DNA from: a virus
Reading direction: 5' to 3' (one strand)
Length of the DNA stretch: 48,350 nucleotides
Virus record (IMG/VR): IMGVR_UViG_3300020027_000013
Span: 1-48,350 of that record
The stretch's first letter is position 1. Each line of letters opens with the position of its first letter. The notes under the pieces are model-generated. The model saw only the letters and a program-made list of their open reading frames with translations, had not been told where the DNA came from and searched no databases. Of this stretch, positions 1-48,350 are shown piece by piece. The translations under genes and the position numbers were made by a program.

Positions 1-576
1 GACCGCTTCGATATACGCCGTGGCCGGCGGTGCTGCTTCGTTCGTCAAACCTGGAGCGCCAGCGACAGTAATGTCGTTGGTATCGGCGCTAACAACGACT
101 TGAAGCACGTTGTTTGCAGCCACGGCAAAGTTGACGCCGCGCACCAGCAAGCCGGGAATGTTGAACGCGATAGCCGTTGCGGCAAGGTTGTACTTGTCGT
201 CAGCGGCAGTCACGCTTGTAACGTCATTGATCGCCGCGTTCAACGGCTTGGTTGTCGGAGCTTCGCGAATGTCGGCGTAGAAGAACCCTTGCAACAACCG
301 AATCTCGTTCAAGTCGTTAATGAAATCGTGATTCCAACCGCCGCTTGCGTCCAAGTCGGTAACAGTACCCTTCTTATTTTGTCGGCCTGGTTCAATTGGC
401 GCTCGTGCTGTGGTGCTGATTTCGCCGCCAAAATCGTTGTAGCCGTTGGGTTCGAGTCCGTACCACGTCGGCTCGAATCCGTCTTCCGCCGTCGTCGGAA
501 GAACTTTCAAACAGGCTTCTTGAGCGTATGCAAGGCCGGTGTTGTTACTGAGTTGCTTTTGAACTGCGCAAACCAT
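1..576 (-). CDS. Major tail tube protein, N-terminal part (cut by window edge)
   Basis: The first 192 codons of the tail tube subunit, which polymerises into the tube that carries DNA to the cell. The ATG at 576..574 follows a GGAG Shine-Dalgarno on the minus strand, and the frame is open to base 1. The residues look like the start of the Phage_tube_2-type tail tube family: a polar start, a W-Y-G-L-E-P-N segment, then a GGWNHDF stretch. The rest is almost certainly the open frame 47612..48350, whose first visible residues (RRSYHIERTLGDGE) are the usual next block of this family. The two halves are out of frame if the window ends are simply joined, so bases are missing at the join. It follows the terminator-like gene 592..1050, as expected for a tail tube gene. 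Confidence 0.85.
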   Translation of the reverse strand, partial: MVCAVQKQLSNNTGLAYAQEACLKVLPTTAEDGFEPTWYGLEPNGYNDFGGEISTTARAPIEPGRQNKKGTVTDLDASGGWNHDFINDLNEIRLLQGFFYADIREAPTTKPLNAAINDVTSVTAADDKYNLAATAIAFNIPGLLVRGVNFAVAANNVLQVVVSADTNDITVAGAPGLTNEAAPPATAYIEAV

Positions 577-591
577 GTTGCCTGAACTCCG

Positions 592-1050
592 TTAGCCTAT
601 TTCGTCGTATTCGTATTCGGCTACGACGTTAAACCGATAGAACAGATTCTCTGCCGCTAAGTTATTGATTCGAACGTTATAGAACCAAATGCCGCCGGCT
701 GTACTTTTGCCACGAAATGCGTTGCGAGCTATTACCGCTAGTTGTTGTGCTTTTTCAGAAGCGTTAGCAACTGACTTCGGCGCAAAAAGCTGTACAAAAA
801 CTAAACCCGCGCTTTCGTAACGCTTCTTACCCGGTTCTCCAACGCAATCAGATAATGTGGCTTGCCTTTCAATTACGCTTTGTGTCGAAGCTCGGCACCA
901 ATGCTTACCCGATTGCGGCTTATCAGCAAGTTCATTGTCTTGCCAACGAACTTCTGGAACATATCCCACAATTGCAGCGGAACCGGCGTCCCACGCTGCT
1001 TTGAATAATGCGAACATTTGATTGCGCGCTTCACTGTAACCAACCGTCAT
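592..1050 (-). CDS. Tail terminator/completion-like protein (DUF4128-like)
   Basis: 152 residues. It sits between a head-closure-like gene and the tail tube gene, the usual slot for the tail terminator that caps the tube and joins it to the head. An N-terminal helix (about residues 7-20) is followed by a V-R-W-Q-D-N-E segment and mixed strands with a G-L-V-F-V-Q-L-F strand. This is the layout of small tail-completion proteins such as the DUF4128 family. The ATG overlaps the stop of the upstream gene by 4 bases (ATGA), implying coupled translation. The family assignment is by pattern and position; other tail-completion families are possible. Confidence 0.6.
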   Translation of the reverse strand: MTVGYSEARNQMFALFKAAWDAGSAAIVGYVPEVRWQDNELADKPQSGKHWCRASTQSVIERQATLSDCVGEPGKKRYESAGLVFVQLFAPKSVANASEKAQQLAVIARNAFRGKSTAGGIWFYNVRINNLAAENLFYRFNVVAEYEYDEIG

Positions 1051-1424
1051 TCTTCAAACTCGACGGTATAGAGAACCTTTTGGCCGTTCGGTGACAGCAA
1101 ATCAATAGACGATATGCGAAGCGTAACGCCATCGCGAACAACAACGTCTTTAAGCTTGGGTTCAAAGTCTACAGCGCCCATCAATCCGCAAAGTTTACCC
1201 GCCGGAACTTCCGTGTCTTTCAAATACTGCAACAGCTTTCGCCATTGCGCATCAACTATAGGCACAAAGCAAATGTTCACATCATGGTCAACATCCGGCG
1301 ATTCTATCGGCTTCCAAGGCTCGGCAGTGTTCGCCGCGTCGTTAACTTTTCGCCAGATTACCGCTTGACCATATTTGGCAATTACCCTTTGCGCGGTTGC
1401 TATCGCCCTATCGAACGCAGCCAA
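1047..1424 (-). CDS. Head closure/neck-like protein
   Basis: 125 residues. A small connector-type protein between the adaptor gene (1427..1939) and the tail terminator-like gene; by position it should close the portal channel after packaging. The start is a TTG at 1424..1422, supported by an AGGGG Shine-Dalgarno six bases upstream that overlaps the stop of the previous gene. No ATG lies near the N-terminus. The sequence has an N-terminal helix (residues 2-20), then strands ending in V-L-Y-T-V-E-F, like small beta-barrel head-closure proteins. The function is inferred from gene order. Confidence 0.55.
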   Translation of the reverse strand: MAAFDRAIATAQRVIAKYGQAVIWRKVNDAANTAEPWKPIESPDVDHDVNICFVPIVDAQWRKLLQYLKDTEVPAGKLCGLMGAVDFEPKLKDVVVRDGVTLRISSIDLLSPNGQKVLYTVEFEE

Positions 1425-1426
1425 GT

Positions 1427-1939
1427 TTAACCCCTAACTACGTTGAAGCTACCGAAGCCGGTACAATTGCGGCCTAGCAATGGCGCGAGCAGTCTTTCCA
1501 CAGCCGTGAAACTTGTTCGACCGTTGAAAACAGTTGCATCGGCAAACGTCGTTTCAATAGGCCCGACTTTTTCTTTTACAACGTAATCAGCAGCATTGCC
1601 GGATACGTTGGGCATCAAAGGAACGCCAGACAACACAGCGCTCATTAAATGCATTTGCGCTTGTTTCAATTGCGATGGCACGGCATCGTCAGCAAACAAT
1701 ACGCCGTTAATGTATACGCTAGTGCGCGGATACTCTAGCGCTTGTTCTTCGTCAACCCTATAGCCGGAGTAGCAAACTTCAATTTGCAAATAATCAACGG
1801 CTTGAACAGCAGCGATTTCAACTTGTTCTTGTTCTAATTCAGGAAGACCGCGAGCTGCCGCCCATGTTAGATAGTCGTCGGCGCTAACGTAGCTATTAGC
1901 GCCGACGACTCCGCTACCGTCTTCGACAATCAACTCCAT
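1427..1939 (-). CDS. Head-tail adaptor, DnaT-like family
   Basis: 170 residues. The N-terminus MELIVEDGSGVVGANSYVS and the later E-K-V-G-P-I-E segment are hallmarks of a common phage family annotated as DnaT-like ssDNA-binding protein (DnaT_2). By position this family acts as a head-tail adaptor that binds the portal ring. Middle residues include Y-P-R-T (about 70-73) and a helix K-Q-A-Q-M-H-L. It lies directly after the capsid block and before the neck genes, supporting an adaptor role over replication. No convincing Shine-Dalgarno precedes the ATG. Confidence 0.75.
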   Translation of the reverse strand: MELIVEDGSGVVGANSYVSADDYLTWAAARGLPELEQEQVEIAAVQAVDYLQIEVCYSGYRVDEEQALEYPRTSVYINGVLFADDAVPSQLKQAQMHLMSAVLSGVPLMPNVSGNAADYVVKEKVGPIETTFADATVFNGRTSFTAVERLLAPLLGRNCTGFGSFNVVRG

Positions 1940-1945
1940 TGGGGC

Positions 1946-2242
1946 TTAAGCGTTCTTTCCCCAAGCTGACGCCGCGCCTTCGCGCTTCTTCTTTTCGGTC
2001 GCAACGGCATCGTTGACGCTACTGCGATTCTTACCAGCTTTTTCAGCCGCTTCGACTTCGGCCAACTGTGTAGCCGAAAGATCAGCAAGCCCGCTGTTGA
2101 CGTTGGTAACGGTATCGGTCAACCAATCCGCCGCATCGAACGGCGCGTCTTGTCGCGGCGTGTTGGTGGACTTCGCGCGCGAGTCACTTTCGCGTTGCTT
2201 TTGCGCGGCGCGATAAGTCATGCGTTCTTGGAGACTTTTCAT
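1946..2242 (-). CDS. Small hypothetical protein of the head module
   Basis: 98 residues, charged and helical (many K, R, E, A), ending SAWGKNA. It starts at an ATG preceded by AAGGAACG. It lies between the head-fibre-like gene and the adaptor, so a minor head or assembly role is likely. No family was recognised. The N-terminal half holds a QERMTYRAAQKQRESD segment that could form a short coiled coil. Confidence 0.7.
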   Translation of the reverse strand: MKSLQERMTYRAAQKQRESDSRAKSTNTPRQDAPFDAADWLTDTVTNVNSGLADLSATQLAEVEAAEKAGKNRSSVNDAVATEKKKREGAASAWGKNA

Positions 2243-2285
2243 GTAACGTTCCTTCTAACCGACCGAGAAAACGGAATGAACGCTT

Positions 2286-2483
2286 TTACGCGTCGGCAAC
2301 CATCAAGCCGGCAGCTTTCAGCTTGACCAACAGCGCGTCAAACTGAACCTTGCCGGCGGCAGCATCGGCCCAAGCGGCGGCGGGTTGATTCGCCATCTTC
2401 TTTACGGTGCCTGCGCCCGTCGTTGTGGCAGACGGAGCGGCGGTAGCACCGCCAAATTTATCAGTTTCGGTATAATTAGCCAT
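2286..2483 (-). CDS. Small head-fibre/decoration-like protein
   Basis: 65 residues. The ATG at 2483..2481 is chosen because AGGAG lies 8 bases upstream; longer starts lack a ribosome site. The N-terminal half is low in complexity (T, A, G, S) and the C-terminal 25 residues form a helix (FDALLVKLKAAGLMV). The TTTGAGTVKKM segment and the closing LVKLKAAGLM resemble small phage head-fibre proteins, which decorate the capsid surface. It follows the major capsid gene and is separated from it by a hairpin. The assignment is tentative. Confidence 0.55.
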   Translation of the reverse strand: MANYTETDKFGGATAAPSATTTGAGTVKKMANQPAAAWADAAAGKVQFDALLVKLKAAGLMVADA

Positions 2484-2520
2484 TTCGAACGTACTCCTAT
2501 GACAGTTGATCGGCAAGCGA

Positions 2521-2552
2521 CAAAAGTTCCGGCTGTAATTAAACAGCCGGAA
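2521..2552 (-). terminator. Hairpin terminator after the capsid gene
   Basis: A perfect 10-bp inverted repeat, TTCCGGCTGT/ACAGCCGGAA, with a 6-base loop lies 14 bases after the capsid stop codon on the minus strand. It is followed by CTTTTG. The stem is strong and the T-tract short, so it may be a partial terminator or a 3' stabiliser that raises capsid mRNA relative to downstream genes. Confidence 0.65.
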
Positions 2553-2565
2553 CTATACGTCGCTA

Positions 2566-3612
2566 TTAGGCGGCAGGTTTGTTGGCCTTGGAAAGCAGGA
2601 ATGCCATTGGCACTTGTTTACGTGCTACAATGCGATTCCAATGTGCGGCCAAGACAAGATCAGCGTTCGTGGGGCTAAACTCGGTCAACGCCGCGCCATC
2701 TTCAAGCCAGCTAAAGCCAAACGGATGCATGATAAGCGTTCGGCGCTCGCCAACTGCTTCCATGCCGCCGCCGTTGCCAGCTTGTTCCTCGCGCTCAATC
2801 CAAACCGGAACTTTGGGCGAGCCTTCGCCAATAGCGAAGTTGTGGCCCTCGATACCGGCGAACCCGAACGCGCCAGCGCCAAAGAAAATCGACGTGTAAA
2901 TCGTATCCGCGCCAGAACCCGACTTGGGTACGTTATCGTCCATGATAAGGCGCTTGCCGCGATACGTTCGAAGCATAGCGCCTTGGCTATCCTTAACGTA
3001 CTCGATCAAATCTTCCTTTTCCATTTTGGCGACAATGGCAGAATGCGCGACGATTGCGACGAACGCGCCGGCCGCGTCGCCCATCGTAAACTCGGCGTCA
3101 ATCGAGCTTGAGGCGTTCCAGTTCGCAGCATCGGCAACAGAACCACCGATATTTACAACCATGTCGCCGGCATCATTCGCGACATTATCGGCATAGATAC
3201 CAGCGACAGTTGCAAGCAACCGTCTTTGATCGCGACGCGTCCAATACGTACCGAAGCGATTCCGAATGCGCTGCATGGGGTCCGAGCCGGCCAGTTCGAC
3301 AACCAAATCCATATCCGAATAGGATTGATTGATGAACGACTTTCGATAAATCATCGAACTGGAACCGAGCTTGTTGGGAATTGCAAAGTCCGCCGGGTCG
3401 TCGTTCGATTGATTTTCCTCAATGGTCGGATCAAGGTCCAACCAGAAAGGAATAGTGCCGGTCTTTCCGCCTTCCTTTGCAATCTGGTTAAAAAGCGGCG
3501 TTTGAACCGCGATCCCAGATGTAATGATTTCAGATTTCTCGGGATTGTTCAACGCCGTATAACTGCGGTACACAGTCGGGATAACGGCATCGGAAAGACG
3601 GACGGTAGCCAT
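2566..3612 (-). CDS. Major capsid protein
   Basis: 348 residues forming the icosahedral shell. The ATG at 3612..3610 (MATVRLSDAV) is preferred over longer frames because AGCGGAG precedes it and the extra residues look non-coding. The segments ITSGIAVQTPLF, EGGKTGTIPFW and EENQSNDDPAD near residues 28-70 are typical of a capsid group related to Gp13-like HK97-fold coat proteins. An I-M-H-P-F-G-F block lies near the C-terminus. It follows the scaffold gene by 17 bases and is followed by a hairpin, the usual context of the most expressed head gene. Confidence 0.85.
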   Translation of the reverse strand: MATVRLSDAVIPTVYRSYTALNNPEKSEIITSGIAVQTPLFNQIAKEGGKTGTIPFWLDLDPTIEENQSNDDPADFAIPNKLGSSSMIYRKSFINQSYSDMDLVVELAGSDPMQRIRNRFGTYWTRRDQRRLLATVAGIYADNVANDAGDMVVNIGGSVADAANWNASSSIDAEFTMGDAAGAFVAIVAHSAIVAKMEKEDLIEYVKDSQGAMLRTYRGKRLIMDDNVPKSGSGADTIYTSIFFGAGAFGFAGIEGHNFAIGEGSPKVPVWIEREEQAGNGGGMEAVGERRTLIMHPFGFSWLEDGAALTEFSPTNADLVLAAHWNRIVARKQVPMAFLLSKANKPAA

Positions 3613-3628
3613 GTTTTTAATTACTCCG

Positions 3629-4321
3629 CTAAGCAGCCGATTGAGGGAACAACTCTTTGAACTTGGTCGGGTCAGTATGAAACAACTGAACCCGTTCTTG
3701 TTCGCTGTAGTCTTTAGGCTGCTTAGTGGCACCGCCACCTTGATTGCCACCAGCTCCACCGGAGCCGGTCGCCTTACTGCCGACAAGAATATCCTTAAAG
3801 TCGGGGTTGTCAACAGTTTCCTTCTTCAAGTCTTCAAGAGTGAGCGCTGACGCCTTGCCGTCTTTGTCGCGAACGCGCAGAACTGGCGTTTCGCCGTCGT
3901 AATCCACATAAACACGATCTTTCAGCAAGCGAACATCGCGCGTCGGTTTCGTGAAAATTTCAGCTGCAACCGTTGCAAGTGCTCCGTCAATCATCACGAC
4001 TTCAAGTTGCTTCTTCAAGCCGCCAATCGTCTTGTCACTCGCGCCCTTTGCCGCGTCAAGCTTCGTTTGCCAACTCTTTTCAATGGTAGCAATGTCGCCG
4101 GTCTTCCGTGCGCTGTCGCCTTCCAACGTCGAAAGGCGCGTTGTCAATTCGGCAAGGTCCGTTTCTGCTTTATCGGCCCGCGACTTCTCACGGTCGCGAG
4201 CGCGGCGCATTTCGGCGGCAACTTCCGTATCACCAACCAACTCGTATTGATCGCCGGCAGCTTTCCAAAGCTTCTTTTGTTCGGTCGTTAATGCGTCGTA
4301 CTGTTCTTTCGTGATTTTCAT
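3629..4321 (-). CDS. Capsid scaffolding protein
   Basis: About 230 residues from the ATG at 4321; a GTG three codons upstream is an alternative. Residues 35-110 are a long charged coiled coil (RRARDREKSRADKAETDLAE and onward), and a Gly-rich linker (about 185-200, GSGGAGGNQGGGA) precedes a polar tail. This is the layout of phage scaffold proteins, which guide procapsid assembly through a C-terminal capsid-binding end. It lies immediately upstream of the capsid gene. No serine protease domain is visible, so self-processing is not supported. Confidence 0.75.
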   Translation of the reverse strand: MKITKEQYDALTTEQKKLWKAAGDQYELVGDTEVAAEMRRARDREKSRADKAETDLAELTTRLSTLEGDSARKTGDIATIEKSWQTKLDAAKGASDKTIGGLKKQLEVVMIDGALATVAAEIFTKPTRDVRLLKDRVYVDYDGETPVLRVRDKDGKASALTLEDLKKETVDNPDFKDILVGSKATGSGGAGGNQGGGATKQPKDYSEQERVQLFHTDPTKFKELFPQSAA

Positions 4322-4366
4322 ATATAGCACCGCTATTTAAAGGCATGCACCGCACGCCTAAGTTTA

Positions 4367-4388
4367 CCTACTGCGATATTGCAGTAGG
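4367..4388. other. Hairpin upstream of the scaffold-capsid genes
   Basis: An 8-bp perfect stem CCTACTGC/GCAGTAGG with loop GATATT lies in the 68-base gap between the minor head protein stop codon and the scaffold start. It has no strong T-tract on the minus strand. It could be an RNA processing or stability element for the scaffold-capsid message, or a weak terminator on the plus strand. Confidence 0.4.
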
Positions 4389-4389
4389 T

Positions 4390-5460
4390 TTATTCTTCGC
4401 CTGTAATAATTTGTCGCGCTGAATTCGCGAACGTTTCAACCGTCATTGCTTTCGGGTCTGTCAACCGCGTCACGTCTTTCGCCTTCAACTTCTCAGTTCG
4501 CAAAAGCTCGCCGCCTTTGTTGCCCAAGGCAAAATTCTGCATAAACGGCGACTGACGCTTAACCCAAGAATAAAAAGTTTCAGGTTCTCTGTTACCGTTA
4601 TACGGCTCGATTGAACTTCGACAGCCGTTGTGGGCAGGGGGAATAGGACCGCGACCGTATTCATAGATTCGATGATTGCGACTCAAACATATATCGGTAG
4701 TCGAACCGTCAATGACTGAAATCCAACGATACCGACCATACAGCGCGGAAGTAATGCTTGCCGACACAACGCTAGCGATATGCTGCATTGAAGTTGCCAT
4801 TACCGAACTTGCTTGACCTTTGATCTTGTTAATTTGCTTAACAGCTTCAGCAGCAGTTTGATTCGGCGTCAGCGCATTGGCATAGCCTTTGCGCAAAATG
4901 TTTTCAACGTTAACTTGTGCTGACGCCATGAATGAAGTAAGGAACGGCTTTAGCAACGCTCCGTTAGACGGTATTGGCTCATTAACGATCTTCGGCCAAA
5001 GCGTGTCGCCGCCTTTCTTGATCGCCAGTAAACCGAACAAAGCAGTAAAAGTATTCTTGACGTTCTCAACTTCAATATACGCCGCCGCGTCTTCATCTTG
5101 CATTAAAGAAGGTTCTTCTAAATCGTCAGCCAGAAAAAAATGTGCCGACGCATACGATATGCGTTGAACCTTTAATGAAGCCCGCATGAACAATTCGAGC
5201 CGCTTAAGTACCTTATCAAGATACAAGCTATACAATTTCGATTGCGACTCGCGCAAAGCTACTACAAGCTTGTTAAGCTCGCGCTTAGTCAAAGCGTCAA
5301 GCGTATCGTATTTGATGCGGCCGATAATATCCTTAAATTCATCTTCGACTGCAATCAAAAGCAAATCGAAAATTCGAGCTTCGGTTATCTTGACCCCTTC
5401 TGCAAACACTTGCAGCCGAACGGCAATATCGAACAGCAATTTTGCGTCGCGTAATGCCAT
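4390..5460 (-). CDS. Minor head protein, Mu F/SPP1 gp7-like head morphogenesis protein
   Basis: 356 residues. The C-terminal block at residues 249-286 (VIDGSTTDICLSRNHRIYEY, then PIPPAHNGCRSSIEP) matches the conserved core of the phage Mu F-like/SPP1 gp7 family: D-x-x-T-x-x-I-C followed by P-P-x-H-x-x-C-R. These minor head proteins bind the portal and enter the procapsid; some are ejected with DNA. The N-terminal half is helical and carries no recognised domain. It lies between portal-linked genes and the scaffold, as expected. Confidence 0.8.
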   Translation of the reverse strand: MALRDAKLLFDIAVRLQVFAEGVKITEARIFDLLLIAVEDEFKDIIGRIKYDTLDALTKRELNKLVVALRESQSKLYSLYLDKVLKRLELFMRASLKVQRISYASAHFFLADDLEEPSLMQDEDAAAYIEVENVKNTFTALFGLLAIKKGGDTLWPKIVNEPIPSNGALLKPFLTSFMASAQVNVENILRKGYANALTPNQTAAEAVKQINKIKGQASSVMATSMQHIASVVSASITSALYGRYRWISVIDGSTTDICLSRNHRIYEYGRGPIPPAHNGCRSSIEPYNGNREPETFYSWVKRQSPFMQNFALGNKGGELLRTEKLKAKDVTRLTDPKAMTVETFANSARQIITGEE

Positions 5461-5463
5461 TAG

Positions 5464-5721
5464 TTAGTCTTCAAGTTTCCATTTCGCTATCGTTGCTATT
5501 TGAAGTTGCAAGTAAGCAATTTGTTCTTCCCATGACAAACCAGCGCGATAAACGCTTGTCTTTATAATTGGTTGTGATCTATCAATGCAAATCACATATA
5601 AACCGTCAAGCTTTATTTCGCCACGCTTTATATCGTCAAGCGCCAATTCTAAAACAGATAACGGTTTGTCTTTCTTGTTATCATCACTGGCTTCTAAACG
5701 TCGACGGGTCAATTGATCCAT
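5464..5721 (-). CDS. Hypothetical protein in the head module
   Basis: 85 residues, start overlapping the previous stop (TAATG), so translation is probably coupled to the 142-residue gene upstream. It has a charged N-terminus, a hydrophobic strand LYVICI and a helical C-terminus with WEEQIAYLQLQIATIAKWK. No family is recognised. It sits between portal and minor head protein genes, where small head-assembly factors are common. Confidence 0.7.
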   Translation of the reverse strand: MDQLTRRRLEASDDNKKDKPLSVLELALDDIKRGEIKLDGLYVICIDRSQPIIKTSVYRAGLSWEEQIAYLQLQIATIAKWKLED

Positions 5722-6149
5722 TAGATGCCCACATTGCCCGGTTGCACAAGTGCTGCAACTTGAACGTCGGCAGCTTCTTGACCGTCAATTACAAGCGTTC
5801 GAGTAGCTGCATTCAACTTCTGTAGTTCGTCAATCCAGCCTTGGACTTCTTTAGCGAAAATTGGACCAACCGCGCCATGCTGCCGAGCTTTGATGATTTC
5901 CTTTCGTATGTACTCAAGACCGATGCTATTCCTAATCACCATTTGATAAAGATGAACCGACGACATTAGCAACTGCAATGCTTCGGGATGAATGTCAGCC
6001 AGCAAAAACAGCGGAATTCCTCTAACCGGCGTTTCATTGCCGGCGGCTTTGAATTCCTTCATATCGAACAGCACGGCCTTAACCGGACCTTGTGATTCGT
6101 CCGTAGTTGCTATGCCGTGAGTAACTAGCCGATTGTGGTTGAAGCTCAT
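5721..6149 (-). CDS. Hypothetical protein next to the portal
   Basis: 142 residues. It lies 3 bases after the portal stop codon and is translationally linked to the next gene. It has an N-terminal mixed region (MSFNHNRLVTHGIATTDESQ), a central hydrophobic helix (HPEALQLLMSSVHLYQMVI) and a C-terminal helix (EVQGWIDELQKLNAATRTL). It has no signal peptide or known motif. A structural or head-assembly role is inferred only from position. Confidence 0.65.
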   Translation of the reverse strand: MSFNHNRLVTHGIATTDESQGPVKAVLFDMKEFKAAGNETPVRGIPLFLLADIHPEALQLLMSSVHLYQMVIRNSIGLEYIRKEIIKARQHGAVGPIFAKEVQGWIDELQKLNAATRTLVIDGQEAADVQVAALVQPGNVGI

Positions 6150-6152
6150 AAG

Positions 6153-7691
6153 TTACGGCGCTGTCGAGGGCGGAAGGTTAGCAGTTGTCGCGGCCGTTGT
6201 CGCGCCGATTTCTGCGGCAGCGCGTTCAATTGCCGCCGTGGCGTCTTTCTCAATCTCGGCCTTTGCTACACCGTCTTCTTGCGTCGCGCGGCCGGCTTTG
6301 CGAAGAATGTTGCGAAGTTCGGTCCAGCTAATCGCCTCGTCTTGCCAAGACTTTATAGTAGCGTTGACTTCTTCCGGCGTCATGCGCGACATTTCAAAGT
6401 CAGTATTTAACTCAAACTTGATTGACGCTTCGGGAACGTTGACAAAAACAGCGCACCATTCAAGCGCCCATTGCATCGCAGAACTAACGTTCTTAGCAAT
6501 GCTAACAAGCGTGGATTCTTCGGCGGCGTTTTCCATGCCTGCTTCGGTTGCGGTACGTTGAACAGTTTTTTGTTCAACGACTTTCGCGCCAAGTGCCACC
6601 ATTTGCCGTTCTTTATGTTCCATGCCTTCTTTAGCGGCGGTATTTTCGGCAACCTGAATCAATTCCGCTTTTGCTTCTTTAGGCAACGGCAAACCTTTTC
6701 GAGAACCGAAAGGTATCGTCTTGCCTAAAATGTCTTCGTACCAAGTCTTATCAAGTCCGCTGATTACCAACATTGGTTGCCCAATAATGTAAATCATTTC
6801 TTCGTAATCGGCGCTGTTGCGATAGTGTCCAATGTTAATTGTCGCCAAGTCTTTCAATGGTTGCGGATCAATGGACGGCTCATTGTTCTTGCTGCCGATG
6901 AATGTGAACGGAATCGCGTCAAGTGCTTTGCCTTTCCCATCAAGCGGATAGTACGCGCCCAAATATTTTACGAAGTTGTCCGAGCCAACTTCTTCCGCTC
7001 GCCACAATTGCACAAAATACCTGCCAGCGTCGTCTATACGAAGCTCGCGATATTGAGTCGCTGTGACAGTTTCAAAACCATCGTCTTGCAACGTATATTC
7101 TTCGCGTAGAACAATCAGCGCTGGAACCGATTTGCTACCGACGACTTTATAGCGCCAGTTGATAATATCCTTTGGACCGTAAATTGCAATCGTCGGTCGA
7201 ATATTACCGCTTTCAAGATCGGCTTTAGTTGCAGGTGTCGTAACCGGCGGGTAATCGACAAACACACCGAGCCTGCCGAAAGCGATGTTTTGCAAACAAG
7301 CGTCTTTTGATAGTTGCTCGATACCAATGCCATTTCCATTGGAGTCGTTTTTAACAGCGTCCAACGCCGTTGGCATTTCGACAACCGGCGGACGCATAAA
7401 AATCTGGCCTAATAATCCAAGCGCAGTTCGTTGTGTGACATTGTAGAAAATAGCTCGAAGCAAATACGAATCGTAACGCGCAAGATTATCAGCTTCATTG
7501 TTGGTAGGGTCCGGCATCGGCAAATACGTTGTTCTTTGTTCTTTAACTACGTCACCGCCAGCTACACAGTGTGCGATCATGTCGTAAGCCGGAAACACCG
7601 ACACAAGATCAGGTCTTGCGAACCGAACGCCAGTCGCGCTAGTTGACGACACTAAATTATTGCTGGAGCTAAAACCAGTTGCCGCTACCAT
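6153..7691 (-). CDS. Portal protein (DUF4055-like)
   Basis: 512 residues. A 12-subunit portal forms the unique vertex through which DNA enters and leaves. The region around residues 60-105 (PDPTNNEADNLARYDSYLLR, then A-L-G-L-L-G-Q-I-F-M-R-P-P) and the GRLGVFVDYP segment near residue 140 match the DUF4055 portal group. A helical stretch near residues 340-390 (NTAAKEGMEHKERQMVALGA) fits the portal stem/clip region. It lies 12 bases after the large terminase gene, the classical order. Confidence 0.85.
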   Translation of the reverse strand: MVAATGFSSSNNLVSSTSATGVRFARPDLVSVFPAYDMIAHCVAGGDVVKEQRTTYLPMPDPTNNEADNLARYDSYLLRAIFYNVTQRTALGLLGQIFMRPPVVEMPTALDAVKNDSNGNGIGIEQLSKDACLQNIAFGRLGVFVDYPPVTTPATKADLESGNIRPTIAIYGPKDIINWRYKVVGSKSVPALIVLREEYTLQDDGFETVTATQYRELRIDDAGRYFVQLWRAEEVGSDNFVKYLGAYYPLDGKGKALDAIPFTFIGSKNNEPSIDPQPLKDLATINIGHYRNSADYEEMIYIIGQPMLVISGLDKTWYEDILGKTIPFGSRKGLPLPKEAKAELIQVAENTAAKEGMEHKERQMVALGAKVVEQKTVQRTATEAGMENAAEESTLVSIAKNVSSAMQWALEWCAVFVNVPEASIKFELNTDFEMSRMTPEEVNATIKSWQDEAISWTELRNILRKAGRATQEDGVAKAEIEKDATAAIERAAAEIGATTAATTANLPPSTAP

Positions 7692-7703
7692 GTAGTATGT
7701 TCC

Positions 7704-9305
7704 TTATACAAAGCTGACGTTAATTTTTTCAACGGCGGTTTTGCTGCCCGCAAGTATTCGATACTTCACAGTATCAAACGTGTGATTTTCGTAATCTTTG
7801 TCCGTTTCGTCGGTTTTTTCTTCGTCGCGCGGAATTGGCGGTAAAAGCTCAATTGTCGCAACGCAGTTGCGCATAAAGTATATGGCCTTACCCTCGCCTA
7901 GAATGGCAGCTTCGAGCCTATCGCGCAACAACTGCAACCCCATTGCGTTAGTGCCCGAGGATTTATCGCTTTCGGTCCAACTAATGCCGACCTTCTGCAT
8001 AGCAACTTCTGTCGTGTCAACGCTAACGTCATTAACGTTTCTAATCTGATTATCGGCGGGTCCGCCTCGCGGTTGCTTCTTAAAGTGTCCTAGCCGCATG
8101 AATTCAATCTCACGGCTTCGAATACCTTCAGCTACCTTCGTAGCCGACATTTTAAGACCTTTGTTCGTGCCTATATCGTCGCTGCCGTACCATTCACCAA
8201 CGCCGATTAAAGTACCGGCCGGAGGGCAAAATACCTTTCCGTCTGGCAGCACAACTTCTTCGCCATTGCATTCGGCAAACCATATGACACAAAACGGCGT
8301 AGTTGAACCCCAATCAAACGCCCGATCAACACGCCAGTAAGCCGGAACCGGAAACACAGGCAAGACGTGTTTATCAGCATGCCACAAATCATCAATAGCA
8401 CCGCCGGCCGTGACTTCCCAATCGCCATACAACCAAGCTCGTCTTAAGTTTGGTTCTTTGATTTTCTCAAGTTCGGCCACATATTCGGCCGTAAGGTAAA
8501 TGTTCTCGCGCCATGAACCAAATATATGAACTTGAGTTTTTACTACGTCAACTTCCTGCTTCGTCTTGGGATCAAAAACCCTAATAATTTCTTTGAACAA
8601 CTGGCCCGGAGCAGCTTTGTTGATAAAGCGGCGCTTAACCCAATTGTGTCCAGGACCGCTTGGGTTCGTAGTAGCGAACACTTCAAGCGGAATCGGCGGT
8701 AATGGTTGGCCGTTGTGGGCATCGTATACACGCCAAACTCGGTCAATGCCTTGAACAGCATTCGGAGTTCCTGCCGTTACTTTCTTATGCGGCGTATGTA
8801 TTTCAGGCGTAAATGAGCTTCGATTTGTTGACATCATTTTATCGTACAAATCGGGGTTAGCGTATTTCGTTAACTCGTTCCAACCTAAGAACGGATATTC
8901 ATGGCCGTGAAAGTCTTCGTAATCTTTTACTTTCTTAGCGTGCCTAAATAACAATTCTTCGCCAGTCGGCCAAACCCATTTATATTCTTGCGCCGATTCT
9001 TTGAACTGCGCCCCATCATTAAATGCGTTAAAGAAGCGCTTAGATTGCGCCACCAAATCAGCAAGGTGCTTATATTCAACGTCGAATATAACGCCGCGCC
9101 AGAATGCACCATAACCAAGACCAACGCGCGAGCGAAAGCGCATTAGCTGTACGATAGTCTTACCAGGCCCGCGAGCGCCGTGATACAGCGTTACATTAGC
9201 CGGACTATCTAATGCAAACTCTTGGCTAGTATTTGGTATTGGCTCCCAAACAATTTCCGGCGGCGGTAGTTCCTGCTTAACGCCTCTAGCGATTGCCGTT
9301 AGCAC
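7704..9305 (-). CDS. terL: Terminase large subunit
   Basis: 533 residues; the motor ATPase and headful or site-specific nuclease that packages DNA. Walker A is GARGPGKT at residues 43-50. A Walker B-like YPFLGWNE lies at 137-144 with the catalytic Glu at the end. The nuclease domain starts with FDWG at 330-333, supplying the first metal-binding Asp. The start is a GTG at 9305..9303 and overlaps the small subunit gene by 20 bases. Gene order small terminase, large terminase, portal supports the call. The packaging type cannot be decided from sequence alone. Confidence 0.92.
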   Translation of the reverse strand: MLTAIARGVKQELPPPEIVWEPIPNTSQEFALDSPANVTLYHGARGPGKTIVQLMRFRSRVGLGYGAFWRGVIFDVEYKHLADLVAQSKRFFNAFNDGAQFKESAQEYKWVWPTGEELLFRHAKKVKDYEDFHGHEYPFLGWNELTKYANPDLYDKMMSTNRSSFTPEIHTPHKKVTAGTPNAVQGIDRVWRVYDAHNGQPLPPIPLEVFATTNPSGPGHNWVKRRFINKAAPGQLFKEIIRVFDPKTKQEVDVVKTQVHIFGSWRENIYLTAEYVAELEKIKEPNLRRAWLYGDWEVTAGGAIDDLWHADKHVLPVFPVPAYWRVDRAFDWGSTTPFCVIWFAECNGEEVVLPDGKVFCPPAGTLIGVGEWYGSDDIGTNKGLKMSATKVAEGIRSREIEFMRLGHFKKQPRGGPADNQIRNVNDVSVDTTEVAMQKVGISWTESDKSSGTNAMGLQLLRDRLEAAILGEGKAIYFMRNCVATIELLPPIPRDEEKTDETDKDYENHTFDTVKYRILAGSKTAVEKINVSFV

Positions 9306-9840
9306 TTACGCTTACTTCTTTTCGTAAAAGCGTTTGCTGTTCAACTGCCATTCGTTCCCAATCTTCGCCATGAGTTTTCACAACCATGACTCTATTAACT
9401 TGCACGCTAGTATTGTTATTCACGTTATTTATGGCCGGCTTTTCAATAAACCCGCGCACGTCGCCATAAGCCCGCAACGCTTTAATCCGGCTGTCTCTAA
9501 CTTCGGGCGGCAAATCGTCGCGATTAGCCAGCGTCCAAATCAACCGAGCAAGTTCGGCCTTAGACGGTAAAAAGGCCGTCTCGCCGTCGTCTTCAGCATC
9601 AACAAAGGATTGCCGAAGTGTAATAACCTGCGGATCGTTCGGCCATTCAGCGGCAATGCGTAACGCGCGGCTAGTATCATTCGGGAACAGCACAAGCGCG
9701 ACTTTGAACGGCTCCGGCTCGCGCAAAGAAAGCTCAGCAAACCTTTCTTTAAGCGCAATTAATTCTTCCGGCGTTTCAGCTATCGCCGGGGGCGCTGCCG
9801 GTTGCGGCGTCGTCACTACAAATGGCGTCAACAGTTTCAT
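9286..9840 (-). CDS. terS: Terminase small subunit
   Basis: 184 residues, directly upstream of and overlapping the large subunit. The C-terminal half (SRIKALRAYGDVRGFIEKPA, then N-N-N-T-S-V-Q-V-N-R-V-M) resembles small terminases that recognise the packaging site and form a ring feeding the motor. A helical region around residues 90-130 (KAELARLIWTLANRDDLPPE) would be the DNA-binding/oligomerisation part. It starts inside the o-spanin gene (65-base overlap) without a clear ribosome site, suggesting coupling to the lysis genes. Confidence 0.7.
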   Translation of the reverse strand: MKLLTPFVVTTPQPAAPPAIAETPEELIALKERFAELSLREPEPFKVALVLFPNDTSRALRIAAEWPNDPQVITLRQSFVDAEDDGETAFLPSKAELARLIWTLANRDDLPPEVRDSRIKALRAYGDVRGFIEKPAINNVNNNTSVQVNRVMVVKTHGEDWERMAVEQQTLLRKEVSVSANGNR

Positions 9841-10027
9841 TGTGAGTAAGTATCTGTCGCGCGGTTTCTGTCGTCAACACATCGGAGCTTGAAACAGTAA
9901 TTATTTGCGCCCAAGAGCAAGACGTATCAATCGCGCTGGTACTTGTCGCGCAACCGCTTATCAATGCCAGCATCGCCCAAAGTACCAACGTCAGCGCGAG
10001 CATCAACAACCTTTTCGAGTGTTTCAT
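9776..10027 (-). CDS. o-spanin lipoprotein (Rz1-like)
   Basis: 83 residues with a lipoprotein signal peptide: basic KHSKR, hydrophobic residues 7-22 and lipobox LISGC with the lipidated Cys at residue 26. The mature part has CSW and ETARQILTHNETVDAIC, a pattern common in phage outer-membrane spanins. It overlaps the Rz-like gene by 101 bases in another frame, the usual nested Rz/Rz1 arrangement. The pair would bridge inner and outer membranes and fuse them in the last lysis step. Confidence 0.8.
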   Translation of the reverse strand: MKHSKRLLMLALTLVLWAMLALISGCATSTSAIDTSCSWAQIITVSSSDVLTTETARQILTHNETVDAICSDDAATGSAPGDS

Positions 10028-10172
10028 TTTTAGTTTGTTCCCGCTTAACTTCCGTTTCTAGAGTCTTTACCTGTTGAATCTTCTTGCCGGTGTTGCGCCC
10101 TTTCAAATACAACGCCAGCGCACCGCCAAACGCTGCAAAAAGCGCAGCAAGATAAGCATACAGTTTCATCAT
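9927..10172 (-). CDS. i-spanin (Rz-like)
   Basis: 81 residues. An N-terminal membrane anchor (about residues 4-24, LYAYLAALFAAFGGALALYL) is followed by a charged periplasmic coiled coil (KKIQQVKTLETEVKREQTKN and onward). It overlaps the endolysin stop by 4 bases (ATGA) and embeds the start of the o-spanin. Together these make a complete two-component spanin, implying a Gram-negative host. Confidence 0.8.
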   Translation of the reverse strand: MMKLYAYLAALFAAFGGALALYLKGRNTGKKIQQVKTLETEVKREQTKNETLEKVVDARADVGTLGDAGIDKRLRDKYQRD

Positions 10173-10648
10173 GTTTCGATCGCTTTTATAAAATGCGGCA
10201 AGGCTTGTTCAATCGTACCTTTACCAAACGGCGTATTATAAAACTTCTTCCAATATCGAGCCAGCAACCTAGGCTCGTTTGCCGGTAACGGATCGCGAAC
10301 ACGGCGATAATGAACAGCACACATAGCGACAGCATAATTAGCATTGCCAATTAGCTCTGTTGCCGGCGGTGATCCGCTTCCGTATTCACCAGCAAGTCTA
10401 AGAACTTTTTCAGCTAACTCCGGTTGATAGCGCAAATAGTTTTCCCACAAATCACGGTGCGTCGCGGGTTCCATTTGTCCGAATCCAAGCGCCGGCCCGT
10501 TTGGAACTTGAACTACGTACTGCAAATGCGATTCATGCAAGCACGTTCCAAGAACTAACGAAATGCGGTTTGTCTCGGCTAAGCCAATGCGTATTAGCAC
10601 CGGCAATACAATACGGTCTTTGAATTGTTTTACGTCTATTCCATACAT
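10169..10648 (-). CDS. Endolysin, lysozyme/transglycosylase-like
   Basis: 159 residues from the ATG at 10648 (MYGIDVKQFK). Longer starts would run through a terminator hairpin. The segment TCLHESHLQYVVQVPNG with Glu39, followed by GPALGFGQMEPATH (51-64), is the lysozyme-fold pattern E-S-x...G-x-G-Q-x-x-P, so it probably cleaves the glycan strand of peptidoglycan. No signal peptide is visible; export would rely on a holin such as 14648..14995. The spanin genes follow at once. The only plausible ribosome site (GGCGGC) lies in the 3' arm of the hairpin. Confidence 0.75.
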   Translation of the reverse strand: MYGIDVKQFKDRIVLPVLIRIGLAETNRISLVLGTCLHESHLQYVVQVPNGPALGFGQMEPATHRDLWENYLRYQPELAEKVLRLAGEYGSGSPPATELIGNANYAVAMCAVHYRRVRDPLPANEPRLLARYWKKFYNTPFGKGTIEQALPHFIKAIET

Positions 10649-10650
10649 AA

Positions 10651-10693
10651 AAAAGCCGCCGAATGCTCCAAACTGCGAAGACACTCGGCGGCT
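10651..10693 (-). terminator. Rho-independent terminator just before the endolysin
   Basis: On the minus strand a 9-bp perfect stem AGCCGCCGA/TCGGCGGCT, extendable to 12 bp with one G-U pair, is followed by a run of six T. It ends a few bases before the endolysin ATG. It should stop or reduce transcription from the fibre genes into lysis genes. It also carries the only Shine-Dalgarno-like bases of the endolysin. Confidence 0.75.
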
Positions 10694-10700
10694 AACTAAT

Positions 10701-10758
10701 GTTCTGAATTTCAGAACAATCGACGGAAGAACTTACGGATTGAATCCGCAAGCCGTCG
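10701..10758. repeat. Two inverted repeats in the gap before the lysis cassette
   Basis: A 17-base perfect palindrome GTTCTGAATTTCAGAAC lies at 10701..10717. A nested hairpin follows at 10721..10758, with outer arms CGACGG/CCGTCG and inner arms CGGATT/AATCCG around a single G. They fill the non-coding gap between the fibre cluster and the endolysin terminator. The first could be a protein-binding operator or a second weak stem; no T-tract follows either one. Confidence 0.5.
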
Positions 10759-10769
10759 CAACGCCTTTA

Positions 10770-11096
10770 CTATTCGGTCGCCCCATCCGTCGGCGCTTCC
10801 GGGGGCGACAGGTCGAAAGTTTGGTTATCAATTTCCAAGAAGTCCGACTCATTACCGCGCGAATCTAGCGCGGTAACATGCACGTCATACTGACCTTCCA
10901 AACCTGCCATTGCCGGAATGTTCGCGGCCGGAATTCGCGTGTAACCGTCTGCGTCCGGCGTCGGCTTCGCAACGTCGTTAAACGGTTCATCGTATTCGGC
11001 CGGCGTGTTGGCTTCACGAACTCGAACACGATTTTTGACGGTATCGGCCGAAACCGACTGCTTAAAACGGACAACGATTTCTTTAACTTGAGCCAT
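10770..11096 (-). CDS. Fibronectin-III-like accessory tail protein
   Basis: 108 residues from the ATG at 11096, with GAGG seven bases upstream. One beta-sandwich-like domain: strands VKEIVVRFKQ, then YTRIPAANI and GQYDVHVTALDSRGNESDF, the last being the typical end of a fibronectin type III repeat. It is the last gene of the fibre cluster before the lysis terminator. It is probably a virion surface or tail-fibre accessory protein; no binding partner can be named. Confidence 0.55.
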   Translation of the reverse strand: MAQVKEIVVRFKQSVSADTVKNRVRVREANTPAEYDEPFNDVAKPTPDADGYTRIPAANIPAMAGLEGQYDVHVTALDSRGNESDFLEIDNQTFDLSPPEAPTDGATE

Positions 11097-11116
11097 CTTC
11101 AATCCTCACTTTGGGT

Positions 11117-11533
11117 TTAAGGAACGTCTTCTATGCCGCCGTCTGTTGGAGCTTCGATAGCACCTTCGGTCGGAGCGGGAGCACGGATTAATTTGGTTGC
11201 GGGCGGCGACGACGGAGCACTAACCTTTGTCGCAACAATTGCAGCAACGGTGTAGCTTCTGAAACCTGGCGGTTCTAGCCGCAAGTTGTACGCCATGGGT
11301 TGCCCAGCTATGCCGCGAATTGGCGGCGTAACAACGAGCTTCGTGTCTCGATACACAAAGTAATCAATAACCGTTCCGGCCGGTATCGGAGCGTTGTTCG
11401 TGTATTCTGTTGGCGGTAGCCATGTCAAACACGCGTCGGTTCGCGGGCAAGATGGCCCAAGCACTTGCATTAAACCAACAAGCGAAGCGGCTGCTACAGC
11501 ACCGCCGCTAGCTGCCAATGTTTTCGGGTTCAT
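11117..11533 (-). CDS. Putative secreted/virion FN3-like protein
   Basis: 138 residues from the ATG at 11533, which overlaps the previous stop by 4 bases. The N-terminus is signal-like (basic start, hydrophobic AASGGAVAAASLVGLMQVL), followed by a Cys pair (CPRTDAC) and a beta-sandwich-like segment (DYFVYRDTK to RSYTVAAIVA). A C-terminal tail of about 30 residues repeats A-P-T-E/D-G-x-I. It may be membrane-inserted or a tail-associated protein. Confidence 0.5.
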   Translation of the reverse strand: MNPKTLAASGGAVAAASLVGLMQVLGPSCPRTDACLTWLPPTEYTNNAPIPAGTVIDYFVYRDTKLVVTPPIRGIAGQPMAYNLRLEPPGFRSYTVAAIVATKVSAPSSPPATKLIRAPAPTEGAIEAPTDGGIEDVP

Positions 11534-11889
11534 GTTTTGGTTACGTCCCAATAAAAACGGTATTTGTTTTTGAATATGGTTCCTATCTTACCGGCCGTAT
11601 CGGTTTGTTGCACGTCGTACCAATACGTTTTATTGCCTGGCAAATCGGCGTTAGCATCCGTCCAAGGAAAAATTACTTGGCCTATGCCAACACCAGGAAC
11701 AACAACCCCAACACTTTGCATTAATTGCATTCCGACAAGCGGACCTAAATCAATATCGGCGTTTGGATTACGGTGCGTGTTCAACGTCAATAAGTAACTA
11801 AACCCGGTAATATCACCAGTAACGTTGATAATGTCCGGTCGCGTATCGCCGCGCTTACGTTCTAATTCACCACCGGTAATTTCGCTCAT
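11530..11889 (-). CDS. Baseplate/fibre-associated protein, BppU-like N-terminal domain
   Basis: 119 residues. The RGDTRPDIINVTGDITGFSY start, the Y-W-Y-D-V-Q-Q-T-D segment near residue 92 and the closing GTIFKNKYRFYWDVTK match a frequent phage beta-domain found in upper baseplate/fibre connector proteins. It lies between the repeat-bearing fibre (4-base overlap) and the FN3-like genes, suggesting that it helps attach or fold the fibre. Confidence 0.6.
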   Translation of the reverse strand: MSEITGGELERKRGDTRPDIINVTGDITGFSYLLTLNTHRNPNADIDLGPLVGMQLMQSVGVVVPGVGIGQVIFPWTDANADLPGNKTYWYDVQQTDTAGKIGTIFKNKYRFYWDVTKT

Positions 11890-13490
11890 AACTCGAATGC
11901 CTGCTCTGAATTCGCAACAGCGATTACATAGACTTGTTCGGAGTTGTTTAGCATTACTACAAACGATTGTATTGAATTCGGATACAACGCACTGACTGGA
12001 ACCAGCAAGCTTGCGTCTTTGCCTTGAATGATATACACGCCGGTCGAAGCCTGCAAGACATGCGCGAGCGCAAGACGCACGTCTTGCCCAATTATTTCAT
12101 ATGTTCCAGCTTCCGCATTTAGCTTAGCAGCATGAACATTAACAACAGGTTTGCCGCTAATTGAATACGTTCCCGCTTCCGCAACAAGCTTCTTAACAAG
12201 ATTAAACGCAATTGTTTGTCCGCTTATTGAATAACTACCGGCAGCAACGCTAATGCGTTTAGCGGAACTTAAACTTGCGGCTTGCCCGGTAATTATATAC
12301 GAACCGGCTTCCGCGTTCATTATCGCGGCGATTGCATCGTAAAGTAGGTTCGCATTTTGGCCCGAAATCGTATACGTACCGACCGACGCAACGAGCTTAC
12401 GAACAGCTTGCAGCGCTACCGCTTGACCTGTTATCGCGTATGCACCTGCTTCGGCAGTCATACGTCGGCCATGTACCAATATGGCGTCATGCCCGGTAAT
12501 CGTGTATGCGCCCACATTGGCGAGCAAGGTTCGCAGCCGGATCAACACGGCAGCGTTTCCGGTAATCCCGTATGACCCCGCTCCGGCCGCTAGGATGCGC
12601 GTAGCGCGCAGCAAAGCAGCTTGCCCCGCAACCGTATACGTCCCAAGCTCGGCCGCAAGCCTACGAGCGGCACGGAGCGCGGCGGCTTGTCCGCTGACGG
12701 CATACGTGCCGGCATCCGCTGCCAATCTTCGCGCTGCTTTGTTTACCGCCGCTTGACCGCTTATAGCATACGAACCCGGAGCGCACGTCATGCTGTAATT
12801 GGTAACAGAAGACGGATTAGCAAAAATCGCTTGCTGAATTATGTAATTGTTATTAGCGGTCGAAGTAAACGAAGCATTGCGAGCAATAGCCGTCGTTTGT
12901 ATTTCGTATTCGCTCGAAACGATTACTTCGGTGCTAACAGAATGTTCGGCGTTAATCGGCTCTGTGAAGTTTGTACCGGCTGCAACATAGCTAGAACCAG
13001 AACCGGCCGCGCTTGCGTTAGCTATGCCACCCCATATCAAAGCATTAGCAGCAGCCGGCGTTAACGTTCCAGTTCCTGCCGTTGCACCATCGGTACCAGT
13101 TCCAACGGCCGTTTGATAACGCCGTTGTCCGGCTTCGAACGGATCGGAACCTATCGTAAGCGTGTTAGTGTGTTCTTGTGCGCTTATACCGCGATAGCCA
13201 ACAACGTTGCTAAAATTCGCCGTTACGGTTGTAAAGGCCGCAACGTTCCAAGCGTAGGCAATGGCAGAAGAAGGTGCAGCACCAGCGGCGTTTTGACGCT
13301 GACGTATTGTGTAGGTGTTGCCGGCAGTATCAGTAACACTAGTTAGCAGGTTAACATCGGAACTATTCCACGTAACCTGCAATACAACAAGACTGCCGGC
13401 AAGAACAGCAACGCCAGCAGCGGCCGGCAGATTGTTAAGAGTAACGCCGGCAGTACCAGCATTCCAAGCTTGCCGGAAACTATAAGACAT
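11886..13490 (-). CDS. Tail fibre-like protein with 22-residue repeats
   Basis: 534 residues. Residues 1-230 form a beta-rich head (AGSLVVLQVTWNSSDVNLLT, then N-T-Y-T-I-R-Q) seen in many phage structural proteins. Residues 236-498 hold about twelve 22-residue repeats with consensus A-x-x-G-[TS]-Y-x-[IV]-[ST]-G-Q-x-A-x-L-x-x-x-R-x-L-x, and a short tail follows. The repeats could form a beta-solenoid or fibrous stalk. No chaperone or esterase domain is visible. It starts a 4-gene overlapping cluster, so it is probably a side fibre or capsid/tail decoration. Confidence 0.65.
   Translation of the reverse strand: MSYSFRQAWNAGTAGVTLNNLPAAAGVAVLAGSLVVLQVTWNSSDVNLLTSVTDTAGNTYTIRQRQNAAGAAPSSAIAYAWNVAAFTTVTANFSNVVGYRGISAQEHTNTLTIGSDPFEAGQRRYQTAVGTGTDGATAGTGTLTPAAANALIWGGIANASAAGSGSSYVAAGTNFTEPINAEHSVSTEVIVSSEYEIQTTAIARNASFTSTANNNYIIQQAIFANPSSVTNYSMTCAPGSYAISGQAAVNKAARRLAADAGTYAVSGQAAALRAARRLAAELGTYTVAGQAALLRATRILAAGAGSYGITGNAAVLIRLRTLLANVGAYTITGHDAILVHGRRMTAEAGAYAITGQAVALQAVRKLVASVGTYTISGQNANLLYDAIAAIMNAEAGSYIITGQAASLSSAKRISVAAGSYSISGQTIAFNLVKKLVAEAGTYSISGKPVVNVHAAKLNAEAGTYEIIGQDVRLALAHVLQASTGVYIIQGKDASLLVPVSALYPNSIQSFVVMLNNSEQVYVIAVANSEQAFEL
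11997..12785 (-). repeat. About 12 tandem 66-base coding repeats
   Basis: The DNA encoding residues 236-498 of the fibre-like gene repeats with a 66-base period (22 codons). The Gly, Tyr and Gly-Gln positions are conserved, but DNA identity between units is only partial, indicating old duplications under protein-level selection. One unit is three residues longer. Confidence 0.8.
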
Positions 13491-13520
13491 GAAGAAACGC
13501 CGCTTTTAATCGGCGGGAAA

Positions 13521-13808
13521 TTATTCGTCGCTAGGTTCAGCGGCGATGGTTGCGCGAAGCTGCATGCGCGTTGCGCACAAACGGCCGTAGCGTTCTTTCA
13601 GCGCAAGGTAATCTTCAATAGGCATGCCACGCAATTCGTCGCGAGCGGTGACAGCAGCGTTGATGCGCGCTTTAAGCGCGTTTTCTTCTTCAAGCAAAGC
13701 GTCAATTGCAGCGTCGCCCGATGCGATATTTTCGTCATGCTCGGCAATCTGTTCGCCAAGCGTCGCAATCTTCGCTTCCAATTCAACAAGTGCGGCTTTC
13801 ATACTCAT
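13521..13808 (-). CDS. Coiled-coil protein of the fibre cluster
   Basis: 95 residues, almost wholly helical with heptad-like spacing (LVELEAKIATLGEQIAEHDE to ENALKARINA). No membrane span or enzyme motif. A short hairpin, CGCCG/CGGCG, follows its stop codon near 13498. It may be a trimeric coiled-coil linker or assembly factor for the fibre gene that follows. Confidence 0.6.
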   Translation of the reverse strand: MSMKAALVELEAKIATLGEQIAEHDENIASGDAAIDALLEEENALKARINAAVTARDELRGMPIEDYLALKERYGRLCATRMQLRATIAAEPSDE

Positions 13809-13813
13809 ATTTG

Positions 13814-14245
13814 TTACGCCATTGTCCAGAAACCAGCGGAGCCGTCAAAGTCCCAAGTGAAAGTCTCAGTAACAAGTAGCGTGATACTCGAAGCGTAATC
13901 GTAATAAGCCACCAACGGATCGGCCGGCGACGTTGGCGAATCGTTGAGGATCGGGAAGTAACGAAACGGGCCAATGCTGCCGCCGGAAGCGGTCATTACT
14001 TCATCGGCAATCGTGACTTTAGCCGTGCCGCCGGAGCGGGTAAGCGCGACAGTATCGAGGGTCAAGCCGCCGGCCGTGTATCCGTTCGCCGTGCTAAGAT
14101 CAGCCGGCAAATCCGCCTCGACTTCATCGGCGGCGGCGTCGGGAGCGGTATTTGACGCTTGAATCTTGAAAGTATGCGCGCCCCAATTGTGAACCGCGCT
14201 CGCCAAGTCTTCTACATACTGTTCGAACTTAACATACGTTGCCAT
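13814..14245 (-). CDS. Conserved phage structural-type protein
   Basis: 143 residues. The pattern MATYVKFEQYVEDLASAVHN, T-F-K-I-Q-A-S-N-T-A-P, GGSIGPFRYF, AYYDYASSITL and a closing ETFTWDFDGSAGF belongs to a widespread phage family usually found near fibre and lysis genes. It is predicted to be beta-rich and virion-associated. The exact role is unknown; a decoration or fibre-associated role is likely. Confidence 0.65.
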   Translation of the reverse strand: MATYVKFEQYVEDLASAVHNWGAHTFKIQASNTAPDAAADEVEADLPADLSTANGYTAGGLTLDTVALTRSGGTAKVTIADEVMTASGGSIGPFRYFPILNDSPTSPADPLVAYYDYASSITLLVTETFTWDFDGSAGFWTMA

Positions 14246-14247
14246 GC

Positions 14248-14535
14248 TTATTTTTTCCTGGCTAGCTCGGGAAGGCCGGCAGCATGGGCGGTGATAATGT
14301 CACGCATGCCCTCCGCACGCAAGCGGATGCCATGCTTGACGATTAACGGCTTACCTTTCAAGACGTTGCCGTTGTCGTCAACCCACACTATGCCGATTTC
14401 CGAGCCGTCGTTACTCGTAATTCGTAACACTTCGCCGTTCGTACTGACTTCCGCAACGACCTTTCCGACAATGCGTCGGCCAATTTCACCGCAAGCATTT
14501 GCTGGCGTTATGGGTACAGGCTGCTTGCTGTTCAT
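14248..14535 (-). CDS. Hypothetical small beta-domain protein
   Basis: 95 residues. Strands GEVLRITSNDGSEIGIVWVD suggest a small barrel, followed by a helical end (RAEGMRDIITAHAAGLPELA). The ATG overlaps the preceding 39-codon membrane peptide gene by ATGA. It lies between membrane genes and fibre genes. No family is recognised. Confidence 0.65.
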   Translation of the reverse strand: MNSKQPVPITPANACGEIGRRIVGKVVAEVSTNGEVLRITSNDGSEIGIVWVDDNGNVLKGKPLIVKHGIRLRAEGMRDIITAHAAGLPELARKK

Positions 14536-14651
14536 TCGGGCTTATTGTCCATGTAACCTAGTATGCTTGCGCCTCGCAACGCAGCATACACACGGCGAAG
14601 CACCAGCGCAACGACAGCGCCAGCTATAAAGCAGATAACGCCAGTTATCAC
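14532..14651 (-). CDS. 39-residue single-span membrane peptide
   Basis: A GTG start at 14651 overlaps the holin-like stop by GTGA, and its TGA overlaps the next ATG by ATGA, so coupling at both ends argues for a real gene. It encodes a hydrophobic N-terminal span (VITGVICFIAGAVVALVL), then RRVYAALRGAS and a polar tail. Its position directly after the holin-like gene suggests an antiholin or holin partner, but this is an inference. Confidence 0.65.
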   Translation of the reverse strand: MITGVICFIAGAVVALVLRRVYAALRGASILGYMDNKPE

Positions 14652-14995
14652 GCGGCGTTACCTTGAATCGAAGTCGGCGGCATTATCGGAGCATCGAGCT
14701 TCTTTTGTTTCACAATGCGTGCGAGCATGGAAGCGACGAATACAAGGATCGTTGCATATTGCAACATATTCGGCGGCAAGAAGTTCTTTAACTCCGGTGG
14801 AAGCATCGCCCAAGTGTTCAAAGCCGTATCGGGAAACGCTGTAACGAAACCTTGCAGCGCGACGCCTAGCGCGGCGAGACGAATCGACCAGAACTTAGCG
14901 AATTCATGTATGTTCGGAATCAGCTTGTTTCTGTACACAATGAAAAAGACGCAAATCATTGTGATGATAACGCCGATAAGAATTGCGAACTTCAT
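14648..14995 (-). CDS. Holin-like membrane protein
   Basis: 115 residues with probably three membrane spans: residues 3-21 (FAILIGVIITMICVFFIVY), about 38-54 (IRLAALGVALQGFVTAF) and about 79-94 (YATILVFVASMLARIV), ending in a basic tail. The FWSIRLAALGVALQ...FPDTAL pattern resembles a phage holin group (DUF7940-like). A holin would open the inner membrane for the endolysin at 10169..10648. It lies in a run of three to four membrane genes joined by 4-base overlaps just after the late promoter. Confidence 0.65.
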   Translation of the reverse strand: MKFAILIGVIITMICVFFIVYRNKLIPNIHEFAKFWSIRLAALGVALQGFVTAFPDTALNTWAMLPPELKNFLPPNMLQYATILVFVASMLARIVKQKKLDAPIMPPTSIQGNAA

Positions 14996-15255
14996 GGGGT
15001 GTTTCCCTTTGATTCATTGCGACCCTGTTCCAAACCTTCGGCCTTTCCTTCAGCCGTGCCTTGCTTCTTAGCAGTTTCGGCCAATTTTGCACTAAGACCG
15101 TTGGCTAACTTCTCAACCTTTTCAATCTTAGCAATTTGAACTTCACTACGTAATTTAGACGCGCGGCCGTTAATGAAAAGCAAGACCGGCGAAACAATGC
15201 CGCCAACCGCGCTAATGATTAACGCAATGGCGGTCAATGTCGGCGCGTCAAGCAT
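14992..15255 (-). CDS. Membrane-anchored coiled-coil protein
   Basis: 87 residues: one N-terminal span (residues 7-28, LTAIALIISAVGGIVSPVLL) then a charged helix (SEVQIAKIEKVEKLANGLSA to Q-G-R-N-E). The ATGA overlap couples it to the holin-like gene. It could be a holin or antiholin, or an inner-membrane accessory protein. Confidence 0.6.
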   Translation of the reverse strand: MLDAPTLTAIALIISAVGGIVSPVLLFINGRASKLRSEVQIAKIEKVEKLANGLSAKLAETAKKQGTAEGKAEGLEQGRNESKGNTP

Positions 15256-15258
15256 TTG

Positions 15259-15669
15259 CTACAAATCTTCGCATCTTGGTACGCGGTAAAATTCGCCGCG
15301 AAGTTCGCGATACTCGTCTTGCTTGCGGTCGGTCTCACGTATGAGTCTATCCCGCTCGGCCGAATCAACTTCTTTGCAGCGCTTCGCTTGCAAAAAGCGT
15401 ATTTCACTAGCCACGCCATTCGACAGCGACAACGCTAAACGTTTCGAGTCGCGGTCTTGCGTTTCTTTAATAGCTTTGATTTCAGCTCTAAAATCGGCAG
15501 CCCGCGCGAAACCATAAGGTGACACAGCAACAGTAATTGCAAGCGCGCCAGCGAACGCCAATATAGACATTCGAGCCGTCCAAGAATGCATTGCCCTTCG
15601 GTACTTACGTTGTTCTTCTACGTCGTCCGACTGCGGCAAAGGCGGCGGATAAATGAACAAGAACTTCAT
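15259..15669 (-). CDS. Single-span membrane protein, first gene of the late unit
   Basis: 136 residues: cytoplasmic basic N-terminus, one span near residues 32-50 (ARMSILAFAGALAITVAVSP), then a charged helical domain with two Cys. It is the first gene after the promoter at 15695..15722 and is followed 3 bases later by the next membrane gene. A role in lysis timing is inferred; an inner-membrane Rz-like layout is a less likely alternative because a spanin pair already exists. Confidence 0.6.
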   Translation of the reverse strand: MKFLFIYPPPLPQSDDVEEQRKYRRAMHSWTARMSILAFAGALAITVAVSPYGFARAADFRAEIKAIKETQDRDSKRLALSLSNGVASEIRFLQAKRCKEVDSAERDRLIRETDRKQDEYRELRGEFYRVPRCEDL

Positions 15670-15694
15670 TGCTGCGCTCTAGCAGGTTTGCGCG

Positions 15695-15722
15695 AGTATA
15701 GGGCAGCTTGAGCGCGCGTCAA
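15695..15722 (-). promoter_or_regulatory. Late promoter, sigma70-like
   Basis: Minus strand: -35 TTGACG at 15722..15717, a 16-base spacer, and -10 TATACT at 15700..15695, ending 25 bases before the start of 15259..15669. It follows immediately after a terminator for the early unit. It is well placed to drive the membrane, fibre, lysis, packaging and structural genes. Confidence 0.8.
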
Positions 15723-15731
15723 CCCCAAAAG

Positions 15732-15762
15732 AAAAAGGCCGGCAAGGTTGCCCCTGCCGGCC
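15732..15762 (-). terminator. Rho-independent terminator of the early leftward unit
   Basis: Minus strand: an 8-bp GC-only stem GGCCGGCA/TGCCGGCC with a 10-base loop, followed by TTTTTC. It lies 32 bases after the stop of 15795..16388 and just before the late promoter, separating early and late transcription. Confidence 0.88.
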
Positions 15763-15794
15763 CGATTCCGCCGCGTCCTTGCGGCTACCAAGCG

Positions 15795-16388
15795 TTAGAG
15801 CTTGCGCCAGATGCGCGAGCCGCTAACGTCCCCTTCCTTCACGGAGCGCACGATAAACGTGCGAGTCTGCTTCGTCGCCGGAACCGACTGGTTCTTGCGA
15901 TTCAGCCGCATCTTCGGGGAGCCGTCTTCGTTCAACACGTCTTCAGAATAGCGTGCGTTGGCGGAACTGACGGTGCTGGCGAGATTCTTCGACGGCTTCG
16001 CGACAAAGAAGCTGTCGCCAACTTCCAAATCGGCAAACGGATACAGCGAGCCACCCGGCCGACCGCCGCCGCGACCAGAAACCGCCGGAATCGTAACGCC
16101 CTTCTGAATCTCGAACTTCGGTTTCGCAACTTCTCCGGTGCTATTCCCTGCCGCGTCCGTGCTACCGTTCGCCGTCGCTGCCGCCAAATCGGCCGTGTTC
16201 TTCTCGACGCCCTTTTGCGTTGCACGCGTTGCAAGCCGGCCCTTCTTGCTGGGGTCCGCCAACTCGGCATTGACTTCGACCAAGCCAAGACCAACCAACT
16301 CGTTGGCTTCAGCCTTGGGAACCCAAGTAAAATGCGGATCGGTCGCCATTGCAGCAACGATTGCCGCTAGTCCAATATTCTTTGCCAT
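15795..16388 (-). CDS. DUF7303-like protein, last gene of the early unit
   Basis: 197 residues. The N-terminal half (GLAAIVAAMATDPHFTWVPK...) looks like a small helical DNA-contact or interaction domain. The C-terminal half has SLYPFADLEVGDSFFV, S-S-A-N-A-R-Y-S, T-R-T-F-I-V-R-S-V-K-E and G-S-R-I-W-R-K-L. This matches a common phage domain often annotated DUF7303, also present in 23404..23676 and 24095..24364. Function unknown. An AGAGG ribosome site precedes the ATG, and a strong terminator follows the gene. Confidence 0.7.
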   Translation of the reverse strand: MAKNIGLAAIVAAMATDPHFTWVPKAEANELVGLGLVEVNAELADPSKKGRLATRATQKGVEKNTADLAAATANGSTDAAGNSTGEVAKPKFEIQKGVTIPAVSGRGGGRPGGSLYPFADLEVGDSFFVAKPSKNLASTVSSANARYSEDVLNEDGSPKMRLNRKNQSVPATKQTRTFIVRSVKEGDVSGSRIWRKL

Positions 16389-16446
16389 GTCCCTAAACCT
16401 CTTTTGTAGTGTTGAAAGAATTAAAAGTTAATCCACGAAAAGAATG

Positions 16447-16896
16447 TTAGCGCTTCGGCCTAGTCGGCGTCAAGGCTTTTTGCGAACTTTCTTTTGCAAA
16501 TTGATCCATGCCGATGATTGCAGCGCGACGAGCGTTTAAAATGAAGTTCTGCATTTGTGTTATTGAAGTTTCGAGCGCAACGGCTATCGGATGGTTTTGT
16601 CCACTCTCGGCCTTCGAACGTTCGTTAATAGATTCGGCAAGCTGTAAGATTTGCTCAAGACCATTAAACAACAAGCCTAAATTCTGGTACATAAACGGAG
16701 CCGATTCTAACAAGGTCATTACCTTTAGTCCGGGATCAGGACCAAGAATCGCCATAAAGCCGGGTTCGCCTGGCAAAATCGTACCATTGCGAATATCGAA
16801 CGCAGTTAACCAACCTCGAACAACACTAAGACCCAACACTTCGAGCTGCTCATCATTAAAAGTCTTTCCCCATTTCATATCAATCAGATTGCTCAT
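16447..16896 (-). CDS. Hypothetical protein
   Basis: 149 residues. Mixed N-terminus (MKWGKTFNDEQLEVLGLSVV), then long helices (NLGLLFNGLEQILQLAESIN). Its ATG overlaps the preceding stop by ATGA. No family is recognised. It is encoded at the distal end of the early leftward operon. Confidence 0.65.
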   Translation of the reverse strand: MSNLIDMKWGKTFNDEQLEVLGLSVVRGWLTAFDIRNGTILPGEPGFMAILGPDPGLKVMTLLESAPFMYQNLGLLFNGLEQILQLAESINERSKAESGQNHPIAVALETSITQMQNFILNARRAAIIGMDQFAKESSQKALTPTRPKR

Positions 16897-17081
16897 AATG
16901 CATCAACCTGATAAGGCTTAACCCGAACAACTTCAACTTTGGTCGAGTCAAGACGCACGTTAAATTCGCCAGTCTCCTTTGATGGTCGCTGAATGACTTC
17001 ACCTTGTCGGCCGTCGTACAGTTCATTAACCAAAGTCAGCTTAACCCGCTGGCCTAAAAATATATCACTTCGTGGAATCAT
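16893..17081 (-). CDS. Small KOW/SH3-like protein
   Basis: 62 residues. The pattern LGQRVKLTLVNELYDGRQGE followed by F-N-V-R-L-D and V-V-R-V resembles a small SH3/KOW barrel. It starts at an ATG after AGGTGACGA and overlaps the next gene by 4 bases. Possible RNA- or polymerase-binding regulator; this is pattern-based only. Confidence 0.55.
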   Translation of the reverse strand: MIPRSDIFLGQRVKLTLVNELYDGRQGEVIQRPSKETGEFNVRLDSTKVEVVRVKPYQVDAL

Positions 17082-17084
17082 TCG

Positions 17085-17267
17085 TCACCTAATTCGTATA
17101 TTGACCGGATTATTAGACCGGAATATAACTTCGTTGTCAACTAGGTAAACAGCGCCTAATCGTGCGCTGAGAATGGCGGCTATCTGCGCGGGCGACTTGC
17201 CCACAAGTGCCAGCGCCGACGCTATAAGCTTAGCGCGATAGACTTCACAACGTAGACAGCCGATCAT
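17085..17267 (-). CDS. Hypothetical 60-residue protein
   Basis: Starts with an ATGA overlap to the 45-residue gene upstream. It contains a helix SPAQIAAILSARLG and a short Cys pair (CLRCEV). Function unknown. Confidence 0.55.
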   Translation of the reverse strand: MIGCLRCEVYRAKLIASALALVGKSPAQIAAILSARLGAVYLVDNEVIFRSNNPVNIRIR

Positions 17268-17401
17268 TTACGATAGGCGAAAAGAAAGCGGTAATTTTTC
17301 GGGGGTTGCCAAGCGTGCGGCCAAACCAACCATTCGCGGCAAGCTCCGCAAGGGCATTTGAACCAAGCGGGAACCTTCCCCGCATTGCGGCTCGGTTTCA
17401 T
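17264..17401 (-). CDS. 45-residue Cys-rich peptide
   Basis: The small frame between two ATGA overlaps (start with 17398, stop with 17267) encodes a Trp-rich, basic peptide with CPCGAC (residues 16-21), a compact possible metal site. Coupling at both ends supports translation. No homology is claimed. Confidence 0.55.
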   Translation of the reverse strand: MKPSRNAGKVPAWFKCPCGACREWLVWPHAWQPPKNYRFLFAYRK

Positions 17402-17550
17402 TCGAGTATGTGAATCAGCTTAGAAGCGGCACAACGTTCGCATTGCTTCCAAGCTATGATAACCAAGCTGACAGTTTCGGTTTCGTCCGTAATGAAAGCG
17501 CGCTGCCGAATAAGCCATTTGTGGCGGAACCAACAGCGCCAATTTTTCAT
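17398..17550 (-). CDS. 50-residue basic Trp-rich peptide
   Basis: The ATG overlaps the stop of 17547..17738 (ATGA) and its TGA overlaps the next start (ATGA). The peptide begins MKNWRCWFRHKWLIRQRAF and contains C-E-R-C near residue 37, so it may bind metal or nucleic acid. Function unknown. Confidence 0.55.
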   Translation of the reverse strand: MKNWRCWFRHKWLIRQRAFITDETETVSLVIIAWKQCERCAASKLIHILE

Positions 17551-17738
17551 GTTAGACCGCCGCCAGTCTTGCCACCAAACAGCGTTGTTTCTTGCAGCAA
17601 TTCACTTATTTCCTGCTTTGGTGACAAGCCACGATAGAACGCTTCGCGGTCGCGTATTAGCTTTTCGTGCCGACGCGCGGCGTTAAAGTCGTTCGTCAAT
17701 TGCTTGCGAATTGCCAGCGCAAGCGGCGATATATTCAC
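17547..17738 (-). CDS. Hypothetical 63-residue protein
   Basis: The GTG start at 17738 is chosen because AGGA precedes it by 5 bases and GTGA overlaps the upstream stop; longer in-frame starts look non-coding. The product is a helix-rich charged protein (AIRKQLTNDFNAARRHEKLI). No family is recognised. Confidence 0.6.
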   Translation of the reverse strand: MNISPLALAIRKQLTNDFNAARRHEKLIRDREAFYRGLSPKQEISELLQETTLFGGKTGGGLT

Positions 17739-17956
17739 GATGTTCCTATGGTGCTGCATTCGGTGCAGTCGCCTTCTTCGTCTATCTCGTCCGTTTCGAA
17801 CCACCAACTGCACGTATTGCAACATTGCGTCAGTTCGTCAAGCGCTTCTAACAAAGCCGTGTCTTCAAGTTCAGCTTCGTCGGCCGCATTGTGCAAGCTG
17901 TTTGCGGTCCCTATCAAAGCTTCCGCAATTTCGTGCGCGCGGTCATTAGTATTCAT
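17735..17956 (-). CDS. Small zinc-ribbon-like acidic protein
   Basis: 73 residues. An acidic helix (NAADEAELEDTALLEALDEL) is followed by a compact C-C-N-T-C-x10-C-T-E-C arrangement, consistent with a zinc ribbon. Both ends overlap neighbours by 4 bases. Perhaps a transcription or nuclease accessory factor; role unknown. Confidence 0.6.
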   Translation of the reverse strand: MNTNDRAHEIAEALIGTANSLHNAADEAELEDTALLEALDELTQCCNTCSWWFETDEIDEEGDCTECSTIGTS

Positions 17957-18156
17957 GTTTCAATGGTCTCAAGGTCAACACGCGCTCCGTCAAACAACAC
18001 CGCGAGCTTGTCAGTCAGTAGATTCAACTCGCGCAACGCCGTATCAATCTCGCGCTTCAGAAGCGGCGGCGTTGACGCCTTAGCGGCTAGCCGCTCGATA
18101 CGTTGATGCCCCTTGATAACGCGTGCCAAGTGTACGCGGGCAATTCGTGCTTGCAT
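17953..18156 (-). CDS. Hypothetical helical protein
   Basis: 67 residues, preceded by AAGG, overlapping the next start by ATGA. Two helices with many Arg and Leu (ARVIKGHQRIERLAAKAS; REIDTALRELNLLTDKLAVL). Function unknown. Confidence 0.6.
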   Translation of the reverse strand: MQARIARVHLARVIKGHQRIERLAAKASTPPLLKREIDTALRELNLLTDKLAVLFDGARVDLETIET

Positions 18157-18157
18157 T

Positions 18158-18274
18158 TCAATACCTTTTGAACCAATTGAAGCCGCGCAAAAAGCGGCGT
18201 GATTGCCTTTGAGTAAATGGCGCTAAAGGTTGTTTGAAATGCCAGCGTTGGTGCTTGTGGCTCCAACGCAGCAC
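18158..18274 (-). CDS. Possible 38-residue basic peptide
   Basis: A GTG-started frame in the 140-base gap encodes a Trp/Arg/Phe-rich basic peptide ending RFLRGFNWFKRY. There is no strong ribosome site. The gap also holds a GCCGC/GCGGC hairpin near 18182..18198. Coding is uncertain. Confidence 0.25.
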   Translation of the reverse strand: MLRWSHKHQRWHFKQPLAPFTQRQSRRFLRGFNWFKRY

Positions 18275-18296
18275 CGCTATTCGTGCTCTCGCTCGC

Positions 18297-18815
18297 TTAC
18301 GACCTTGGCAAATTGCCGTTGAGAAAGTTGTCTATATCCATGACGGTATTGTACGGCAATACTCGCATTTGCAGCAAGTAGCGCTCGATTTCGTACACAG
18401 CCTTTTTCCAACCGAATGCCACGGTCCATACAAATCCTTGCGACTCAACGAACATCATGAAATCGCGTTGAACCGGCGTAACGTCAGACAGCCGGCCGTT
18501 CGCACGCTTCATTTCGATGTATAGACCGCTGAATCCGCCGGACTTGACAGGCAAGAAAATATCAGATACGCCGGCCTTAACACCTTCGGCCTTCAACTGC
18601 GCGGCTGCGACCTTATTACCGCGCGCTCCGGCGTTCGGTATGGCATGCAGCCAACGTAAGAACGGAACGGGATCGCCCGTAATCGGCAGCATGTGAGTCG
18701 AACTATAAGCGTTAGCAGCTGCAAAGCCGTAATTCATAGCAATGTTCGCCCAACAAAACACAGCCATTTGTTCGGCGTGCTCGGTTCCGCTTCCCGCTAG
18801 TTGCTCCGGCGTCAT
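18297..18815 (-). CDS. VRR-NUC family nuclease
   Basis: 172 residues. Conserved elements: E-H-A-E-Q with Glu15; IPNAGARG (59-66); GVKAGVSDIFLP (78-89) with Asp85; Y-I-E-M-K with Glu101 and Lys103; and Gln116. This is the PD-(D/E)xK core of VRR-NUC domains, structure-specific DNA nucleases that in phages often act at branched DNA. It starts with an ATGA overlap. It probably processes replication or recombination intermediates, possibly together with the Spo11-like protein encoded upstream. Confidence 0.85.
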   Translation of the reverse strand: MTPEQLAGSGTEHAEQMAVFCWANIAMNYGFAAANAYSSTHMLPITGDPVPFLRWLHAIPNAGARGNKVAAAQLKAEGVKAGVSDIFLPVKSGGFSGLYIEMKRANGRLSDVTPVQRDFMMFVESQGFVWTVAFGWKKAVYEIERYLLQMRVLPYNTVMDIDNFLNGNLPRS

Positions 18816-18997
18816 ATCTGTGACAACTTCAAAGCCGCAATAGTTGCGTCAGCGAAGTCAACCGCTGTCGTCGCAACCTGTTTAAGATCAAGCGTATGCG
18901 TATACGGCTTGGTCGAAATGACAGCATGTAGAGCTACCGCCGTCAACAACGGTCGGATAATTAGCTTTTCGAACTGTTCCAATTCTTCGGCGTTCAT
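18812..18997 (-). CDS. Hypothetical helical protein
   Basis: 61 residues from the ATG at 18997, with AAGGGG five bases upstream. An alternative start at 19030 (72 residues) has GGAGAG and an ATGA overlap with the preceding small gene. The product is one long acidic-to-hydrophobic helix (NAEELEQFEKLIIRPLLTAV). Its stop overlaps the nuclease start. Function unknown. Confidence 0.6.
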   Translation of the reverse strand: MNAEELEQFEKLIIRPLLTAVALHAVISTKPYTHTLDLKQVATTAVDFADATIAALKLSQI

Positions 18998-19026
18998 ATC
19001 AACCCCTTTTGAGTTGTGATTGAAGT

Positions 19027-19125
19027 TCATTTGATTTCTCTCCAAGGCATTCGGCCAAGCCATACGTCACCAGTACGGCTATTAACAATAACCATGAACA
19101 CCTGTCCATCTTTGGTGAATATCAC
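19027..19125 (-). CDS. 32-residue beta-hairpin-like peptide
   Basis: A GTG start overlaps the previous stop (GTGA), and its TGA overlaps the next ATG at 19030 (ATGA). It encodes a strand-turn-strand peptide (FMVIVNSRTGDVWLGRMPW). Linkage at both ends is the main support. Confidence 0.5.
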   Translation of the reverse strand: MIFTKDGQVFMVIVNSRTGDVWLGRMPWREIK

Positions 19126-19298
19126 GGCCACAAACTCGCGTTAAGATAGCGAATGAATGCGTGCGCTTGATAGTAAAGCGGCCCGCTGACGCGTTTCCAA
19201 ACGGACACTCGCCAAAAACCCTTGGAATAAGCAATGTGCGGCTTACCCGGTCGCGGCTCACGAAGTGTCGCATTCGTGAAACTGATTCGCTTATTCAT
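19122..19298 (-). CDS. 58-residue basic protein
   Basis: The ATG overlaps the stop of 19295..19582 (ATGA) and its TGA overlaps the next GTG (GTGA). Begins MNKRISFTNATLREPRPGKP and ends with an aromatic stretch (GPLYYQAHAFIRYLNASLWP). Rich in Arg and aromatic residues; may bind nucleic acid. Function unknown. Confidence 0.55.
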   Translation of the reverse strand: MNKRISFTNATLREPRPGKPHIAYSKGFWRVSVWKRVSGPLYYQAHAFIRYLNASLWP

Positions 19299-19582
19299 CT
19301 TGTCGCCAATCGCTCGCGCAACATGCGGGTAAGCTGTTCGACGCGCTTGACGCTAGCGCACAAGCCCAACGGCTCAATACGCATATTGCCGCTAGCCGTC
19401 ATAACATAGTGTGTCGGCTGTTGAACGTGAACAGCGGCGTAAGCCTTGGCGTAGCCTTCAAACGCCTTCTTACGTCGCTTGTCGTCGCGCTTGCCGGCCT
19501 TGGAGCGCGGCAAGGGTACGTTGTTGTCAACTAGATACGTTAACACACTTCGCGGACCCAAGTAGGACTTAATTTCGCTCAT
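19295..19582 (-). CDS. Hypothetical basic protein
   Basis: 95 residues with a lysine/arginine-rich segment (SKAGKRDDKRRKKAFEGYAK), a strand HYVMTASGNMRIE and a C-terminal helix. ATGA overlaps at both ends. Possibly a DNA- or RNA-binding regulator; no family recognised. Confidence 0.6.
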   Translation of the reverse strand: MSEIKSYLGPRSVLTYLVDNNVPLPRSKAGKRDDKRRKKAFEGYAKAYAAVHVQQPTHYVMTASGNMRIEPLGLCASVKRVEQLTRMLRERLATR

Positions 19583-19686
19583 TTGCGCCCCTTGGACTGC
19601 CGACGAACGTTATTATTAGAATTGCGCTTGACTCGCGCTATTCTACGCTTTTTGCTTCGCGCGTGCTTGTTTCGGCCGGCACTCAT
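19579..19686 (-). CDS. 35-residue highly basic peptide
   Basis: ATGA overlaps at both ends frame a peptide with 15 Arg/Lys (MSAGRNKHARSKKRRIARVK and onward). The composition suggests nucleic-acid binding. Confidence 0.55.
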   Translation of the reverse strand: MSAGRNKHARSKKRRIARVKRNSNNNVRRQSKGRK

Positions 19687-19775
19687 TTTCGTCTATCTAT
19701 CCAATGTGAATAAATAAAACCGGTTACAAAGATAGCGACACATTGCCAAACAAGAACCCAAGCTGCTTGGTTCAT
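19683..19775 (-). CDS. 30-residue single-span membrane peptide
   Basis: The frame starts in an ATGA overlap with 19772..20026 and ends in an ATGA overlap with the next gene. It encodes MNQAAWVLVWQCVAIFVTGF followed by I-Y-S-H-W-I-D-R-R-K: one membrane span and a positive end. Function unknown. Confidence 0.6.
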   Translation of the reverse strand: MNQAAWVLVWQCVAIFVTGFIYSHWIDRRK

Positions 19776-20026
19776 TTATCGCCCCGAATCGGTCGAACGT
19801 TCGAACGATCAGCAACCGCGACATTGCGACGGCTAGCCCGTAAACCGCGCTCGGCTGCGTCACGAACACGCTGGCGTCTATCTTCGTCCGCTTCGGCGCA
19901 ACATTGATCAATCAAACGCTTTGCGGCTTGCTCGCGTTCGAGCTTGCGAAGAAACGGCGACTTCGACGCTATGCGCTTAACAGGCACGTCAAACAGCGTG
20001 CCTTTAGTTGGGGGTTTGTACGGCAT
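19772..20026 (-). CDS. Hypothetical Arg-rich helical protein
   Basis: 84 residues from the ATG at 20026 (GGAG ten bases upstream; a TTG three codons earlier is the alternative). Charged helices (FLRKLEREQAAKRLIDQCCA; RRQRVRDAAERGLRASRRN). Likely a nucleic-acid-associated protein; no family recognised. Confidence 0.6.
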   Translation of the reverse strand: MPYKPPTKGTLFDVPVKRIASKSPFLRKLEREQAAKRLIDQCCAEADEDRRQRVRDAAERGLRASRRNVAVADRSNVRPIRGDK

Positions 20027-20041
20027 TGTAGGCAAACTCCG

Positions 20042-20338
20042 TTAATCGAAAGCGTGATTGAATACGACCGGACGAAACAAGCCGGCCGTCACCATATGGT
20101 AGCGCGATATACACAGAACGCAGCTACACGGCTCGCCAACGTCAAAATCAAATACTAAAGCAGCCGGCGGCTTATTCAAAGGAACGCCAACATAGAAATC
20201 GACTTCGGCAGAATCGCACATGATTATGTCCGTTTCCGACAGCGCGACCGTTCGCACAGTCGTATCGCGGTCGCTGTCGTCTTCGTCAGCGAACATGCAA
20301 CCAACGACAAAACCTAAACCAACAGCATTCGGCGTCAT
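20042..20338 (-). CDS. Hypothetical protein
   Basis: 98 residues, ATG preceded by AGGTGACTT. Acidic loop (FADEDDSDRDTTVR), strands, and a C-S-C-V-L-C triple Cys near residue 72. Function unknown. Confidence 0.6.
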   Translation of the reverse strand: MTPNAVGLGFVVGCMFADEDDSDRDTTVRTVALSETDIIMCDSAEVDFYVGVPLNKPPAALVFDFDVGEPCSCVLCISRYHMVTAGLFRPVVFNHAFD

Positions 20339-20345
20339 AAGTCAC

Positions 20346-20516
20346 CTAACCTGCAATCTCGTTGTCAGCGATCAAGACGCGATGCGTACCATACTCGCGC
20401 TTGACAGCATCGGGCCAGAAATCCCCCGGCGTGTCAACCTGCAAGACTTGACCGGCGGTCCAAAGTTCAAAGCCTTCGTCATTCCAGTAAACGTCACCGG
20501 TCTTTAACTTGTCCAT
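20346..20516 (-). CDS. 56-residue hypothetical protein
   Basis: ATG at 20516 three bases after the stop of the previous gene; its TAG lies 8 bases before the next gene. Compact beta-type sequence (LKTGDVYWNDEGFELWTAGQ; H-R-V-L-I-A-D). Filling the gap with clean frame boundaries supports coding. Function unknown. Confidence 0.6.
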   Translation of the reverse strand: MDKLKTGDVYWNDEGFELWTAGQVLQVDTPGDFWPDAVKREYGTHRVLIADNEIAG

Positions 20517-20517
20517 G

Positions 20518-20754
20518 TTAGCGCTCCAAGCACACTTTCAACAGCGAAGCGTCAAAAGCGTCAACCCCGCGACTCGCCATGTACGAAGCGAAGCGGATTC
20601 CACAAGCGGCGGTAGACTTCGCCAAATCCGACATTATTTTTGCGTCGCGAATGTCGGCCGTTTGATAGTTGCGTTCCTGACGAAAGGTCAAGCGCATAAA
20701 GATTGCGGTATCTTCGCCAGTCATTGCAAAGTCAAAGTCGTCAAGCTTAGGCAT
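20518..20754 (-). CDS. Hypothetical protein
   Basis: 78 residues from the ATG at 20754 (GGAG upstream). The longer TTG-started frame would include the promoter at 20798..20826 and is less likely. Contains FDFAMTGEDTAIFMRLTFRQ, which could form strands, then helices. First gene after the internal promoter. Function unknown. Confidence 0.6.
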   Translation of the reverse strand: MPKLDDFDFAMTGEDTAIFMRLTFRQERNYQTADIRDAKIMSDLAKSTAACGIRFASYMASRGVDAFDASLLKVCLER

Positions 20755-20797
20755 GGTTCGTTCGCTCCGTGTTCGTTTCTGTTCCGACCTTGGATAC

Positions 20798-20826
20798 AGC
20801 TTAAACGACAGAATTAACTGCGTCAA
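20798..20826 (-). promoter_or_regulatory. Internal early promoter, sigma70-like
   Basis: Minus strand: -35 TTGACG at 20826..20821, 17-base spacer, -10 TAAGCT at 20803..20798, ahead of 20518..20754. The -35 half is good and the -10 weaker. A CGTCTATAG sequence similar to the boxes at 24421..24616 lies just upstream (about 20847..20855). Confidence 0.5.
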
Positions 20827-20974
20827 TGGGACTTTTCTTAAGATTCCTATAGACGCTAGATCGCCTTTCGTTTCTAATGTCTAGGATTACGTCTTGGGTT
20901 GACTCCGGCGAGCGGCGTTCCGGGCCGCGATACAAAGCGGCAACAACAGCGGCGGCAATAGCTTTTGGCGACAT
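20801..20974 (-). CDS. Hypothetical 57-residue protein
   Basis: ATG at 20974 with GGAG eight bases upstream. Hydrophobic N-terminus (SPKAIAAAVVAALYRGPERR) then a polar basic tail; the R-G-P-E-R-R-S segment is typical of small phage/bacterial peptides but not diagnostic. Its stop lies inside the -10 of the internal promoter. Confidence 0.55.
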   Translation of the reverse strand: MSPKAIAAAVVAALYRGPERRSPESTQDVILDIRNERRSSVYRNLKKSPIDAVNSVV

Positions 20975-21043
20975 GAGCAAAACTCCGTTGATTGACGACG
21001 GTAGAAGTATACCGCCGGCAACCAACGGAAGGCCGTACCTAGA

Positions 21044-22078
21044 TCACACTTCAGACATATCGTCTTCGTGTTCGCCGTCGTAAACCCGGCCGTCGCCTTC
21101 GGCAATCTCGCCAACGAACGCAACCGCCTTACGCAAGTCAAACCGGTCAGCATTGAACTGACGCACGCGAACGTTCCATAGCTCGCGGTTATCGTCAGTA
21201 TCGAGAATCAAATCTACTTCGTCTTGAATCAAGGCCGAAATTACTTCCGGTGTCAACGCGTCTAATTCCCAAGACTCCGAGCCGAATTCTTCAACGTATT
21301 GCCCGGCGCGACTGTCGGTCAGCTTAGCGAAATTGGGCGGCGGGTTGTATTGCTCAACTTGATCCATGTTGAGCGCGAGCCGCTTGACTTCGACGTATGA
21401 GCCGCTGAATAGCGACAGCCGGTCGCAATTGTCGCGCGTCATATCCATACCGCTTGGATCATGGTCGCCCAAGTGCAACACAAGCGTTTCTTGATTGCCA
21501 TGCTCGCGGCGGTATTGAATTCTTTTCCCGGCGGCGTATAGCTCCGACTGCGAAGCGTAACCTTTGCATGCGAAGTAATTAATGTCCCATAGACGGCAAA
21601 CGCGCTCAACAACGCCGACTAGTGCATCCTTCTCGATCCACACTTCGAGCCGCACCGATTGGTTTTCCCAAAAATCAATCCGATAACGCTGATTGAGCTT
21701 GGCTATCGCGTCCGCTGGGTCTTCATACGTCGTATGCCCGCGCAAGAAGCGCGTTCGATCTTCGATTGAGTCCCAATCAATCAAGCCTGCTAAGCGTGCG
21801 TCGCTAACAACGTTTCCAAGCATGTCATAATTAGACTCGGCGTTAATCGTCGCAACGGCCCATCCTTCTGGGTCCGTTTCCTTGTCAACCCGACGCCAGC
21901 GGCTCTTGACCAACGCGAAGCGGTCAACGAACAAGTCGCGCGCGACGAACTGGTAATACAACTGTCGTAGCGTCAGCGTTAGCCCCTTGCGTTGATAGTG
22001 CGTCAGTATATCGTTCGCGTGCTGTATGACTAGCCGCGACTTATGATGAAAGTTCTTGTTTATAAATGGTTCGCGCAC
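21044..22078 (-). CDS. Spo11/topoisomerase VI-A-like TOPRIM protein
   Basis: 344 residues, GTG start after GAGG. Three blocks follow the type IIB topoisomerase A-subunit plan: LTLRQLYYQFVARDL (35-49), with a Tyr pair at 41-42 placed like the catalytic Tyr of the winged-helix domain; VWIEKDALVGVVE (146-158), with Glu149 as TOPRIM acid; and LHLGDHDPSGMDM (201-213), with Asp205 and Asp207. YFACKGYASQSELY between them fits the family. No B-subunit ATPase is encoded here, so it resembles stand-alone mini-A forms reported on mobile elements. It could cut or nick DNA during replication or recombination; activity is inferred. Confidence 0.7.
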   Translation of the reverse strand: MREPFINKNFHHKSRLVIQHANDILTHYQRKGLTLTLRQLYYQFVARDLFVDRFALVKSRWRRVDKETDPEGWAVATINAESNYDMLGNVVSDARLAGLIDWDSIEDRTRFLRGHTTYEDPADAIAKLNQRYRIDFWENQSVRLEVWIEKDALVGVVERVCRLWDINYFACKGYASQSELYAAGKRIQYRREHGNQETLVLHLGDHDPSGMDMTRDNCDRLSLFSGSYVEVKRLALNMDQVEQYNPPPNFAKLTDSRAGQYVEEFGSESWELDALTPEVISALIQDEVDLILDTDDNRELWNVRVRQFNADRFDLRKAVAFVGEIAEGDGRVYDGEHEDDMSEV

Positions 22079-22081
22079 GGT

Positions 22082-22180
22082 TCAACCTCTTCGACCTAAG
22101 AACCAATCGAATCCGAACTTATCGAGCGCAACATACGCCACAACAAAGATAATCAATAAGACTACTAACACTATCGACAT
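22082..22180 (-). CDS. 32-residue single-span membrane peptide
   Basis: ATG at 22180 overlaps the end of 22171..22503 by 10 bases; its TGA lies 4 bases before the GTG of the Spo11-like gene and carries that gene's GAGG site. Sequence MSIVLVVLLIIFVVAYVALD followed by K-F-G-F-D-W-F-L-G-R-R-G: one strong membrane span. Function unknown. Confidence 0.6.
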   Translation of the reverse strand: MSIVLVVLLIIFVVAYVALDKFGFDWFLGRRG

Positions 22181-22503
22181 AAAGCCTCGCTTTGTTTGAT
22201 CCAACTAGCAACTGTCTTCTGTGTAACTTTGTACTTACGCGCCAGTAAAGACGGCAAGCCCCATTTCTTCGCACCGATCAATACTAGCGTATCGTATTCG
22301 GCAACGCAAGCGGCTTTAGAAGCGTCGCTAGTGTAGCGCTTAGTTCTATGTTGTGTTAGCGCGGTATATTCGCCTTGCTCTAGGCAAGCGGCGGCTAATT
22401 CGCCAAGCAACATGCAATAGTCAGCATGGGTTATCTTGCGCTCGAAACGCGCTTCTTTAAGTGCAACGACGGCCACGCCGATACGTTCAACCAATGCGGT
22501 CAT
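22171..22503 (-). CDS. Hypothetical protein with C-terminal helix-turn-helix
   Basis: 110 residues. Helical N-terminus; residues about 83-106 (LPSLLARKYKVTQKTVASWI) fit a homeodomain-like helix-turn-helix. It may bind DNA as a regulator or small-terminase-like factor. It overlaps the preceding gene by 17 bases. Confidence 0.6.
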   Translation of the reverse strand: MTALVERIGVAVVALKEARFERKITHADYCMLLGELAAACLEQGEYTALTQHRTKRYTSDASKAACVAEYDTLVLIGAKKWGLPSLLARKYKVTQKTVASWIKQSEALCR

Positions 22504-22873
22504 AGTCCGTCACATTGCCGAGCGGCACATGATGTACGACCTTCGGCGCGTTCGGGTCATGGGGCACGCCGACAATATGGCAAGCCGCAAGCACGCCGCG
22601 TTCAATATCATTCAATTCAACAACAACCCACATTGGGCCGTCTTGAACAACATCGAGAATCAAGCCGTTGGCTTCCAGCGCTTCTTGAGCCGGCTTGACG
22701 CTAACCTTAGACAGCTTGACTTGCTGCGTTAGCAAGTGTTCGGCTTCGAGTCTAATGCGGCGAAGCTCGGCGGCTCGGATTGCGTGAAGCAATTCGTAAA
22801 CCTCGCTCCAAGTAGCTTGCTTTTTAGAGCGATCAGTAAAACTTGCAATCAACTGCAAAACATTCTTCGTCAT
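22487..22873 (-). CDS. Hypothetical protein
   Basis: 128 residues. Helical N-terminal half (TWSEVYELLHAIRAAELRRI) followed by strands (GPMWVVVELNDIERGVLAAC). ATG start; overlaps the next gene. No family recognised. Confidence 0.6.
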   Translation of the reverse strand: MTKNVLQLIASFTDRSKKQATWSEVYELLHAIRAAELRRIRLEAEHLLTQQVKLSKVSVKPAQEALEANGLILDVVQDGPMWVVVELNDIERGVLAACHIVGVPHDPNAPKVVHHVPLGNVTDYDRIG

Positions 22874-22885
22874 ACCTGTCTCACT

Positions 22886-22978
22886 TCAAGTTAGTTCAAT
22901 TCGTGCCAACAGTTCGACAAGCCAGACTGTGAATACACAGAAGACTATAACGAATGCGACAATCAATATGCGTTTCAC
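22886..22978 (-). CDS. 30-residue single-span membrane peptide
   Basis: A GTG start overlaps the stop of 22975..23208 (GTGA). Sequence begins MKRILIVAFVIVFCVFTVWL, then V-E-L-L-A-R-I-E-L-T: a basic start and one membrane span. Third such tiny membrane gene in the early unit. Function unknown. Confidence 0.6.
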   Translation of the reverse strand: MKRILIVAFVIVFCVFTVWLVELLARIELT

Positions 22979-23208
22979 TTTTGCTTTTCCTGTAGCGTTG
23001 CTCCGGCACATTCTAATGCAGCAACGGCATCACGTAAGCCGCAATTGAATTGCTCGCGAAACATCTTATTCGCATCAGCAAACGACATTTCACCAGCGTT
23101 AACCCAATTAGCCAAAGTCTCGGCAACTTGTGCTTGAACTTTTTGCAATTGTCGTTGTTCGGCCGTATTTTGATCCCATCTTTCGCGAACTTCTTTCGTA
23201 AGACTCAT
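22975..23208 (-). CDS. Hypothetical helical protein
   Basis: 77 residues; ATG preceded by AAGGG. Entirely helical and charged (NTAEQRQLQKVQAQVAETLA; SFADANKMFREQFNCGLRDA). No family recognised. Confidence 0.6.
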   Translation of the reverse strand: MSLTKEVRERWDQNTAEQRQLQKVQAQVAETLANWVNAGEMSFADANKMFREQFNCGLRDAVAALECAGATLQEKQK

Positions 23209-23239
23209 TTATACAACCCTTGCTTTTCGTCAGATAATT

Positions 23240-23404
23240 TCAACGCTCCAACGCGAACACGACAACCGGTTTGCCGTCTTTCAATATTTCGACTTGCTGA
23301 CGATCAAGACGCCAATCAAAGGCGTAATGAATCGCCGTCGCCAGACTTACAAACGGTTGCGGCCGTAACGCGCTAGGCTTAAACGTTAACATATACCAAG
23401 ACAT
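23240..23404 (-). CDS. Hypothetical 54-residue protein
   Basis: ATG at 23404 with GAGG eight bases upstream, in a TAATG overlap with the previous stop. Compact mixed sequence (MSWYMLTFKPSALRPQPF; helix LATAIHYAFDW; strand QQVEILKDGKPVVVFALE). Function unknown. Confidence 0.6.
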   Translation of the reverse strand: MSWYMLTFKPSALRPQPFVSLATAIHYAFDWRLDRQQVEILKDGKPVVVFALER

Positions 23405-23676
23405 TATCCAATCCTCGCTATTTCCAAAGTCGTTCGGTCCTGAATCCATTGACAGACAAACACCCTAGCGCTGCTAGCGTTCGCTCGCAAGACAGCATAA
23501 CGCATACTGTATCTATCGGCGTCAGTAAACTCACGCTTCGACATAAAGACGCTTTGACCGACCTGCATAGCGTTAAGCTCCGGCCATGCCGACGACTTCG
23601 GGCACGCTAGCGACGTGTCAACCCGCTTGCCTTGCAAGCCGCGCTCTTTGGTGCTCGGTTTGATTACTAGGCGCAC
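23404..23676 (-). CDS. DUF7303-like small protein
   Basis: About 90 residues from a GTG at 23676 with AAAGGA six bases upstream (a TTG two codons earlier is possible). The core LNAMQVGQSVFMSKREF, then Y-A-V-L-R-A-N-A, V-F-V-C-Q and closing E-I-A-R-I-G, matches the domain of 24095..24364 and the C-terminal half of 15795..16388. Role unknown; perhaps a host-takeover or DNA-associated module. Confidence 0.6.
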   Translation of the reverse strand: MRLVIKPSTKERGLQGKRVDTSLACPKSSAWPELNAMQVGQSVFMSKREFTDADRYSMRYAVLRANASSARVFVCQWIQDRTTLEIARIG

Positions 23677-23678
23677 GG

Positions 23679-23885
23679 TCAATCCTTTGGAAGCTTAATA
23701 ACTACGTCAAAACCCTGCTCATTCAACTCGCGCAACAGCGACAAGCCAAGGTCTATTAAATCGCCGCCGGATTTAGCAGCTCGGCAAGCTTCGCCCATGC
23801 GCCAAGCTAAGACGTTATCGCATAGCGACGTTAGCGGCTCTTTCTGGTCTCGAAAGCCGATAAACATACGATTGTCTTTCGGCAT
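23679..23885 (-). CDS. Hypothetical protein
   Basis: 68 residues from the ATG at 23885 (GGAG upstream, one base past the previous stop). Helical (LCDNVLAWRMGEACRAAKSG; IDLGLSLLRELNEQGFDVVI). Function unknown. Confidence 0.6.
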   Translation of the reverse strand: MPKDNRMFIGFRDQKEPLTSLCDNVLAWRMGEACRAAKSGGDLIDLGLSLLRELNEQGFDVVIKLPKD

Positions 23886-23886
23886 G

Positions 23887-24093
23887 TTATCGAATCTCCA
23901 CGTCTTCGCCACTTTCGATCATACGCAATACAATCACACAAGCAGCTTGCTCTTGCTTCTCACGGTCAATCAGCGCTTTAGGTAAGACGAGCTTGGCAAG
24001 CTGTTCTTGCATACCCTTGCTGGTTTCAATCTGCAAACGTAGCCAACTAGCAAAGCGCCGCTTTTCGTTCGGCTCAAGTAATAGTAGTCCCAT
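23887..24093 (-). CDS. Hypothetical helical protein
   Basis: 68 residues from the ATG at 24093, with GAGG upstream inside the previous stop region. Begins MGLLLLEPNEKRRFASWL and continues as charged helices. Function unknown. Confidence 0.6.
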   Translation of the reverse strand: MGLLLLEPNEKRRFASWLRLQIETSKGMQEQLAKLVLPKALIDREKQEQAACVIVLRMIESGEDVEIR

Positions 24094-24094
24094 G

Positions 24095-24364
24095 TTATCC
24101 AACCCTCGCTATTTCGTACAATGAATGCTCGTCGTGCTTCAATACGGCGAACTTCTTACCGGCCTTCTTACCGGCTCTATACGCTGCTACGCGCAAAGAA
24201 CCTTCTTCGGTTTCGGTAAACGATACAACGAAGCATTGCCCGACTTGCATTTGATCGAACTTGTATTTGCTACGCAAGTTAACGTGCGTGTCTAGCTTGC
24301 GCTCCGTGCCCACTGGTATCAGCTTTAACGCCTTCGGTGAAGCGTCGAATATGTCGTGAGCCAT
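24095..24364 (-). CDS. DUF7303-like small protein, first early gene
   Basis: 89 residues from the ATG at 24364 (GGAG seven bases upstream). Core KYKFDQMQVGQCFVV, then V-A-A-Y-R-A-G-K-K-A-G-K-K-F and closing Y-E-I-A-R-V-G, the same domain plan as 23404..23676. It is the first gene after the leftward promoter at 24391..24419, so probably among the earliest expressed. Function unknown. Confidence 0.65.
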   Translation of the reverse strand: MAHDIFDASPKALKLIPVGTERKLDTHVNLRSKYKFDQMQVGQCFVVSFTETEEGSLRVAAYRAGKKAGKKFAVLKHDEHSLYEIARVG

Positions 24365-24390
24365 GCCGCAACTCCATTGATGATTCGGCA

Positions 24391-24419
24391 AACCTAGCCT
24401 ATAGGCGGTCGCAAGTCAA
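24391..24419 (-). promoter_or_regulatory. Leftward early promoter
   Basis: Minus strand: -35 TTGACT at 24419..24414, 17-base spacer, -10 TAGGTT at 24396..24391, before the gene 24095..24364. A TATATAGACA box (24421..24430) abuts the -35, where a regulator could act. Confidence 0.6.
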
Positions 24420-24420
24420 G

Positions 24421-24616
24421 TATATAGACATGATTTACAAATAAATGTGTCTATAGACGGCGCAACCCGCGAGTTTCCTAATGTAATATAAAATAATATA
24501 TAATAATATAATATATATATAATGTATATATACATCTGTATATAGACAGACGTCTATATACGCCTGCTTATATACCTCTATATACATTTGTCTATATACA
24601 TTGATGTATATAGACA
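24421..24616. repeat. Cluster of GTCTATATAC boxes in AT-rich DNA (candidate origin/operator)
   Basis: Copies of GTATATAGAC or its complement: 24421..24430 (TATATAGACA), 24449..24458 (palindrome GTCTATAGAC), a perfect inverted pair at 24538..24547 and 24552..24561, and a perfect 12-base pair at 24589..24600 and 24605..24616 (TGTCTATATACA/TGTATATAGACA, 4-base spacer). A partial copy lies near 24577..24586. An almost pure A/T tract (24481..24530) lies among them. The layout fits iterons plus an unwinding element, or an operator array between divergent promoters. No credible gene lies here. Confidence 0.75.
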
Positions 24617-24800
24617 GGTTAGGGGCACTTTGTATTATAACCAAAACCCACTAAAAGCTTCATAATCAAAGACTTAGTTGTATTATTTGGACTATTATTT
24701 TCGCTAAGTCGTTGATCGGTCAATACTAAATGACATTTATACGTACATCCTACAAGCAAAAAGGTTAAATAGCCCGACTTCGAAGCTCGAAACGCCGCTA
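24617..24800. other. AT-rich non-coding spacer
   Basis: No gene is seen. It holds a 7-bp inverted repeat GACTTAG/CTAAGTC (24671..24677 and 24704..24710) with a 26-base AT-rich loop, and a TTGA-TCGG-TCAA palindrome at 24712..24723. It lies between the box cluster and the rightward promoter and may be part of the same origin or control region. Confidence 0.5.
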
Positions 24801-24829
24801 TTGACAGGATTCAATTCACGAAGTATATT
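24801..24829 (+). promoter_or_regulatory. Strong rightward early promoter
   Basis: Consensus -35 TTGACA (24801..24806), 17-base spacer, -10 TATATT (24824..24829); the first gene starts at 24864 after AAGGAAAG. This is the best sigma70-type promoter in the window. Confidence 0.85.
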
Positions 24830-24863
24830 AAGCACCATTCACCAACGCAGTTAAGGAAAGTAA

Positions 24864-25049
24864 ATGTCAACACAAGTTAAAGTAGTAGTTCAACTTATCG
24901 ACATTAACGGCGAAGTCAGCAAAGAAGTACCAATAGAACTAGATCAAAGCGACAGCGGCGAAGGCGATGTAACATACGCGGTACTAATGGCATTGCGAAC
25001 GTTACATCCGATATACGTCGGTGACAGCGTAAAGGTTAAGCTAGTATGA
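24864..25049 (+). CDS. Hypothetical protein of the small rightward operon
   Basis: 61 residues, ATG after AAGGAAAG. Beta-rich (VKVVVQLIDINGEVSKEVPI) with acidic loop DQSDSGEGD and closing VGDSVKVKLV. First product of the strong promoter, so probably abundant early after infection. No family recognised; may be a host-interaction protein. Confidence 0.65.
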   Translation: MSTQVKVVVQLIDINGEVSKEVPIELDQSDSGEGDVTYAVLMALRTLHPIYVGDSVKVKLV

Positions 25050-25219
25050 ACCGATACAACACGAACAAATGCGAGTGCGGCAAGGCAACGCGCGAAGCGA
25101 CGCCGAAAGTTGATGCGCGAGCTACCCGCCGCTATCGAGAAAGAAGCGGCAGCACAAGCCGATATGCGGCGAAGCTTCAACCGTTGGGACAAGTACCGAA
25201 CCAAGCTAACGCAGATTGA
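25046..25219 (+). CDS. Possible Cys-containing peptide, frame uncertain
   Basis: ATG overlaps the previous stop (ATGA). The first 16 residues (MNRYNTNKCECGKATR) look genuine, but the rest is low-quality basic/polar sequence. A better-looking frame (25113..25286) overlaps. The real product may switch from this frame to that one. Confidence 0.4.
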   Translation: MNRYNTNKCECGKATREATPKVDARATRRYRERSGSTSRYAAKLQPLGQVPNQANAD

Positions 25220-25286
25220 AAAGGCATTAGACCGTCTTGACAAAGACGACAACGAAGAAGGAACCCCAAGCCATGCAAACGCCTAA
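25113..25286 (+). CDS. Helical protein, possibly the C-terminal part of a frameshifted gene
   Basis: 57 residues from the ATG at 25113: MRELPAAIEKEAAAQADMRR, then SFNRWDKYRTKLTQIEKALD, a convincing charged helical protein. There is no good ribosome site. The same frame continues upstream (ARQRAKRRRKL) to near the start of 25046..25219 without a start codon. The stop overlaps the next gene by 14 bases. It may be a separate gene or a +1-frame extension. Confidence 0.5.
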   Translation: MRELPAAIEKEAAAQADMRRSFNRWDKYRTKLTQIEKALDRLDKDDNEEGTPSHANA

Positions 25287-25527
25287 AGTGTCTTTGATCC
25301 TACGCGACCAAGACGTGACCGTGACCAACGTCAACATTTCGCCGGCCGAGCCTGAAATCGGTATTAACTCACGTCAGGTTGACGACTTCACGTTAAAGAA
25401 CGAAGCCGGCGAAGTTCTGTCTTGGGACTTGACCTACGCCGAAGTTAACGCCATTTGCGAAGCCGTTTGGGATTCCGAACCCGACGAAGAATGGCCGGAC
25501 CAAGACGACGAATGGCCGCAAGACTAG
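25273..25527 (+). CDS. Acidic hypothetical protein
   Basis: 84 residues from the ATG at 25273 with AAGGAA upstream (a longer TTG frame is less likely). Beta-type core (VSLILRDQDVTVTNVNISPA) and a strongly acidic tail (WDSEPDEEWPDQDDEWPQD). Such DNA-mimic-like tails are common in early anti-host phage proteins, but no function is established. Confidence 0.65.
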   Translation: MQTPKVSLILRDQDVTVTNVNISPAEPEIGINSRQVDDFTLKNEAGEVLSWDLTYAEVNAICEAVWDSEPDEEWPDQDDEWPQD

Positions 25528-25679
25528 CGAGTAAAAGGGATTAGCCGGCTAGTGCCCTTTAACGCTGTCAGTCGCAACGCTTTTTACAACAGACAGCAAC
25601 ACCGGCAGTTGACAATACGGAAACTTAGCGACAGGCTCCGCCGTATGTGTCAACATTCACTAGACAGCGGCAAGTAGGA
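25528..25679. other. Structured gap between convergent genes
   Basis: No gene is seen. AAAGGG/CCCTTT arms (about 25535..25560) enclose a TAGCCGGCTA palindrome. Further on, GTTGACAATACGG (25608..25620) pairs with CCGTATGTGTCAAC (25641..25654), a 13-bp stem with one bulged G and a 20-base loop. It separates the rightward small operon from the leftward primase gene and may terminate transcription in both directions. Confidence 0.55.
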
Positions 25680-28007
25680 TCAAAGCCCGAATGCGCGAGG
25701 AATCGCTACCATATAGCAAGCGGCCGAGCAACCGTATTTTGTAGTAAGAGTCAATTTAGCTACTTCCTGAATATCACCGCGTTCTACCAGGGTCTTTAGA
25801 GCACGCTTGATAGCGAAGCTCGCACCCATCTTATCTTTCTTGAATTCGGCTTGCTGACATAGTTTCTTGTGCAAGAAGCTATAAGGTATGATCTTTTCAG
25901 CATGCAGCAGCGGCGAGCCTACTTTGTAGCCTTCTAACTCCGACCAAGGCCGTATTAAGTATTCGCGAACCGATTTAATGCAGCGCGACAACTGCCGCAT
26001 TTCGTCGTTATCAATGCCTATCTCCCCGGCGTCAAAACGACTTAGCAGGTTGCGCACGTCAGCAACAATAATTCCGAGTGCCCAATTGGCGGCGTGCTCG
26101 TCTATCGTCGGTTCGTAAGGGTTTAGACCGATAGCAACGACGGCGGCGAGCTTCAACGCTTTAATGTGGGCGCGATTCCAAAGATGTCGGCGTATTTCGC
26201 GCTCAGCGCTATTTATATTTGCGTCACAATGCTTATCAAATTGATCGAATAACTTTTGTGCAACAGCATCGGTGCGAACATGAATCGCTTTGTGTTGACT
26301 GTTCAAGCTTAAAGCGTGCGCACATAACGAACCAATTTGTTCCACTAATTCAAACGATGGTTGTACGGTTATATGCGCAGGATTTAATTCCGGTCTATCG
26401 CCGCGATACTCAATAACAGTAATGCGCGGTAGCAAGCCTTCGCTAATCATACTTTCATTGAGTGTTTCGTAAAAGCGTTCCGGTGTCGATTCACCTAACA
26501 ATGAAAACGCCGGAGCCATAATCGTTGATGTGTTCTTTTCTTTATCGCTATAGATTGTTGGTCTTAATAACTTGCCTTCGCCGCTTTTATTGTATAGATC
26601 AAGCATCATGCGGCGCAAGCCTAGAAGATGCGGCGCAGCATGCTGTGACGACATTTGCGAAAGCATTAAACCAAACTCGCCAACAATGCTCACAAAGCTG
26701 CACGATGTTTTCGACATATACTTTGTCAACGCTTGCGCCGAGCTAATTTCGGCCGGTCCTACGAATTCCGCCGCGCTAGGAACAGTTCGAATAACAGCGC
26801 CGATAAGTTTGTCTATGCCACTCGCAATTGCTTCTTTACCTGTTCCCGTTGGCGCTAACAACAGCACATATTGATTAAGGCCGGTTCCACTAACGTTATA
26901 AGCTCGGCCAACAATACCCGACAGAAACCCTATAGCGCCCGCTATAGCAATTTCTGGAACCGGACGCGGCGCAGCATCGTAAATGAATTGCGCCAGCATG
27001 CCGACAAGTCCGGGTGGCGATGTGTACGGATTCGGCAAGCTAGGCGGAACTGCCGGAATTGCGCCAAGCGTTATCTTCGCCGCCTTGCTGATTTCTACAG
27101 CGTCAGCAATGGCATTACGCAAGCCTTCGATATCGACCGGCGGTAACATTCGGTCGAAGCACTTGTTTAGCATATAATTAATGTAGTCTTGCCGACGTGC
27201 TTTCGGTCGCAAGCCTAACGACGAATTTTGAAATATGCGCTGTATTTGTTCTTTGTTTTGAGTATAGAACGCGATTATATCGACTAGTGCAAAGTCTGCT
27301 TCCGATTGCGACGGATAAAGCGTTTCCCATTCGCCGCCATACAAGCTCTTAAACTTATCACCGTTTGCAGCAGCCAAGGCTTTCGCGATAATGTCTTGAT
27401 CCCGTTCCGTTGCTTGCGCTGTACCGCTGTACATTTCACCGGCAAGATTGCGAATCCCGCCCATCTGTTCCCACAATGCTGAAACGAGTTGCGAGCAGTC
27501 GCTAATTGGCGCTTCGCGGTAAACATCGCCGGTCATTGTCATGTAGCGTTCTTTCGAATAGATTTCAATGGCGCTACGTTTACGACCATTCGGAACAACG
27601 CCGCGAACAATTAAGTGCAAGCCATTGCCGCTAGGCGAGCGTTCGGCGTAGCCTTGAAATTCACTATAGACCTTCAATTGCCGATCTAGAATAGCTTGCG
27701 GGTTGTCGTGCTTAAGCGATCCGTCTGCTTTCTTTTCGTAAGGGTCGTCTAGATCAATGAAGCAATAAGGGTCTTGCTCCGACAGAATGAAGCCGATTCC
27801 GTTATACCAGTCTGTCGACAAAGCGGCATTAACTGATTCGTCAAACGTTGACCATGTTTCGGAATCAGTGACGCTAGCTAAGCGTCCGTTGCGAGCACAG
27901 TATGGAACCTTCGTTGGCTTCGGGCTTTCGGTATCTTCATACCGCCACACGCACCACGAACGAAACAACCGCATTTCGTTCGGTACATTGTAGAACTTGC
28001 TTTGCAT
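25680..28007 (-). CDS. Primase-polymerase/helicase (NrS-1-like AEP with DUF3987-like ATPase)
   Basis: 775 residues. N-terminal archaeo-eukaryotic primase fold: motif I FIDLDD (83-88, Asp85 and Asp87), motif II SPSGNGLHLIV (124-134, His131), motif III region IEIYSKERYMTMTGD (147-161). C-terminal P-loop ATPase: LLLAPTGTGKEA with Lys391, resembling DUF3987-type helicases. It would prime and unwind at the origin. It follows the repressor gene by 32 bases. The start ATG lies in a perfect inverted repeat and no Shine-Dalgarno is visible, so translation may be controlled. Confidence 0.8.
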   Translation of the reverse strand: MQSKFYNVPNEMRLFRSWCVWRYEDTESPKPTKVPYCARNGRLASVTDSETWSTFDESVNAALSTDWYNGIGFILSEQDPYCFIDLDDPYEKKADGSLKHDNPQAILDRQLKVYSEFQGYAERSPSGNGLHLIVRGVVPNGRKRSAIEIYSKERYMTMTGDVYREAPISDCSQLVSALWEQMGGIRNLAGEMYSGTAQATERDQDIIAKALAAANGDKFKSLYGGEWETLYPSQSEADFALVDIIAFYTQNKEQIQRIFQNSSLGLRPKARRQDYINYMLNKCFDRMLPPVDIEGLRNAIADAVEISKAAKITLGAIPAVPPSLPNPYTSPPGLVGMLAQFIYDAAPRPVPEIAIAGAIGFLSGIVGRAYNVSGTGLNQYVLLLAPTGTGKEAIASGIDKLIGAVIRTVPSAAEFVGPAEISSAQALTKYMSKTSCSFVSIVGEFGLMLSQMSSQHAAPHLLGLRRMMLDLYNKSGEGKLLRPTIYSDKEKNTSTIMAPAFSLLGESTPERFYETLNESMISEGLLPRITVIEYRGDRPELNPAHITVQPSFELVEQIGSLCAHALSLNSQHKAIHVRTDAVAQKLFDQFDKHCDANINSAEREIRRHLWNRAHIKALKLAAVVAIGLNPYEPTIDEHAANWALGIIVADVRNLLSRFDAGEIGIDNDEMRQLSRCIKSVREYLIRPWSELEGYKVGSPLLHAEKIIPYSFLHKKLCQQAEFKKDKMGASFAIKRALKTLVERGDIQEVAKLTLTTKYGCSAACYMVAIPRAFGL

Positions 28008-28017
28008 GATGCAAAGC
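27999..28017 (-). promoter_or_regulatory. Palindrome covering the primase start codon
   Basis: Minus strand GCTTTGCATCATGCAAAGC: perfect 9-base arms around one C, with the primase ATG in the 3' arm. It could fold in mRNA to hide the start, or serve as a DNA operator. Confidence 0.6.
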
Positions 28018-28039
28018 TAACGAATAGAAAGCATTAGTA

Positions 28040-28243
28040 TTAACTAGGTTGCTTGCGACGGTAAATTACTTTTATAGTCGCAACGCATTCGATTCCAAGC
28101 GGGTCTAAGATCGCCGGTCCTGGGTTACGCTTGTCTCGCATCACATCGGATATGTATGCGGCCGACACGCCTAGTTCGCGGGCAAGACGCCGCATAGAAC
28201 CGGCTCGCTTGATACGGCCGGCAATAACAGCTTTTACATTCAT
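28040..28243 (-). CDS. Cro/CI-like helix-turn-helix regulator
   Basis: 67 residues from the ATG at 28243. Helix-turn-helix SMRRLARELGVSAAYISDVM (residues 16-35), then RDKRNPGPAILDPLGIECVA, a frequent small phage Cro-like family. The ATG is 7 bases after the -10 of a leftward promoter and has no Shine-Dalgarno, so the mRNA is probably leaderless. Adjacent divergent promoters suggest that it controls both this unit and the rightward replication operon. Longer frames upstream run through the promoter and are rejected. Confidence 0.8.
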   Translation of the reverse strand: MNVKAVIAGRIKRAGSMRRLARELGVSAAYISDVMRDKRNPGPAILDPLGIECVATIKVIYRRKQPS

Positions 28244-28250
28244 GGGGGCG

Positions 28251-28279
28251 ACAATAACGTAAGCTGACACTGTTGACAA
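28251..28279 (-). promoter_or_regulatory. Leftward promoter for the regulator (leaderless start)
   Basis: Minus strand: -35 TTGTCA (28279..28274), 17-base spacer, -10 TATTGT (28256..28251), then seven bases to the ATG. Predicted transcript start coincides with the start codon. Confidence 0.65.
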
Positions 28280-28301
28280 CCTTTTTGCTCGCGCGCATAG
28301 T
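28273..28301 (+). promoter_or_regulatory. Rightward promoter for the replication operon
   Basis: -35 TTGACA (28273..28278), 17-base spacer, -10 CATAGT (28296..28301). The -35 overlaps that of the leftward promoter almost base for base, so the two probably compete or are jointly repressed. Confidence 0.6.
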
Positions 28302-28309
28302 AGGCACTC

Positions 28310-28391
28310 GGCGGCGTCAGGCAATACGGATTGAGGCGAAGCAATGCGACCGTAAGCGCGTTGTTAACCACCGAACCGGACGCCGCCTTTT
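28310..28391 (+). promoter_or_regulatory. Leader with long-range terminator-like stem
   Basis: GGCGGCGTC (28310..28318) is complementary to GACGCCGCC (28379..28387), which is followed by TTTT and lies 25 bases before the first gene. The 60-base loop has no gene. It may act as an attenuator or antitermination site in the operon leader. Confidence 0.45.
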
Positions 28392-28415
28392 ATAAATCAA
28401 CATAGTGAGGCAAAA

Positions 28416-28952
28416 ATGAGCGCAGTTAATCCCGATCAATACGCGGCGAACGTTAGTCGCATTGCTGTTTTAATGTCTTGGAAGCAACCGCTTCCCGAAA
28501 CAGACAAAATCTTTTGGCGTGACCATTTGTTGTCGCGCTGGCAAATGGCGCAAGACACACTCGCCGCCGCCAAAGCCGCCGAAATGGATTTGCGTAAGCA
28601 AATCGTTGCCTTCTCATTTGATCCAACAAAGCAAAGCGGCACCGAACGAATTGAACTTGGCAACGGCTACGAATTGAAAGCCGTCAAAAAGCTGAATTAC
28701 GGCTTCGTCAAGCGCGGCGACGGCTCGAATAAACTCGATAAAGGCGCGGTTGATTTGGCGCTTACCAAAATTGAGCAAAGCGGGCCGGCCGGCGCTTACA
28801 TCGCTGATAACTTAGTCAAATGGGAACCAACGCTTTCGTTGACCGAATACAAGAAGCTTGACGAACCGCTTAAGAAAATCATAGACGCGGTTATCGTCAC
28901 TAGTGACGGCGCTCCGTCACTTGAAATCGTTCCGCCCAAGGGCAGCAAGTAA
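28416..28952 (+). CDS. Conserved early phage protein of unknown function
   Basis: 178 residues, ATG after GTGAGGC. Helical N-terminus (LSRWQMAQDTLAAAKAAEMD), then a conserved-looking block with GTERIELGNGYELKAVKKLN. Proteins with the pattern L-R-K-Q-I...G-T-x-x-x-x-L-x-N-G-Y are common just upstream of Sak4-like ATPase genes in phages. First gene of the replication operon; perhaps a DNA-binding accessory protein. Confidence 0.65.
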   Translation: MSAVNPDQYAANVSRIAVLMSWKQPLPETDKIFWRDHLLSRWQMAQDTLAAAKAAEMDLRKQIVAFSFDPTKQSGTERIELGNGYELKAVKKLNYGFVKRGDGSNKLDKGAVDLALTKIEQSGPAGAYIADNLVKWEPTLSLTEYKKLDEPLKKIIDAVIVTSDGAPSLEIVPPKGSK

Positions 28953-28967
28953 TCAATCATCCGTGCG

Positions 28968-28998
28968 CGCGTTAGTCGGAAAGGATGCCGCTAACGCG
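28968..28998. repeat. Inverted repeat between early genes
   Basis: CGCGTTAG (28968..28975) and CTAACGCG (28991..28998) form an 8-bp stem in the 140-base gap after 28416..28952. No T-tract follows; possibly an RNA processing or translation-control element. No other feature is seen in the gap. Confidence 0.4.
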
Positions 28999-29093
28999 TC
29001 GCACGTCACATTATGCGCAACCGAATAATCTCCGCCGGCCTAATAGCGCTGCTTGCTCGCGCACAACGTTACAGCGGTACCATTCCAGAACGA

Positions 29094-29303
29094 ATGGACA
29101 TGAATTCGCCCATTGAAATGCGGCAAGGTTTGGACGTGTATCTAAACGGCGAATTGCAGCAAGGCCGGTGTATAGAAGCCGACACCAAAGCTGGATACGT
29201 CGTCAGATACAAACTAAACAAGCACGGCGCTAAGTACTTAGAAAACGGCAAGCCGGCGATGCAACGCGTAGAAGGCAAAGTAGAATTCAGAAGGAAAGGC
29301 TGA
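29094..29303 (+). CDS. Hypothetical small protein
   Basis: 69 residues from the ATG at 29094 (MDMNSPIEMRQGLDVYLNGE). An earlier in-frame ATG at 29013 adds residues that look non-coding. Beta-rich with V-V-R-Y-K-L-N-K-H-G. No good ribosome site. Function unknown. Confidence 0.55.
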   Translation: MDMNSPIEMRQGLDVYLNGELQQGRCIEADTKAGYVVRYKLNKHGAKYLENGKPAMQRVEGKVEFRRKG

Positions 29304-29304
29304 A

Positions 29305-29583
29305 ATGACGCCGACTAAATTTCCGGAACAAATCGTAATCATTGCCGAGCACCAACCGCAATATCAACCGCTACCTGCCCACATTAACGACGATGAAGCA
29401 ACCACCCTAACGTTTTGTTGGCAGTTGACTTGGCGCGAACGTTTCGCGTTGTTGTTCGGCGGCAAGATTTGGCATCAAGTTTTAACGTTCGGTCAACCGT
29501 TGCAGCCGCAACTATTGCTTGTCGATAAGCCGAACCTTCCACCGCGCAAATGGAATGCGGCGCGTAAAGGTGTCAAAGCTTGA
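29305..29583 (+). CDS. Conserved phage protein of unknown function
   Basis: 92 residues. TPTKFPEQIVIIAEHQPQYQ at the start, then C-W-Q-L-T-W-R-E-R-F, and LTFGQPLQPQLL. This pattern recurs in many phages and prophages with the K-F-P-E-Q motif near replication genes. ATG after GGAAAGG. No established function. Confidence 0.7.
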   Translation: MTPTKFPEQIVIIAEHQPQYQPLPAHINDDEATTLTFCWQLTWRERFALLFGGKIWHQVLTFGQPLQPQLLLVDKPNLPPRKWNAARKGVKA

Positions 29584-29606
29584 CGCACAAGAACGAGAAG
29601 TAAAGA

Positions 29607-30287
29607 ATGAATATATCTCAACTTAAGCCAGCGTCGCAACTCGCACAACGCTTCGGCGTTAAGGCCGTCATTTATGGCGGACCTGGGACGGGTAAAACTC
29701 CGCTATCAAGAACTGCACCAAGGCCGGTCTTGATGGTCTCTGAACCGGGCATGTTAACTATGCGCACGGTTCACAACGTGCCAGCATGGGACGCTTACAC
29801 ACCGGAACGTATTGACGAATTCTTTGATTGGATTATGCGCTCGCCAGAAGCGAAAGCATTTGATACCGTTTGTATCGACTCTGTTTCACAAGTTGCCGAG
29901 CTATTTCTAGCGCGCGAATTAACGAAATGGAAAGACGGCCGCAAAGCTTACGGCGAAATGGCGCGTGCTGTCATGAAGCATCTTAATGACTTGTACTACT
30001 TGCCAGAAAAACATACCTACTTGATTGCCAAGCAAGGTTTGTTCGAAGAAGACGGCGGAGTACTCCGCAAGCCATACTTCCCAGGTAAAGAGCTTAACGT
30101 CCAAGTTCCGCATATGTATGACGAAGTTTGGCACATCGGCTTGAATAATGTTCCGGGTCAGCCGACGCCAGTTCTAGCGATTCGCACGCGCGCAACGTTT
30201 GGAACGTTCGCCCGCGACCGTAGCGGGCGCATGAATGAATTAGAATTTCCGGAGCTTTCATCCTTGTTCGCAAAAGCAATGTCTTAA
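29607..30287 (+). CDS. Sak4-like RecA-fold ATPase
   Basis: 226 residues. Walker A GGPGTGKT (24-31); Walker B-like DTVCIDSV with Asp91; conserved SEPGMLTM (45-52). This matches phage nucleotide-binding proteins of the Sak4/AAA_24 type, which promote single-strand annealing and recombination and depend on a phage SSB. The next gene is a DUF669 SSB-like protein, the typical partner. The Walker A is followed by P-L-S rather than the usual T/S. Confidence 0.8.
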   Translation: MNISQLKPASQLAQRFGVKAVIYGGPGTGKTPLSRTAPRPVLMVSEPGMLTMRTVHNVPAWDAYTPERIDEFFDWIMRSPEAKAFDTVCIDSVSQVAELFLARELTKWKDGRKAYGEMARAVMKHLNDLYYLPEKHTYLIAKQGLFEEDGGVLRKPYFPGKELNVQVPHMYDEVWHIGLNNVPGQPTPVLAIRTRATFGTFARDRSGRMNELEFPELSSLFAKAMS

Positions 30288-30302
30288 TGGAGTGAAATAG
30301 CA

Positions 30303-31001
30303 ATGCAGTTACAACAACCTTTCGACGCTACGCAGTTCGATCCAAGCCAGGGTATTCCAAGTTTGCCGGTCGGCAAGCATCCTGTCGTTATCTCGGCTTC
30401 CGAAATCAAGGCAACTACTGCCGGCGACAGCGGTATGTTAGAATTAGAGCTGTCGATTATCGACGGGCCGGCAAAGGGTCAGAAAGGCGCGTATCGTCTG
30501 AACCTTTACAACAAGTCGGAAAAGGCCGTAGAAATCGCGCATCGTCAATTCAGCGCCATTTGTCACGTCACTGGCGTGTATCGAGTGACGGACTCACAAC
30601 AGCTTCATAACATACCATTTGTTGTTGAAGTTGCGTTGCAGAAAGACCCCGAAGCGGCTGCGAAAGGATATACCGAAGTCAAGCGCGTATTTGACATGCG
30701 CGGTAATGAACCCGGTAAACAAGGGCAAGCGGCAGCGGCGGCACAGGTTCAACAGCCAAACCAAGCTCCGGCCAGCGGACAACCGACTTGGGGACAACCC
30801 CAAGCGCAGCAGCCTACGGCAGCGCCCGCGAGCGGTCAGCCGACATGGGGGCAACCGCAAGGCGGACAACCCGGCAACGCGGCTCCGGTCAATACAGCGG
30901 CTCCGGTAGGTAATACCGGCGGTTGGGGTGCTCCCGCTAGCGGCGTTCCGGCTAACAATGCCGTGGGGCGTGCTCCGCCTTGGTCACAGAATCGGCCGTA
31001 A
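30303..31001 (+). CDS. DUF669-type single-stranded-DNA-binding-like protein
   Basis: 232 residues. The N-terminal domain (1-135) matches DUF669: FDATQFDPSQGIPSLPVGKH, then L-E-L-E-L-S-I, Y-R-L-N-L-Y-N, and the C-H-V-T-G segment. Residues 137-232 are a disordered Gln/Pro/Gly/Ala tail with two copies of APASGQPTWGQPQ, ending PPWSQNRP. This fits an SSB-like protein working with the Sak4-like ATPase. The tail could recruit partners, as SSB tails do. Confidence 0.8.
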   Translation: MQLQQPFDATQFDPSQGIPSLPVGKHPVVISASEIKATTAGDSGMLELELSIIDGPAKGQKGAYRLNLYNKSEKAVEIAHRQFSAICHVTGVYRVTDSQQLHNIPFVVEVALQKDPEAAAKGYTEVKRVFDMRGNEPGKQGQAAAAAQVQQPNQAPASGQPTWGQPQAQQPTAAPASGQPTWGQPQGGQPGNAAPVNTAAPVGNTGGWGAPASGVPANNAVGRAPPWSQNRP

Positions 31002-31051
31002 CGAAGAATCGACTGGTTGGGCGCGTAGCGAAAGCGAACCTCAGCGCCAGC

Positions 31052-31076
31052 GCCGGACAGCGTAACCGGCATTTTT
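31052..31076 (+). terminator. Terminator-like hairpin after the SSB-like gene
   Basis: GCCGG (31052..31056), nine-base loop, CCGGC (31066..31070), then ATTTTT. The stem is short, so partial termination is likely, giving more SSB-like than downstream mRNA. Confidence 0.5.
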
Positions 31077-31102
31077 ACAAACGCATTTAACCCGGTAGAC
31101 CA

Positions 31103-31267
31103 ATGTCGGATGTAGAACGAATTTTAGAAAGGCGTAAGGCGAAGAAACTTGCAAAAGCTAATGACCGAGACAAGCGACAACTTGAAGCCATCAAGCGAAA
31201 AAAAACAAGCTGCAAGCCTAGATTCCCCAGGCATCGGAAGCGCAATCGCCACTCGCATACACTATGA
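31103..31267 (+). CDS. Possible N-terminal frame of the exonuclease, or a small basic protein
   Basis: 54 residues: MSDVERILERRKAKKLAKAN then RDKRQLEAIKRKK, a convincing basic helix up to an eight-A run at 31198..31205; the residues after the run look non-coding. The frame crosses the start of the exonuclease ORF. A one-base change or slip at the A-run would join the two. Confidence 0.45.
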   Translation: MSDVERILERRKAKKLAKANDRDKRQLEAIKRKKTSCKPRFPRHRKRNRHSHTL

Positions 31268-32114
31268 CATAAACAGTTACGCTATTGAGGCATATCACGA
31301 TCCGCACCGATGGCATTTAGGCGCGTCAGAAATAGGCGACGATTGTGCGCGAAAGCTTTGGTACAAATTTCATTGGTGCGGCCAAGAAAGCGGCGGAAAC
31401 AATCCAAACCACGATGAACAACAGCGGCACAACAATTTCGGCCGCAAGCTCCGATTGTTACAGCGCGGGAATTTAGAAGAAAGCCGTTATATCGAATATC
31501 TAAAAGGCATAGGTTGTGAAGTTTGGACCGTTGATGCCAACGGCCTTCAATTCCGAATGAACGCTGTCAACGGGCACTTTGGCGGTTCAATTGACGGCGC
31601 AATGCGATTGCCACCGCGTTACGGCATCGAAGAAGTTGTGCTACTGGAATTTAAGACCAACGGAACCGGAGCCGGTTTTAACGGCTTGACCGAAAAGAAG
31701 TTGGCAGTTCACAAGCCGCAACACCAAACGCAAATGAATTGCTACGGCAATCATATGAAGCTGCGTTATGGTTGTTACATGAACACAAACAAAAACGACG
31801 ACGATATGTATGTGGAAGTCGTCGCTTTGAATTGGCAGCAAGCCCAACAATTTGAAGCCAAAGCCGAGCGGATCATAACGACGGATGAACCGCCGCCACG
31901 TCTGGCAGAGAACCCAACTTATTTCAAATGCGTTCAATGCGAAATGAAAAGCGTGTGTCACGAACGCAAGTTACCTGAATTCAATTGCCGGTCTTGTTCA
32001 TTCGCTCGGCCAGTTACCGGCGGTGAATGGAATTGCGGGCATCATAACGCCGTAATTCCGCGTGAATACGTTCCGAAAGGTTGCCAGCATTACCGAGCGA
32101 TAGTCAATGGCTAA
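31161..32114 (+). CDS. RecB/Cas4-like exonuclease (PD-(D/E)xK)
   Basis: 317 residues from the ATG at 31161 (no good ribosome site; see 31103..31267). Motifs: HLGASEIGDDCARKLWYKF (52-70), GGSIDG (141-146, Asp145), LLEFKT (161-166, Glu163 and Lys165), then Q-x-Q. These make up the PD-(D/E)xK core of RecB/Cas4-like nucleases. The C-terminal part has clustered Cys (CVQCEMKSVC, FNCRSC), possibly an iron-sulphur or zinc site. It probably resects ends for the Sak4-like/SSB-like recombination system encoded upstream. Confidence 0.8.
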   Translation: MTETSDNLKPSSEKKQAASLDSPGIGSAIATRIHYDINSYAIEAYHDPHRWHLGASEIGDDCARKLWYKFHWCGQESGGNNPNHDEQQRHNNFGRKLRLLQRGNLEESRYIEYLKGIGCEVWTVDANGLQFRMNAVNGHFGGSIDGAMRLPPRYGIEEVVLLEFKTNGTGAGFNGLTEKKLAVHKPQHQTQMNCYGNHMKLRYGCYMNTNKNDDDMYVEVVALNWQQAQQFEAKAERIITTDEPPPRLAENPTYFKCVQCEMKSVCHERKLPEFNCRSCSFARPVTGGEWNCGHHNAVIPREYVPKGCQHYRAIVNG

Positions 32115-32310
32115 ACTGAAAACAATTACTCTGTACCGCGAAGATTCAACAACCCATGTTGTTATTCGAAACGTAAAGCATATCTTTTGGACCGCTGGCG
32201 GAACCGTGCTAGTGATCGCGCAAGTTACGAACAAGAAGACTGGCGCGCATCATTACTTGCATTGGCCGCGTGAACGAATTTGCTGGTTCAAGGATTCTGG
32301 TTCTAGCTAA
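32107..32310 (+). CDS. Hypothetical protein
   Basis: 67 residues, overlapping the exonuclease stop by 8 bases and the helicase start by 1. Beta-rich with aromatic residues (VIRNVKHIFWTAGGTVLVIA). No family recognised; may be a helicase accessory protein by position. Confidence 0.65.
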   Translation: MAKLKTITLYREDSTTHVVIRNVKHIFWTAGGTVLVIAQVTNKKTGAHHYLHWPRERICWFKDSGSS

Positions 32311-33911
32311 TGCAAGCTCGCTGGTATCAAGATGAAGCCGTGTATAGCGTCTTCGATTATTTTCAACGTGGAAACTCCGGTAACCCGGTAATTGCCATGC
32401 CAACAGGCACAGGCAAGTCATTTGTCATTTCCGAATTCATTCGCCGTGTATTCGAGTCTTGGCCGCGCCAACGCGTAATGATGCTGACGCACGTTAAAGA
32501 ATTGATCGAACAGAACACAGAAGAAATGCTCAAAGTTTGGCCGACTGCACCGATAGGTATTTATAGCGCCGGACTAAAGCAACGCGATATAATATTGCCC
32601 ATAGTTTACGGCGGCATTGCGAGCGTAAACAAAAACCCACAAATATTCGGGCATCGAGATTTATTGGTGATAGATGAATGTCACTTGCTCGCGCCCAAAG
32701 ACGATACCATGTATCGAACTACCATAGCAGCTCTGACGTTAATTAATCCGTATCTGAAGGTGATAGGATTGAGTGCAACGCCATTTCGCTTAAAACAAGG
32801 AATGCTAACAGACGAAGGCGGACTATTCACAGACGTTTGCTATGACTTAACAAACTACGAATCCTACAACCGACTAATTGCCGAAGGCTTCATTGCTCCT
32901 CTAATACCAAAGCGAACTCTAACGCAAATCGACGTGTCTAATGTGGGCATATCAAACGGTGATTTCAATAACAAACAGCTAGAGGCGGCGGTAGATAAAG
33001 ACGAAATTACTTACTCGGCATGCAAAGAAGCAATCGAGCAAGGATATGACCGGCGTAGCTGGCTCGCGTTCGCGGCCGGCATTGGCAACGCCGAACACAT
33101 CGCCGCCATGTTGCAAAGCTTTGGTATTCAAGCCGCCGCCGTGCATTCAGAGTTGAGCGACGACGAAAACCGCCGCCGCATTGAAAGCCACAAGCGTGGC
33201 GAGCTTCGTTGCTTGGTCAACATGAACAAGTTAACAACCGGATATAACTATCCGCCGATTGATCTTATAATTGATTTACAACCTACTTGCTCACCAGGGA
33301 AGCATGTTCAAAAAATGGGACGCGGTACAAGACCGTCGCCGGATACCGGCAAGCTTAATTGCTTGGCGTTGGACTATGCGCGCAATAGCATTCGCAATGG
33401 TCCTATTAATGATCCAAAGATACCAGGAAGACCGGGTAAAGGTACGGGTGACGTACCTATTAGAATTTGTGATTGCGGAGCCTATAACCACGCCGCCGCT
33501 AGATGCTGCATTTCTTGCGGAGCCGAATTCTTATTTGAAACTAAGATATTTGCCGAAGCTTCAACCGAGCCGCTTCTACGATCGGACGCGCCGATTGTTG
33601 AATACTTCGATGTACAAAAGGTAATTTATAATCGACACGAAAAGAAGAACAAAGACGGTGTTCTAATGACGCCGCCGTCCATTCGCGTGTCTTATTTTTG
33701 CGGCTTGCAGATGTTCAACGAATGGGTTTGCTTGGAGCATCCCGGCTTAGTTGGACACAAAGCGCGCGACTGGTGGCGAATGCGACACGCCGAAGATCCG
33801 CCGCCGACAACATACGAGGCGTTGCGCCGAACGCGAGAGCTAAAGATACCCGCACGCATTCGAGTTTGGGTTAACAAGCCGTATCCGGAAATAATTGGCT
33901 ATGAATACTAG
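32310..33911 (+). CDS. Superfamily 2 DEAD/DEAH-type helicase
   Basis: 533 residues. Motif I AMPTGTGKS (29-37), Ia LTHVKELIEQ (59-68), II IDECH (121-125), III GLSATPFR (153-160), V/VI region ending Q-K-M-G-R-G-T-R-P-S. A zinc-ribbon-like insert (CDCGAYNHAAARCCISCGAE) follows the helicase core. Family resemblance is to phage SF2 helicases of the UvsW/RecG-like type, acting in replication fork or recombination branch remodelling. ATG overlaps the previous stop. Confidence 0.88.
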   Translation: MQARWYQDEAVYSVFDYFQRGNSGNPVIAMPTGTGKSFVISEFIRRVFESWPRQRVMMLTHVKELIEQNTEEMLKVWPTAPIGIYSAGLKQRDIILPIVYGGIASVNKNPQIFGHRDLLVIDECHLLAPKDDTMYRTTIAALTLINPYLKVIGLSATPFRLKQGMLTDEGGLFTDVCYDLTNYESYNRLIAEGFIAPLIPKRTLTQIDVSNVGISNGDFNNKQLEAAVDKDEITYSACKEAIEQGYDRRSWLAFAAGIGNAEHIAAMLQSFGIQAAAVHSELSDDENRRRIESHKRGELRCLVNMNKLTTGYNYPPIDLIIDLQPTCSPGKHVQKMGRGTRPSPDTGKLNCLALDYARNSIRNGPINDPKIPGRPGKGTGDVPIRICDCGAYNHAAARCCISCGAEFLFETKIFAEASTEPLLRSDAPIVEYFDVQKVIYNRHEKKNKDGVLMTPPSIRVSYFCGLQMFNEWVCLEHPGLVGHKARDWWRMRHAEDPPPTTYEALRRTRELKIPARIRVWVNKPYPEIIGYEY

Positions 33912-34143
33912 ATTTGGTAAGACGCAAGCGCAGTTGACAGCATGCGACCGCGCGCACGAAGCTATATTAGATCACCAAAGCATATTGCTTAAGGCCGGAG
34001 TTTGGCGAAGCTGTATTAATTGTGTGAATTGGAGTAAGCCGCACATAGGCGCAAAAGAACGTTGTCTTTTATACAATGCTATGCCACCGCCGGAAGTAAT
34101 CGTAAACGGTTGCCGCGATTGGGACGACGACATACCTTATTAA
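33901..34143 (+). CDS. Small Cys-containing protein
   Basis: 80 residues from the ATG at 33901, overlapping the helicase end by 11 bases. C-I-N-C near residue 40 plus two further Cys (C-L-L-Y and G-C-R-D-W) suggest a zinc site. Ends GCRDWDDDIPY. Proteins of this type commonly accompany phage replication genes; function unknown. Confidence 0.6.
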   Translation: MNTRFGKTQAQLTACDRAHEAILDHQSILLKAGVWRSCINCVNWSKPHIGAKERCLLYNAMPPPEVIVNGCRDWDDDIPY

Positions 34144-34157
34144 TGGAGTACAAAACA

Positions 34158-34622
34158 ATGCAAAAAAAACTAGAATTACGCAATCCGAACGGGTGTCTAA
34201 ACATGGCACACGAAGACGAACCGATTTTTGTATTACGTGGCAATGACGAATTAGCCGCAGAAACAGTTTACTATTGGGCGGAATCTTATCGAATTAACAA
34301 AAAAGCAGAAGGTCAATGGACCGAAGCCAGGCAAGCGAAATACGCCGAAGCGATTCAATTAATCAACGAAATGAAAAGCTGGCAACAGCTTAAACAAGCT
34401 GGTTTGAATCCCGTTAACGATCCGTGGGGAAAGAAATTTGCCGAAGCGGTTATAATCACCGATTCAAGCGGCGTTCTACAAAAAGTTTTAATCGACGGCT
34501 TTCCAATTAGCGACGGAAATATACAAAAAGCCAATGTGAAAGTTCGACTAACAGAAGTTCTAACGTTAGAGCTTTTCATTAGCTGCAAGAAAATCGAAAC
34601 AATGACGGTGGATAACAAATGA
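34158..34622 (+). CDS. Hypothetical replication-module protein
   Basis: 154 residues from the ATG at 34158 (GGAG nine bases upstream; longer starts overlap the previous gene). VLRGNDELAAETVYYWAESY near residues 27-46 is a segment seen in many small phage proteins. Helices follow, then a beta-rich C-terminus. ATGA overlap with the clamp-like gene. Function unknown. Confidence 0.65.
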   Translation: MQKKLELRNPNGCLNMAHEDEPIFVLRGNDELAAETVYYWAESYRINKKAEGQWTEARQAKYAEAIQLINEMKSWQQLKQAGLNPVNDPWGKKFAEAVIITDSSGVLQKVLIDGFPISDGNIQKANVKVRLTEVLTLELFISCKKIETMTVDNK

Positions 34623-35695
34623 CCGCCATAGACAAAGGTATACCGCCACCAGAAGCCAACAAGAAGGCTTCAAAGCGTGGTCGTAAGAAGAAGATTACAG
34701 AGCCGCAAAGCACGACAGCGGCGGGACTTATTAAGGCGCTACAATTTGTCGGTCTAGCACAGCGCTCGGCTGGAACGTCACATCAAACACATTGCCTAAT
34801 GAACAATGGTTGGTGTGTCGCATTTGACGAAGTGTTTACTATCGGTTGCAAGATTGAAGAAAATATATCAGCGTGCCCAAAAACTCAATACCTGTTAGAC
34901 GCGCTGCAAAAGTGCGGCGAACAAATTGCCATAGCGCAACTATCTGAATACGTCTTGTCTGTCAAGTCCGGTAAGTTCAAAGCGTCTATACCCTGCGTTG
35001 GGTTCGACGCGGTTCCAGCAACCGGGCCGGATGCCCCTATAGCAGTCATTACAGACGAGCTGCGAGCCGGCTTCGAGACGTGCGGTTGGTTGGTACACGA
35101 AGGCGAGCAAGAAGCCTATAAAGCCGCCCTACTACTTCAAGGCGGGTCGATTGTGGGAAGCAACGGTTCTGTTTTGCTGGAATACTGGCACGGCATAGAT
35201 TTGCCCCCAGGGTTGCTTATTCCGTCGAAAGCTGTCAACGCAATCGTCAAGATAAAGAAGCCTTTAACTCGCTTTGGATTCTCAGCAACGTCAGCAACTT
35301 TTTACTTTGACGATGAAAGCTTTTTAAAGACACAACTGTTTGACGCTCGATACCCGAATTACAAAGCGGTGTTTGATAAAGGCGGTTTAATCGAAGCAGC
35401 GCATTTACCTACGGATTTCTTCAAAGGCTTGCAAGCCGTGCGTTCTTTCAGTGAAGACAAGTTTGTCTTTTTAACTGGTGATAAGATACAATCGAACACG
35501 CAAGAAGAACTAGGCGCGACATACGATCTACCTGGCATTCCAATCAACTTTGCATTTAATCAAGAAATGCTAGCAGCAATTGAACCGCACTTTAAGAGCG
35601 TGGCTTTCCATGAAGCAGCCGCATATTTTAAAAACGGCAAAGTGCGCGGCGTGATAATGGGCGGCTCGCATTACGAAGCTAATGCGAGTCGTTGA
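34619..35695 (+). CDS. Sliding-clamp-like protein (DNA polymerase III beta-like)
   Basis: 358 residues. After a basic tail (residues 10-35), the sequence resembles a clamp plan: CPKTQYLLDALQKCGEQIAI with AQLSEYVLSVKSGKFKASIP (first domain end), then LIPSKAVNAIVKIKKPLTRF and LFDARYPNYKAVFD (second domain, including the D-x-R-Y-P-N/D-Y motif typical of beta clamps), and VRSFSEDKFVFL. It overlaps the polymerase gene by 14 bases, which supports a processivity role. The third domain is less clear. Confidence 0.65.
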   Translation: MTAIDKGIPPPEANKKASKRGRKKKITEPQSTTAAGLIKALQFVGLAQRSAGTSHQTHCLMNNGWCVAFDEVFTIGCKIEENISACPKTQYLLDALQKCGEQIAIAQLSEYVLSVKSGKFKASIPCVGFDAVPATGPDAPIAVITDELRAGFETCGWLVHEGEQEAYKAALLLQGGSIVGSNGSVLLEYWHGIDLPPGLLIPSKAVNAIVKIKKPLTRFGFSATSATFYFDDESFLKTQLFDARYPNYKAVFDKGGLIEAAHLPTDFFKGLQAVRSFSEDKFVFLTGDKIQSNTQEELGATYDLPGIPINFAFNQEMLAAIEPHFKSVAFHEAAAYFKNGKVRGVIMGGSHYEANASR

Positions 35696-37544
35696 ATATA
35701 CCGACGCTGAGTTAACCAACGTTGCGACCGGCAGCGTATTTGTTTATGACATAGAAGTTTACCCAAACTTCTTTTGCATTTGCTTTCGCAACATAGTAAA
35801 CGACAAGCACGTTATCTTTACGTTTTCACCAGACACAGCGCTTAACGTTGATAAACTTCGCTGGCTTATTTGGAAATTCTGTCTTGTAGGATTTAACTCG
35901 AATAACTACGACCTTGTATTACTAACACTAGCTCTATGGGGTTCATCAATCGAACAACTGAAAGAAGCTTCGGATCAAATCGTTTACCAAAACTTGCGAC
36001 CGCGCGACATGGAAAAAGAGCACGGTATGCAGTTGCCAATACTTAACCATATTGATCTAATCGAAGTTGCGCCGTTAGACGCATCTTTGAAGCTGTATGG
36101 CGGACGATTGCATTCAAAAACCATGCGAGATTTGCCGTATAGTCCAGAAACAATTTTAACGCGCGAACAAGCAGCCGACGTAACCGAATATTGTTGCAAT
36201 GACTTGGAACACACTAAGCTGTTGCTAATCGAATTGTTCCCACATATCGAGCTTCGTCAAGACTTAGGAAAGCAATATGGCCGCGACATGCGCAGCCTTA
36301 GCGATGCTCAAGTTGCCGAAGCTATCATATGCGGCGAGCTGCAAAAGCATAGTGGTTGGTATCCACGCCGGCCTAAAGAAGTTCCGCCGACATGCACGTA
36401 TGCTGTACCGAGCTACATGCAGTTTCAAACTAAGGAATTGCAAGCAGCTTTGGCCGTAATCCAACATGCCACGTTTGCTGTCGAAGATAACGGCGTAATT
36501 ACAATGCCAGAAACGGTTAAGAAACTAAGCCTAAAAATAGGCAAGACCGTTTATAAGATGGGCATAGGCGGGTTGCACTCGCAAGAAACTGAGATATGCC
36601 ACAAGGCTGACGCCGAGACAGACTTAATTGACGTTGACGTTGCTAGCTACTACCCAATGATAGTGCTCAATCAAAAGCTATTTCCGCCACACTTGGGCGA
36701 ATTGTTTTTGACTGTGTATCGAACGATTGTCGAACGGCGACTGACGGCTAAGAAAGCTGGCAATAAAAAGATAAGCGAAGGGTTGAAGATCGCAATTAAC
36801 GGCATCTTCGGTAAATTCGGCAATAAGTATTCCGCCGTCTACGCTCCGTCGTTAATGCTGCAAGTCACATTAACCGGGCAGCTTTCGATTCTGCTTTTGA
36901 TTGAGGCAATCGAGCTTGCCGGCGTTCCGGTTGTCAGCGGGAACACGGATGGCATAGTGATACGGTGCCCTAGGGCGCGCTATAACGATCTTCGAGGCAT
37001 CGTCAACGCTTGGGAAGCGGCTACCGGGTTCAGCACGGAAGAAACGCGCTATAAGGCTCTGTACAGCCGCGACGTAAACAACTACATCGCAGTTAAAGAA
37101 GACGGCAAGTGCAAGACTAAAGGCGTCTATTCGGAAGTAGGCTCAGCACAAAATAGCGTATTGTCAAAGAACCCCGAAACGCTAATATGCTCCGACGCCG
37201 TGCAAGCTTTAATTACCAAAGGCACGCCAATAGAAGAAACTATTAAGGCTTGTCAAGACGTGCGCCGCTTCGTAGCAGTTCGCACTGTCAAAGGCGGTGC
37301 CGTTAAGAATGGCGGGTATCTCGGTAAAGCAATCCGCTGGTATTACGCGAAAGGCGAAAGCGGCGTTATCGAGTACAAGACGAGCGGCAACAAAGTGCCG
37401 AAGACAGAAGGCGCACGGCCGTTAATGGTCTTGCCCGACAATTTACCGGCAGACCTTGACTACGCTTATTATATCGCCATAGCTCGCGAAATGCTGTTTG
37501 ACGTTGGATATTACGTTCGACCGCATACGCCACAATTCTTTTAG
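35682..37544 (+). CDS. Family B DNA polymerase with 3'-5' exonuclease
   Basis: 620 residues. Exonuclease motifs: VYDIEVYPN (21-29, Asp23 and Glu25), GFNSNNYD (70-77) and YCCNDLEHT (170-178). Polymerase motif A DVASYYPM (319-326), motif B KIAINGIFGKFG (369-380) and motif C SGNTDGIVI (419-427) with Asp423. Motif C is N-T-D-G rather than the usual D-T-D-S, so one carboxylate is replaced; the Asp319/Asp423 pair remains. Short for family B. No terminal-protein insertion is evident. Stop overlaps the convergent tail-tip gene. Confidence 0.88.
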   Translation: MRVVEYTDAELTNVATGSVFVYDIEVYPNFFCICFRNIVNDKHVIFTFSPDTALNVDKLRWLIWKFCLVGFNSNNYDLVLLTLALWGSSIEQLKEASDQIVYQNLRPRDMEKEHGMQLPILNHIDLIEVAPLDASLKLYGGRLHSKTMRDLPYSPETILTREQAADVTEYCCNDLEHTKLLLIELFPHIELRQDLGKQYGRDMRSLSDAQVAEAIICGELQKHSGWYPRRPKEVPPTCTYAVPSYMQFQTKELQAALAVIQHATFAVEDNGVITMPETVKKLSLKIGKTVYKMGIGGLHSQETEICHKADAETDLIDVDVASYYPMIVLNQKLFPPHLGELFLTVYRTIVERRLTAKKAGNKKISEGLKIAINGIFGKFGNKYSAVYAPSLMLQVTLTGQLSILLLIEAIELAGVPVVSGNTDGIVIRCPRARYNDLRGIVNAWEAATGFSTEETRYKALYSRDVNNYIAVKEDGKCKTKGVYSEVGSAQNSVLSKNPETLICSDAVQALITKGTPIEETIKACQDVRRFVAVRTVKGGAVKNGGYLGKAIRWYYAKGESGVIEYKTSGNKVPKTEGARPLMVLPDNLPADLDYAYYIAIAREMLFDVGYYVRPHTPQFF

Positions 37545-40500
37545 GGAAACTCCGGCCAACTTTTCACGCCAATAGCTCTATAAGTATTAGTTGACGATAT
37601 GTGAATTTGTGTAAAGTTGTCGCCATCTGGCGACTCCCAAACGCTGTTTACATCGACATATACAAACACTTGTCTGTCTACGTCAAAATGTAAAGCGTAT
37701 GCATCGAACGGGTTGATACCGGAAGAAGTTCCTGCAATAGTTTGGACTAAACTCCAAGACGTATTGCCAGTTGCGCTGTTGTAAAATCTTGTATTGCCGT
37801 CAATTGAATTGTAAGATACAGCAACCCATACACCGTTCCCATATGCAATGCCAAACAATCCGACATTTGGTGACGAAATCGAGCTTGTATCTGTCCAAGT
37901 TGTTCCATTGGTACTTGTGCGACCAACGCTATTACTAGAACCGGGTATGACTACGATTCTAGTACCGTTGTAATCACCGGAAATAGGCGCGTTTCCGGTA
38001 GTTGTAGTGCGCAAGGTCCAAGTTACGCCATTCGGGCTAGTTTGAATACGCTGTGTTGTACCGGCTGCGCCAGTGATATACAACCCCAACGCCGCTACCC
38101 AACGAACCCATGTTCCCGATTGATTAGCGGCCAACGTTCTTACAGTCCACGTTACACCGTCCGGGCTAGTCGCGGCGCGTTGGGCACCTGTGCCTAGATT
38201 TGCAATTAACAACAATTCAGCGCGGCTTGGGGACCAAGTAACACCGACACAAGTACCGAGCGAAAGACTTGCTAAATTAACCGGCGTGTTCCACGTAATG
38301 CCGTCTGCGCTAGTTACAACAGCTCCGTCAGTACCTATCGTGCCCACCGCAACCCACAAACCTAGACCTTCTGCCCAAATGATAGATTCCGCTTTGATTG
38401 GCGGCGGCACAATAGCCAAGTCAACCCAAGTTGCGCTACCAGCGATTCTATAGAACCAGCTCGTATCGGCATCGACACCTACGGCTATGGTATCGGCCGA
38501 TGGTGGCAGATAAGACGTCACCGATATTTCAAACTCACCGGTTGTTTTAACTACGTCGGTCTCGGCGTCGCGTATTGAAATTTGAATAACGGCGTCTTTG
38601 GTTCCGCCACCGGCCGAAACTTCCCAACTAACGCCAATGTTCGTTGTAAACGTGCTCCAAGTTTCAATAGTTGCGCCGTTAACATTCGTCGGCGCGTCGC
38701 CACTAACTTGATGCACCATCACTTCCCACTTGGAAAGATCGAGCGGCCCGCTTTCTAACCACTCACCGGCAACGGTCAGTTCACCGCTGCTACTAATGCC
38801 GCCAGGTACTGTAACCGGAACGCCGTCAATGACCAAAGCGACATTATCCACCGTGCCCGCATCGTTACCAGGACTTCCGATAAGAAGAAGCGAGCCGGTG
38901 TCTTGCATGAAAATAGTAAGCGACGCTGTATAAGAACCGCTACCGCTAAAATCGCTTGTATAAACTATTTCATGATTTGACAGCGCAACAACACCAGGCG
39001 GATATGGGTCAACTGGATTCGGCGTAAAGCCGCCGCCAGGACCGTATGCATTTTCGTCAATTATCTCAAGAATATAATCTTTGTCGTTGGCGTAATAACG
39101 CGCGTCATAGTTGACGGCATGTACGACCGAAGTCATTTTAGTTTGTGGGTCTTTCTCGGCAACCAAGAACGCCGTTTGTTGCGTTTCTTCGTCCCCTATC
39201 AAAAGAAACGTCGCGCGTGCGTAGCCTTCTGGGTCAACTACCAGCGACAACGCCGGAGCGTCGGCAAGAACGACTTGGTTAGCATCTGTGCCTGCCGTGC
39301 ATTCGATTGCTTCAACCGTTCCGTCATAGTGCTGCAAGAAAATTATGTAATCGTCAAACTCTGTCAAATCAACTTTTTGAGAAAGCGTTAGTTCTAGTCC
39401 GTCAACCGCGATTACTTCGCCGTCTTGTGATCCAAACCGAGTGCTATCTGAAACTAAAATACGATCGTTTCGAATCAACAAATCGGCTTCCTGCGTCGCT
39501 TCGAACTGAATCGCTAAATTCTGATAGCGTATCTTGTTCCACAAGCGCCACGCTAAAAAGTAACCTTGCAAGTGATTACGAACGCCTAAGCTTTCAACCT
39601 TCTTCGGATTAACCGAAGGGTAGTCTTCTGGCAAGAAAATTGTAATTACGGAATCATCTTGCGGGTTGATGTAAGTAAATTCGATGCCGTCGTTTTCGTC
39701 ACTGTAACCAAAGACGAACTCACGAAGCTCCGAACCGGGCAGCTTATTGCGATGATTAAATAATAACGTTGAATTGTCAGTTTCTTTCTCAAACGACAAT
39801 CGTATTACGCTGCCGCGACGATATGCGACGCAATTTATGGCTTGGCCCACAATGGCTATCATTTCTTCAAATGATAGATTGTCGTTATCAAACGTATAGC
39901 AAAACTCCGCCGCGTTCGTATGCCCGAAGTAATCGGCCGCGTCTTCAACAGTATCGTATATATTGGCAACGTCAAGCTCGCCGGCACTTCGATTGCCTAA
40001 GTATACGTCGCGGCATATAGCCGAAATTATTGCATCGGCGCGTTTAGTTGCAACGAAGGTTGCCGTGAATTCGCTAGTAGCTCCAATCCGCTCCGGCAAC
40101 TTGCGCGTAACCAGCATGTTTAGCTTGCGCTCTTTCACGGCTAAAGCGCTCGCGGTTGCGAACGTCTTACAATGAACCGTAGTGACGTTGCCGAATTCTT
40201 CTTCGGCTACCGGCGCAACTGAATACACGTCACGCCAACGAACTTCGTCAACAATAGTACCTTCGGTAATCGTGTCTGCTTCGGTGTTGCGCTTGGCTCG
40301 AACCTGACAACGACCGTAGAAAGCGGTAAACGAAGCTTTTAGCGTAACGGCAATGGTTTCTTTCAATGTGGGCGAGCCAATCAACACGGCAACAAAAGTT
40401 TCTGGCGTTCCAACAGGAACGTCCAACCCATTGACCGGCGTCACTTCAACGAAGATTTCAACCGACGCCGCAACTTGGTCAACACCATTGTCTTTATACA

Positions 40501-42070
40501 AACCGTTAGCCGCGATAAAGTTGCAAAAGATCGCATTAGCGCTAACATCGCTCAATACGAACGGACCTATCCAACGGTCGCCGTCAACAGTTAGTATTGG
40601 ACTCAGCGGCGGCGAAGAACCATCCGGGTCTATAGTTTCTAGTATGTCCCAATCAACATTGATCGACGCGGGATCATCTAACAAAATCGTGTCTTCGGTT
40701 ACGGCGATGATTTCATATGTACCGTCAAGATCGAAAGCGGGCACAGTTGCTTCTAATGTAACAGTCATACCGGCCGCTGTTGAACCGTAGTCGCCGCCCA
40801 TTGGCAATACTAAGCCGGTATACAAATCCCAATTCGAATTCACCGAACCCGGATCAACTAACAGCGCGCCAAGATAATGAAATCCAAAGCCGCCGTCGTA
40901 AATAGAAATTTCGGCAATTTCAAAATCGCCTTCCATATTCGCTAATGCGCCCAATACTTCGCCGTCAGGGTCCGACGACGCCATAACATGATAATCGTTA
41001 TAAGCGGGTCTAGTATCTTCATTTTGAACTACCGATACGGTATTGCCGACAACCCAACCCGCCGGAGCGACTTGCGGCACATATTGTGGTAAGGCAAACC
41101 AAACATAGCCGCCGGTATCAAACGACGCGCCGAAGTTGTTAGCGGCCCCCGGCGAGCCACCAGAACCTACCAAGTGCAAATATTGCGGTCCTGGTATCAC
41201 GGAAACCGAGCCTTGTACCGCGCTGGAAATCGTAACCGCATCGCCTTCGGCAAACTGCGAAGCAAACGGTGTTGCACCTTGAAGCGACACATACCGAATC
41301 ACATTAGGAAACTGGAAGATGATGTTTCCGCTACCGACAACTTCGGCTTGATTCGGCGGTCGCAACACTTGACCGTTCACGCCGTTAGATCGAGCGACGC
41401 TAAAGACTCGCGAGCCGATAGCAGCGCCGATTTCTAGTTGCGGTTCGTCGGCGGTTCCGTTTGGCGAAGCGAACGGCTCATAAACGGCAACGCTGGTGCC
41501 TGGTATGTTCTCCGCTAGGGTTGTTCCGTCGCGAACATCGGTAATTTCGTAGTAGCCGCGACCGATACACATATAAGCGTATTCGACTTCACGGCCGCTT
41601 TCGAAGACCTTATAAGGCGTCGCGATTAGGTCCGGCGTTGAACGCACTTGTCCAAAAATATCCGGTATGCGTCCGTTGGGACGCGGCCGGTTAGTACGCT
41701 CTGACAGTTCGTTGTTAGGCGATGGTGTGTTTTGATTGCGCTGTGCTGTTGTGGGTATCGCAACCGTTGGCGGTGCGGCCGGCATGAATGCAACAGCCGC
41801 AACAGCGAATACAATCGCAGCCACAATTAACACCCCCGGACCTTCGGGATAGATAACAACAAAGAACGGACCTTGCAACTGTGCGAGCCGTTCGATTCCG
41901 GCTTCGTCACCGGGCGTCACGTCGTTATCTTTGGAAACTTCTTTGTGATAAATGCGAGCAGTATCGGGAAACACCGGCCATTGCGTTGCCAGGAACGCGC
42001 ATAAATCTTGCACGTCATGTTTCGTCCAAGACGCCTTATCAACCAACGTTGGGATAATCGTTACTTGCAC
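37541..42070 (-). CDS. Tail tip/host specificity protein (J-like)
   Basis: 1509 residues. N-terminal domain, a hydrophobic segment (about 78-98, GPGVLIVAAIVFAVAAVAFM), then SPNNELSERTNRPRPNGRIP leading to D-I-F-G-Q-V-R-S-T-P, a signature of J-like tail-tip proteins. Middle regions are beta-rich tail-hub modules. The C-terminal 350 residues have about six S-x-[DN]-G-x-T-W turns, resembling Asp-box/beta-propeller repeats, a likely receptor-binding part. It follows the K-, L- and M-like genes, the classical lambda order. Confidence 0.85.
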   Translation of the reverse strand: MQVTIIPTLVDKASWTKHDVQDLCAFLATQWPVFPDTARIYHKEVSKDNDVTPGDEAGIERLAQLQGPFFVVIYPEGPGVLIVAAIVFAVAAVAFMPAAPPTVAIPTTAQRNQNTPSPNNELSERTNRPRPNGRIPDIFGQVRSTPDLIATPYKVFESGREVEYAYMCIGRGYYEITDVRDGTTLAENIPGTSVAVYEPFASPNGTADEPQLEIGAAIGSRVFSVARSNGVNGQVLRPPNQAEVVGSGNIIFQFPNVIRYVSLQGATPFASQFAEGDAVTISSAVQGSVSVIPGPQYLHLVGSGGSPGAANNFGASFDTGGYVWFALPQYVPQVAPAGWVVGNTVSVVQNEDTRPAYNDYHVMASSDPDGEVLGALANMEGDFEIAEISIYDGGFGFHYLGALLVDPGSVNSNWDLYTGLVLPMGGDYGSTAAGMTVTLEATVPAFDLDGTYEIIAVTEDTILLDDPASINVDWDILETIDPDGSSPPLSPILTVDGDRWIGPFVLSDVSANAIFCNFIAANGLYKDNGVDQVAASVEIFVEVTPVNGLDVPVGTPETFVAVLIGSPTLKETIAVTLKASFTAFYGRCQVRAKRNTEADTITEGTIVDEVRWRDVYSVAPVAEEEFGNVTTVHCKTFATASALAVKERKLNMLVTRKLPERIGATSEFTATFVATKRADAIISAICRDVYLGNRSAGELDVANIYDTVEDAADYFGHTNAAEFCYTFDNDNLSFEEMIAIVGQAINCVAYRRGSVIRLSFEKETDNSTLLFNHRNKLPGSELREFVFGYSDENDGIEFTYINPQDDSVITIFLPEDYPSVNPKKVESLGVRNHLQGYFLAWRLWNKIRYQNLAIQFEATQEADLLIRNDRILVSDSTRFGSQDGEVIAVDGLELTLSQKVDLTEFDDYIIFLQHYDGTVEAIECTAGTDANQVVLADAPALSLVVDPEGYARATFLLIGDEETQQTAFLVAEKDPQTKMTSVVHAVNYDARYYANDKDYILEIIDENAYGPGGGFTPNPVDPYPPGVVALSNHEIVYTSDFSGSGSYTASLTIFMQDTGSLLLIGSPGNDAGTVDNVALVIDGVPVTVPGGISSSGELTVAGEWLESGPLDLSKWEVMVHQVSGDAPTNVNGATIETWSTFTTNIGVSWEVSAGGGTKDAVIQISIRDAETDVVKTTGEFEISVTSYLPPSADTIAVGVDADTSWFYRIAGSATWVDLAIVPPPIKAESIIWAEGLGLWVAVGTIGTDGAVVTSADGITWNTPVNLASLSLGTCVGVTWSPSRAELLLIANLGTGAQRAATSPDGVTWTVRTLAANQSGTWVRWVAALGLYITGAAGTTQRIQTSPNGVTWTLRTTTTGNAPISGDYNGTRIVVIPGSSNSVGRTSTNGTTWTDTSSISSPNVGLFGIAYGNGVWVAVSYNSIDGNTRFYNSATGNTSWSLVQTIAGTSSGINPFDAYALHFDVDRQVFVYVDVNSVWESPDGDNFTQIHISSTNTYRAIGVKSWPEFP

Positions 42071-42414
42071 AAAAAGAACCTTACTCTATTAAATCCTAAT
42101 GTTGCGATTTCTAGCGGCATGTATTGAACACCCCCGACTTCGAGCAAATGAAACACGCGACCGTTAAACCAAATGCCTACATGCGCGAAGCCGCGACGCT
42201 GCATAATTACCAGACAATGGGAGCGAGGCACTGACAGCAATTCGATACCTCGAAGGCTGTCTAGGTCAAGCCGCCTTCTTGTCGGAGCGCAAAGCACGCC
42301 GTGCAAACGTTCTTCTAAGTCTTGACCGACCAATGCTTGCCAAACTTCAATTACGAAGTGTGCGCAGTTGTATTTGTCCGGCGAATAGCGGCGACTAAAA
42401 AACCGATCTATCAC
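42061..42414 (-). CDS. NlpC/P60-like tail peptidase (K-like)
   Basis: 117 residues. YNCAHFVIEVWQAL with Cys17 and HVGIWFNGRVFH (about 78-89, His78) fit the catalytic Cys-His pair of NlpC/P60 papain-like peptidases, which trim peptidoglycan stems during DNA injection. Overlaps the J-like start by 10 bases and the previous gene by 4. Shorter than lambda K; the JAB-type domain is absent. Confidence 0.75.
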   Translation of the reverse strand: MIDRFFSRRYSPDKYNCAHFVIEVWQALVGQDLEERLHGVLCAPTRRRLDLDSLRGIELLSVPRSHCLVIMQRRGFAHVGIWFNGRVFHLLEVGGVQYMPLEIATLGFNRVRFFLCK

Positions 42415-42914
42415 AACAAACCCTTAAGCATGGGGAAGCGCGCCAGTGAATACTTTTCGCCAGTTTTGTTTTTGTTTAGCGAAGGCGCGCGAGCTTCAAA
42501 CTTCGCACCTTCATTTGTCATTGCAATTTTGCGTATCTGCAAGAACAAAGGACCGTAAAGCGGCTCTGTCAATACGTCACTTCGATAGGTTCGGTAAACC
42601 ACCGTAGGCAATTCGTTGCTAGTATCGTCTTCGCGAACAGCTTCGATATTCTCGGAAAATATCGTACCTAGATCGCCAAAATTCACACTGAGAATTTGGT
42701 CTAAGTCGTCTCGCGGTCCAGTTAAACCTATTTGCATCGGGCAATACTCATATGCCCAAGTACCGCTGCCGTCGTTGTGGTCTACAATGACCCCGTTGAC
42801 AGCGTTTCGAACGACTCTATATGTTTGCAGAAAACTAGAGTGCGCGATTTCTAAAAGCTCTAACTGAACAATCGACGACTTAGAGTTTAGAAAGAATTCG
42901 CTATACTCACTCAC
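42411..42914 (-). CDS. Minor tail protein, DUF1833/L-like
   Basis: 167 residues. LLEIAHSSFLQTYRVVRNAV is the family's opening (L-E-I-x-H-x-x-F), followed by V-D-H-N-D and a closing helix. These proteins sit at the tail tip between the M- and K-like components. ATGA overlaps with both neighbours. Confidence 0.75.
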   Translation of the reverse strand: MSEYSEFFLNSKSSIVQLELLEIAHSSFLQTYRVVRNAVNGVIVDHNDGSGTWAYEYCPMQIGLTGPRDDLDQILSVNFGDLGTIFSENIEAVREDDTSNELPTVVYRTYRSDVLTEPLYGPLFLQIRKIAMTNEGAKFEARAPSLNKNKTGEKYSLARFPMLKGLL

Positions 42915-43324
42915 GTATGCGCTTCTTCGTATTCGTCAATCGTCGTTGTATCGTCGGCCGCTTCTGTTAGATTTATCGGCGCTTCAACTTCTAGTGTAGC
43001 CGACATGAAATAGCTTAATCCTTGCTGTCCGGTTAACTTTAACGTCTTCGGCACAAAACGCGCTGTAACTGTTTGGTATTCCGTCTTGTCTAACACAAGA
43101 TCAATTGTAAACGGCAAAGAACCGCGCGCTGTCGCTGTTCGAAAGAAAGCGTTTAGATAGTCGTATTGCTCCGGGTCAAGCTTCCAAGCAACGTTCACAT
43201 CAAATGCAGCGCCGATAATGTCTTTGCGCATTCGCGAAGCTCCGCCGTCAAGCTTGACCGACAAAACTTCTTGACCACGATCAACTGCGTAACCAGCGCT
43301 TTCAGGAATAAGTAGCAATTTCAT
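42911..43324 (-). CDS. Minor tail protein, M-like/distal tail
   Basis: 137 residues. LLLIPESAGYAVDRGQEVLS, then L-D-P-E-Q-Y-D-Y-L-N-A-F-F-R and V-T-A-R-F-V-P-K-T-L-K match distal-tail proteins that link tube and tip. Both ends overlap neighbours by 4 bases, so the tip genes form a tightly coupled unit. Confidence 0.7.
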   Translation of the reverse strand: MKLLLIPESAGYAVDRGQEVLSVKLDGGASRMRKDIIGAAFDVNVAWKLDPEQYDYLNAFFRTATARGSLPFTIDLVLDKTEYQTVTARFVPKTLKLTGQQGLSYFMSATLEVEAPINLTEAADDTTTIDEYEEAHT

Positions 43325-46300
43325 CGCTTGCGACTCGCATTCGTGTTGCGATTAATTGACTTGGATACGCGCGAGTTAGGGTCTGCCAACTGCGAAGCAA
43401 CAACGCGCGGCGCTTGTTCGACTATGCGGCGGTCAGCTTCGTCGCGCGCAATAATACGTACTTCAGTTTCTGACAACTGTTGAACTTCAAAGTCTTTCGA
43501 CGTTCCGTAGTTTTCAATGCTAACTTTAACACCACCGACCTTGCCGCCCTTTTGGAGCGTTTGCAAGTTCTGTACACCAATCCGTTTAGTCGCGGCGGCG
43601 TTCATTACGAATTCTTGGCCGTGAACCGCTCCGGCTACCGCATTACGCGGCGCGTCGCCCGTATAGCCGCCTTGCTGGAACCCGATAGGTTGGGCGCGGA
43701 TCGCTTGGACATTCTGCATGCCGGCCGATATAGCAGCAGCAGCAGCGGCAATGCCCAAGGCCGGCCCGACATAAGGTATGGACGCAAGCGAGGCGTAAGC
43801 GCCCGTAGCGGCCGTGTAGGTGTCCATAATGGCTTTGGCGATAGCTGCCGCCTTGCCGATCTTTGCAACCTTGCTGTTTTCGGACTTCTGCAATACCGAC
43901 AATTGACCAAAAAAGTTACTAGCGGTCGATAACTGCGCTTGCTGCGCTTCGTTGAAGACACGCAAGCGCAAAGCAGCTGCCGTGCGTTCACTAATCAATT
44001 GCGCATCTTGCAAATCGTTAATGCGCTTGTACATATCGTCATAGATTTGAACGCGCGCGTCCGCTTCGGTTTGCGTGTTCGTGAAATCTAGTGTGGGATT
44101 CGCCGCCATGACTTGTTGAGCCGCTTCACCGCCAGTAATCAATTGAGCACGACGAAGTTTTTCTATAGCTTCCAAATGCGCAATGTACTGTTCACGTGCG
44201 CCCCGAGTGGCTTCCCATACTTGCGCCTCAGCTTGCGAAGCAATGTTTAGTTGCTGTTGACTAATCAGACGTGCGCGCAATGCCGCTGCCATTTCGTCTG
44301 TCAGCACTTTACCTTCGGCAAGTTGCTGATTAGCAATTTGCTGCAACTGTTGTTCTACTTCTCGCTGTCGCGGCAACATGGCAAGCAATGCGTTTTGGTC
44401 GCTGATTTCTTTGTTTACTTGGCGCAAAGGATCAATCGAATTTAAGTAGGCTTCCCGAGCCAACGTAACAGCGCGTGCGGCGGCTTCGGAATATTGCGCG
44501 CCCATAACCAACAGCTTTTGGCCGGCAGCTTGTGCGGCATTGTATGTTCGTAACGGCTCTATAGCCGCTTCGTAAATCCGGTCAAACTGTTGTTGAACAA
44601 CCTTAGCAGCTTCTACAGTTGCAATCTTGCGACGCAAAGAAGCAGCTTCGCCGTCGTGCAATGTAATTTTCTTGCCCAACATTTGTTCTTCGATTTGATC
44701 GAAACGCGCTTGCGCTTCGCGAGCCGGACGCAACAAGAACAGCCGTTGCAATTCGTTGTCAAGTTCAACGTTAATCTTCTGCAACGATTGCGCGCGGGTT
44801 TCAATCGGCTTTTCCAGTTCGTCAGCTATCCGTGTCTTTGCAGCGGCAACGGAATTAGCTTGCCATTTCTTAATAAACGATTCTATCGCGCCTTGATTTT
44901 GCGCTAAGTTGTCAACGTAAGCATCGACAAACGTTTGCGCAAGGTCAACCGCCGCACCTTGATCGAATTGCGATGTATCGACGCGCCCCAAATCGACATG
45001 CTGCAACAAGCTGACTTCCATACTACCGGGCAACTTGTTAAGCGCTTCCAGAACGCTATTAACAGCGTCAATCGCTGAATTCGCAATGCCTTCCATTGTT
45101 TCTTTCGTGTCGTTTTGTAGCGTGTAAAAGATACGTTGAAAACGATTCGGCAAGATTTCCCAAGCCGCGACCAACGTATCAATCGACGCGCGACCGAGCG
45201 CAACAACGCTCGAAAAAATTGTACCGACCAACTTTAAGATTGCGGTAAAGACAGTTTTAGCTTGTTCCCACAATCTGCCGAATGCATCACTAATGCCGGT
45301 CGCTTCGTCAATTGTCTTGAACAAGCCACGGAGCGTATCGCCAAGCGTCACTGTATCAAGGCTTAGTTCCTTTATTTGCTTATCGGTTGCGCCCAAACCT
45401 CGTGCGAATTCGTCAAGCTTCGCGCCTTTGGTGGCTTCGGAGCCAAATAGTTTTAACGCAGCAACGGCGGAAGTAATAACAGCCACAATAGGTATAAAGC
45501 GTGCCATCATCTTAGCCGCTTCGATTGCCAATCGACCCATACCTACGCCAGCTTGCGACGCAATACCGCCAATCTGCGCGCCTTGTTGCGCCATGATGAT
45601 TAGCGGGTTTTGTCCGCTAGCCAACATAACGCCAATGTCTTGCAACTGAAAACCCAAATTCACTAAGTGCATGCGGTGCAACTGTGCTCCGCGTCCTGCC
45701 GCCGCTTGAGCTGCATTGAAGTTGCGCGCGGCGACTGCGGCAGCTTCTAGCTTTGCCTTAGAAACAGTTAGTGCGGCGTTATACGTTTGTGCGTCTATTG
45801 CGCCTTGGCGATGCAAATGAGTAGCACGCTGCACGGCATCGTTATACTGTTGATGCGCCGCATATAGTGGATTCAAACTGCGTTTTAGCTGTTCAGCTTC
45901 GCGCGCGAGTTGATCGGTCGATTGGGCGAGCTTGGCTTGCTGTTGCTCTAGCCGTAATGCCGCTGACGCCGCTCTAGTCTGCGCTGCCGCCGCGCTCGCA
46001 CTGGCAGATGCCTGTCGGGCTTGCTCCGTGGCCGTTCGAGCTGTGGCGGTCGCTAGGTTCTGTTGTGCGACCGCTGTAGCCGTGGCGGCTGTCTGCAAAC
46101 GCTGTTGTGCGGTCGCGGCGTTGAGTGTTGCCGCTGATTGCCGCTGTTGCTCCGTGGTAAGGCGAGCTGAAGTAATCACCGCTTCGTTCATCGCCTTTTG
46201 TGCGCGAGATTGGGGCGCCGAGAGAGCGTTTAAGGCCGCGCTGTCTATCTTGCGCAATGCCGCCTTGAGCCGTTCTATATTGTCAAAACTAGCTCGTGCC

Positions 46301-46380
46301 TTGCTGGCGATTTGGTCAAGCTTTTGGCCGATTGACGGCGCAACTTGATCTTGTATTTTAATTTCAATTGGTTCAGACAT
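43321..46380 (-). CDS. Tail tape measure protein
   Basis: 1019 residues. Long helical Ala/Gln-rich coiled coil (residues about 60-230), a membrane-like segment (RFIPIVAVITSAVAALKLFG), a charged helical middle, and a second hydrophobic helix near the C-terminus (VGPALGIAAAAAAISAGMQN). This is the typical tape measure layout. At about 1.5 angstrom per residue the tail would be about 150 nm. No lytic transglycosylase domain is recognised. Overlaps the 46373..46816 gene by 8 bases. Confidence 0.9.
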   Translation of the reverse strand: MSEPIEIKIQDQVAPSIGQKLDQIASKARASFDNIERLKAALRKIDSAALNALSAPQSRAQKAMNEAVITSARLTTEQQRQSAATLNAATAQQRLQTAATATAVAQQNLATATARTATEQARQASASASAAAAQTRAASAALRLEQQQAKLAQSTDQLAREAEQLKRSLNPLYAAHQQYNDAVQRATHLHRQGAIDAQTYNAALTVSKAKLEAAAVAARNFNAAQAAAGRGAQLHRMHLVNLGFQLQDIGVMLASGQNPLIIMAQQGAQIGGIASQAGVGMGRLAIEAAKMMARFIPIVAVITSAVAALKLFGSEATKGAKLDEFARGLGATDKQIKELSLDTVTLGDTLRGLFKTIDEATGISDAFGRLWEQAKTVFTAILKLVGTIFSSVVALGRASIDTLVAAWEILPNRFQRIFYTLQNDTKETMEGIANSAIDAVNSVLEALNKLPGSMEVSLLQHVDLGRVDTSQFDQGAAVDLAQTFVDAYVDNLAQNQGAIESFIKKWQANSVAAAKTRIADELEKPIETRAQSLQKINVELDNELQRLFLLRPAREAQARFDQIEEQMLGKKITLHDGEAASLRRKIATVEAAKVVQQQFDRIYEAAIEPLRTYNAAQAAGQKLLVMGAQYSEAAARAVTLAREAYLNSIDPLRQVNKEISDQNALLAMLPRQREVEQQLQQIANQQLAEGKVLTDEMAAALRARLISQQQLNIASQAEAQVWEATRGAREQYIAHLEAIEKLRRAQLITGGEAAQQVMAANPTLDFTNTQTEADARVQIYDDMYKRINDLQDAQLISERTAAALRLRVFNEAQQAQLSTASNFFGQLSVLQKSENSKVAKIGKAAAIAKAIMDTYTAATGAYASLASIPYVGPALGIAAAAAAISAGMQNVQAIRAQPIGFQQGGYTGDAPRNAVAGAVHGQEFVMNAAATKRIGVQNLQTLQKGGKVGGVKVSIENYGTSKDFEVQQLSETEVRIIARDEADRRIVEQAPRVVASQLADPNSRVSKSINRNTNASRKR

Positions 46381-46816
46381 ACTTATCTAACTGTAAGCCC
46401 AAACGCTCGGCGGTTTTACGGCCTAGCAATTCGGCGCGTTCAACGAAGCCGGCCGGAGTTTGCTTGCTGTATCCGTCGTTAAGGCGACGAATGTAGGGCA
46501 GGTTGTTGGTTAAATAAATTGGCATGCCCGGTTTTTTCTGTTCTAGTTGTTGTTCACCTTGCAACAGCGCCATTTGCGCACTGTCGTCATGCGTCGAGCC
46601 TTCGGAGCCTGGTATATAAGCCGGAATGCTGATATTCAAAACCGGCTCAAGCGTCAACTGCCAATTTGACACCGCCGTAGAAACGTCAACCGGCGTCGTG
46701 ACAACCAAATCTTTATGGACCACGCGCGCGACACTCGCCGCAAGGTCCGACGCAGCTTGTGGGATAGCTCGCTTGTAAGCAAGCATTCGTCTATCAAGTT
46801 CCCGCAAATCGGCCAT
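46373..46816 (-). CDS. HK97 gp10-like tail completion/neck protein
   Basis: 147 residues. T-T-P-V-D-V-S-T-A-V-S-N-W, N-N-L-P-Y-I-R-R-L-N-D-G-Y-S-K-Q-T-P-A-G-F-V and helical ends fit small HK97-gp10-like neck or tail-completion proteins. Its place between the chaperones and the tape measure, instead of among head-tail joining genes, is unusual. The function is inferred from motif only. Confidence 0.6.
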   Translation of the reverse strand: MADLRELDRRMLAYKRAIPQAASDLAASVARVVHKDLVVTTPVDVSTAVSNWQLTLEPVLNISIPAYIPGSEGSTHDDSAQMALLQGEQQLEQKKPGMPIYLTNNLPYIRRLNDGYSKQTPAGFVERAELLGRKTAERLGLQLDKYV

Positions 46817-47553
46817 TTACTTGTTATTCGCGTCCAATCGTTTTAAGTTAGCGGCGTCCATTGCCTTGATAAAATAAAACATATCTTCTGTTTGTTCGTC
46901 GTCTAAGTCCTGTGCAACGCAATATTGCTTGATTGCAGTCCAAGGAATCGGCGTTGGCGCGTTTGCATGCGTGCGCTCGCTATCCAGGTCGAAAAACGCT
47001 TGCCAGTATAGTTGCAAGCCGATTTGCAGTTCCGGTGCGTTGGCGATGCGGTCGGGCATTCCGTGACCCAACCGCATCGCTTGCCGAGCTATACTCTGTT
47101 CGTGCGGTCCCATTTCGAGAACGTACAACAGAACTGCGACTAATTTCCCGCGTCGCCCTCGCGTTCGGCGTCGCGGAACAATTCGAGCGAATTCGCGCGT
47201 TCGATCAAGGCATCGTAAAGGCGCGGCAATCTCTTGAATAACGCAACGGCATTCGCCGGGTTGTACTCGATCACAGTGCCGTCGCGTTCTTGAACGTTGC
47301 GCCAACTCTTCAAGACGTGCTTAACGAACACGTCTTGGTAAATGCTTTCGGCGTGCTCGTCTGAAACAGCGTCCATATTTCGACGATAAGGCTTAGTAGC
47401 CTTATTCAGCGCCTTCGTATACTTGCTGTTGGTTTTGCTGGTTGCAGCAAGAACGAATGTTGGCACGCTACCGTCAGTGTTAGGAAGCAACGGAACCTCG
47501 ACGCCTTCTTGCTCTTTTTTGGCGTCAGTTTCGTATTGGTCAAACAGGGACAT
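46817..47553 (-). CDS. Tail assembly chaperone fusion (G-T type) by -1 frameshift
   Basis: The first frame reads 47553 to 47143 (137 residues, MSLFDQYETDAKKEQEGVEV onward), slips back one base at GGGAAAT (47149..47143), and continues to 46817 (108 residues). The second part contains LYVLEMGPHEQS, H-G-M-P-D-R-I-A-N and MFYFIKAMDAANLKR. Gene order, overlap and slippery site match the lambda G/GT arrangement, which makes a chaperone for tape measure and tail tube assembly. The fusion would be about 245 residues. The frame 46817..47305 alone shows no credible start of its own. Confidence 0.8.
47140..47553 (-). CDS. Tail assembly chaperone, short (G-like) form
   Basis: 137 residues ending at TAG (47140..47142). 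ATG at 47553 after CGGAG. Charged N-terminus, then SKYTKALNKATKPYRRNMDA and DVFVKHVLKSWRNVQE, typical of the short chaperone. It is expected to be made in excess over the fusion form and to keep the tape measure soluble before the tube polymerises. Confidence 0.8.
   Translation of the reverse strand: MSLFDQYETDAKKEQEGVEVPLLPNTDGSVPTFVLAATSKTNSKYTKALNKATKPYRRNMDAVSDEHAESIYQDVFVKHVLKSWRNVQERDGTVIEYNPANAVALFKRLPRLYDALIERANSLELFRDAEREGDAGN
47143..47149 (-). other. -1 ribosomal frameshift slippery site
   Basis: GGGAAAT in register G_GGA_AAT, immediately before the TAG of the first frame; lambda uses GGGAAAG. After slippage, GGG AAA re-pairs and reading continues TTA GTC. It is the only X_XXY_YYZ heptamer at the end of the overlap. 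Confidence 0.8.
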
Positions 47554-47567
47554 GCGGTACTCCGTTG

Positions 47568-47596
47568 AAAAAAGCCGGTCGAAGTTGACCGGCTTT
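47568..47596 (-). terminator. Rho-independent terminator after the tail tube gene
   Basis: Minus strand: AAAGCCGGTC/GACCGGCTTT stem with a 6-base loop followed by a run of T. It lies 16 bases after the tail tube stop and 15 before the chaperone start. It would raise tail tube expression relative to the tail assembly genes; read-through must still serve the tape measure and tip genes. Confidence 0.85.
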
Positions 47597-47611
47597 CGAT
47601 GTTACCGCACT

Positions 47612-48350
47612 TTACTGCGGCATAGCTACGTCCGGCAGATACCGGAAGTAAGTAAACATCATCGTGTAGCCTGCCGCGTTTTCCGCGCCCATCGGTTCGA
47701 GCGGAACCATGATTGGCCGATCTTTTTCAACGTTCAATCGACCACCGCCGAGACCCAAAAGCGGAATGTCCCACACATAGCCGGCATTTTCTTTCGCGAA
47801 GATTGCGTTAAAGCCAACGTCGGCATTCTGCCGAACCGCTTGCACGGCGGCGACGGTCGTGAAGTACGCCGTCAATTGACCGCCGACAACGAAGTTACCG
47901 AGACTGGTATCGAATGCGCCAAGCACTCCAACGGCCTTATCTGCGGTGACGCCGTTATTAATGCTGATATTGCCTTCGGTGACGTAACCAAAAAGCGCGC
48001 TCGGTAAAGTTGTTGTGGGGTCTTGCACGTACAGCTTGATACGGAACATATCAGATGCCGTGTTGTACGCATCGGCACCGATTGCCGGCACAAAGGTTGC
48101 ACCAACAGCCGCCGACAATATTTCGTCGTCAACTTCGCCGCTTCGGTGCGTGTTGTCACACGCCACAAACGACATATCCGCGTTGAGCTTGTCTTGGCCG
48201 GGAATGTTCAAGGTCAGTTTATTGGGAACCGCACCGATAAGATACTCAGCTTGCGTATCGGTTTCACCGTCGCCCAAGGTTCGCTCAATATGGTAGGACC
48301 GACGCTTGATAAGGCTCGGCGTCTTTTCGTTCCGAATGACAGCGCCGAAG
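47612..48350 (-). CDS. Major tail tube protein, C-terminal part (cut by window edge)
   Basis: About 245 residues in a frame open at base 48349. RRSYHIERTLGDGE, then N-K-L-T-L-N-I-P-G-Q and A-D-M-S-F-V-A match the second half of Phage_tube_2-type tail tube proteins; a Gly-rich GLGGGRLNVEKD lies near the end. It should be the same gene as 1..576. The internal TTG at 48277 is not a real start. A terminator follows the gene. Confidence 0.85.
   Translation of the reverse strand, partial: FGAVIRNEKTPSLIKRRSYHIERTLGDGETDTQAEYLIGAVPNKLTLNIPGQDKLNADMSFVACDNTHRSGEVDDEILSAAVGATFVPAIGADAYNTASDMFRIKLYVQDPTTTLPSALFGYVTEGNISINNGVTADKAVGVLGAFDTSLGNFVVGGQLTAYFTTVAAVQAVRQNADVGFNAIFAKENAGYVWDIPLLGLGGGRLNVEKDRPIMVPLEPMGAENAAGYTMMFTYFRYLPDVAMPQ

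Follow-up and report, generated by a model that had tools for sequence, protein, structure and literature searches.

A stand-alone Mini-A protein, related to the A subunit of topoisomerase VI and encoded without a B subunit in a virus record with siphovirus genes

The DNA analyzed here (the window) is a virus record of 48,350 bases that carries siphovirus head, tail and replication genes. Tail genes are found at both of its ends, and much of its gene order agrees with that of Variovorax phage VCLv21, a complete genome of 45 kb. The record looks like the near-complete, circularly permuted genome of a siphovirus, the portal protein of which is nearest to those of Xanthomonas phage XAJ2 and of the Pseudomonas phage 73 group. 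The gene under study is an open reading frame of 344 codons on the minus strand (Table 1), which begins with GTG, ends with TGA and is preceded by a purine-rich AGAGG at a spacing of 7 nt from the start codon. Its translation contains the motifs named in the preliminary description (a Tyr-Tyr block, a TOPRIM glutamate and GDHDPSG), and the residue numbers assigned there to Y41, Y42, E149, D205 and D207 were found to be correct. The third-position G+C content of the gene is 0.61, and that of the VRR-NUC-like nuclease gene is 0.60; the replication and portal genes that were examined have values of 0.48-0.51.

Other genes in the window were also inspected. An open reading frame of 534 amino acids (11886-13490, minus strand) has no PHROG match and only a sub-threshold match to the Pfam BslA family. 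A sliding-clamp-like protein (PHROG 947) is encoded on the plus strand at 34619-35695, directly before a DNA polymerase gene (PHROG 1252), the product of which was matched by no Pfam model at E ≤ 0.01. A Pfam ‘Catalase’ match in the window (E = 0.038) was taken as chance.

Table 1. Positions in the window of the Mini-A gene, of its motifs and of two further genes
Feature	Position	Strand	Evidence
Mini-A gene (Top6A/Spo11-like, stand-alone, 344 aa)	21044..22078	-	PHROG 6247; tblastn to NP1 gp49; structure search
Winged-helix block LTLRQLYY (residues 35-42), which includes Arg38 and the putative catalytic Tyr42	21953..21976	-	Invariance; hhalign to TLRELYY
Glu149, TOPRIM glutamate	21632..21634	-	Invariant; hhalign to the Top6A TOPRIM Glu region
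Residues 204-210, GDHDPSG, TOPRIM DxD block (Asp205, Asp207)	21449..21469	-	Invariant; aligned with Top6A DxDPW
Residues 270-275, WELDAL, candidate fourth-acid site (Glu271)	21254..21271	-	W270-A274 invariant in 116 rows
Residues 54-76, insert absent from most relatives	21851..21919	-	23-row alignment; pLDDT
VRR-NUC-like nuclease	18297..18815	-	Pfam score of 23.4 bits, just under the cut-off of 23.8; 2.2 kb from Mini-A
Primase/helicase, NrS-1-type domain (PHROG 3022)	25680..28007	-	

The family to which the protein belongs was identified by profile and sequence searches. The protein matched PHROG 6247 (“DNA topoisomerase”) with an E-value of 9.8e-98; searches of Pfam and NCBIfam gave no real match, and a Foldseek search of BFVD returned no useful viral match. 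Relatives are encoded in 75 phage records detected by tblastn, all of them less than 60% identical to the window protein and many annotated as DNA topoisomerase; gp49 of Pseudomonas phage NP1 was 40% identical across 96% of the query (E = 2e-65). Relatives were also found in 25 viral contigs and in no fewer than 127 contigs from bacteria or archaea. The highest identity was approximately 47% for relatives from named phages and approximately 54% for those from viral contigs and prokaryotes. In a quick tree of 109 distinct sequences the window protein was placed with that of VCLv21, with a support value of 87 that is not decisive, in surroundings that were mostly proteobacterial.

Mini-A proteins were reportedly described by Takahashi et al. 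in 2020 (NAR Genom Bioinform 2:lqz021). The class is known here through reviews (PMC7614492, PMC8185306, PMC8084294, PMC11302465), which describe truncated Top6A homologs of bacteriophages and archaeal viruses that have no B subunit. These A-subunit relatives of mobile elements and viruses are listed as having no known function (PMC8185306, PMC11302465, PMC8084294), and the protein of phage NP1 is the example drawn for the family (PMC7614492 Fig. 4). The literature searched yielded no assay of the activity of any Mini-A protein. The homology to NP1 gp49, the PHROG 6247 match and the reviews all agree with the original suggestion of a stand-alone mini-A protein of the kind reported from mobile elements, and the window protein almost certainly belongs to the Mini-A family. 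The gene is an ordinary, if divergent, new member of a family that is already described and functionally open, and it is less surprising than at first reading because that family is already in the literature.

The window protein differs from the Mini-A proteins of the reviews in its divergent sequence and in the insert at residues 54-76. Comparable inserts occur only in the relatives L005 and L006 of a 23-row alignment, and residues 55-63, which are part of the insert, have pLDDT values below 50 in the AlphaFold2 model of the window protein. Most relatives are approximately 290-315 amino acids long as aligned rows, the window protein has 344 including the insert, and Top6A open frames have approximately 350-397. 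One relative (L016, 7986-9377) extends approximately 150 residues past the usual C-terminus (approximately 463 amino acids from the Met at 7986) and possibly carries a fused domain.

Searches of the PDB with single sequences and with profiles gave nothing useful at the sequence level, and no Top6A or Spo11 chain was matched directly; the link to Top6A therefore rests on profiles and structure. A Mini-A profile was aligned by hhalign to that of 19 archaeal Top6A sequences with a score of 34.4, compared with a maximum of 21.9 and a mean of 16.0 for 60 column-shuffled profiles and 13.2 for the reversed Mini-A profile against Top6A. E-values for the comparison with archaeal Top6A were 0.001-0.002, with low probabilities of 14-20%. 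The aligned core places TLRQLYY of Mini-A against TLRELYY of Top6A, and in longer alignments the VEK and GDHDPSG blocks fall on the TOPRIM blocks of Top6A. TP6A_N was the Pfam family matched most often by Mini-A proteins, albeit by six of 46 members and weakly in each case.

Structure models were produced with AlphaFold2 for the window protein (pLDDT 77) and for a family representative, L102 (pLDDT 91). When the window protein model was compared with the PDB by Foldseek, Top6A of M. mazei was ranked first (E = 4e-3, probability 1.00). The first three matches of the L102 model were the Top6A structures of M. jannaschii (1d3y) and M. mazei (9o7o), with E-values of 1e-4, 4.9e-4 and 9.9e-4 and a probability of 1.00, and no other match fell below 1e-3. 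The TM-scores against Top6A were low (0.3-0.4, with an rmsd of 9-16 Å), for which a differing relative placement of the two domains may be a reason. A Top6A-like fold is supported by these models, with Top6A rather than an unrelated TOPRIM protein leading the structure search. Family search, profile comparison and structure search thus bear out the stand-alone Top6A/Spo11-like identity that had been proposed for the gene. Mini-A and Top6A have in common a TLR(E/Q)LYY winged helix, a TOPRIM glutamate and a DxDP block, in the same order and fold; the window protein differs in being shorter before the tyrosine block, in its C-terminal part, in having no Top6B partner and in a sequence too distant for direct matches. 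Two archaeal genomes among those searched (L196 and L197) encode a second, divergent Top6A-like protein (430-438 amino acids, with a VSTKRDCYYML block) beside a normal Top6A.

A TOPRIM domain is also found in nucleases such as JetD/MksG and GajA, and the window protein might likewise hydrolyze DNA directly, with its tyrosine serving a structural role. Among TOPRIM proteins, JetD is distantly related to Top6A (E = 5.7e-9 by hhalign between the two), which makes this reading conceivable. However, the hhalign score of Mini-A against JetD (19.6, E = 0.15) was inside the range of the shuffled controls, the structure search was led by Top6A and not by JetD or GajA, and no PADLOC defense model was matched. 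Arg38 and Tyr42 are, moreover, invariant at the spacing seen in Top6A, and a plain nuclease is considered improbable.

The conservation of the putative active site was examined in two alignments. In 23 sequences aligned without a motif filter, R38, Y42, E149, D205, D207 and E271 never vary, and one row has Phe in place of Y41. The same six residues are present in 116 of 116 rows of a larger alignment (some of them duplicates; 109 distinct sequences), the row filter for which required R38 and D207 and restricted the residues allowed at positions 42 and 205, such that E149 and E271 are the unbiased part of this count. Y41 is Phe or His in five of the 116 rows. The preliminary description had named Tyr41 and Tyr42 together as residues to mutate; of the two, Tyr42 is the invariant position and Tyr41 varies. 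Tyr42, not Tyr41, is accordingly the likely nucleophile as judged by conservation.

Top6A of M. mazei uses Y106 as its nucleophile and E202, D254 and D256 as its metal-binding acids (PMC13040014). That enzyme also has a clasp between R102 and E342 that keeps the tyrosine off the DNA, and the E342Q variant cleaves far more; the clasp acts jointly with the transducer stalk of the B subunit (PMC13040014). Arg38 of the window protein is located four residues before Tyr42, the same spacing as between R102 and Y106. Glu271, in WELDAL, was likened by eye to E342 in the K(S/A)EQQAL motif of Top6A, and JetD has a similar LEQE; a C-terminal profile comparison of Mini-A with Top6A, which would place Glu271 on E342, did not rise above the shuffled controls. 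The clasp arginine thus appears to be retained as Arg38, and Glu271 is a candidate for the clasp glutamate. A covalent mechanism through Tyr42 appears quite likely.

The preliminary description had also stated that no GHKL-type B subunit is encoded. Profile searches with PF13589 and PF02518, both of which were positive in 14 of 14 control genomes, detected no GHKL ATPase in the window, and this absence is meaningful because the genome looks near-complete. PF13589 was also absent from the 33 other Mini-A virus records searched (34 of 34 with the window included), several of which are complete phage genomes. The statement therefore held beyond the window, and the absence of a B subunit is a trait of the Mini-A family.

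The genes that surround Mini-A were compared across its loci. Clustering of neighborhoods by blastp, a weak comparison with crude ORF picking, revealed no conserved partner gene near Mini-A in most loci. Among annotated phages the neighbors vary and include ligase and Sak4, polymerase, Cas4 exonuclease, ThyX, endonuclease V and NUDIX genes. In phage NP1 (which also has queuosine-type biosynthesis genes) Mini-A has an ATP-dependent ligase gene on one side and is directly followed by Sak4, and a Cas4 exonuclease is encoded not far away; in Microbacterium phage Fizzles the gene immediately before Mini-A encodes a Cas4 exonuclease. It is conceivable that a B-like partner from the phage or its host has escaped detection and that the two together form a full type IIB topoisomerase, as the clasp arginine is kept though no B subunit is seen. 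However, the lack of any GHKL protein in the 34 virus records and the absence of a conserved gene among the differing neighbors argue against this, and such a partner has little likelihood.

The window encodes a Cas4-type exonuclease, Sak4 and a VRR-NUC nuclease, and a pathway was considered in which Mini-A makes breaks that are resected by the Cas4-type exonuclease and annealed by Sak4, with a contribution from VRR-NUC. The presence of all three genes in the window, and the arrangements in NP1 and Fizzles, are consistent with such a recombination pathway. However, a Cas4 exonuclease is present in eight of the 34 Mini-A records, Sak4 in seven (two of these weak) and VRR-NUC in five, counts that stand without a random baseline, as the 14 random viral contigs collected as background were mostly short and were set aside. 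Furthermore, Sak4 is present in 13 of 13 tested relatives that share the primase of the window and do not have Mini-A, and VRR-NUC is kept in four of four such relatives examined. The recombination pathway is therefore unlikely, and the recombination cassette was dropped as a link to Mini-A for want of a consistent association. The functional link to the neighboring VRR-NUC nuclease that had been suggested from the window did not survive these counts, and a VRR-NUC pathway as a conserved link was ruled out.

The distribution of Mini-A was also followed within its own lineage. It was found in two of 24 relatives identified by primase or portal, both of them through the portal. Mini-A is thus an accessory gene in this lineage, where the cassette for replication and recombination functions in its absence.

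The best overall explanation for these observations is probably that the window protein is the A module of a type IIB topoisomerase, free of a B subunit, that makes covalent breaks between Tyr42 and DNA. Mini-A would then be a DNA-cleaving module in which a winged helix carrying the catalytic tyrosine is combined with a TOPRIM metal site, and it would need no GHKL subunit to work. It would act as a homodimer, in which the metal-bound Glu149, Asp205 and Asp207 of one protomer hold a backbone phosphate for attack by Tyr42 of the other; both strands would be broken with a 5'-phosphotyrosyl linkage, as happens with Top6A and Spo11. The substrate may be bent or supercoiled phage DNA, encountered during replication or recombination. 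As there is no ATPase gate, there would be no ATP-coupled strand passage, and the likely output would be either a Spo11-like break or reversible, ATP-independent cleavage and resealing.

Between these outputs, the making of breaks is tentatively, and only slightly, favored over relaxation as the main role. Mini-A could instead be an ATP-independent nicking-closing or relaxing enzyme that breaks and reseals phage DNA and relieves supercoils in replication without leaving a lasting break. Its active site is the same as that of a religating topoisomerase, several of its neighbors are replication or nucleotide-metabolism genes, and a review reports ATP-independent DNA relaxation by topoisomerase VIII of M. 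marina (PMC7614492). However, the B subunit for capture of a second duplex is lacking, and Mini-A is missing from close relatives that have the same replication cassette; a relaxing role is possible but is considered the less likely of the two.

Both Spo11, which acts in meiosis with B-like partners, and topoisomerase VI depend on B subunits for control over the timing of DNA cutting. The retention of the clasp arginine at Arg38, with Glu271 perhaps its partner, suggests that cleavage could be restrained until the geometry of the DNA or another protein triggers it. A more speculative and rather doubtful extension is that Mini-A has kept an Arg38-Glu271 clasp and lost the ATPase that ordinarily assists in its opening, and would make breaks on its own under the control of DNA bending or of a trigger other than a GHKL protein; if true, phages would have the Spo11 reaction in a minimal form that needs no B subunit. 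Mini-A would resemble Spo11 as an A-module break maker with the same tyrosine and TOPRIM logic (PMC13040014), and it differs in that no comparable B-like partner is seen and that no Spo11 chain of the PDB was matched by sequence.

With its full set of active-site residues, a phage Mini-A would allow a simple test of whether an A module alone cuts DNA and whether a clasp alone restrains it. The window gene adds to the family a member that is accessory in its lineage. Relatives occur in 75 phage records and at least 127 contigs of prokaryotes, and the role of so widespread a family bears on many phages. Mini-A has been described as close to topoisomerase VIII (PMC8185306), which is likewise a type IIB enzyme of mobile elements but has both A and B parts, where the window protein has the A part only. 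One archaeal locus (L198) contains an open frame of more than 800 amino acids that is matched in part by the Top6A TOPRIM model and may be a fusion of A and B parts similar to topoisomerase VIII.
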